Part shown: positions 1 through 29,375 of the stretch, piece by piece | How the letters are laid out: every line of letters begins with the position of its first letter | Position numbering within the stretch: the first letter of the stretch is position 1 | IMG/VR virus record: IMGVR_UViG_3300027985_000152 | Span: 1-29,375 of that record | Length of the DNA: 29,375 nucleotides | Origin: a virus | Strand: one strand, 5' to 3' | Made by a program: the position numbers and the translations under genes | The notes under the pieces: model-generated | What the model was told of the DNA's origin: nothing | Seen by the model: the letters and a program-made list of their open reading frames with translations, nothing else | Database searches by the model: none

Positions 1-46
1 TCAGGGCGTCGACGTGAGCCCATCTCTCACCGCTGCTGTGGCTCAT
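1..46 (-). CDS. 5' end of a gene leaving the window
   Basis: An ATG at 46 shares the tetranucleotide ATGA with the stop codon of the preceding gene, the same coupling seen along this whole operon. Fifteen codons are visible, beginning MSHSSGERWAHVDAL, before the window ends. Too short for a functional call; the evidence is the overlap and the open frame only. Confidence 0.4.
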   Translation of the reverse strand, partial: MSHSSGERWAHVDAL

Positions 47-240
47 GACCACGCCGCCGTATCGAGTGCGCTCTGTGCCTCACAGATGGGGTCCGAGCAC
101 TGATGGATGGATCCTTGGTGTGTGAGGCGATGGCGGTCGTTGATCGCAGCGACCAGCACCTCAGCCAGCCGTTCGCAGGTCTCCTGTCGGCTCTCGACTC
201 GCGGTCTGAGGTCGACAACCTTGGTCGCGTGGGTAGCCAT
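43..240 (-). CDS. Hypothetical 65-aa microprotein
   Basis: Begins at ATG 240, which overlaps the stop of the upstream gene as ATGA; a longer frame from 255 exists, but the coupled ATG is the more natural start. The protein (MATHATKVVDLRP...) has a charged, helix-prone middle (ETCERLAEVLVAAINDRH) and two cysteines in a QCSDPICEAQ segment near the C-terminus, possibly half of a metal site. No family recognised. It is one of several translationally coupled small proteins downstream of the DnaN-like gene. Confidence 0.55.
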   Translation of the reverse strand: MATHATKVVDLRPRVESRQETCERLAEVLVAAINDRHRLTHQGSIHQCSDPICEAQSALDTAAWS

Positions 241-494
241 CAGAGCCGCCTCCACTCGAAGTCTGTGAACCGGGCATCACAGCGGTTGCAGAATTGGATG
301 TGACCAAGGGAGGAAAGGTGGTCGACCTCCTCCTGATAGTGCTTTTCGCAGATGTCCCAAGCGCATCCACATGGACGGTTCACCCACCTGCCTACTGCCG
401 GACCGTCATGGCCCTCGCATGGCACTTCCGCGCTCAGGTCGACGTCCAGCACCGTCTCAGGCTTCGGCAGCACGGTCACGGTCGGGGCTGTCAT
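240..494 (-). CDS. Small cysteine/histidine-rich, probably zinc-binding protein
   Basis: 84 aa, starting at ATG 494 in an ATGA overlap with the previous gene. Cys and His residues are spaced like metal ligands: C26/H29, C42/C44/C49 with H52, and a classic C69-x2-C72 knuckle (CNRC) near the C-terminus. This suggests one or two structural zinc sites. Small zinc-ribbon proteins are common in early operons of actinophages, but the molecular role is unknown. No DNA-binding helix is obvious. The gene call is well supported by coupling and composition; the zinc call is inference from Cys spacing. Confidence 0.6.
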   Translation of the reverse strand: MTAPTVTVLPKPETVLDVDLSAEVPCEGHDGPAVGRWVNRPCGCAWDICEKHYQEEVDHLSSLGHIQFCNRCDARFTDFEWRRL

Positions 495-730
495 CGTTCG
501 GCCTCCATTGCGTCTAGGAGCACCGCCACGTCATTGCGGAACGCCTCCGCGTCGCGCCGCTCTGTGCTGTACGACCCGGGGCGAGTCGGCTGCCTGAGGG
601 CGATTCGTCCGATGCCTGCCCGGATGTCGTTGAGCACCTTCTGCCGCTCGATCTGACGGGCTTCTTCGATCAGGTCGGCACCGACGACGACCACCGCAGG
701 ACTGCGTCGGATGTAGACGGTTCGGCTCAT
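491..730 (-). CDS. Hypothetical 79-aa protein
   Basis: The start was set at ATG 730 (MSRTVYIRRSPAVVVVG...), which overlaps the stop of the mini membrane gene as ATGA; a GTG four codons earlier is less likely. The N-terminal third is beta-prone (TVYIRRSPAVVVV) and the rest is a long charged helix (DLIEEARQIERQKVLNDIR). The arrangement recalls small ribbon-helix or Arc-like folds, but no signature is firm, so this stays hypothetical. Its neighbours are all overlapping microgenes, so it is probably made from one polycistronic message with the integrase group. Confidence 0.6.
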   Translation of the reverse strand: MSRTVYIRRSPAVVVVGADLIEEARQIERQKVLNDIRAGIGRIALRQPTRPGSYSTERRDAEAFRNDVAVLLDAMEAER

Positions 731-867
731 CGCACCCACCACCCGACGACCAGCGCGACCGGCACAACGACGGTGAGTGCTGCGGCGAGGTCATGGCTGC
801 CAGGCGTGAGGCTCAGCAGCGACAGAACGGCGGCGAGGGCAGCGGTCAGGATCAGGGTGCGGGTCAC
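727..867 (-). CDS. 46-aa mini membrane protein, two predicted TM helices
   Basis: Found by reading the gap between neighbours. GTG at 867 overlaps the upstream stop (GTGA), and the TGA at 729-727 overlaps the next ATG (ATGA), so the frame exactly fills the space. The product begins MTRTLILTAALAAVLSLLS, has a short polar turn (TPGSHD) and a second hydrophobic stretch (ALTVVVPVALVVGWWV) ending in arginine: two short transmembrane helices in a hairpin. Function unknown. It could be a holin-like, exclusion or anti-defence microprotein, but nothing in the sequence decides this. Confidence 0.55.
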   Translation of the reverse strand: MTRTLILTAALAAVLSLLSLTPGSHDLAAALTVVVPVALVVGWWVR

Positions 868-1208
868 AGCAGGCCCGCCTCTCTGGCAGCAGCGAGGGCA
901 GCCCGGATATCATCTCGGACGCGGCCCTTGGTATTCGTGCTCGTCTCTGCCCACGATGATCCGTCCGCCTCCCACGACGCCTTCGCCATGACCTCGATCA
1001 GCTCGGCGTCAGGATCGGGGCGGGTGACGGTGAGGATCATGTCGGGTGGGAACTCAACAGCTCCAACCTGCTCCCCGTCATGCCACTGATAAGCGATGAT
1101 CCGACCACGCGGCCCCAACCAAGGACTGGCGATGCGGAAGTTGTGCCCGGCGATGGGGAGTTCGTCGTCCGTCTTGAGTTCAGACGCAGGGATCTGAATG
1201 GTGCTCAC
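864..1208 (-). CDS. Hypothetical 114-aa protein
   Basis: Starts at GTG 1208, overlapping the upstream stop as GTGA. The protein (MSTIQIPASELKTDDELPIA...) begins with a beta-rich half (GHNFRIASPWLGPRGRIIAYQW, abridged) that may be a small barrel, followed by a helical C-terminus rich in Ala and acidic residues ending AALAAAREAGLL. The opening resembles short actinophage proteins of unknown function built around a beta barrel. No catalytic motif was seen. It belongs to the same coupled chain as the DnaN-like gene. Confidence 0.6.
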   Translation of the reverse strand: MSTIQIPASELKTDDELPIAGHNFRIASPWLGPRGRIIAYQWHDGEQVGAVEFPPDMILTVTRPDPDAELIEVMAKASWEADGSSWAETSTNTKGRVRDDIRAALAAAREAGLL

Positions 1209-1339
1209 TTCGCACCCCGCAGTCCCGCCATCTGCGCATCGACGAGGGCGACCATTCCGCGGCCCGCCATCTCGACCTCACCCAGCGCTAGGCCTGAGTC
1301 GAGGGAGAAACGGGCGATGATGAGATCCAGGGCGGTCAT
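1205..1339 (-). CDS. 44-aa microprotein between the clamp-like gene and its neighbour
   Basis: ATG at 1339 overlaps the DnaN-like stop (ATGA), and the TGA at 1207-1205 overlaps the next GTG (GTGA), so this frame exactly bridges two confident genes. The product is MTALDLIIARFSLDSGLALG followed by a Met/Ala/Gly-rich helical segment ending GLRGAK. It is amphipathic and has no cysteines. No known family. Its position directly after a sliding-clamp-like protein makes a clamp-associated or simply operon-filling role possible; this is speculation. Confidence 0.5.
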   Translation of the reverse strand: MTALDLIIARFSLDSGLALGEVEMAGRGMVALVDAQMAGLRGAK

Positions 1340-1944
1340 GCTGCGACCGGCTTCGGAGCGATCCACGCGGAAAGCGGGTTCTCAGCGATCCGGATGGGCA
1401 TGATGATCACGGCCCAGTCGGCACCGAAGAAGCCGCAAGGCTTCCCCTCACCCTGCGAGGCGAACGTGGCAGCTTCACCCTTGATGTTGGGCACATGGCG
1501 GAGATACTCGGGATTGAACGATGGAGTCTCGGCTGCGGTCCACTCCGCCCTGAACGGGTTGAACTTCGGGAACTCGCCCTCGGGGATCTGGTAGATGATC
1601 GAGAGCGCAACCGCTTGCTCGTCGAGTTGGGATTCGCCGGCTGTGGCGGTAATGGTCGACTCGCCGATCTCCAGGGTCACAGAAGCTGCCCCGGCCATCT
1701 TCAGCGCCGACAGGAGGTGCTTCACGTCGGCGTGACGGATGCATGTGTCAGGGCCGTCGTACTGAGCCGTCCCTCTCGCGGCGGCAAAGGTGTACCTGTC
1801 AGTGGCGCGGAACTCAACCCGCCCCTCATGACTGCGCATCTGAAAGTAGGTGAAGACCGGAAGGAATCTGTCTTTTCCGGCACTGGGACCAACGATCGCA
1901 GCGAGTCTCGCCAGTTCGGTGGTCTGCATGGTGATGGTTGCCAT
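1336..1944 (-). CDS. DnaN-like (beta sliding clamp-like) protein, reduced to about two domains
   Basis: 202 aa, ATG 1944 preceded by an AAGGAGAG ribosome site. The pattern follows the bacterial replication clamp. GKDRFLPVFTYFQ at 23-35 then RATDRYTFAAAR at 46-57 match the opening and the 'ATDRYRLA' strand of a clamp domain. ALSIIYQIPEGEFPKF at 113-128 matches the 'FPdy' region that leads into the last domain. GADWAVIIMPIRI at 174-186 matches the C-terminal 'MPvRl' strand. Host DnaN has three such domains in about 380 aa; this protein has room for two short ones. Known role of the family: a ring tethering polymerase and other clamp-binding proteins to DNA. Whether this one forms a ring is unknown. 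It lies downstream of int/HNH after a hairpin and is coupled to the next microgene. Confidence 0.6.
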   Translation of the reverse strand: MATITMQTTELARLAAIVGPSAGKDRFLPVFTYFQMRSHEGRVEFRATDRYTFAAARGTAQYDGPDTCIRHADVKHLLSALKMAGAASVTLEIGESTITATAGESQLDEQAVALSIIYQIPEGEFPKFNPFRAEWTAAETPSFNPEYLRHVPNIKGEAATFASQGEGKPCGFFGADWAVIIMPIRIAENPLSAWIAPKPVAA

Positions 1945-1970
1945 TGCTGTGTTCTCTCCTTACGTTGGGT

Positions 1971-2003
1971 CCGGAGCCCCAGACCCCTCGGCTGGGGCTC
2001 CGG
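1971..2003 (-). terminator. 12-bp GC hairpin between HNH and DnaN-like genes
   Basis: ccggagccccag (1971-1982) pairs perfectly with ctggggctccgg (1992-2003) around a 9-nt loop. It sits in the only sizeable gap of the left operon, just before the ribosome site of the clamp-like gene. No T-run follows on either strand, so it may attenuate transcription or act as an mRNA processing/stability stem rather than as a full terminator. Confidence 0.45.
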
Positions 2004-2049
2004 TGCCGCGCTTACCTCCCTGAGGACCACGCGGCGGCTGGTGGGGGTC

Positions 2050-2538
2050 TTAGGCGGCGTCGTCTGCGGTCCTGCGCCGATGTTTGCGAACCCTCTCGCT
2101 CATGCAGGTCCGACAGTCACGGGTGTTGGGACGGTCGGGTCGCCGGTATGTATTTTGCAGATCATACGGATGGCCTTGAGGGCAGTGGGTCTTTTCCCTT
2201 CCCTGCTGGCCGGCGATTCCCCTGCGCACGTTCTCCCTATGGCTGACGGCTTCAAGGTGATCCGGATTTACGCAACCCCTGTTTCTGCACAGGTGATCCA
2301 GTTCCGTTCCGTCGGGGATTGGTCCCACATAGATCTCATATGAGATGCGGTGGGCATACATACCGCGGCCAAGCCGCGCGTAGCCCTGGGAACTGAGGCC
2401 ACCAGACCAAGCCCAGCAGTCAGGCGTGACGATCACCTTCTGCATGAACCGGTCAACGATAGACCTCGGCTGCATCCCTCCACCTTGCGGCCTCGGCGCA
2501 CATTTCGGCACCGTCCATAGATCGTAGGTGGCGCTCAT
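2050..2538 (-). CDS. HNH endonuclease (HNH_3-type) with C-terminal zinc motif
   Basis: The start was chosen at ATG 2538 because it overlaps the preceding stop (ATGA) and has GGGAGG upstream; this gives 162 aa. The core is the familiar phage HNH layout: MYAHRISYE with H63, then ELDHLCRNRGCVNPDHLEAV with D81-H82, C84, C89, N91 and H94, followed by SHRENVRRG. A C-terminal CPQGH...CRTC set (C119, H123, C142, C145) likely binds a second zinc. Such proteins cut or nick DNA and are often free-standing homing-type nucleases in phage genomes. Here it is co-translated with the excisionase-like gene, which is unusual for a selfish insertion. Role in this phage unknown. Confidence 0.85.
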   Translation of the reverse strand: MSATYDLWTVPKCAPRPQGGGMQPRSIVDRFMQKVIVTPDCWAWSGGLSSQGYARLGRGMYAHRISYEIYVGPIPDGTELDHLCRNRGCVNPDHLEAVSHRENVRRGIAGQQGREKTHCPQGHPYDLQNTYRRPDRPNTRDCRTCMSERVRKHRRRTADDAA

Positions 2539-2711
2539 GCTGCCGCCTCCCTGCTCTTGCGCACCCGCTCCACGTCGGTCTCGTCGAACAGCAGCGGACC
2601 AGTCTGGCCGGGGTAGCGCACAGTCGGGCTGAGGGTGCCATCGTCGGCCATGCGCTGAACGGTGCGGGTCGAGACGCCGAGCTTGTCGGCGGCCTCCTTG
2701 GTGGTCAGCAT
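2535..2711 (-). CDS. Small helix-turn-helix protein, probable excisionase
   Basis: 58 aa from ATG 2711, which has a strong AAGGAGAG site 5' of it; a longer frame exists but lacks support. The opening LTTKEAADKLGVSTRTVQRM is a textbook MerR-like HTH_17/excisionase helix-turn-helix, followed by a wing (GTLSPTVRYPGQTGPLLFDE) and a short charged tail. Proteins of this size next to a tyrosine integrase usually direct excision (Xis) or regulate the switch. It lies 60 bp downstream of the integrase stop and overlaps the HNH gene. It could alternatively be a small repressor of the operon; excisionase is the better-supported inference. Confidence 0.75.
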   Translation of the reverse strand: MLTTKEAADKLGVSTRTVQRMADDGTLSPTVRYPGQTGPLLFDETDVERVRKSREAAA

Positions 2712-2771
2712 CTGCTCTCCTTCGTGCTGTCTGGTGTCGAACGTACGCCATTGGCGAAGCTGCGTCAAGCG

Positions 2772-3590
2772 CTAGACCAGCATTTCCGCGATCCGGTCCA
2801 ACTCGCTGTCCCCAACGACCGCGTAGTGGCTCACGGTCTCCATCGACGACCAGCCGAACATGACCCGCACAGCCGCCGGATTAGCACCCTTGCTGAGTGC
2901 CAAAGACGCACCGCGTTTCCGCAGATCGTGATAGGTGTGTGGGATCTGGTGGCGTGCCATGTGCCGGTTCACCTTCCGCTGCAGTGTGGCCGCCGAGTAT
3001 GGCTCTCCGCCGGCGGCCACCACGTTGCCGCCCGTGTCGGGCAGCAAGTAGTCGAGCAGGACCGCCGACAGCGGCACGGGCCGCTCCTTCTCCCCCTTGC
3101 CGCGGATGTAGATGCGGCGCGGCGAGTCGCGGTACTCGACGTTGCGCCAGTCGAGCGCGGCGGCCTCGGAGACTCGCAGCCCGGCATAGCCGCCGAGGGC
3201 GTAGGCGCGGCGCAGGTCGGGCGCGTCCTCGGTGAGTTCACCTAGCAGCCGATCGAAGTCGCTGCGGCCGATCATGCGGGGCACCATGTTGGGCACCTTG
3301 GGTGAGTCGAGTCTCCGGGTAGGGTCGTCGGCGCGGTGGTCGAACTTGGTCGCCCACCGGTAGAAGCTGCGCAGGCACGCGAGTTCGTTGGCGCGGGTGC
3401 CAGGGCTCATCTGGTAGCGGGTCGCCCACCACGCTTCGAGCGCATCCCGGTCGATCGTGAGCGGGTCGCCGAACGGTGCGACGCTGGTGAGCACGGCCCG
3501 ATAGCGCGCAAGGGTGTGGGGTGAGCGGCGGCGGTCGTCGCGCGCCCATGTGAGGAAGGACGCGACGGAGGTTGTGGTATCTAGCCCCAT
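2772..3590 (-). CDS. int: Tyrosine site-specific integrase
   Basis: 272 aa, ATG 3590. The N-terminal core-binding (SAM-like) domain spans about 7-85 (SVASFLTWARDDRRRSPHTL). The catalytic domain follows with all tyrosine-recombinase landmarks: R139 in YAGLRVSEAAALDW, K165 in IRGKGEKERPVPL, H221-x2-R224 in YHDLRKRGASLAL, W247 in FGWSSMETVSHY at the usual second His/Trp position, and nucleophile Y256. It is a compact XerC/D-like phage integrase lacking an arm-binding domain. It would join attP and attB to integrate the phage. It lies just after the late operon's hairpins and opens the lysogeny operon, with a TATAAT element 26-31 bp upstream of its ATG. The attachment site itself cannot be identified here. 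Confidence 0.93.
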   Translation of the reverse strand: MGLDTTTSVASFLTWARDDRRRSPHTLARYRAVLTSVAPFGDPLTIDRDALEAWWATRYQMSPGTRANELACLRSFYRWATKFDHRADDPTRRLDSPKVPNMVPRMIGRSDFDRLLGELTEDAPDLRRAYALGGYAGLRVSEAAALDWRNVEYRDSPRRIYIRGKGEKERPVPLSAVLLDYLLPDTGGNVVAAGGEPYSAATLQRKVNRHMARHQIPHTYHDLRKRGASLALSKGANPAAVRVMFGWSSMETVSHYAVVGDSELDRIAEMLV

Positions 3591-3615
3591 GCGCTCAGCC
3601 TACACCCGTTGTCGG

Positions 3616-3621
3616 ATTATA
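3616..3621 (-). promoter_or_regulatory. Candidate -10 element (TATAAT) of the integrase operon
   Basis: On the minus strand a perfect TATAAT lies 26-31 bp before the integrase ATG, in a conspicuously AT-rich patch (attataagtgttatgg on the plus strand) within a GC-rich genome. No good TTGACA-type -35 is found at 16-18 bp; CTGACC is present but far too close. The patch also contains ATAA-gtg-TTAT dyad symmetry, which could be a regulator or recombinase site. A transcript starting here would have a very short leader. Confidence 0.4.
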
Positions 3622-3653
3622 AGTGTTATGGGTCAGCCCGGGCACGGCGAAAG

Positions 3654-3680
3654 CGCCCCCGCTCGGTGTGAGCGGGGGCG
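3654..3680 (-). terminator. GC-rich hairpin, second of a tandem pair after the late operon
   Basis: cgcccccgctc (3654-3664) pairs perfectly over 11 bp with gagcgggggcg (3670-3680) around a 5-nt loop. On the minus strand it follows the hairpin at 3698-3736 and is followed by CTTTCG rather than a long T-tract, a form common for actinobacterial terminators. Its likely job is to insulate the integrase operon from late transcription. Confidence 0.65.
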
Positions 3681-3697
3681 TCCGGGCACGCGAAAGA

Positions 3698-3736
3698 CGC
3701 CCCCGCCCAGCCGGAGGGATTGGCTGGGCGGGGGCG
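3698..3736 (-). terminator. 15-bp perfect hairpin terminator of the late operon
   Basis: cgcccccgcccagcc (3698-3712) pairs perfectly with ggctgggcgggggcg (3722-3736) around a 9-nt loop, 33 bp past the tail-spike stop codon on the minus strand. It is followed by TCTTTCG. The sequence around it (gggcacgcgaaag) nearly repeats that of the next hairpin (gggcacggcgaaag), so the two look like a duplicated terminator unit. Confidence 0.7.
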
Positions 3737-3768
3737 CGTCTGGGTGTCCCCTATCCGGGACGAAAGGG

Positions 3769-5991
3769 TTAGGCCCTGATGAGCCCGAGCGTGACAAGTG
3801 CTGCATGTACGGCCTCGATGGTGACCGCCACCCCGCTCGGCTGAGTTCCGGTGACTTGATACACGCGGAGGTAGTCGAGCGTCACATCCGTGCCGGTATT
3901 CACCCGGAACGTGAGCGAGCTGGTAGAGCCGATGGTGGAGTAGAACACCTGCTCGTCCGTGGTGTTGGCGAGTGCGGTATACACGGAACCCTCAGCCAGG
4001 AACCGGATTGCGCTCGCGGGGAAGCTGGTCACGCTCGACAGCTTGACGACGATCTTGTAAGTGGCTCCAGCGGTGACGCTATCCACCGTGTTGGCCGACA
4101 CGTTCAGGTAGCCGCCAGAGGTGTTGTTGATGCGTACCAGCCCGGACGAGTAGGACAGGATTGACGGGGTTGCGTCGTTCCAGTCGTTCAGGTTGTAGGT
4201 CAGCTCCCCGTTCTGGATTCGCTGGCGCCCCATGCCAACCATGAGCCCGCTCGGGATGACGAGCTTCCCCGCCGGGTCGATGGTAAAACCCAGACCCGAC
4301 TCCGACGTGACGCCGGCCAGCTTGCCGAGTTGCACGCCCGTGTCGTTAATCCGGGTAACCGCCCTGTCGTTGGTGGCCGTCACGCTGGAGTTGGACTGCA
4401 CGACCGAGTTGCCGCCATAGTCCACGACGCAGTTTCCGGTGGACAAGGTGCGCAACCCGTCTACCCTCATGCCCTGCACGGGGTCGGCCGCTCCGGTTGT
4501 GCGCTGCTCCAGCGTGAGGTGGTTGTGCCCGTTGGTGGTGGTTCCAACGTCAGCGATAAGCAGGTCTCGGATCGTGATGGCCCGGGATGCGCCGGGGTTG
4601 GTGGCGTGGGTTCCCTTGCCGACGTAGAACAGGTCGCGGCTGACGGTGGTTCCGCCGTAGGTGAGGTCGTAGACGCAGTTGGCATCGATGACGATACGGT
4701 TTCCGCCGAGGATCTTGACGCACCCGCCGTTGGGCACCTCATAGTCGATGTCGCGCAAGAGGTTCCCGGTGACGTAGTTGCCATCGCGCGCGGACTCGAA
4801 CCAGAAGACGTAGTTTCCGGAGCGGACGTGGTCGATGTCCACCCATTTGTTTGCGTTCACCGCGCCCGCCGACGTGAGCGCCTTGAAGTAGAAGCTGGGC
4901 ACGGTCGCCGTGAGGGTGTGCGCCGTGTCGCAGTTCTTCCATCGGTTGAACAGGTGATTCCCCTGGTCGGCGATGTGGCTGTAAATGCTCTTGGCGTCGT
5001 TCGCTTGGTAGATGCTGAGGTTGCGCCAAGTGCACCGAAGGGTCGCGCCAGTCTGCAAGAAGACGTGCCCGGCGCCGGTTTCCGATGCCAGCTCCATGTC
5101 TCGGATCGTGGTGCGGGTTGCGGCCCACCGGAACATGTCTGAGGTCGCGTTGAAGATCCGGGTCTTGCCGCGGCCTGCGCCAGCGATCACCAGCCGGTCA
5201 CCCGAGACGGTGATGGGTGAGGTGGTGAGGTATGAGCCAGCCGGGATCTTCACCCGACCGCCACCGTAGTTCGATGCGAGCGCGGCAGTGATCGCGGCCT
5301 GGATTGCGGGGGTGTCGTCGGTCACCCCGTCACCCACCGCGCCGAAGTCGCGCACGTCGAGGTCGTCAGAGCGCTGCGCAGAGATGTTCGTGCGAGCGTT
5401 GGCCTTCTTTGTGGCGTCGAGCCCTTGGCTCGCGCCGGTCGCCACATAGGTGGACGAAAGTGCCGCCGACGTGAGCGGACCAGAGGTGACGAGTCCGGCC
5501 ACTCCGGAGTCTGACGCACCGGCCGCAGCCGCAGCCGCCGCCTCCGCATTCGCCTGCGCAGCTTGAGCCGCATTCGCTGCCACGAGCGCCGACTGAGCCT
5601 CTGAGGCTCCGGCGGTGAGCGCGATGCCGGTGACGCCGTCCCACTTCGACCTCACCCGCAGCCTGCCAGCAAAGAGCCTCACCAGTGCATCCCCGCTGCC
5701 GGACGTGATCCGGTAGCGCGCCCACGAGTATCCGGGTTTTGCCGTTCCGACGATCGTCGTCACCTGCGCCACGGTCAGAGTCAGCGACAGCAGTGTCCGG
5801 GTAGCGTCGATGTCCATAACCGCCGTGACGACGTCAGCCTCAGTCTCGGCACCCAGTCCGACCGCAGTGATACGCAGGGTGGCTGTCTCGCCGTTAGCCA
5901 GGGCGGTGCCGAGGGTGGCTACAAAGGTGGCTGGATCATTTGGGATGAGAGAGCCATCCTGCAGGATCGGATCATTGCCCGTGATTGCCAT
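3769..5991 (-). CDS. Tail spike / receptor-binding protein with pectate-lyase-like beta-helix
   Basis: 740 aa, ATG 5991 with GGAGGG six bases upstream. The first 120 residues probably attach it to the tail. An alanine-rich coiled-coil linker follows (about 131-160, AANAAQAAQANAEAAAAAAA). The stretch VRDFGAVGDGVTDDTPAIQA (213-232) is the signature start of pectate-lyase-3/right-handed beta-helix domains of phage depolymerases, and about 300 residues of beta-helix-like sequence come next. The C-terminal 130 residues (from about QNGELTYNLNDW) look like a carbohydrate-binding jelly roll. Expected role: binding and possibly degrading a surface polysaccharide of the host. It is the last late gene, after the lysis genes rather than beside the other tail genes. 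Confidence 0.85.
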   Translation of the reverse strand: MAITGNDPILQDGSLIPNDPATFVATLGTALANGETATLRITAVGLGAETEADVVTAVMDIDATRTLLSLTLTVAQVTTIVGTAKPGYSWARYRITSGSGDALVRLFAGRLRVRSKWDGVTGIALTAGASEAQSALVAANAAQAAQANAEAAAAAAAGASDSGVAGLVTSGPLTSAALSSTYVATGASQGLDATKKANARTNISAQRSDDLDVRDFGAVGDGVTDDTPAIQAAITAALASNYGGGRVKIPAGSYLTTSPITVSGDRLVIAGAGRGKTRIFNATSDMFRWAATRTTIRDMELASETGAGHVFLQTGATLRCTWRNLSIYQANDAKSIYSHIADQGNHLFNRWKNCDTAHTLTATVPSFYFKALTSAGAVNANKWVDIDHVRSGNYVFWFESARDGNYVTGNLLRDIDYEVPNGGCVKILGGNRIVIDANCVYDLTYGGTTVSRDLFYVGKGTHATNPGASRAITIRDLLIADVGTTTNGHNHLTLEQRTTGAADPVQGMRVDGLRTLSTGNCVVDYGGNSVVQSNSSVTATNDRAVTRINDTGVQLGKLAGVTSESGLGFTIDPAGKLVIPSGLMVGMGRQRIQNGELTYNLNDWNDATPSILSYSSGLVRINNTSGGYLNVSANTVDSVTAGATYKIVVKLSSVTSFPASAIRFLAEGSVYTALANTTDEQVFYSTIGSTSSLTFRVNTGTDVTLDYLRVYQVTGTQPSGVAVTIEAVHAALVTLGLIRA

Positions 5992-6185
5992 TACAGTCCC
6001 TCCGGGGGCTTGGTCTGCAGTGCCTTCAGGTGGGCCTCGATCGCGTCGGCGGCCCAGTGGATGTGGTGGATGCGCAGCACTCGCGCACCCTCAGACAGGG
6101 CGGCGAGGATGCGCGGGAGGTCAGTCGCCGGACTCGGTGGACTGGACGTTGCTGGCGGCGGTGAGGCCGAGCGCGATCCCGACAT
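5991..6185 (-). CDS. Small hypothetical ORF between holin and tail spike
   Basis: 64 aa if started at ATG 6185, overlapping the holin by 65 bp; its stop overlaps the tail-spike start (TAATG). The convincing part is the C-terminal half, an amphipathic helix region (LPRILAALSEGARVLRIHHI then HWAADAIEAHLKAL). The 6185 ATG has no visible ribosome site, whereas an internal GTG (29-aa product) has GAGGGT six bases upstream, so the true start is uncertain. No TM segment is seen. Function unknown; position suggests a lysis accessory or simply a coupling leader for the spike gene. Confidence 0.45.
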   Translation of the reverse strand: MSGSRSASPPPATSSPPSPATDLPRILAALSEGARVLRIHHIHWAADAIEAHLKALQTKPPEGL

Positions 6186-6342
6186 AGGCGTAGACCTGTA
6201 GCGAGATGGTCAGCCAGTCGGGCTGCAGGGCGTTGACCGCCGTGTAGCCGACCTGCACTGCGCCGATCAGGACACCGACGACGAAGTAGCCGATGTAGAT
6301 GCCCTTGCGAACGGCGTCGGGAATCATGGTGAGCGGGTTCAT
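6121..6342 (-). CDS. Holin, two transmembrane helices
   Basis: 73 aa, ATG 6342 with a strong GAGGAGGAG site. Hydrophobic stretches at about 16-36 (YIGYFVVGVLIGAVQVGYTA) and 46-64 (ISLQVYAYVGIALGLTAA) are separated by a short polar turn, and the tail is short and charged (STESGD). This is the usual layout of actinophage holins. The gene lies 10 bp after the endolysin. Holins collect in the inner membrane and open it at a set time, letting lysin reach the wall. Identity rests on size, topology and position, not on a sequence signature. Confidence 0.75.
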   Translation of the reverse strand: MNPLTMIPDAVRKGIYIGYFVVGVLIGAVQVGYTAVNALQPDWLTISLQVYAYVGIALGLTAASNVQSTESGD

Positions 6343-6352
6343 GTGCTCCTCC

Positions 6353-7618
6353 TCAGAGCGTGCTGTTGGTCTGGATCGGGATATTGACGGCGGTGATGAC
6401 CAGTGCGTGATCGGAGCCGCTGGACGGCTTCACGTTGTAGCCGCGCCAGTCGACCGGGTTCAGGTGGTCGGAGTGGATGCGGTCGGTGATCGCCTTGCCC
6501 TGGTAGGTCTTGGCGTCGCGGGTGCTGCTGTTTGCTGCCTTCTCGCGCGCGTCGTCCCAGCCAGGCAGCCAGGCGTTGTCGTTCACGCCGTCGCCGCCGA
6601 GGATGCGCGGACCCTGACCGTACTTCCGGATCGCCGCGATCATCTGCGACATCTGCGAGCGCTGCTGTGCATCCGTCGAGCGGCTGTTGGGCGTCAGGTG
6701 GTAGGAGCCGAACACGACTTGCTGCCCGGTGCTCTTGTCCTTCAGCACGCAGATCTGACCGCCCTGGTAGCTGATGCCCTTGAAGTCGACGGCGGTCTCT
6801 GCGGTCTCGGTGAGCCGGTCGGAGTCCCACATGATCGCCTGCGCGCCACGGGGACGGACCAGCCAGCGAGAGGCACCGCCCGGCATGGCGGCGCGCAGCA
6901 CGTCGCGGATCGCCTCGGGGCATTCGTTGAGCAGATAGACGTCGGCCTTCGCCTTCGCTGCCGTCTTGCCGAGCGCGGCGGCACGGGAGGCGGTCAGCGG
7001 CTTCGAGCCGGTCAGCGCGGGGTCCATCGTGTTGAACGTCGCGACCCGCAGAGCGAGCACGGTTGCGGGAGTGGGCGTGGGGTCGGGCGTTGGGGCGGGA
7101 GTGGTTGCGGTGACCAGCGCGTGCCACGTCAGCGGGCCGTCCACGCCGTCAGGAACGAGGCCGTGCGCCTTCTGGAAAGCCTTGACGTCGGTGTAGCCAA
7201 GCTCGGCGATACGGGCAGCCAAAGCGGCCGCACGGTGCTTGTCCTTGGCCCGGTAGTACCGGAAGTGCCACGCCTCGGACGGCACGGTCCGGAACCAGCC
7301 GTACTCCTGTGCGCGGATCTTCTCGCCGCTGTGAACGCCCATGGTCGAGCCGCCGGCGACCATCCACACCTGCAGCGTGCTCTTGCGGGTCACGTCGATT
7401 GCGAGGCCAGACTCGTGCAGACTGTGGCCCGGCTTCGCAGCGAGGTTGCCGCCGTGGTGGAGGTATGCGTCATAGAGCGCGGCCTGCTGTTCCCTGGTGC
7501 GTCCAGCGGCGGCCAGCCCGGTCAGGTTGCCGCTGTCGGCGACCATGCGCAGGTATGAAGCGGCAGCATCACCGGCCAGCCAGAACTTGCCGCCGATCGA
7601 CGTTACGCCGGCGACCAT
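6353..7618 (-). CDS. Modular endolysin: M15 peptidase + peptidoglycan-binding + EEP phosphoesterase/nuclease domain
   Basis: 421 aa from ATG 7618 (AGGAGG seven bases upstream; a GTG one codon earlier is possible). Residues 1-125 form a VanY/M15-type zinc peptidase with SLHESGLAIDV (H68, D75) and EAWHFRY (H118), predicted to cut peptide cross-links of peptidoglycan. Residues 138-169 (LGYTDVKAFQKAHGLVPDG...TW) are a PG_binding_1-like wall-binding repeat. A Pro/Thr linker (171-186) leads to a C-terminal 230 residues with the endonuclease/exonuclease/phosphatase fold motifs: ATFNTM (N196), LLNECPE (E232), GSYHL (H307), LGGDGVND (D343, N346) and SDHALV (D403-H404). Lysins rarely carry this domain; its substrate could be nucleic acid or a phosphate ester of the envelope. 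Coupled to an acidic microprotein upstream and followed by the holin. Confidence 0.88.
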   Translation of the reverse strand: MVAGVTSIGGKFWLAGDAAASYLRMVADSGNLTGLAAAGRTREQQAALYDAYLHHGGNLAAKPGHSLHESGLAIDVTRKSTLQVWMVAGGSTMGVHSGEKIRAQEYGWFRTVPSEAWHFRYYRAKDKHRAAALAARIAELGYTDVKAFQKAHGLVPDGVDGPLTWHALVTATTPAPTPDPTPTPATVLALRVATFNTMDPALTGSKPLTASRAAALGKTAAKAKADVYLLNECPEAIRDVLRAAMPGGASRWLVRPRGAQAIMWDSDRLTETAETAVDFKGISYQGGQICVLKDKSTGQQVVFGSYHLTPNSRSTDAQQRSQMSQMIAAIRKYGQGPRILGGDGVNDNAWLPGWDDAREKAANSSTRDAKTYQGKAITDRIHSDHLNPVDWRGYNVKPSSGSDHALVITAVNIPIQTNSTL

Positions 7619-7734
7619 CACTGCACCTCCTCGTCGGTGCCGTCCTCGGGCTCATCGATGGGCGGAGACCAGTCGTCGCGTTCGGCGTCCTGCTCCTCGC
7701 GCTGGGCGATCAGATCCGCATCGGATTCAGGCAT
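7618..7734 (-). CDS. 38-aa highly acidic microprotein coupled to the lysin
   Basis: From ATG 7734 the product is MPESDADLIAQREEQDAERD then a DE-rich tail ending GTDEEVQ; over a third of the residues are Asp or Glu. The stop overlaps the lysin start (TGATG), so translation is coupled, and the lysin's ribosome site lies inside its last codons. No TM segment. It could be only a translational leader, a lysis regulator, or an acidic DNA-mimic-like inhibitor of the lysin's EEP domain; the last is speculation based on charge and position. Confidence 0.5.
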   Translation of the reverse strand: MPESDADLIAQREEQDAERDDWSPPIDEPEDGTDEEVQ

Positions 7735-7775
7735 GGTGAAGCGCCCCTCTCTCGGGGTAGCGGTGATTGGGTGGA

Positions 7776-8216
7776 TCAGTCCGTGCCGCCGATAGCGTCC
7801 GACCACAACTCGTCGTCGACACCATGCTTGAGCAGTTGCTCGGGCGGCTGAGGAAGATCACGCGGCGGCATTCCGCTGTCGATCCACTTTCGGATCGCCA
7901 ACCCCAGTCGGTTGATGAAAGAGGCTGCCGCAGTCAGGTCTCCCCGCTGCGCCTCATTCGCTTCCCGCAGTGTCCGAACGTCGTCCTCAAGCTTCCCCAG
8001 CCGTGTATAGAGCTGGCTGCGATCGAGATACAGGTTCGCGATGAACCCGCCGAGAGCGACGATGACGATCCCGAGGATCGCGTTCTCGACCGTGAACAGC
8101 GGACCCCTGAATCCGGGCGCGGTAGGTATCAGCAGGCCGACGATGACGCTCAAAGCTGCGACAAGAACGAGCACCCACAGCGGGCGAGCGTTCAGGATCA
8201 GCTTGATCTTGGTCAC
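7776..8216 (-). CDS. Membrane protein with coiled coil, probable lysis accessory
   Basis: 146 aa from GTG 8216. Two transmembrane helices at about 12-30 (PLWVLVLVAALSVIVGLLI) and 47-63 (ILGIVIVALGGFIANLY) are followed by a charged heptad-like coiled coil (about 69-95, LYTRLGKLEDDVRTLREAN) and a Pro-rich soluble tail. Such proteins are frequent between minor tail genes and endolysins of actinophages, where they may act as a second holin, antiholin or spanin-like factor. It sits 3 bp after a small tail gene and 41 bp before the acidic microprotein gene. No family is firmly recognised. Confidence 0.65.
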   Translation of the reverse strand: MTKIKLILNARPLWVLVLVAALSVIVGLLIPTAPGFRGPLFTVENAILGIVIVALGGFIANLYLDRSQLYTRLGKLEDDVRTLREANEAQRGDLTAAASFINRLGLAIRKWIDSGMPPRDLPQPPEQLLKHGVDDELWSDAIGGTD

Positions 8217-8219
8217 GGC

Positions 8220-8588
8220 TCAGGCGGGCTTGTACTTGCCGTGGGCGTAGGCCACTGCTGAAGAACTGTGCCCGTTGTAGTACGTGATCACCCCTGCGTC
8301 GTCGATCACGCATGCCCCGAGCTTCGTCGTGGTCGAGGATGCGGCACCGATTGCCGTCTTCTCGGCCGGTCGATAGGTTGCGGGAATGGTGAAGTCGAGC
8401 GTCACCGTAGTTGCGGACGACACGTTGCCGGTGCTGAGGAAGTGGAACTCGACTTCCTCCCCGCCCATCAAGAACCGATACCAACCGGTTCCTACAGGGG
8501 TCGTGGTTGTGAATGTGGTTGGGCTGTCAGCACCAAGGGCATCGTTCAAGTCAGACGCCGAGAGCGGGGTGCCAGCTACAAATGTCAT
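8220..8588 (-). CDS. Small minor tail / fibre-associated protein
   Basis: 122 aa, ATG 8588 with AGGGAGA upstream. The start TFVAGTPLSASDLNDAL is characteristic of short phage tail-tip and fibre proteins. The rest is beta-rich with Thr/Ser/Gly strands (TTTTPVGTGWYRFLMGGEEV) and ends HGKYKPA. No enzymatic motif. It lies between the large minor tail protein and the lysis genes, consistent with an adsorption-apparatus component. The fibre call is by pattern and position. Confidence 0.65.
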   Translation of the reverse strand: MTFVAGTPLSASDLNDALGADSPTTFTTTTPVGTGWYRFLMGGEEVEFHFLSTGNVSSATTVTLDFTIPATYRPAEKTAIGAASSTTTKLGACVIDDAGVITYYNGHSSSAVAYAHGKYKPA

Positions 8589-8599
8589 TCCAATCTCCC

Positions 8600-10360
8600 T
8601 TACGGTGCGAGCAGATAGCCGGCGTCAAGAACTCCTTGCACCGGATCGTCGAGGATGAACAGGCGGCTGTAGACGTCGGGGCTGGTCGTTAGCGTGATTG
8701 TCCAGACGCCATCCCCGATCTGTTCCTCGATGCCCTCCACGATGAGGATCTCGCTGGCGGGCATGATCGCGGACGGCAGGCTGGTGATCTCCACCCGATC
8801 CCCGACCTTGATTCCCACCAGCGTTTCCTGCTCAGCGGCAGGCAGGGTCGCGAGGTCGAAACTGAGCTTCGACAGCCGGGCCTTCATGGGCGAGTTCACC
8901 AGCCAGTCGGCCATCGAGCGATCCTGGCTCCGGCTCGCATGCACGCCTTCGATGCTCAGCGAGGCCCTGCGTCCGTCAGTCCGGGTCGCGGTGTAGCTGG
9001 TGCCGTCGGGCCACGTCACGGTCACGTCCGAGTACCATCCGACGTCTGAGGTTTCCCACGTCACGGACGGTTCGACACGGTAAGCGGGAAGCGTAATTGG
9101 CGTTCCGCTCGGCGGGAAGTCGACCCAGGTCAGGGTGCCGTCGAGGTTGTCCGCTACCCGTGCGCCCATCCCCACGGCGAGACTCTGCAGCGCATCGGAT
9201 GCCTCGCGGCCTTCGATCGGTGGGATGACCGCATCCCCCACCGCTCCGCCGGAGATCGTCGGCCCATCGGCCCACGTCGATAATTGGGAGGCGACCGTAA
9301 CACTGTCGGGGATGCGCGTTCCGAACATCAACGAGGCGAACGCCTCGGCGGACACCCCGGGCGCAGTGTTCGACCCGAACACCAGCAACGGACCCGCGGT
9401 CCAAACCGCGCCGCCCGTCAGGTTCGGACCTAGAACGATCTTGCTCAGATTCACGATCGGCGTAAAGAGCGCTCCTGTGTCGTAATAGCTGCCGGGTGCA
9501 TCCCAGTATCGAACATGCATATCCGTGTTGCTGAGGAACCACACGTCAAGGATCACCGGCCACGACGCCGGCAGTCCGGTCGCTGTTCCCGTCCCGATCG
9601 ACTTGAGGTAGAAGCCCGCCGAGGACGACCACGACACCGTGTCTTTGTCGCTGATTTTGATCAGGTCCACAGATGCGGTCGGGGCGGACTGGATGGGCAG
9701 CAGTATGTGCCAGATATCAATCCTGGGAAGCCCGGCGACGGTCAGTGTCAGTCCACCCGATCCTGCAGTGAACTTCGGGTGCTCGTCCGTGCCTTCCTCC
9801 AGCGGAAGCAGCGACGAGACGCCGGCACCGAGACCGTCGCCACCGTTGCTGGTCATCGTCGCATCCCCGATGAGTGACGAAATCGGGGCATCGGTTCCGC
9901 GCATCGGGAAGTAGTAGAGGAGTGGCGGGTAGCGTCGCGCCATCTCGTCCAGCGCCTGCCGAAACTCGTACTGCGGGAACGCGCCGAACACGTCGGTCAC
10001 CGTGACGGTGCAGCGCGACTCGTTCGCCAGCGCCGACAGTAGCTCGACCGACCACGACTGCACCGTGCCGTAGAACCGCTTGTAGTAGGTGCCGTTCGCC
10101 AGCATCGAAAGTCTGATCGCGACATCCTCCACCACGTACGGGTAGTACGGCGACGCGGCCAATTCAGGGCTGAACCTGCCGTCATCATTGACCAGCACCA
10201 CCGACCATGTGCCAGGGCTCAGCGGATCGCCCGTCTCGTCGTCGCGGCCCCGGTTGATCTGCATCGTGCGCGACGTGTCCACGTAGGCAGAGACGTCGGT
10301 CCAGTTGGTGCCGTCGAACTGCACCTCGACCTTCAGCGCGTCCTTCGCGTACCAGCTCAT
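8600..10360 (-). CDS. Minor tail protein (distal tail/baseplate-like)
   Basis: 586 aa; ATG 10360 overlaps the tape-measure C-terminal frame's stop (ATGA). The N-terminus (VEVQFDGTNWTDVSAYV, then INRGRDDETGDPLSPGTWSV) matches the start of actinophage minor tail proteins that begin with a Dit-like beta domain. A middle part (about 160-340) looks like a concanavalin/LamG-type jelly roll. The C-terminal part (from about GREASDALQSLAVGMGARV) resembles tail-hub/Tal-like repeats of these proteins. It should form the tail tip just below the tape measure. Length is normal for the role. Confidence 0.8.
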   Translation of the reverse strand: MSWYAKDALKVEVQFDGTNWTDVSAYVDTSRTMQINRGRDDETGDPLSPGTWSVVLVNDDGRFSPELAASPYYPYVVEDVAIRLSMLANGTYYKRFYGTVQSWSVELLSALANESRCTVTVTDVFGAFPQYEFRQALDEMARRYPPLLYYFPMRGTDAPISSLIGDATMTSNGGDGLGAGVSSLLPLEEGTDEHPKFTAGSGGLTLTVAGLPRIDIWHILLPIQSAPTASVDLIKISDKDTVSWSSSAGFYLKSIGTGTATGLPASWPVILDVWFLSNTDMHVRYWDAPGSYYDTGALFTPIVNLSKIVLGPNLTGGAVWTAGPLLVFGSNTAPGVSAEAFASLMFGTRIPDSVTVASQLSTWADGPTISGGAVGDAVIPPIEGREASDALQSLAVGMGARVADNLDGTLTWVDFPPSGTPITLPAYRVEPSVTWETSDVGWYSDVTVTWPDGTSYTATRTDGRRASLSIEGVHASRSQDRSMADWLVNSPMKARLSKLSFDLATLPAAEQETLVGIKVGDRVEITSLPSAIMPASEILIVEGIEEQIGDGVWTITLTTSPDVYSRLFILDDPVQGVLDAGYLLAP

Positions 10361-10644
10361 GCGAAGGCCTTGATGTCGAACGGGCGGCCGCGACGGGCGC
10401 GAACCTCGCTCCGCAGGCCGGTCACGAAGTCACGAGCGACCTTGCGGCCATCAGTGGCCCCCCGGAAATCCATGTTGATCTGGAACACATCCCCCCCCAT
10501 AGCCGAACCCGACTTCGACAGCTGCTGCTGGTTCATGATCTTGCCGGTCTGGTCGGGCACGAAGACCTCCCAGCCGCGCTCACCGACCACGTAGGGCTGA
10601 CCGCGATAGGTTGGGCCGCCGAGGGCGCGGGCGGTGAACTTCAT
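10357..10644 (-). CDS. Tape measure protein C-terminal part in a shifted frame
   Basis: The 95 codons following ATG 10644 read FTARALGGPTYRGQPYVVGE and RGWEVFVPDQTGKI, the standard ending of phage tape measure proteins ('GGp...GqpYvVGErGpElfvP'). It lies in the +1 frame relative to the tape measure ORF and overlaps it by 65 bp. No ribosome site is visible before the ATG; the preceding bases are a GGCGGCGGCAGG run. Its own frame is open upstream to about 10726, so both frames can be joined anywhere across the overlap. It is most simply the detached end of the same protein, through an indel, an assembly error or a programmed shift. The stop overlaps the next gene's ATG. Confidence 0.7.
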   Translation of the reverse strand: MKFTARALGGPTYRGQPYVVGERGWEVFVPDQTGKIMNQQQLSKSGSAMGGDVFQINMDFRGATDGRKVARDFVTGLRSEVRARRGRPFDIKAFA

Positions 10645-11821
10645 CCTGCCGCCGCCCTTGACCGAGTACGCTGAATCGGATCTTGGTGCCGTCGAGCGCC
10701 TTGGCCTTCTTCTTCAGCGCGTCGAGACTCTTCGATGCTTCCTTTAGTGCCCGGATCGAGTCCTCAACCGAGTTGATCTGCCCGTCCCACGCCTTCTTGT
10801 TGGCCCCGAGCGCGCCGGTGCTGCCCCTGGTCGCGTGCGTGACCTCCTTGAAGCTCTCCGCAGCATGCTGGTTCATCAGCCACTGAACAGCCGCCACGCC
10901 AGACACGTTGTTCATCGCATTCGCGAACCAACTCAGTGCGCTCGTTGAGTCGCTCAACTGCGATGAGATGTCATTGAGCCCCGCGGACAGGCCGATCACC
11001 GTATCTATGAAAGGTCTCAGAGCCGAGTCGTTTTCACCTACCGCATCGGTGAAGTTGATCGCTGCCTGCGTCACGTTGTCGAATGCGGGCAGCAACTCCT
11101 CACCGAGTTTCTGCTGCATCTGGCCGATCGCCACAGCCTGGATGTCAGAGCCCTTCGCGGTGGCCTTCGCGACGCCACCCACCTGCGACTCGATCGCCGC
11201 AAGAATGACCTTCTGCGCTTCGAGCGTCTTACCCGACTTGACCAGTGCTGCGATCTGGTCGCGCTCCTGGTCGGTGAACGTCACGCCAGCCTTACGGAGC
11301 GCAGTCAGGCCCTTGACCGGATCCTGCAACGCCTTGCCTAGCTGGGCAGCGTTCGTCTCCATCGTGCCGAAGCCGGTCGCAGCGAGATCGGCTGCGGCAT
11401 CGGTAGCACGCTCGAAGATGCCTGCCTGCATCGCGGTTTCGTTGGAGACCGCCTTGAACGTAGCGAGCTTCGCCTCGGTCGACTTGATGATGTCGTCGTC
11501 GACACCGATCTGCATGGCGAGCTTGTCGGCGTAATTCTCGGCCTGCTCCGCCGCGCGTCCGGTGGTGTCACCCATCGACTTGAACACCTGCTCGAGGCGG
11601 GCATTCGACGCCACCGACTCCTCGCCAGCATCCCGGAGATCGCCCAGCACCTTGACTGCAGCCGAGATCGAGACGCCGGCCGCAATACCCTTCAGCGCCG
11701 AGCCCGCCAGCGTCGACTCCTTGGCCGCCCCGTTGGCAGCCTTGCCGACGTTCTTCAGCGCCTTCGAAGCCGACTTGTCCTCGCCGACGAGCAGCATGCG
11801 GAGGGTCACATCGTCGGCCAT
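10580..11821 (-). CDS. Tail tape measure protein (main part)
   Basis: 413 aa from ATG 11821 (AAGGGG upstream; a GTG at 11827 overlaps the chaperone stop). MADDVTLRMLLVGEDKSASKAL is the usual start of actinophage tape measures, with Ala-rich helical heptads throughout (KNVGKAANGAAKESTLAGSA). A segment resembling phage minor-tail/TMP helical repeats covers about 80-260 (FGTMETNAAQLGKALQDPVK, GLTALRKAGVTFTDQERDQI). The protein sets tail length and is threaded through the tail tube; with the shifted end it totals about 500 residues, on the short side for siphoviruses. The last 35 codons of this frame (QGRRQDEVHRPRPRRPNL) are Arg/Pro-rich out-of-frame sequence, showing that the frame is broken near 10670. 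Confidence 0.85.
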   Translation of the reverse strand: MADDVTLRMLLVGEDKSASKALKNVGKAANGAAKESTLAGSALKGIAAGVSISAAVKVLGDLRDAGEESVASNARLEQVFKSMGDTTGRAAEQAENYADKLAMQIGVDDDIIKSTEAKLATFKAVSNETAMQAGIFERATDAAADLAATGFGTMETNAAQLGKALQDPVKGLTALRKAGVTFTDQERDQIAALVKSGKTLEAQKVILAAIESQVGGVAKATAKGSDIQAVAIGQMQQKLGEELLPAFDNVTQAAINFTDAVGENDSALRPFIDTVIGLSAGLNDISSQLSDSTSALSWFANAMNNVSGVAAVQWLMNQHAAESFKEVTHATRGSTGALGANKKAWDGQINSVEDSIRALKEASKSLDALKKKAKALDGTKIRFSVLGQGRRQDEVHRPRPRRPNLSRSALRGR

Positions 11822-11823
11822 GC

Positions 11824-12407
11824 TCACCCCTTTAAGTTGTCACGCCACGAGTCGACCGCTGAGCAGTAGCCGCGGAAGATGAAGAACGGGAGATCCCACA
11901 CGCTGGCGTAGGAGATCGACGGGTACAGGTGTGACAGGTCCACGATGTAGGAGTGCACCTCGTCGCGGATCTGTTGGTTGGTCCCTAGCGGCTCTTCCTG
12001 CGCTTGCCGCCCTTGCGCTTGCCTGCCCCCGAAGTAGATGGGGGCCGGTGTTTTGCCTCGTCGTCACCACCCGAGTCCATGTCTCCGGTGTCCTTGAAGT
12101 AGCCGAAGTCGTCGAAGTCATCCTCCGTCGCGTCCACCAGGTCGGTGATCGCCAGACGCTCCCCGGTCGCCCGCATGGCCGCCCACACCTGTACGAGCGT
12201 GCAGAAGTGCAGCTCGACCGCAGACCGCATCTCGTCCTTCGGCATCGCCGCGACTCTGTTCACCTCAGCAATGATCTGGTCCACTGTCCGCAGCGACGTG
12301 TACTCGGCTCCGACAAGCTGCGTCTGCAGCGTCATCACGTCGCGCGCCGTCATCCCGTTCAGCGGCACGAAAGGATACCGCTTGCCCTTGAACTGCCAGT
12401 AGCCCAT
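11824..12407 (-). CDS. Tail assembly chaperone, -1 frameshift (G-T type) product
   Basis: The 12407 frame is read to the A-run at 12054-12051 (codons GCA AAA, codon 119 = AAA), then continues in the -1 frame as TPAPIYFGGRQAQ and on through EEPLGTNQQIRDEVHSYIVD to WRDNLKG, stopping at 11826-11824. The -1 frame is closed by a TGA just before the A-run, which limits where slippage can occur. The fused protein would be 194 aa. Programmed -1 shifts between two chaperone frames just before the tape measure gene are a conserved feature of long-tailed phages (lambda gpG/gpGT). The extension has no ATG of its own. Exact slip site is inferred. Confidence 0.8.
11985..12407 (-). CDS. Tail assembly chaperone, unshifted (G type) product
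   Basis: 140 aa, ATG 12407 overlapping the preceding stop (TGATG). The start MGYWQFKGKRYPFVPLNGMT and the helical middle (RTVDQIIAEVNRVAAMPKDE, LHFCTLVQVWAAMRATGE) fit actinophage chaperones of the tail tube and tape measure. The C-terminus becomes acidic (ATEDDFDDFGYFKDTGDMDS) and then Lys/Arg-rich (GKRKGGKRRKSR), the latter being the part replaced on frameshifting. It should coat the tape measure during assembly and be absent from virions. The short form is expected in excess of the shifted form. Confidence 0.85.
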   Translation of the reverse strand: MGYWQFKGKRYPFVPLNGMTARDVMTLQTQLVGAEYTSLRTVDQIIAEVNRVAAMPKDEMRSAVELHFCTLVQVWAAMRATGERLAITDLVDATEDDFDDFGYFKDTGDMDSGGDDEAKHRPPSTSGAGKRKGGKRRKSR

Positions 12408-12871
12408 CAGGGTTGCAACTCCTTCAGTACGGCGTCCATTTCGCGCGCCACGTCATCACGGATTCGAGGCAGCCGCTCGATGATCGCGTCATTCCACGAA
12501 CCTTCAGCGATACCTTGGCTGACCCAAAGCGACTTTCCCGCTTTCGACTTCTTGCGACCAAACAGCGGGTGTCGTAGGTTGCCCTTGTTCATGCGGCCGA
12601 TCTGCGGACCAGCCTTCTTGCCCAAGACCAGCCGCGCACCTGTTGCAGTCAGGCTGACCGTCGGGTTCTTGCCCTTCGCGGCCACATACTCATCCAGCCC
12701 GCCGCGATGCGGAAGCTTCCCCGCACCCTCGCTGACGATCCCGTTCGCGGACTGCTTGACCGAATCCCTGACCCGTTTCCGCATCCGTGTTCGAATCTTG
12801 CCTGAGGCTTCCTTCGTTCTGCGGAAAAACTCCTGATAGTCGTCGGACCGGATGGAGAAACCCCCGGTCAT
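12407..12871 (-). CDS. HK97 gp10-like / tail completion protein
   Basis: The start was set at ATG 12871, which overlaps the tail-tube stop as TGATG; this gives 154 aa. A longer frame to 13105 is Arg/Ala-rich shadow sequence. The protein (MTGGFSIRSDDYQEFFRRT) has a basic helical N-terminus (KIRTRMRKRVRDSVKQSANG) and a segment LSLTATGARLVLGKKAGPQI (S/L approximate) typical of HK97-gp10-like minor proteins, and ends with a charged helix. Expected at the tail terminus or the head-tail joint. Its place after the tube gene is slightly unusual; these more often precede it. Confidence 0.65.
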   Translation of the reverse strand: MTGGFSIRSDDYQEFFRRTKEASGKIRTRMRKRVRDSVKQSANGIVSEGAGKLPHRGGLDEYVAAKGKNPTVSLTATGARLVLGKKAGPQIGRMNKGNLRHPLFGRKKSKAGKSLWVSQGIAEGSWNDAIIERLPRIRDDVAREMDAVLKELQP

Positions 12872-13875
12872 CACAGCGCCGTATCGGAAGTCCTGACCAC
12901 GATCTGCATGGGCGTCGTTGCGTTCTTGGCGCTCAACTCGATGTCGAGCTTCGGAACGCCCGCATCCACCTTCTTCGCCACCTTCTGCACCCGCAGATCG
13001 GCAAGCACCGCCTGCAGCGTCTCGTAGCCGGTGGACAGGGCAGTGAGTCCGGTGGCGGTCACCACGAGCGGGATCGCGGTCTGTGCGGACAGTGCATCGT
13101 GCCACGTGTTATCGCGGTGCTCGACCGTCAGCGTCACCTTCACGTCACCCACGCCGCCACGCACCGGGGCACCCTTCAGGCCAGCCGATCCGGTACGGCC
13201 CGTGTTCAGGTTGTGGTTGCACGAGATGACGACGTTCTCGACACCGGCAAGACTGGTCGTCCCAGACGCCAGCGCGTTCGACGTCGCCGCGGTGAGAGTG
13301 CCGGTCGCCCACGTGTAGCCGGACTTCGGGAACGGGTTGGTGGACGTGGACGGCAGGGTCACCGACACGAACGTCTGCGTGCCCTTCGTCTGCGCGTTCA
13401 GGTTCGCCTTCAGGCTGACCACATCGCCGAACGTCAGTTCCCAGTCGGTGAACTTGCAGCCCACCCATGTGCGGGTCGTGTCCTGCGTGAACGCTCCAGC
13501 AGCATCGATCATGTACCACTGCTCCTGCGCGGAGAAGGACGGGATCGCCTCATTCAGCGTGAACAATTCCTGATAGGTCGAGCCGGAGACGAGCGTGGAT
13601 GCGCCAGTCCCCATCAGCAGCTCCCACAGCTGCCCCTGGCCCTTGCCGAGGCATTCGACGCCGATCGAGCCGGAAGCGTCCTGCATGACGACGACCGAGC
13701 GGGAACCATCGGCCAGCAGAGCGCCAGCCCGGATGCCCTCGCCCTGGTTGATCGTCGGCGTCAACTCGAACGAGGTATCCCCGTCGATGAACTCAAGCGC
13801 CGTCGTCACCGTCGGGTAGGTGCCGTAGGTGGTCTCCTTCTTGATGACCAGCGCCCGGTTGAGTGAAGTTGCCAT
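12871..13875 (-). CDS. Major tail tube protein
   Basis: 334 aa, ATG 13875 with AAGGAG eight bases upstream inside the preceding gene's end. The opening SLNRALVIKKETTYGTYPTV is typical of phage tail tube proteins in Gram-positive siphoviruses (Phage_tube_2-like), followed by beta-rich sequence with FELTPTINQGEGIRAGALLA and FTDWELTFGDVVSLKANLNA. It would polymerise into the tail tube. Length is normal for the family. It sits between connector genes and chaperones, exactly where tube proteins are found. Confidence 0.85.
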   Translation of the reverse strand: MATSLNRALVIKKETTYGTYPTVTTALEFIDGDTSFELTPTINQGEGIRAGALLADGSRSVVVMQDASGSIGVECLGKGQGQLWELLMGTGASTLVSGSTYQELFTLNEAIPSFSAQEQWYMIDAAGAFTQDTTRTWVGCKFTDWELTFGDVVSLKANLNAQTKGTQTFVSVTLPSTSTNPFPKSGYTWATGTLTAATSNALASGTTSLAGVENVVISCNHNLNTGRTGSAGLKGAPVRGGVGDVKVTLTVEHRDNTWHDALSAQTAIPLVVTATGLTALSTGYETLQAVLADLRVQKVAKKVDAGVPKLDIELSAKNATTPMQIVVRTSDTAL

Positions 13876-13876
13876 C

Positions 13877-14086
13877 TCACTGCTCCTTGTTGATGGATTC
13901 GGCGAGCGCTTCGGCCTGCTTGTCGGCCGGCTCCCAATGCGGATTCGGGTAGGGGTTCAGGACCAGCAGCACTTGGTCCTTGGTCACGGTCACCACGCCG
14001 TCAGCCTCAGCCTCGATGATCGACAGCGGCACGGTGGGGATGATGGTCCTGATGGCGCCCATCGGACTGATGTTGCGAAGCTTCAC
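13877..14086 (-). CDS. Small protein between tail terminator and tail tube genes
   Basis: 69 aa from GTG 14086 with AGGAG nine bases upstream. MKLRNISPMGAIRTIIPTVP and SIIEAEADGVVTVTKDQVLL are beta-prone and the C-terminus is polar (WEPADKQAEALAESINKEQ). Small proteins of this shape at this spot occur in many actinophages without a known function; a head-tail joining accessory is possible. Clear gene by coupling, ribosome site and codon pattern. Confidence 0.7.
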   Translation of the reverse strand: MKLRNISPMGAIRTIIPTVPLSIIEAEADGVVTVTKDQVLLVLNPYPNPHWEPADKQAEALAESINKEQ

Positions 14087-14095
14087 GGCGTGCTC

Positions 14096-14575
14096 CTAGA
14101 TGCGGGTGACGGTGCGGACGGTCGCGGTGATCTCGGAAACGCGACCGATGATGACGTTCTGTTCGTCGGTGATGAGCGTCAGGCTGCCTTCGTGGCTGGT
14201 GATCATCGCCTCACGCACGATGCCGCCGAGCGTCTGCACGGTCGGGTCGCGGAAGTGGTCCTCGAGCGTGTCGAGCATGGCGTAAGAGGCGAGGTCGGCG
14301 CGGTACGACGGGTTCTCGTCGATCACCTCATCGCCCGAGTTTCCTGCAGGACCAGGCACATAGCAGGACAGGATCACCTGCGTCTCCACCACCTCGTCGC
14401 GACTCCTGGTCGCTCCGCCTGTCGTCGGCTGTGTCACCTCGGAGCGTGCATCCCCGACCGCCGCCATCTCGTTCGGGTATTTGGTCGGCGGCCCGTAGGT
14501 GGTTCCGGCCTCCGGATACCAGTCGCGCAGGTACAGGACCAACGCCCGCTTCACCGCAGGAACGCTGCTGCTCAT
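14096..14575 (-). CDS. Tail terminator / head-tail joining protein
   Basis: 159 aa from ATG 14575, overlapping the previous stop (ATGA); a longer frame from 14617 is not needed. MSSSVPAVKRALVLYLRDWY is a common start of tail-terminator-type proteins (helix then beta sandwich). A central strand set (EVVETQVILSCYVPGPAGN) and C-terminal strands (SLTLITDEQNVIIGRVSEIT) follow. It would cap the tail tube and dock with the head connector. The call is from gene order and pattern; a minor capsid role is the alternative. Confidence 0.65.
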   Translation of the reverse strand: MSSSVPAVKRALVLYLRDWYPEAGTTYGPPTKYPNEMAAVGDARSEVTQPTTGGATRSRDEVVETQVILSCYVPGPAGNSGDEVIDENPSYRADLASYAMLDTLEDHFRDPTVQTLGGIVREAMITSHEGSLTLITDEQNVIIGRVSEITATVRTVTRI

Positions 14576-15114
14576 GCGAAACCACCCACCGGACGCCAGC
14601 GGGCCGTAAGCTTCCACGCGATCGGCGGCAGCAGGAGATCCGGATCGACATTCCCGGCAACCTCAGCGACCGGGTTCGGACGCAACTCTGTGCCGCGCCC
14701 GTCGTGCTGCCCGTTCCACACAGACTTGATCGTCGCCATCGCCGCGGCAGTGATCGAGACCGGCTGCGGGATCCCGTACGCCCACACGATCACCTCATCG
14801 CCAGCCTCATACGACGGCCACGAGATCGTGAGTGTCGGAGCCGACCAAGACCAATAGTCCTCATCGATCCGGCGCCCCTTGATCAGCACGTCGAACACGG
14901 TCCCGGACGCCCACGGGGTCGTGATCGGGGAAGCCTTGCGGGTCTGGTAGGAGTCCTTCAGCTCCGACAGCCGACCGACCACGCGGGGAGACTCGAACGC
15001 CTCGGTGACCAGCGGAATCCAGATGGTGCTCAGTTCGGCGTCGTTCTCCGTGTGGGCACCGTCGGGCCAGCCGAGCGCGGAACGGGCCTGCGCCAGAGTG
15101 AGGATGTCGGTCAT
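14572..15114 (-). CDS. Head-tail connector protein (adaptor-like)
   Basis: 180 aa, ATG 15114 overlapping the glycosyltransferase stop (ATGA). MTDILTLAQARSALGWPDG is the usual opening of Gram-positive phage head-tail connectors (gp6/gp15-like), with an all-helical start (NDAELSTIWIPLVTEAFESP) and a beta-rich insert (PTLTISWPSYEAGDEVIVWA). It should bind beneath the portal to extend the channel. The order portal-protease-capsid-(GT)-connector supports the call; the inserted glycosyltransferase is the only departure. Confidence 0.7.
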   Translation of the reverse strand: MTDILTLAQARSALGWPDGAHTENDAELSTIWIPLVTEAFESPRVVGRLSELKDSYQTRKASPITTPWASGTVFDVLIKGRRIDEDYWSWSAPTLTISWPSYEAGDEVIVWAYGIPQPVSITAAAMATIKSVWNGQHDGRGTELRPNPVAEVAGNVDPDLLLPPIAWKLTARWRPVGGFA

Positions 15115-16469
15115 CGCGTCCCTTTCCGGATAGCTTCAAACCGTGTCCCAGCAGGATGGCGGGAGTCGTACAAGGCATCATCAGCAGCAGCCAACGCCAA
15201 CAGTTCGGGGCTAGCCTCGGTCGCCTCGCCGGCGTTCATGTGCAGACACCACGCTTCAGGGACACGGACTACACCGTGCGCCGCGGACGCGTCGGCGATC
15301 AGTTGGAGATCGCCCGAGTACCACCTGTAGGACTCGTCCGGCCGCACGCCGTGTGTGGCGTTGAGCACAAAGCAGTGACCGGAGGGTCCGTGGTCTTCGC
15401 CGAGCAGGGCCAGGGTTGCGTCGCCCATCGCGTGAACCATCTTCGGCAGCGTGTCCGGGGCAATCACCACATCGTCATTCAGGACGGCGACACGGGTGCA
15501 GCCGCGCTCTGCAAGGATGTCAATTCCGGTGTTCCACCATTGGTGGATGTTGAAGTCTTCTTGCGGCACCGTGACGGCCGGCAGGTTTGGGGGATCGCCA
15601 GCGCCAGTCCACACGACCACGACTCGCTCGATCGGCAGGCCTGATGCGGCGATGGTCGCCGCCAACAGGTCCGGATGATTGCCACGGGTCGGGATCACCA
15701 AGCCGAACCGGTCGCCAAGGGGTGCCACGGGCTGCTGCTCAAGGAACTTGTTCTCGGTGAGCAGCGCAGACTTGTGGTGACCGATCTTTGCCCGCGTGTC
15801 GACATGAACCGGGATGCCCAACTGCCCGGCCCGCAGGCAGAACGCAATGTCCTCACCAACCGGACGATCCCCCAACTGGACCTCTTGGAACCAGGGGAAC
15901 GCATCGTTGAACTTGTGGTCCCGGATGCGCTCAAGAACCGAACGGTGGATCAGCACGAACGCGGCACCAGTAGCGGCGCACTGCACGAGCGAGTCCCGCG
16001 GGTAGTCCTCCACGCGGTAGGTGGCGATCCCGCCATCGTCGAGCTTGACGAACTGATAGACGGTCGGCACCAGTTTATCCTTGACCATGCCGAAGCACAG
16101 GCCGCCGACGATGGGGCGCTCTACTGGATCGGCCGATTCAAGCAGGTAGTCGATCGCGCTGGGCTCCCACTGCATGTCGGCGTCGATCCACAGCAGCCAG
16201 TCGCCTACCGTGCGCCCGTCCGGGGTGCGCGAGTCGAGGAACCGGGCTGTGACCGTGTTGCGGGCGCTCGACACGTTCGCCGAGGACCACTCCTGCATGA
16301 TGTTGACGATCTGCCGGCGCGGCTTGTTCAGGTCCGAGAGCAGCGAGACGATCAGTGACTCGGTGAAGTAGGAGCTGACCTGCCCCGGGTGGATGTAGGC
16401 GATCACGACGCCCGGGATGTGGCCGGGGCTCGTGGTGGATTTGGTGGTGGTTCGTTGCTTGCGTGCCAT
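15111..16469 (-). CDS. Two-domain family-2-like glycosyltransferase in the head module
   Basis: 452 aa, ATG 16469 with GGAGGA upstream. Two GT-A-type halves are visible. In the first (about 18-245), SSARNTVTARFLD is followed by WLLWIDADMQW with D96-A-D98 as the sugar-nucleotide/metal motif, CAATGAAFVLIHRSVLE, and GEDIAFCLRAG (E206-D207) at the catalytic-base position. The second (about 255-452) has GLVIPTRGNHPDLLAATIAA, VVVVWTGAGDPP, VAVLNDDVVI (D332-D333) and a Rossmann-like rest. It probably transfers sugars to virion proteins, as reported for some actinophages, or to a host surface molecule. It lies directly between capsid and connector genes, preceded by a 225-bp gap with two hairpins. 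Confidence 0.82.
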   Translation of the reverse strand: MARKQRTTTKSTTSPGHIPGVVIAYIHPGQVSSYFTESLIVSLLSDLNKPRRQIVNIMQEWSSANVSSARNTVTARFLDSRTPDGRTVGDWLLWIDADMQWEPSAIDYLLESADPVERPIVGGLCFGMVKDKLVPTVYQFVKLDDGGIATYRVEDYPRDSLVQCAATGAAFVLIHRSVLERIRDHKFNDAFPWFQEVQLGDRPVGEDIAFCLRAGQLGIPVHVDTRAKIGHHKSALLTENKFLEQQPVAPLGDRFGLVIPTRGNHPDLLAATIAASGLPIERVVVVWTGAGDPPNLPAVTVPQEDFNIHQWWNTGIDILAERGCTRVAVLNDDVVIAPDTLPKMVHAMGDATLALLGEDHGPSGHCFVLNATHGVRPDESYRWYSGDLQLIADASAAHGVVRVPEAWCLHMNAGEATEASPELLALAAADDALYDSRHPAGTRFEAIRKGTR

Positions 16470-16588
16470 TCCGCAGTTCCTCCGCTGCTGGTACAGTTGC
16501 TACTGCATGCAAGGCACCCGTTAGTGATTGGCTGCAGAAGTGGCCGCCTTAGCGCCACACAGCACGGGGATTTGGGTACCTCGGCTAT

Positions 16589-16627
16589 CAATCGGCCCCC
16601 TGGTTAACCGGGGGCCGATTGCTTTTT
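16589..16627 (+). terminator. Intrinsic terminator oriented on the plus strand
   Basis: caatcggccccc (16589-16600) pairs with gggggccgattg (16610-16621) over 12 bp, and the loop tggttaacc can extend the stem by two more pairs. It is followed on the plus strand by CTTTTTCTCC. A stem followed by five T's is a textbook factor-independent terminator for plus-strand RNA. Read on the minus strand, the stem is preceded by A's and followed by a mixed sequence, so it works less well for the phage genes. Confidence 0.65.
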
Positions 16628-16648
16628 CTCCGCTTGGGCGTGCTGAGG

Positions 16649-16688
16649 GAACGGCCCCGGGGAGCGGAGGAGAACCCCGGGGCCGTTC
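16649..16688 (-). terminator. 14-bp GC hairpin after the capsid gene
   Basis: gaacggccccgggg (16649-16662) pairs perfectly with ccccggggccgttc (16675-16688), 12-nt loop, 7 bp past the capsid stop. On the minus strand no T-run follows. Hairpins after major capsid genes often reduce read-through or protect the capsid mRNA, allowing high capsid expression relative to downstream genes. The remaining gap (16470-16588) shows no convincing gene or tRNA. Confidence 0.55.
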
Positions 16689-16694
16689 GTCAGG

Positions 16695-18083
16695 TCAGGC
16701 CTTCAGCAGCCGGAAAGCGTCCACATCGGACGGCTTCGCGCCGACCCGCTTGTACGCGATCAGGCCACGCTGGCCGGTCGGCAGGCCGGAACCATCCACG
16801 ACGTTCTGGATGATCTCGACGTTGACGCCGAGACGGTCGTAGATGATGTACTGGCTGAAGTCGCCGAGCACGGCCATGATGTTGCCGGACGTGGTCGCAG
16901 ACGGCAGCGAGGACGCCTTCACGTACGGGGTCTTCAGGATCATGTCGTCCTTCATCAGGTCGACGATCCGACCGCCGGCAGTCCCGAAGGTCTGCTGCTC
17001 GATCGACACGAGGGTGACCTTGTTCGAGACGAACGTGGACGAATCCTCGTAGCGGCTCGGCAGCGCGTTGAACAGCGCGAGGGTGTCCACGCCCGAAGTG
17101 CTGTTGAACGTGCCCCGCGTGGTCACGGTGACCAGCGAACCGGCGGTTCCGGACACTGCGGTCACGATGCCGTAGGGAGCATCCGAGCCGGAGCCGGAGA
17201 TGAACGCGACACCCTCGGCCATGTCGATCGCCTCACCGATCAGGCCGGGAAGCTGCCCCATCAGGTTCGAGTCGGCGAAGATCTCGAACGAGCCGGTCAC
17301 GTAGGCGGTCAGCATGGCCGCATCGATCGTCACGCCACCGGTCGTCGGGGAGCCGTCGGTGAACGCCGAACCCTCCGCCTTCCAGTAGGTGGTGACGTTG
17401 CCGACGGTGACGCCGTTCCACTTGTCCTGCGTGCCCTGCTCGACGCGCGAGATGGACCGGATCGGGTTCTTGGTCATCGTCCCGGTCTTGATCAGGGTCG
17501 GGTCCAGCAGGGTCGGCAGCGCGTAGCCGCCGTTCGCGCTGGTCAGCGACATGCTGGCGCGCATCGCGCCAGCCTCAGCCTGGGTCAGGATCGGAGCCCG
17601 GTTGCCTGCGGCGGCCTGCATGACCGCAGCGAACGCGGAGCGGTAGTCAGGCGAGCCGTGGACCAGCATGTATCGGGCCAGATCGTCGCCGTGCTCGTCG
17701 AGCTTGCGGACGACCTCCTTGACCGCATCCGGCGACTTGCTGCCGTACGCGCCGTCCAGAGCCGACTTCGCCCGGTCGATCAGTTCGTCGCCGCGCATGC
17801 GCATGGCGTCGTTCAGGTCGAACGGGGCAGCGGTGCGGGTCGGAGCGACCTGCACGGAACCCCAGCGGGCTCGGTGTTCGGCGCGACGATCCTCGACCGC
17901 CTGCCGATCCTCAGCCACCTTGATGTCCCGGTTGAGTCCGGACTGCTCAGAGTCGAGCGCGTCCCAACGGGCCTGCTGCTCCGCGGTCAGGCTCTCAGAG
18001 CCCGCCTCGGTGTCGATCGCACGCATCTCGACGTCGATCTCCTCGACCCGAGCGCGCGCAGCCTCCATGTCGAACTTCGGCAT
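16695..18083 (-). CDS. Major capsid protein, HK97 fold
   Basis: 462 aa, ATG 18083, GGAAG upstream. The first ~75 residues are a charged coiled-coil scaffolding delta-domain (VEEIDVEMRAIDTEAGSESL, IKVAEDRQAVEDRRAEHRA), expected to be removed by the neighbouring protease. The mature part includes QAEAGAMRASMSLTSANGGY, LPTLLDPTLIKTGTMTKNPI and RSISRVEQGTQDKWNGVTV, the familiar N-arm and E-loop region of actinophage HK97-type capsids, then MAEGVAFISGSGSDAPYGIV in the P-domain, ending with YKRVGAKPSDVDAFRLLKA. It assembles the icosahedral head. Length is usual for the unprocessed form. Confidence 0.93.
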   Translation of the reverse strand: MPKFDMEAARARVEEIDVEMRAIDTEAGSESLTAEQQARWDALDSEQSGLNRDIKVAEDRQAVEDRRAEHRARWGSVQVAPTRTAAPFDLNDAMRMRGDELIDRAKSALDGAYGSKSPDAVKEVVRKLDEHGDDLARYMLVHGSPDYRSAFAAVMQAAAGNRAPILTQAEAGAMRASMSLTSANGGYALPTLLDPTLIKTGTMTKNPIRSISRVEQGTQDKWNGVTVGNVTTYWKAEGSAFTDGSPTTGGVTIDAAMLTAYVTGSFEIFADSNLMGQLPGLIGEAIDMAEGVAFISGSGSDAPYGIVTAVSGTAGSLVTVTTRGTFNSTSGVDTLALFNALPSRYEDSSTFVSNKVTLVSIEQQTFGTAGGRIVDLMKDDMILKTPYVKASSLPSATTSGNIMAVLGDFSQYIIYDRLGVNVEIIQNVVDGSGLPTGQRGLIAYKRVGAKPSDVDAFRLLKA

Positions 18084-18087
18084 GGTG

Positions 18088-18870
18088 TCACTTCCTTTCG
18101 TGAAGTTGGGGATGGAGACGCTGGCGACGTTCGCCGGGCGTCAAGCCCCCCGAGTGCTTCTGCGGCTCGGCGGTGGCGGGTTCTGCGGCTCCGTCCGTGC
18201 TGGCAGTGGCCTGCGCCGGCTGCTCGCTGCGGTGGAGTGCGGTCAGAGTGTCGCGGGAACGCATCAGCTCGGCGACCCGTTCGGGGTCGCGGCTGCGCAT
18301 CTCCGCATAGAACTCGTCCGTCATCGAACGGACGGACGCGGTGGAGTCGGGGTTCGCCGGGAACGTCACCGGGCCGAACTCGAACAGGCGGACTTCCTTG
18401 ATCGTCCGCTCAGGAATGCCCTTCGGGTTGTGGCTCGACACGCCGGGAGCGTCGTTCCACTCCTCCTTGACGACGCGCATCCGCATCGACGATCCGTAGG
18501 CACCCGAGCGCAGGCCGGGCAGCAGGTCGTGGTTGTAGGAGGTGTCGTAGAGGGCGACGTCGCCGACAGGGGTGTCCGGCTCCTCCCGCAGCGACACGAT
18601 GTCGCCCAGCACCTTCTGGCCGATCTGCGGATCGAAGCCGTGGTTGAACAGGGAGCGGACCTGCGATCCCGTCTCCTGGATCGTCTTCGTGAACGCTCCC
18701 GGCTCGGTGCGCTCGAGGAAGTTGCCCTCCCACATCGAGTCGATCTCGTACCACTTGTTGAACGCGGAGAACCGAACCTCCATCGTCGGCATCGCGCCGT
18801 CGCCGGAGTCCTTCGCGCGAACCGCAACGGAGGCGGCCCGCACCACGTCGAGATTAGGCAGCGTTTCCAC
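18088..18870 (-). CDS. Prohead maturation protease (U35-like)
   Basis: 260 aa from GTG 18870, overlapping the portal 3' end by 17 bp. The core matches the HK97-family serine protease: VRFSAFNKWYEIDS early, LFNHGFDPQIGQ with catalytic H77, YGSSMRMRVV with S127/S128 as nucleophile candidates, and RTIKEVRLFEFGPVTFPANP where the family's acidic position lies (E159 or E164). The last 60 residues are low-complexity Ala/Glu/Pro, typical of a disposable scaffold part. It cleaves the capsid delta-domain during head maturation. Adjacent to portal and capsid as expected. Confidence 0.9.
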   Translation of the reverse strand: METLPNLDVVRAASVAVRAKDSGDGAMPTMEVRFSAFNKWYEIDSMWEGNFLERTEPGAFTKTIQETGSQVRSLFNHGFDPQIGQKVLGDIVSLREEPDTPVGDVALYDTSYNHDLLPGLRSGAYGSSMRMRVVKEEWNDAPGVSSHNPKGIPERTIKEVRLFEFGPVTFPANPDSTASVRSMTDEFYAEMRSRDPERVAELMRSRDTLTALHRSEQPAQATASTDGAAEPATAEPQKHSGGLTPGERRQRLHPQLHERK

Positions 18871-20023
18871 TGGTCACCCCCGAAGATGCAGAGTTGGGTT
18901 TGCGGTCGTCGATGCCTGCGATGGGTGGAAGATCCTCAATCGACCGGACCTCGGACGGCAGCATCCAGCCGCCATCCAGAGCGAGCTTGTGCGCCTGGTA
19001 GCGCTGCAGGGTGGTCGCCTCAAGCAGGCCCTCGCGGTTCAGCTTGACGACCTGCGTGGACGGCGGGAGCAGGCTGGTCAGTACACGCTCCACGCGCCGG
19101 ATCCACTTGTTCAGCGAGTACTTCGCCATGAACAGGTCACGGTCGGACACGTTCGCGTAGGTCATCGAACCGCCAGACTCGTAGCCCAAGATCTCGGCGA
19201 AACCGGGGCCGAACATGCGCGCACACTGAGCCTCGGAGTACTTCTGTGTCTCCAAGAACTGCGACTCGTTCGGGGTGACCTGCAGCGCCTTGTAGTCCCA
19301 ACCCTCACCGAGCACCAGCGGTTCCCGGTTGCCCTTCGTCGCATCCCGCAGTCGCGCCTTCGCCGTCTGCGCCTCAACGTCCGACAGCCTCGCCTTGTTC
19401 ACCAGCATCCCCGCCGGCGCGGCACCCTCGCGGAACCACTGATCACCGAACTGCGCCGACCGCAGCGAGACGCCCAGCGACGTCGCATGCGCCTCGATCA
19501 CCGACTGCCCCAGCAAGACGCCCGGCTGCGTGAACACCGGGACATGCCTGAAGTCGGCCAGCTTCTCGCCCTCCAACCGCTGGCCCTTGAAGTACCACTG
19601 CGGCTGGTTGTCGACCACCTGCGCCGATACCTCGAGCGGGTTCAGTACGGTGAAGCTCAGCGGGTTCAAGCCTCGCGCGTCCCACGAGTTGTTCGCGCCG
19701 TACAGGTTGCCTCGCAGCAGCCACGACATCACGACGCGGTAGACCCAATCCTCGCGGCCATAGCCGTCGTCTCCCGGGTCGTCGATGTTCCACGGCGTCG
19801 AGCGCTTCCGCATGCCCGAGAAGACCTCGGCCGGCAGCTCCGAAACGGTCGAGGCCACGAAGTCGGCGGTAGACCAGACCGCGACCGACTGCATCGACGT
19901 GAACGCGTAGGTCGGGTCTACGGTCGCGTAGTTCACCTGTGCGAACTGGTGCCAGAACTCGGGCATTGTCAGCGAGCGCTGGACGTCCGGCTTCGGCTCC
20001 CGGGTGCGGTAGAAGATGCTCAC
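18854..20023 (-). CDS. Portal protein (HK97 family)
   Basis: 389 aa, GTG 20023 overlapping the upstream mini membrane gene stop (GTGA). Portal features: TSMQSVAVWSTADFVASTVS near the N-terminus (the 'al...v.aav..ia..va.lp' helix), VYRVVMSWLLRGNLYGANN, FRHVPVFTQPGVLLGQSVIE in the crown/wing, FREGAAPAGMLVNKARLSDV, and the long C-terminal stem helices (EAQCARMFGPGFAEILGYES, MAKYSLNKWIRRVERVLTS). Twelve copies would form the DNA entry channel and terminase docking ring. Length is typical. Confidence 0.9.
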   Translation of the reverse strand: MSIFYRTREPKPDVQRSLTMPEFWHQFAQVNYATVDPTYAFTSMQSVAVWSTADFVASTVSELPAEVFSGMRKRSTPWNIDDPGDDGYGREDWVYRVVMSWLLRGNLYGANNSWDARGLNPLSFTVLNPLEVSAQVVDNQPQWYFKGQRLEGEKLADFRHVPVFTQPGVLLGQSVIEAHATSLGVSLRSAQFGDQWFREGAAPAGMLVNKARLSDVEAQTAKARLRDATKGNREPLVLGEGWDYKALQVTPNESQFLETQKYSEAQCARMFGPGFAEILGYESGGSMTYANVSDRDLFMAKYSLNKWIRRVERVLTSLLPPSTQVVKLNREGLLEATTLQRYQAHKLALDGGWMLPSEVRSIEDLPPIAGIDDRKPNSASSGVTSGNAA

Positions 20024-20166
20024 GCGCTACCGCCCTTCCGGTTCACCACGAACGACAGTGCGATGACGAGCACGCCCCAGGCGATGAGCGCCCACGGGCC
20101 GTACAGCAGGAAGCCGCCCGCACCGATGGCGAGCAGCGCGAGAGCTTCGAGGATGTCCCAGATCAC
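20020..20166 (-). CDS. 48-aa mini membrane protein between terminase and portal
   Basis: GTG 20166 with AGGAG seven bases upstream (the AGGAG includes the end of the terminase stop), ending in a GTGA overlap with the portal. The product MIWDILEALALLAIGAGGFL then LYGPWALIAWGVLVIALSFV, VNRKGGSA is two hydrophobic helices joined by a Gly/Pro turn, with a basic tail. A longer frame to 20310 is shadow sequence. Membrane proteins at this site are seen in some actinophages, but their function is unknown. It might assist lysis or superinfection control; it is clearly co-translated with head genes. Confidence 0.6.
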   Translation of the reverse strand: MIWDILEALALLAIGAGGFLLYGPWALIAWGVLVIALSFVVNRKGGSA

Positions 20167-20174
20167 AGCCGCTC

Positions 20175-21710
20175 CTAGAGGATGTTCGCCATCGGGCTGT
20201 ACACGCGCGACTTCGCTTTCAGTGCTGCGATGCTTGCCGCTTCGAGTGCGCTGATGTCGCCGCCCGACTTGGCCCGACCGAACGCGCGCCGTTCCCCAGA
20301 GGTACGCCACGCCGCCACAGTTACTGCTGCCTCAAGCTCAGGCTGGCCGAAGTGCTCGAAGTAGTCCGGCCCTGCCTCGGTGGCGTCCAACATCAAGGCT
20401 GCTGCGTCGCACAACTCATTGGAGTCGATCGTCTCGACCCGCACCCCCGCATCCTGCAACGCCTGAATGTACGATCCGGCAGGCCCCTTGTCGTGCAGCC
20501 AGACCGGACCACCATGCTTGTCCTGCAACGCCTTCGCCTGCGCCACGACCCAGCCCGGACCGGCACCGTAGGCCAGCACGCGCACCGAGATGCGGTCGCC
20601 GTCCTTGACCGCCGCACAGATCGATGACCACGCCCGATTGAACGCTGTAGCCAACGCCAGCACGGGATGATCCGGCAACGGATGCTCGGTGCCCAAGCAT
20701 GCGCCCCAGTTCGGCAGGATCGACAAGGGGCGCGATTCCATCGGGACCGGCTGGTTCAGGAAGTAGCGCCGGAAAGCTGCTTCTGTGACCTGCGGATCGT
20801 CCCAATAGCTCGCGATCGCCTCGAGGTCCATCCAGTCAGCGGCAGGCCCGTACGCCTCACGCAGCGCCTTGATCCGCTCGCCACGGTCGTCGAGATTCCA
20901 ATCCGTCGACGCCTGCCTGTGATCGAACAGCAGCGACTTGTCGTCCCGCTTGCCCACCCGGACTGTCATCGCGTAGGCGTGAGTTCCCTCCGCGACCGAA
21001 CCCTCACCCTCGCCGTACATCGTCGACGTCTCCAACATCCAACCCGAAGCCGCCTTGCGCTTCAACAGGTTCCGCGTCATCGTCGCGTGCAGCGACTTCA
21101 ACCGCGGCAGCAGCCACAGGTGCGTCTCATCCGCCACAATGAACGTCGACTTTCCGCCATCCTTCGACGAATCCCCCGACGACACCGGCTCGATCGAACC
21201 CCGCGAGTTCGGCAGGTTCACCCGCGTCAACCCGACGTCGAGCCCCTGGAAGTCCGCCAACAGTTCCGCCGAAGCAGTCTCGCGCCCCAGCATGTAGCGG
21301 ATGTTGTCGTACGTGTTGCCGGCCTGGTTCTCCTCGGTAGCCACGCACAACACTTCGACGTACCGCAGCGGATGCCCGACAGGCTCACCCTGCTTGTAGG
21401 CGTATCCCCACTCGGACACCTCGCCCTGCTCGGCCCAGTGATCGAACCGGCACGGTCCCAACGCCTCGAAGCAGGCCACCATTGCCGCCAGTTCCGACTT
21501 TGCGCGTCCCTTCGCACGGCTAAGGAAGCCACGCCGGACCCGACGCGCCCCCGTCATCGGATCGAGCCGGTACGCCTTCAGGACGAACGCGGCGAACTCG
21601 TCATCCAACTCGATCGGCTCGCCCTGCACATCCCCGGGGCCATGAACGAGGTAGTGCTCGATCCACGAGATAGCCGACCATCCGAGCGAGACCAGCGGCT
21701 CAGCGGTCAC
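20175..21710 (-). CDS. terL: Terminase large subunit
   Basis: 511 aa from GTG 21710, overlapping the small subunit's stop (GTGA). ATPase domain: Walker-A-like SRAKGRAKSELAAM (about 64-77, in the usual place of 'PRkngKS'), Walker B FIVADETHLW (V192-ADE195) and coupling motif LETSTM (226-231). The nuclease half begins near PLPDHPVLALATAFNRAW and ends with AFGRAKSGGDISALEAASIA, matching actinophage large subunits. The motor packages DNA into heads and cuts it. A clear aspartate is not visible at the first RNase-H position (350-362), which may be a family variation. Length and order are normal. Confidence 0.92.
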   Translation of the reverse strand: MTAEPLVSLGWSAISWIEHYLVHGPGDVQGEPIELDDEFAAFVLKAYRLDPMTGARRVRRGFLSRAKGRAKSELAAMVACFEALGPCRFDHWAEQGEVSEWGYAYKQGEPVGHPLRYVEVLCVATEENQAGNTYDNIRYMLGRETASAELLADFQGLDVGLTRVNLPNSRGSIEPVSSGDSSKDGGKSTFIVADETHLWLLPRLKSLHATMTRNLLKRKAASGWMLETSTMYGEGEGSVAEGTHAYAMTVRVGKRDDKSLLFDHRQASTDWNLDDRGERIKALREAYGPAADWMDLEAIASYWDDPQVTEAAFRRYFLNQPVPMESRPLSILPNWGACLGTEHPLPDHPVLALATAFNRAWSSICAAVKDGDRISVRVLAYGAGPGWVVAQAKALQDKHGGPVWLHDKGPAGSYIQALQDAGVRVETIDSNELCDAAALMLDATEAGPDYFEHFGQPELEAAVTVAAWRTSGERRAFGRAKSGGDISALEAASIAALKAKSRVYSPMANIL

Positions 21711-22171
21711 TCCCCAGCCGCCTTCGCCAACCTCGCGCGCCTACGCTCCGACACCTCATCGTCAGCAGCAGGCTTCGACGACAGAGACGGTGCCGGAGGT
21801 GCGATCGCCAACCGTAGACGGGCACGATCCTCCGGTGTCGCACCAAACTTCGCCACCCGCAACCGAAGCTCGGCCGCAACGCTCGCGTCCCCGTTCGCGA
21901 ACCGGCGATGAAGCAGCGCCGTCTCTGTCAGGAAGTCCCAATCCGTCGCCGTGAACGTCTGCGCTTGGGCAGACCGCCGCCAGTTTTCCCACCAGCGCCG
22001 CGTCAACGAAGGCCAGCGCAACGGCTCGTCGCGGATCGGGTCCCACAGGTCATCGGGAAGATCGGGGCCACGCAGAACGTCGTCCGCTCCAAGCTCGATG
22101 GTCGGTGACGGGTCTACGTTGCGGCGCACGCGCTCAGAGGCAGGCTTGGGAGCAGGGCCTCGACCAGCCAT
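21707..22171 (-). CDS. terS: Terminase small subunit
   Basis: 154 aa, ATG 22171, AAGGGGG site. Strong actinophage signature: MAGRGPAPKP at the start, RRWWENWRRSAQAQTFTATD in the middle, DWDFLTETALLHRRFANGD, and AELRLRVAKFGATPEDRARL RLA (101-123). The C-terminus is polar (DDEVSERRRARLAKAAGE). This subunit recognises the packaging site and loads the large subunit. The packaging site should be close, possibly in the 190-bp gap upstream. Confidence 0.9.
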   Translation of the reverse strand: MAGRGPAPKPASERVRRNVDPSPTIELGADDVLRGPDLPDDLWDPIRDEPLRWPSLTRRWWENWRRSAQAQTFTATDWDFLTETALLHRRFANGDASVAAELRLRVAKFGATPEDRARLRLAIAPPAPSLSSKPAADDEVSERRRARLAKAAGE

Positions 22172-22269
22172 TGCGCCCCCTTATTTCATCAATACGGGCC
22201 TAAAGTGATCGCCAGACCCGTACACACTGCGAGACTTCGAGGGCGGTCTTCGGCATCGACCCTGACCAG

Positions 22270-22306
22270 AAAAATCGCGCTGACTAGGCATTATGCAAGC
22301 AGCGCG
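22270..22306 (-). terminator. Hairpin with T-tract in the gap upstream of terS
   Basis: On the minus strand CGCGCTG (22306-22300) pairs with CAGCGCG (22282-22276) around a 17-nt loop that holds a small GCAT/ATGC dyad, followed by ATTTTTCTGG. The layout is that of a factor-independent terminator. It lies 57 bp after the HNH stop and about 100 bp before terS. It could end HNH transcription, be a site of antitermination, or be part of the packaging site. The rest of the 22172-22362 gap shows only the terS ribosome site and a weak TACGGG/CCCGTA stem. Confidence 0.5.
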
Positions 22307-22362
22307 CACCAACACATCGCCTTACATAGTGAATCTCACGCCTGAACCGTTTCAAACGCTAT

Positions 22363-22647
22363 TCACCAGTCGTACGTGGTCACCGGGTTGGTCTGGCTGA
22401 TCAGGTAACCCTTGCTGTCGTTGCAGTAGGTGTGCCCTGGACCTGAGTCCTCTCCCGTTCCGCCATGACGCACCGCACGCCCGTGGCTTAGGTGCCATGG
22501 TTGCCCATCCCAGTTCATCGCAGGATCCGCGTAGACGAGATGCCCGCAGCCCTCGACGCATGGCACGGGGCCGATGTTGGTCAGGTACCACGTCCAGTAG
22601 GCGCGTCCGTCCCTGTGTGTCTTGCTGTTGTAGGCGGGATCAGCCAT
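22363..22647 (-). CDS. HNH nuclease next to the terminase
   Basis: 94 aa, ATG 22647. GPVPCVEGCGHLVY (C30, C34) and the core WHLSHGRAVRHGG (H55) then GPGHTYCNDSKGY (H72, C75, N76) fit the beta-beta-alpha metal fold of HNH nucleases, in a compact 'H...H..CN' form. HNH proteins directly upstream of terminase are conserved in many cos-type HK97-like phages, where they assist DNA cutting and packaging. Its position just before terS supports that role here. It is smaller than HK97 gp74 (about 119 aa). Confidence 0.75.
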   Translation of the reverse strand: MADPAYNSKTHRDGRAYWTWYLTNIGPVPCVEGCGHLVYADPAMNWDGQPWHLSHGRAVRHGGTGEDSGPGHTYCNDSKGYLISQTNPVTTYDW

Positions 22648-22743
22648 CGCCCCACCCTCGCCGCCGGCTATCCGCCCTTGCCTCTAGGTATCAGCCATCC
22701 GTAGGCCGTGTGCATGTGTGGTGCGGTGCCGCGGCGGCGAGGG

Positions 22744-22771
22744 CAAGTATCGAGCACGCGGGGCAGGTCAA
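22744..22771 (-). promoter_or_regulatory. Weak candidate late promoter
   Basis: On the minus strand TTGACC (22771-22766) is followed after 15-16 nt by ATACTTG (22750-22744), about 95 bp before the HNH/terminase group's first ATG. The -35 is good and the -10 imperfect. Its spacer is largely one arm of a 12-bp inverted repeat, which would suit control by a bound regulator. Sequence-based only. Confidence 0.3.
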
Positions 22772-22820
22772 CGCCAAGGAGAGGTGGCGGACACCGGTTG
22801 CCAGCGGTTGCCCCGCGTGC
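22754..22820. repeat. 12-bp inverted repeat with internal direct repeats upstream of the late operon
   Basis: gcacgcggggca (22754-22765) and tgccccgcgtgc (22809-22820) are perfect inverted copies 43 bp apart. Next to and partly inside the right arm, cggttgcc occurs twice with a 10-bp period (22795-22802, 22805-22812), i.e. on the same helix face. The region 22648-22835 has no convincing gene, so this is probably regulatory: an operator, an RNA stem, or part of the packaging region. Confidence 0.5.
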
Positions 22821-22835
22821 AGGTCTGGGAATGAC

Positions 22836-22871
22836 GAAGGCCCCTGAACGGTCGCAACGTTCAGGGCCTTC
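22836..22871 (-). terminator. Hairpin ending the early-type operon
   Basis: gaaggcccctgaacg (22836-22850) pairs with cgttcagggccttc (22858-22871) over 14 bp with one bulged C and a 7-nt loop, 38 bp past the stop of the zinc-finger/HTH gene. Tails are TTCGTC on the minus strand and TCTCTGG on the plus strand, so it could act in either direction; on gene order, it most probably separates the early and late operons. Confidence 0.65.
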
Positions 22872-22908
22872 TCTGGTCAATCTAGGGAGAACGTATCACA
22901 CGGTGATG

Positions 22909-23769
22909 TCAAGCACTGACATCGGCGCGCCAGTCAAGTACATCCTGCACCGAGTAGACCACCTGCCTACCGACCTTGGCCCGCATCCATCCGTGCTTCT
23001 TCGCTGCGTTGTAGACGTACTGGACGCTGAGCCCATAGCGGCGGGCGAACTCCTGCGGCGTTGCCCATGCGACAGGCCCAGGCTCGTCGTTCAGTGCATC
23101 GGCGGCAGCGTCCTCCTGATCATCCAACTGCATCGAGCGCTCCGCTACGCCAGCCCAGTCCGCGGCACTCCACGCCTGACCACAGTTGCGGCAACGGATG
23201 AACGACTCAGCGAACCAGTCTCTTCGGATCGCAGCCACTAGTTCTCCGCCACAGCGCATCCCGCCCCGGTCGGTGATGCAGTGTGCGCCGGGGACGTGAA
23301 CCAGCTGTCCATCCGCCGTGTCGATCACCTTGAGCACCCGACCTGCGAGACGTGCGATCTCGTCGGCGTACTCGGCAGCCACCTCATGTTTGCGCAGCTT
23401 CGGCGTCCATGTCCTCAGGTGCTCCGCCATCGTCGAGATCCGGTCTTTCGGACAGGGCGCGCTGAACTCGTCCATGGTTAGCTTGACCCATGAGACGAGC
23501 GTCTGTCGGATCGTGTTCGCCAGCTCGGCCGCGACGGGATCGAAGGGCAACGGATTCTCGTGGTGCAGCCCGTGGCCCTCAGTGTGCGCCGTCTTGCGCT
23601 CCTGCTTGGTGAACGTGTCGAACAGGTCAGGCCACCAGTTGACGATGATCGAGAGCCCTTGCTGCACTCCCCAGGAGCAGTGCTCACACAGGTGGCCGTC
23701 CGTCGTTGCGCGCCGGCAGCGAGGGCAGGGAGTCTCCTGCGGTTCGGGCGTGGGTCGGCGTCTGCTCAC
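22909..23769 (-). CDS. Zinc-finger and helix-turn-helix DNA-binding protein
   Basis: 286 aa from GTG 23769, coupled to the upstream gene (GTGA) with GGAGGT five bases before it; the longer frame to 23979 is shadow. N-terminal zinc knuckles PCPRCRRATTDGHLCEHC (C15, C18, C28, C31), a helical centre, a second Cys set (AHCITDRGGMRCGG and IRCRNCGQAW), and a C-terminal HTH with wing (TPQEFARRYGLSVQYVYNAA then KVGRQVVYSVQDVLDW). This architecture is frequent in actinobacterial prophages and is of unknown function. As the last gene before the late operon, a late-gene regulator is a reasonable inference. Confidence 0.75.
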   Translation of the reverse strand: MSRRRPTPEPQETPCPRCRRATTDGHLCEHCSWGVQQGLSIIVNWWPDLFDTFTKQERKTAHTEGHGLHHENPLPFDPVAAELANTIRQTLVSWVKLTMDEFSAPCPKDRISTMAEHLRTWTPKLRKHEVAAEYADEIARLAGRVLKVIDTADGQLVHVPGAHCITDRGGMRCGGELVAAIRRDWFAESFIRCRNCGQAWSAADWAGVAERSMQLDDQEDAAADALNDEPGPVAWATPQEFARRYGLSVQYVYNAAKKHGWMRAKVGRQVVYSVQDVLDWRADVSA

Positions 23770-24032
23770 CAGACCTCCAAGGGTCGAGATCCACGACCGA
23801 GGTACCAGTACGCATCGGGCCGAGAATCGCGGGCACTGATCTGTCGCACCGAATCGCCAGCACCGATCTTCGTGCTCGGGTGGTTGCGGCGAGGACCGAT
23901 CAGCGGCGAATGGGTGTGCGTCTCGGCGTCTCGATAGGCCTCGGCGAGAGTCATCCTCCACGCCACCCATGACGGGCACTCAGGACAGGTCGCCTCCCAG
24001 AAGCCGCCTATCTTGCGGACGCGAGTCTTCAT
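23766..24032 (-). CDS. Small CxxC...HxH zinc-finger-like protein
   Basis: 88 aa from ATG 24032 (ATGA overlap); a longer frame from 24131 is shadow. MKTRVRKIGGFWEATCPECP with C16-x2-C19 and AEAYRDAETHTHS with H39/H41 make a single C2H2-like site in the order found in small actinophage proteins. The rest is polar (RQISARDSRPDAYWYLGRGS). Function unknown. It ends in a GTGA overlap with the next gene, so the two are co-translated. Confidence 0.65.
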   Translation of the reverse strand: MKTRVRKIGGFWEATCPECPSWVAWRMTLAEAYRDAETHTHSPLIGPRRNHPSTKIGAGDSVRQISARDSRPDAYWYLGRGSRPLEVW

Positions 24033-24193
24033 GCTCCCACCGCCCACTGAAGCGCGAGCATCAGTAGCGTCGCCAGCCCAGCCGAGACCGCCACGATTCC
24101 GACTCCAATCAGCCACGAGTTGAAGCGCCACGCGCTAACCAAGATGAGCCCAACGACTACGGCACCGAGCACCAGTGCCAGCTTCCAGGTCAT
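24029..24193 (-). CDS. 54-aa mini membrane protein
   Basis: ATG 24193 is in a TGATG overlap with the preceding gene. The product MTWKLALVLGAVVVGLILVS, AWRFNSWLIGVGIVAVSAGL, ATLLMLALQWAVGA is two transmembrane helices (about 4-21 and 27-51) separated by a polar RFNS turn, without further domains. Unknown function; it is not near the lysis genes. The frame to 24295 upstream is shadow of the zinc-ribbon gene. Confidence 0.65.
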   Translation of the reverse strand: MTWKLALVLGAVVVGLILVSAWRFNSWLIGVGIVAVSAGLATLLMLALQWAVGA

Positions 24194-24375
24194 CACTTCG
24201 GCCTCCGCTCGGGGATAATGCATGGCAGGATCGGCCCGCAGCAGTGAGCGCCCCTCTTGTTGATCCGCGAGTCGCACTTGCGGCAGACCACCCATCCGCA
24301 GGTCTTCCCGTCACAGTGCGGCTTGACGTTCCCGGCGAGCTCAGTTGAGCAGTGGGGACAGGTAGTGACGATCAT
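24193..24375 (-). CDS. 60-aa zinc-ribbon microprotein
   Basis: ATG 24375 overlaps the previous stop (ATGA). Nine cysteines in 60 residues: TTCPHC (C6, C9), C21, C26, CRKC (C31, C34), CC at 45-46 and C52, which could form two zinc sites. The tail is basic (PERRPK). Such microproteins may bind nucleic acid or a host protein; no known family is identified. Co-translated with the mini membrane protein and another Cys-rich microprotein. Confidence 0.65.
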   Translation of the reverse strand: MIVTTCPHCSTELAGNVKPHCDGKTCGWVVCRKCDSRINKRGAHCCGPILPCIIPERRPK

Positions 24376-24491
24376 CCCGCCACCCCCGCCCAGCACTCAT
24401 CGCAGTACCGCCGCCTCGTCCTCGCCAAGTAGCGCCGCGCGAGACGTCCACAGCGGCAGTAGATGGTCACATGCTCGGTGTGTGGGGTCAT
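24372..24491 (-). CDS. 39-aa zinc-ribbon microprotein
   Basis: ATG 24491 overlaps the DUF4406 gene stop (ATGA), and its own stop overlaps the next ATG. MTPHTEHVTIYCRCGRLARR and YLARTRRRYCDECWAGVAG give C12-x-C14 and C30-x2-C33 around a very basic helix: one zinc site of four cysteines. The basic helix suggests nucleic acid binding. Too small for a confident family. Confidence 0.55.
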   Translation of the reverse strand: MTPHTEHVTIYCRCGRLARRYLARTRRRYCDECWAGVAG

Positions 24492-24805
24492 CGGTAGGCC
24501 TTCACCATCTGCAACCATTCCCCAACTGGCCGCACGGGGACGCCGAGAATGCCTGCCGTCTGAACTTCCCAGCGCGCGCCACCCGACAGCCACCAGTCAG
24601 GAAGCGTGGCGACCCCATCACACCTCAAGAGTTGCGCCAATCCTGCGCGTAGGTAGTCGTGATAGTCGTCTGACTCGACCTTGTTGTCTGCAGGGTTCTC
24701 GACATCGAACCCCGCCGCGGCCAACACCTCGGCGGCGCGGTTGAACGCCGGGTAGTTGAACTCGGGCAGACCGCTCATGGGCCCAGCGACATAGAGCCTG
24801 CTCAT
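24488..24805 (-). CDS. DUF4406 / nucleoside deoxyribosyltransferase-like protein
   Basis: 105 aa from ATG 24805 (ATGA overlap). MSRLYVAGPMSGLPEFNYPA then FNRAAEVLAAAGFDVENPAD is the hallmark of DUF4406, a Rossmann-like fold akin to nucleoside 2-deoxyribosyltransferases. Later elements are DDYHDYLRAGLAQLLRCDGV, ATLPDWWLSGGARWEVQTA and ILGVPVRPV, matching the 'D.....L...D.v..lpgw..S.Ga..E...A..lg.pv' pattern, including the Glu that is catalytic in the related enzymes (in RWEVQTA). It probably binds or splits a nucleoside or nucleotide. Common in phages; physiological substrate unknown. Confidence 0.8.
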   Translation of the reverse strand: MSRLYVAGPMSGLPEFNYPAFNRAAEVLAAAGFDVENPADNKVESDDYHDYLRAGLAQLLRCDGVATLPDWWLSGGARWEVQTAGILGVPVRPVGEWLQMVKAYR

Positions 24806-25233
24806 CGGCAGCACCCGCTCTCATCGTCCGCCGCTGGCGGTTCGTAGCGCTGATCGGTGGGCCGCAGAATCGGCTCTGTGGCGTCCTCAGCCCTCGCGCG
24901 AGGCGTGGTCTCGTCTGGAAGTTGATCTCGCCACCGAACCGCCGCAAGTCGGAAGTGTCGCAGCCCCCGGTAGTAGTCCTCGATCGCGCTCCCGAGTTCG
25001 TCGGATACGTCATGGCGGCCGTCGAAGATGGCTTCCAACCTCATCCCTTCGAGCGCCCCGTTCATCATCGGTTCCAGTTCGTTGAGCTCATCGAGTGCGG
25101 ATTGCGGGGCCGCCTTAGTCCGTCTCGGCCACTCCTGTCGGTCGTAGCCCTGATGCGCTTCGGTGTGACCATCGCGGAGATGGCAGATGTTGTCCGGATT
25201 ACCCGGCTGCCACGCGTAGCACTTGGCGGTCAT
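24802..25233 (-). CDS. Hypothetical 143-aa protein with N-terminal Cys/His motif
   Basis: ATG 25233 overlaps the HNH stop (ATGA). MTAKCYAWQPGNPDNICHLR then DGHTEAHQGYD carries C5, C17, H18, H23, H27: a possible zinc site resembling short 'C...C.l..gH.g.H' motifs seen in actinobacterial and phage proteins. The middle is an acidic helix bundle (ALDELNELEPMMNGALEGMR, SAIEDYYRGLRHFRLAAVRW) and the tail ends GCCR. No enzymatic motif. Unknown function. Confidence 0.6.
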   Translation of the reverse strand: MTAKCYAWQPGNPDNICHLRDGHTEAHQGYDRQEWPRRTKAAPQSALDELNELEPMMNGALEGMRLEAIFDGRHDVSDELGSAIEDYYRGLRHFRLAAVRWRDQLPDETTPRARAEDATEPILRPTDQRYEPPAADDESGCCR

Positions 25234-25964
25234 GCTGCCCTCCTGAACGGGCTATCGATCAGGCCCAGCGCGATAGGGTCCTCAATGCCTGAGCGCTGAA
25301 AGGCGGCTAGGTCGTAGAGCGGATCCTCGGGCCACGACAGCCGTGCCTCGGTGAGTTCACGGTCTGCCTTGAAGCCCTCCATCGCACGCCTCAGGTGCGG
25401 CCCCAACTTCCGGAGCTCAGAGTCGGTCCAGTCCATCGCGTAGAGGATCTTGTGCTTCTTGCGCCGGAGCACCTTGTGGGCCAAATCGCGGCGCTTCGTG
25501 ATGTTGTGCTCAGGGAAGGTACCGATGGCCGAGTTGCAGAACCCGCAGCTTGGCACTACAGCGACGAACTGCCGTCTCGCGTCTCCCGTCATCGTTCGCG
25601 GCAGCAGGTGGTCCTTCGTTCCCGCTGGGTTTCCGCAGTAGACGCAGACGCCCGGCGGGTAGGCGATCTTGGTGGGTACCTGAGTGAACATGTGTGCCGG
25701 GTTGAGGCACCAGTTGCCGCATGTCGTCAGAATCCACGCCCAGGGCTGGAGGTCGGTGTCGGATGCGGTCTCGAAGACGACGCGAGCCTTCGTCTGATAG
25801 GTGCCGGCAGTCCAGTTGGATGCGACGAGCATGCAGTCTTGGGTAGGATTCATGGCTAGCCACTCCTTGGTGTAGTCAAGCGAGTCGGTCAGCGTCCGAG
25901 CGATGTTTCCAGCACCCTCGGACGCGCTCCAATTGTACCTGAATGGCTCGACGCGACTAGGCAT
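25230..25964 (-). CDS. HNH endonuclease with a long N-terminal region
   Basis: 244 aa, ATG 25964, overlapping the previous gene by 8 bp. The core is at 107-144: CVYCGNPAGTKDHLLPRT (C107, C110, D118-H119) then VVPSCGFCNSAIGTF (C140, C143, N144), typical of HNH nucleases with a zinc-binding Cys quartet. The first 100 residues (QDCMLVASNWTAGTYQTKAR, CGNWCLNPAHMF) may be a DNA-recognition region; the last 100 are helical. Likely DNA-nicking or cutting; it may be a mobile nuclease or a defence/packaging helper. It is coupled to downstream genes. Confidence 0.75.
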   Translation of the reverse strand: MPSRVEPFRYNWSASEGAGNIARTLTDSLDYTKEWLAMNPTQDCMLVASNWTAGTYQTKARVVFETASDTDLQPWAWILTTCGNWCLNPAHMFTQVPTKIAYPPGVCVYCGNPAGTKDHLLPRTMTGDARRQFVAVVPSCGFCNSAIGTFPEHNITKRRDLAHKVLRRKKHKILYAMDWTDSELRKLGPHLRRAMEGFKADRELTEARLSWPEDPLYDLAAFQRSGIEDPIALGLIDSPFRRAA

Positions 25965-26418
25965 TTCGATTCAGCGCCTGTCGAATGAGGTGCGCGACGG
26001 TCGCCCCATCGCGCTCCGGACCAGCAGGCCATTCACCTTCGAGACTGTCGGCCAACTCACGGACGCGGGCGATGGTGGCCTCTGCGGCACGGTTCTCAGC
26101 CAGCAGCTCGGCCTCGTGGTAACCGGCGTCGAACAGTTGCCCGTTGATCTTCCGCGCTACACCCTCAAGCCGCTCAACCTCAGCCTCTGCAGCCTTCACC
26201 CGCTCGACCAACTCGGCGGCGGTGTTGCGCAGGAGGGCGATCAGGTGAGCATCGGGGATCTCGCACCAGTCTGTGACCAGTTCGACATCCTCTCCCTCGT
26301 GGCACCACGCAGTGAAGATCGCAGCCCGGTCCGGAGCGAGGTTGTCTGGTGATGCTTCCCACGGTCCCGGTGTTGCCGCCTTCAGTGCGGCCTCGATCAC
26401 GGCCAGGTCAGTGGTCAT
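25957..26418 (-). CDS. Ead/Ea22-like protein
   Basis: 153 aa, ATG 26418 (ATGA overlap). LAVIEAALKAATPGPWEASP and IPDAHLIALLRNTAAELVER are the recurrent halves of Ea22-like phage proteins ('A..A..ATPGPW' ... 'd..lIal.rn....L'), followed by a coiled coil (ERVKAAEAEVERLEGVARKI, AENRAAEATIARVRELADSL). The role of the family is unclear; lambda ea22 is an early accessory gene. Gene call firm, function not. Confidence 0.7.
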   Translation of the reverse strand: MTTDLAVIEAALKAATPGPWEASPDNLAPDRAAIFTAWCHEGEDVELVTDWCEIPDAHLIALLRNTAAELVERVKAAEAEVERLEGVARKINGQLFDAGYHEAELLAENRAAEATIARVRELADSLEGEWPAGPERDGATVAHLIRQALNRNA

Positions 26419-26834
26419 CGCCCAGTCCCGTCATGAGTCAGCGGGCCAGACGACGGGGCACTGATGTCGACGGAGCGCACGCCGGATCTCTTCAGCGCCT
26501 CGGCGATGGTCACGGGCTGCGGCTTCATGGCCTCCAGCGCGTCGGCGATGCGGGCCAGGGATTGGTCCTGAGTCTCGGCTACCTCGCGGATAATGCGCAG
26601 CCTCTCGGACTCGGCTTCGAGTCGCGCGTCTTGGCGGGTGGCGAACTCGCGCTGGCGGATCCAGTCATCGATGGCGTCGATGCGGATCAGTAGGTCCGCA
26701 AGTTCGGTCTTGGAAGTCATTTTCACCCAATAGCCTTCACGGCGTTCGTCGGTCTCAGCCTTGGCAATCTCGGCTCGCTTCTCCTCAATGGCCTGCATGT
26801 AGAGGTCTCGGGCTTCGCTCAGGTACTCGCTCAT
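26415..26834 (-). CDS. Coiled-coil hypothetical protein
   Basis: 139 aa from ATG 26834, with AAGGAGAG upstream and an ATGA overlap with the 51-aa gene; the longer frame to 26945 is shadow. MSEYLSEARDLYMQAIEEKR and EIAKAETDERREGYWVKMTS then LLIRIDAIDDWIRQREFATR make an almost wholly helical, heptad-like protein with a polar tail. No known domain; perhaps a structural partner or an oligomeric regulator. Confidence 0.65.
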   Translation of the reverse strand: MSEYLSEARDLYMQAIEEKRAEIAKAETDERREGYWVKMTSKTELADLLIRIDAIDDWIRQREFATRQDARLEAESERLRIIREVAETQDQSLARIADALEAMKPQPVTIAEALKRSGVRSVDISAPSSGPLTHDGTGR

Positions 26835-26986
26835 CTGCTGCTCTCCTTCTCGTGGGTCTTCTTGTGGATCTCGGCCGCCGCTTCTGCGCTGGCCTTGGTG
26901 CGGGTGAGGCTGTGGTGCGGGCAGCGGTGGCATTGCGACCACCACATGCCGGTGACGGACTGGCCGGTGGAGTAGGGCTCAGGCAT
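26831..26986 (-). CDS. 51-aa CxxC/His-rich microprotein
   Basis: Read from the gap between neighbours: ATG 26986 overlaps the previous gene's end by 8 bp, and its TGA overlaps the next ATG (ATGA). MPEPYSTGQSVTGMWWSQCH, RCPHHSLTRTKASAEAAAEI, HKKTHEKESSR. C19-x2-C22 plus H41 and H45 form a C2H2 zinc-finger arrangement (C-x2-C-x18-H-x3-H). A compact, classic spacing for a DNA-, RNA- or protein-binding finger. Function unknown. Confidence 0.6.
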   Translation of the reverse strand: MPEPYSTGQSVTGMWWSQCHRCPHHSLTRTKASAEAAAEIHKKTHEKESSR

Positions 26987-27255
26987 TCCGGGGCGCCTCC
27001 CACCAGTTGCAGGCAGGCCAGGACTTGACCATGTCCGGGCCGTCGTTGTCTGCGTTCAGCGCTGCCAGTTCGCACTTCCATCCGCGGAAGTTGCCCATGG
27101 ATTTGCGCCACAAGAACCGGCACGATCCGCAGGTCTCGCCGTTGCCCTTCAGCGGTACTTCGGTGGCGGGATGGACGCCGCGCTCGAGCATCCGCTTGAG
27201 GTGGCGTCTCGGGCTCGGGATCTGGGTAGGCGCCATCGAACAGGTCCGCGCTCAC
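26979..27255 (-). CDS. Cysteine-rich protein, apparently split by a +1 frameshift
   Basis: The likely start is GTG 27255: it is coupled to the upstream gene (GTGA) and has GGGAGGG seven bases before it. That frame reads MSADLFDGAYPDPEP, then becomes Arg-rich nonsense. The frame one base on reads RRHLKRMLERGVHPATEVPL, KGNGETCGSCRFLWRKSMG, and ends WEAPRNA at 26979. Its own ATG at 27236 lacks a ribosome site. The zinc-type cysteines CGSC, C in WKCELAAL and C in WPACNWW are all in the second frame. Together the two give a familiar type of short actinophage protein. An indel or read error in the repeated cccgagcccgag is the simplest explanation. Otherwise the ATG 27236 form is used. Confidence 0.65.
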
Positions 27256-27404
27256 GACTCGGCCCTCCCGTAGACGAATGCGGCGAACAGCCAGAGCAGC
27301 CCGATTTGCACCTCAAGCGGATCAGGGAGCAGCACGCCCCGAAGGACGTGGATCAGTCCGGCGATGATCGCAGCCATGACGACAAGGAAGTCGAGTGCCT
27401 TCAC
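27252..27404 (-). CDS. 50-aa mini membrane protein
   Basis: GTG 27404 overlaps the previous stop (GTGA), and the TGA overlaps the next GTG (GTGA), so the frame fits exactly between two genes. MKALDFLVVMAAIIAGLIHV, LRGVLLPDPLEVQIGLLWLF, AAFVYGRAES: two TM helices (about 4-22 and 33-46) with a short Pro-containing loop. Function unknown. The junctions at both ends share a 14-bp sequence. Confidence 0.55.
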   Translation of the reverse strand: MKALDFLVVMAAIIAGLIHVLRGVLLPDPLEVQIGLLWLFAAFVYGRAES

Positions 27405-27778
27405 GACTCGGCCCCCGCAATCGAACGCGCGTGCTCAGCGGCTGCCTGCTGGCGAATCTCGCGGATGCGCTCGGGGGTCGCGGCGATGATGGGTTCGGGT
27501 GGCGATGGGTGTTCGTAGTAGGGCGGCAGGGGCGTGGCCGGCGCCTGGTTCGCCATCCGGTTGAGCGCCTGCCAGTGCTCACCGCTCAGTGCGATGCAGG
27601 CCGGGGTGCGCTGGTCGGTGCGGTGGAATGCGCAGTGAATGGAGGCTGCTGAGACCTCGGCCAGCGGCTTATCGCTGAGTTTGCGGAGGACGGACAGGAC
27701 GCCGTGCTCGTCCCATTCGTCTCGGATTTCGTGCAGCAGGAAGGCCAGTGCGCGCTCTGCCCGGGTGCGGTCGGTCAT
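27401..27778 (-). CDS. Hypothetical 125-aa helical protein
   Basis: ATG 27778 overlaps the preceding stop (ATGA). MTDRTRAERALAFLLHEIRD, EWDEHGVLSVLRKLSDKPLA are helical; a Pro-rich middle (ATPLPPYYEHPSPPEPIIAA) separates a final helix (ERIREIRQQAAAEHARSIAG). A single Cys-His pair (HCAFHRTDQRTPACIALS) might hold metal. No family recognised; composition and coupling support a true gene. Confidence 0.6.
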   Translation of the reverse strand: MTDRTRAERALAFLLHEIRDEWDEHGVLSVLRKLSDKPLAEVSAASIHCAFHRTDQRTPACIALSGEHWQALNRMANQAPATPLPPYYEHPSPPEPIIAATPERIREIRQQAAAEHARSIAGAES

Positions 27779-27951
27779 TGCGCATCCCCCCGCATGGCAT
27801 CCGTGACGATGGCTCGCGTTGCAGAAGTAGCGATGCCATGCGAAGTTGAGCTAGAAGAAATGCCCATGACTATGCCCCTGTCTATGCCATCGGTTCGCCA
27901 CGGTTTTGCTATGGCGTTTGCTATCGGTTCGCCATGGCACTTGCTATGCAC
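27775..27951 (-). CDS. Doubtful 58-aa ORF over a repeat region
   Basis: GTG 27951 has GAGGAGGA eight bases upstream, and the stop overlaps the next ATG (ATGA), both supportive. However, the first half (MHSKCHGEPIANAIAKPWRT) is encoded by imperfect 34-bp repeats and uses rare codons such as ATA, unlike neighbours. The second half (SSSSTSHGIATSATRAIVTD) is Ser/Thr-rich. It could be a displaced tail of the upstream replication-like gene rather than an independent protein. Confidence 0.4.
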   Translation of the reverse strand: MHSKCHGEPIANAIAKPWRTDGIDRGIVMGISSSSTSHGIATSATRAIVTDAMRGDAQ

Positions 27952-27952
27952 T
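27885..27952. repeat. Imperfect 34-bp tandem repeat (two units)
   Basis: tgccatcggttcgcca (27885-27900) recurs as tgctatcggttcgcca (27919-27934), 15 of 16 identical, and ttgctatg recurs in both units (27906-27913, 27941-27948). Unit length is 34-35 bp. Shorter catagc-type pieces continue to about 27870. Local GC is lower than in neighbours. Position: at the 3' end of a probable replication/DNA-binding gene. Confidence 0.55.
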
Positions 27953-28387
27953 TTGCGACTCCTCCTCACAGAACGGGCAGCCGCTCACGGTGGTGCGCCG
28001 ACCGACGTGCCACCGCATGTGCGCGCCCTTCTCGCCGGACACTGAGCGGGACTCCCGAATGGCCTCGATCTCGTCCGCGGCGCGCTGGTGGGCCAGATAG
28101 TCGTGGCACTCGACGTATCCGTTTCGCTGCACCACCAGGGGCTCTCGGTCAGGCATGAGGACTGGCGGCGCCATCAGCTCCCTGCGCGCTTTCTGGGTGC
28201 CCATCTCGCGCCACACGGAGTCGGGAATCTTGCCGTCGGCCTCCAGGCGGGACACGAAGCACCATGCCCGGATCAGCAGCCGGAACGCACCGTCAGACAG
28301 TGGCGCAATCTTCGCGTGGTCTGGCATCTCGTGAGCCACAATGATGCCTGGTCTGTCGTCCTTCTTGGGGCGGTCCTTCTTCGTCAT
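27944..28387 (-). CDS. Probable replication-initiation/winged-helix DNA-binding protein
   Basis: 147 aa, ATG 28387 overlapping the HNH stop (ATGA). VAHEMPDHAKIAPLSDGAFR LLIRAWCFVSRLEADGKIPD then VWREMGTQK is the winged-helix start of a family of actinophage proteins resembling replisome organisers ('hpKi..Ls..a..l.......cs....DG.ip'). It continues EPLVVQRNGYVECHDYLAHQ, RSVSGEKGAHMRWHVGRR and ends with GCPFCEEESQSA. Family members often have Ser/His/Lys-rich tails; this one stops just before the repeats that could have encoded such a tail. Replication function is inferred. Confidence 0.65.
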   Translation of the reverse strand: MTKKDRPKKDDRPGIIVAHEMPDHAKIAPLSDGAFRLLIRAWCFVSRLEADGKIPDSVWREMGTQKARRELMAPPVLMPDREPLVVQRNGYVECHDYLAHQRAADEIEAIRESRSVSGEKGAHMRWHVGRRTTVSGCPFCEEESQSA

Positions 28388-28941
28388 TCGTCACCAACCA
28401 GGGCGCGGGCAGCCTCGATTCGCTCGGCGAGCATGTTCTTGGTGACTCCCATGAAGTAGCGGAACTCGTCCGTCTTCACCCACGGCTTCGTCATGGTGGC
28501 GCGCACAGCGTGCTCTAAGTCATCCATAGCTAGACCGCTGTCGAGTTGGCGTAAGATCGCGTCTTCCCAGTCGACGGGCAGCGGTACGGTCTTGCCGCTC
28601 GGGTACTTCCAGGAGTCCCAACACTCGCGGAACTGGTCGAGAGTCTTCTTGGTTGCGCGCCGCTTCCTGGTTGCGATCGTGGTTGCGCGCTTCATGGCGG
28701 CGGCCCACCGGATCGCGTCTTTGTCTACCTGTTCCACCAGGGATGCGTCCGGGCTGCTCGACGACTTCCCGAAGTTGCAGTCTCGGCACGCGGCAACCAG
28801 GTTGGCCGGCTCATCGGTGCCGCCGAGGGAGACCGGTACTACGTGGTCGATCGTGAGTTCGTTGTCTTTGGATCGGCAGTAACGACAGGTGTAGTCGTCG
28901 CGTCGAAGTACCTCGAATCGGGTACGCTTGGAAACAGCCAT
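28384..28941 (-). CDS. HNH endonuclease (classic McrA-type core) with C-terminal helical domain
   Basis: 185 aa, ATG 28941 overlapping the 37-aa gene (TGATG). RFEVLRRDDYTCRYCRSKD (C19, C22), LTIDHVVPVSLGGTDEPANL (D32-H33, N47) and VAACRDCNFGKSS (C52, C55, N56) form a complete HNH motif with its zinc quartet. The C-terminal half (LDQFRECWDSWKYPSGKTV then LEHAVRATMTKPWVKTDEFRY) is helical and resembles replication-associated domains of phage proteins. The combination suggests a nuclease involved in phage DNA metabolism. Coupled to the replication-like gene. Confidence 0.82.
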   Translation of the reverse strand: MAVSKRTRFEVLRRDDYTCRYCRSKDNELTIDHVVPVSLGGTDEPANLVAACRDCNFGKSSSSPDASLVEQVDKDAIRWAAAMKRATTIATRKRRATKKTLDQFRECWDSWKYPSGKTVPLPVDWEDAILRQLDSGLAMDDLEHAVRATMTKPWVKTDEFRYFMGVTKNMLAERIEAARALVGDE

Positions 28942-29054
28942 CAGGACCCCTTAGCAGTCTTGGCGGTTAGGCCCCGGTTACCAGCCGGGGCCGTCTTGCT
29001 TACGTGGTCCATTCTACCCCCGACTAGGCCGAACGCTGCGGATTTGCGTGCCAT
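28941..29054 (-). CDS. 37-aa microprotein
   Basis: ATG 29054 is in a TGATG overlap with the HTH gene, and its stop overlaps the HNH start in the same way. MARKSAAFGLVGGRMDHVSK then TAPAGNRGLTAKTAKGS: basic, Gly/Ala-rich, disordered-looking. The longer frame to 29267 is shadow of the HTH gene. Could be a small DNA-binding peptide or only a spacer ORF. Confidence 0.45.
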   Translation of the reverse strand: MARKSAAFGLVGGRMDHVSKTAPAGNRGLTAKTAKGS

Positions 29055-29323
29055 CAGGCGACCCTTCCGTGTGCTTTCCTGGGGTCCGGCCCGAACACCT
29101 GACCCATGCGGGACTCGCGCATCAGATCGGCGGCGAGCGCTGTTTCGGCGGCGAGAGCGTCGATCAGGTCGCGCCGGCCGATCCTGCGCAGGCTGCGGTA
29201 GAGGCTGTCCCTGGTGCGTCCGAGCCGTGCTGCGATGTGGTCCGGGCTGTCGGTGCCGAGCAGCCATTCGACCTCTGCGGCAAGCTCGGCGGGAGTGAGG
29301 TTGGGCTCGATCGGACGCAGCAC
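29054..29323 (-). CDS. Small helix-turn-helix protein
   Basis: 89 aa from GTG 29323, preceded by AAAGAGGTGAG. LTPAELAAEVEWLLGTDSPD HIAARLGRTRDSLYRSLRRI (helix-turn-helix at about 28-49) then GRRDLIDALAAETALAADLM. This is a very common type of short early actinophage HTH protein, probably a DNA-binding regulator of the operon. The stop overlaps the next ATG. Confidence 0.75.
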   Translation of the reverse strand: MLRPIEPNLTPAELAAEVEWLLGTDSPDHIAARLGRTRDSLYRSLRRIGRRDLIDALAAETALAADLMRESRMGQVFGPDPRKAHGRVA

Positions 29324-29324
29324 C

Positions 29325-29375
29325 TCACCTCTTTGTCTCTGTGCTTGGTGTCGCCAGCAGAGCCGTCCGTGCCGT
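29325..29375 (-). CDS. 3' end of a gene entering the window
   Basis: From the window edge a minus frame reads TARTALLATPSTETKR and stops at TGA 29327-29325, two bases before the next GTG. The tight spacing fits the operon's style, but only 16 codons are visible and no function can be given. Confidence 0.35.
   Translation of the reverse strand, partial: TARTALLATPSTETKR

Follow-up and report, generated by a model that had tools for sequence, protein, structure and literature searches.

An actinophage endolysin in which an M15 peptidase is joined to an EEP-type domain, a putative second lysis enzyme

Endolysins are usually described as peptidoglycan hydrolases combined with binding domains. 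The endolysin gene considered here continues, beyond a peptidase and a wall-binding repeat, into a long C-terminal part that had been predicted from the sequence to be an endonuclease/exonuclease/phosphatase (EEP) domain, and the locus thereby raises the questions of whether such a fusion is real, whether the added part is indeed an EEP domain, and what it might cut. The window, that is, the whole stretch of DNA analysed, was the IMG/VR virus record IMGVR_UViG_3300027985_000152 with a length of 29,375 bases. Its terminase was 55% identical to that of the Mycobacterium phage Brujita, and the window virus was therefore regarded as an actinophage.

The endolysin gene and the recurrence of its C-terminal module

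The positions of the features are listed in Table 1. The open frame of the endolysin could start with the GTG at 7621, which gives 422 codons with V1 encoded by GTG, or with the ATG of the next codon at 7618. Residues were numbered from the GTG in this study, whereas the original prediction, with the coordinates 6353-7618, gave numbers lower by one; both its coordinates and its residue numbers agreed with the ATG start. The VanY family of Pfam (PF02557) matched the N-terminal part with an E-value of 4e-6 and 27.1 bits, against a cut-off of 25, and the zinc motif of the M15 peptidase was formed by H69, D76, and H119. The following peptidoglycan-binding (PGB) repeat was matched by Pfam over residues 146-169 (PF01471); its score of 22.6 bits was slightly below the cut-off of 23, and the scores in the close copies L002 (23.9 bits) and L005 (23.6 bits) were above it. 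The protein also matched PHROG endolysin families. Hydropathy analysis revealed no hydrophobic segment in the lysin, neither a signal peptide nor a membrane segment. The continuous frame, the Pfam matches, and the EEP homology described below confirmed that a single real gene encodes the peptidase, the wall-binding repeat, the linker, and the EEP domain, and the fusion can be accepted as genuine with near certainty.

Table 1. Features of the endolysin locus in the window and lysin-EEP genes on bacterial chromosomes
Feature	Location	Strand	Remarks
Endolysin gene (M15 peptidase, PG-binding repeat, Pro/Thr linker, EEP)	6353..7621	minus	422 aa
M15/VanY peptidase core, residues 35-123	7253..7519	minus	Pfam PF02557
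PG_binding_1 half-repeat, residues 146-173	7103..7186	minus	PF01471, 22.6 bits
Pro/Thr linker, residues 174-187	7061..7102	minus	Homology to the unrelated L004 lysin starts within the linker
EEP domain (by homology), residues 188-422	6356..7060	minus	N197, E233, H308, D344, (N347), D380 (probable), D404, H405
Apparently exchangeable module (linker and EEP)	6372..7093	minus	92.9% DNA identity in L004, after Amidase_2
Holin candidate, upstream of the lysin	7776..8216	minus	Small protein with two hydrophobic segments (hydropathy)
Acidic ORF, stop overlaps the lysin start	7618..7734	minus	38 aa, 16 D/E, 2 K/R; conserved in L002 and L005
L037 (L037/L044)	G509		Amidase_2-PGB-EEP
L041	G509, C1 near 1504937-1505449		M15-PGB-EEP
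L048	G510		Amidase_2-PGB-EEP
L046	G554		Amidase_2-PGB-EEP
L049	G512, 3-kb contig		M15-PGB-EEP

The same lysin was found at about 95% identity in L002, L003/L016, and L005, which originated from different assemblies. L003 and L016 contained the 3' and 5' parts of the lysin on the same contig, and L003 was identical to L005 over 1,330 bases. A different join was present in L004, the contig IMGVR_UViG_3300027985_000277 of an unrelated actinophage with a G+C content of 57%. L004 shared 722 nt with the window at 92.9% identity, corresponding to the linker and the EEP domain, and the DNA homology ended at both domain borders; besides these 722 nt, only a few short matches to the window were found in the L004 stretches compared. 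In L004, the module was fused behind an Amidase_2 domain (E 5.5e-8) with no PG-binding repeat detected by Pfam. The relatives of this Amidase_2 domain were lysins of Streptomyces, Mycobacterium, and Gordonia phages, and the L004 lysin was located immediately downstream of a holin gene (PHROG E 7.8e-15). Because the 722 nt were common to the Amidase_2 lysin of L004 and the M15 lysin of the window, the linker and the EEP domain look like a mobile unit that has passed from one lysin core to another and can be attached to different ones. L002 and L004 were from one metagenome and their modules differed by about 9%, which argued against a chimaera. The original prediction would have been overturned by an assembly artefact joining two genes at the linker, and such an artefact is excluded for all practical purposes by the identical join in L002, L003/L016, and L005, by the differing join in L004, and by the same layout in the homologous bacterial gene L049.

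The fusion was rare in the collections searched. Scans of viral contigs with varied queries and profiles showed no EEP lysin besides three close copies, and beyond these copies the M15 query found only weak or repeat-only lysin matches. A tblastn search of 50,697 GenBank phage records with four EEP queries revealed no relative (two queries had no match at E 1, one had none at E 0.1, and the window domain had seven unrelated matches at E 7-10), which bore out the earlier expectation that the fusion is uncommon. A plasmid search returned VanY peptidase matches only, and no EEP-endolysin fusion was found in the papers searched. The LysA-type endolysins of actinophages are modular, and their domains are shuffled between phages by horizontal exchange (Payne and Hatfull, PMC3314691); the words "nuclease" and "phosphatase" are absent from the main text of that survey of mycobacteriophage endolysins. 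Similar to these enzymes, the window lysin is a peptidoglycan hydrolase of modular build whose gene lies near a holin candidate and whose domains appear to have been exchanged, but it differs from them in that a domain of predicted phosphoesterase fold is joined to the peptidase. The modularity of endolysins is well known, and the EEP add-on looks new.

Homology and active site of the C-terminal domain

Pfam gave no EEP match (PF03372) for the window domain even at E 10, and the PDB search with the C-terminal part as a single sequence did not recognize it as EEP. In BLASTP, the domain was aligned with P0001 (E 6e-9, 25% identity over 193 residues), an EEP protein of 310 aa that apparently starts with a signal sequence and is encoded in an actinobacterial genome that also carried L005. 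P0001 itself matched PF03372 over its full length with an E-value of 7e-4, below the cut-off. Further EEP proteins were obtained by searching 197 related-family genomes with a profile containing the window sequence. A profile of 25 EEP relatives from which the window was excluded matched the window domain with an E-value of 1.7e-16 (Z=177,635), the relatives having initially been gathered with the aid of the window sequence, which is a mild circularity; in the control, the best of 200 shuffled copies of the domain reached only E 780. L037, the Amidase-PGB-EEP homologue (E 1.5e-8), and L049 each exceeded the Pfam cut-off for PF03372 independently. Alignment of the EEP relatives with the window domain by hhalign gave 98.7% over 230 columns. 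L049, which had the same three-part layout, was 39% identical to the window lysin over 287 residues that began in the M15 domain and reached into the EEP domain (E 3e-52). The PDB entries matched by profile A3, two of whose six rows were window-type, were 3g6s (E 2.7e-11), nocturnin, sphingomyelinase C, and a mannosyl-6-phosphatase, with weaker matches to LINE-1 endonuclease, ExoIII, and Tdp2. The pLDDT from AlphaFold was 36.7 for the full lysin predicted from a single sequence and likewise 36.7 for the EEP domain predicted from four near-identical sequences, too low in both cases for a usable model. The profile comparisons argue strongly that the C-terminal domain is an EEP homologue, and we infer its EEP fold, a four-layer alpha/beta sandwich, from this homology.

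According to the original prediction, every EEP landmark was present in the domain. The invariant columns across six EEP sequences included N, E, H, GD, and SDH, and the lysin residues at these columns were N197, E233, H308, G343-D344, and S403-D404-H405. Nearly all of the landmarks were therefore found, but two deviated: the GDxN motif was altered to GDGVN, which is longer by one residue, and the conserved Asp further along, which belongs to VD(Y/H) in the relatives, was best matched by D380 of KAITDRIH, as aligned by hhalign. At this column, a simpler alignment placed a His and another alignment placed D391, the Asp of VDW; D380 is the probable equivalent of the conserved Asp. The catalytic sites were identical in all window-type copies. 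Pairwise dN/dS was 0.10-0.16 for the EEP domain and 0.08-0.14 for the M15 part, and since both values were low, both halves of the lysin appeared to be maintained by purifying selection. Judged from its sequence, the EEP domain is likely to be catalytically active, but the altered GDGVN motif and the loss of the active-site residues in the relative L041 weigh against catalysis.

Chromosomal relatives and the rest of the phage record

Among the 197 related-family genomes, lysin-EEP genes were present in four, namely G509 with two, G510, G554, and G512 (Table 1), in a count that covers the 29 best loci plus L041. The chromosomal L037/L044, L046, L048, L049, and L041 had the same domain order as the phage lysins, but they differed in being mostly lone genes and, in the case of L041, in a degenerate EEP active site. 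The genes on their readable flanks were bacterial-looking, and no phage structural genes were seen there. An interpretation of these relatives as prophages was thus not supported, and they look like mostly lone chromosomal genes. In the EEP domain of L041, the catalytic residues (N, E, H, DxN, and SDH) were no longer present, and the domain is either a pseudoenzyme or in decay; the lysin part was kept, and catalysis by the EEP domain is therefore not essential there. The P0001-type proteins contained a homologous EEP domain as well, but they had apparent signal peptides and no peptidoglycan hydrolase domain. In many genomes of the G001/G509 family, several EEP paralogues were observed, often in tandem, which may represent a lineage-specific expansion; several of those read had apparent signal peptides together with fibronectin type III-like repeats. 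Beside the Amidase-PGB-EEP gene of G509, an island (L039, 5246-10751) with an integrase, a SIR2-like-looking protein, and an ATPase-like ORF was noticed by eye, and it is possibly a defence island.

Several other genes of the window, all on the minus strand, were also observed. The tape measure gene (10580-11827) ended out of frame, and an ORF of 95 aa in another frame (10357-10644) continued with what looks like its true C terminus, a frameshift that is either programmed or due to a sequencing error. The gene of a glycosyltransferase-2-like protein of 452 aa (15111-16469) separated the major head gene from the connector genes, and a 202-aa protein (1336-1944) was similar to the processivity factors (sliding clamp) of phage DNA polymerases (PHROG 947, E 1.2e-11). 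Four HNH-type endonuclease-like ORFs were identified by eye at 2050-2751, 22363-22647, 25230-25964, and 28384-28941. PADLOC found no match, so nothing pointed to a known role in defence.

Possible substrate and role of the EEP domain

Our preferred reading, advanced tentatively since somewhat less than half of our confidence lies with it, is a two-enzyme actinobacteriophage endolysin, in which the wall would be cut and a metal-dependent phosphoesterase would then act outside the membrane with nucleic acid as its first-choice substrate. Because the lysin had neither a signal peptide nor a membrane segment and was encoded behind the holin candidate, it would accumulate in the cytoplasm and cross the membrane upon opening of the holin; the candidate itself matched no holin family, only PHROGs of unassigned function. 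By homology, the M15 domain would cleave the peptide part of the peptidoglycan, aided by the PG-binding repeat. The C-terminal EEP domain, in which nearly all catalytic residues were kept, may be a metal-dependent phosphoesterase that hydrolyses a phosphoester outside the membrane while the cell lyses or afterwards. It could remove the nucleic acid spilled from the burst cell, by which the progeny would be freed from DNA-laden debris, and the linker and EEP domain would serve as one exchangeable unit for attachment to various lysin cores. Nucleic acid is placed slightly ahead of envelope phosphoesters as the tentative substrate, a choice favored by the basic character of the EEP domain (pI 9.4) and of most same-family bacterial EEP relatives (many with pI 9-10.5), as well as by the practical benefit at lysis. 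However, before lysis the phage DNA would be exposed to a free Mg-dependent DNase in the cytoplasm, a danger unless the enzyme needed outside conditions (e.g. calcium) or was held by a partner, and the PDB neighbors of the profile act on many substrates.

With a substrate in the wall or in lipids, the phage DNA would not be at risk from the enzyme in the cytoplasm. The EEP domain could hydrolyse envelope phosphoesters, either in phosphodiester-linked wall glycopolymers of the teichoic-acid type or in the head groups of phospholipids and lipoglycans, and would take the position of LysB as a second enzyme directed at the envelope; we consider this possible, at roughly one chance in three. The domain was carried by two kinds of wall-targeted lysins, M15 and amidase, and the neighbors of the profile included EEP enzymes with lipid or glycan substrates (sphingomyelinase C and the mannosyl-6-phosphatase). 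To our knowledge, there is no EEP teichoicase. No subfamily signature was found in the domain, and the inositol 5-phosphatase motifs were unmatched beyond the four letters TDRI. Inositol polyphosphate 5-phosphatases contain the motifs WxGDxN(F/Y)R and PxW(C/T)DR(I/V)L, and the corresponding segments of the window read ILGGDGVND and KAITDRIHS; a PI-directed EEP enzyme of this kind was rejected on these motifs. The phosphatidylinositol anchor of lipomannan-type glycolipids, which the original prediction had named as an example of an envelope ester that might be cut, gained no specific support. Lysin B is a mycolylarabinogalactan esterase, a separate serine-esterase protein in phages of mycolate-bearing hosts. 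Like Lysin B, the EEP domain would be an extra actinophage lysis enzyme besides the peptidoglycan hydrolase, but unlike Lysin B it is in the same chain as the peptidase. A Lysin B esterase was rejected as the identity of the domain because no alpha/beta hydrolase match was found in Pfam or NCBIfam and the domain is homologous to EEP.

A role of the EEP fold as a module for binding the wall or another polymer, with catalysis secondary or lost, is unlikely. The C terminus is the position of the cell-wall-binding domain in many endolysins, the EEP domain of L004 follows the amidase with no PG-binding repeat detected by Pfam, and L041 retains the domain despite its lost active site. The window-type copies, however, kept all seven residues N197, E233, H308, D344, D380, D404, and H405, at the low dN/dS given above. 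Even less probable is a more elaborate mobile module in which a nuclease-type EEP domain swaps between unrelated lysins and, in the M15-type phages, a translationally coupled acidic peptide inhibits it before lysis, sparing the phage DNA, so that spilled host DNA is destroyed after the lysin has left the cell. The acidic ORF whose stop overlaps the lysin start was shared by L002 and L005, which differ elsewhere as phages, but it was absent beside L004 and beside the chromosomal EEP lysins; the peptide is therefore no general partner of EEP. A selfish, homing-like passenger spreading in frame between lysin genes is very improbable: the linker and EEP domain do form a nearly exact unit common to unrelated phages at 93%, and the EEP superfamily includes mobile-element endonucleases (LINE-1 was among the neighbors), but the architecture was kept over long divergence in homologous lysins (L049, 39%), domain exchange without homing is general in actinophage lysins (PMC3314691), and a single swap with no empty site was seen.

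Should the EEP domain prove to be an active enzyme, it would provide a ready-made lysin add-on for DNA-rich biofilms or phosphopolymer-rich walls. The chromosomal lysin-EEP genes raise the question of whether such lysins have been domesticated by bacteria. As for the phages themselves, the conservation and apparent exchange of the predicted phosphoesterase domain point to a mode of lysis in which some actinophages target a second polymer, either spilled nucleic acid or the phosphate-linked polymers of the envelope.
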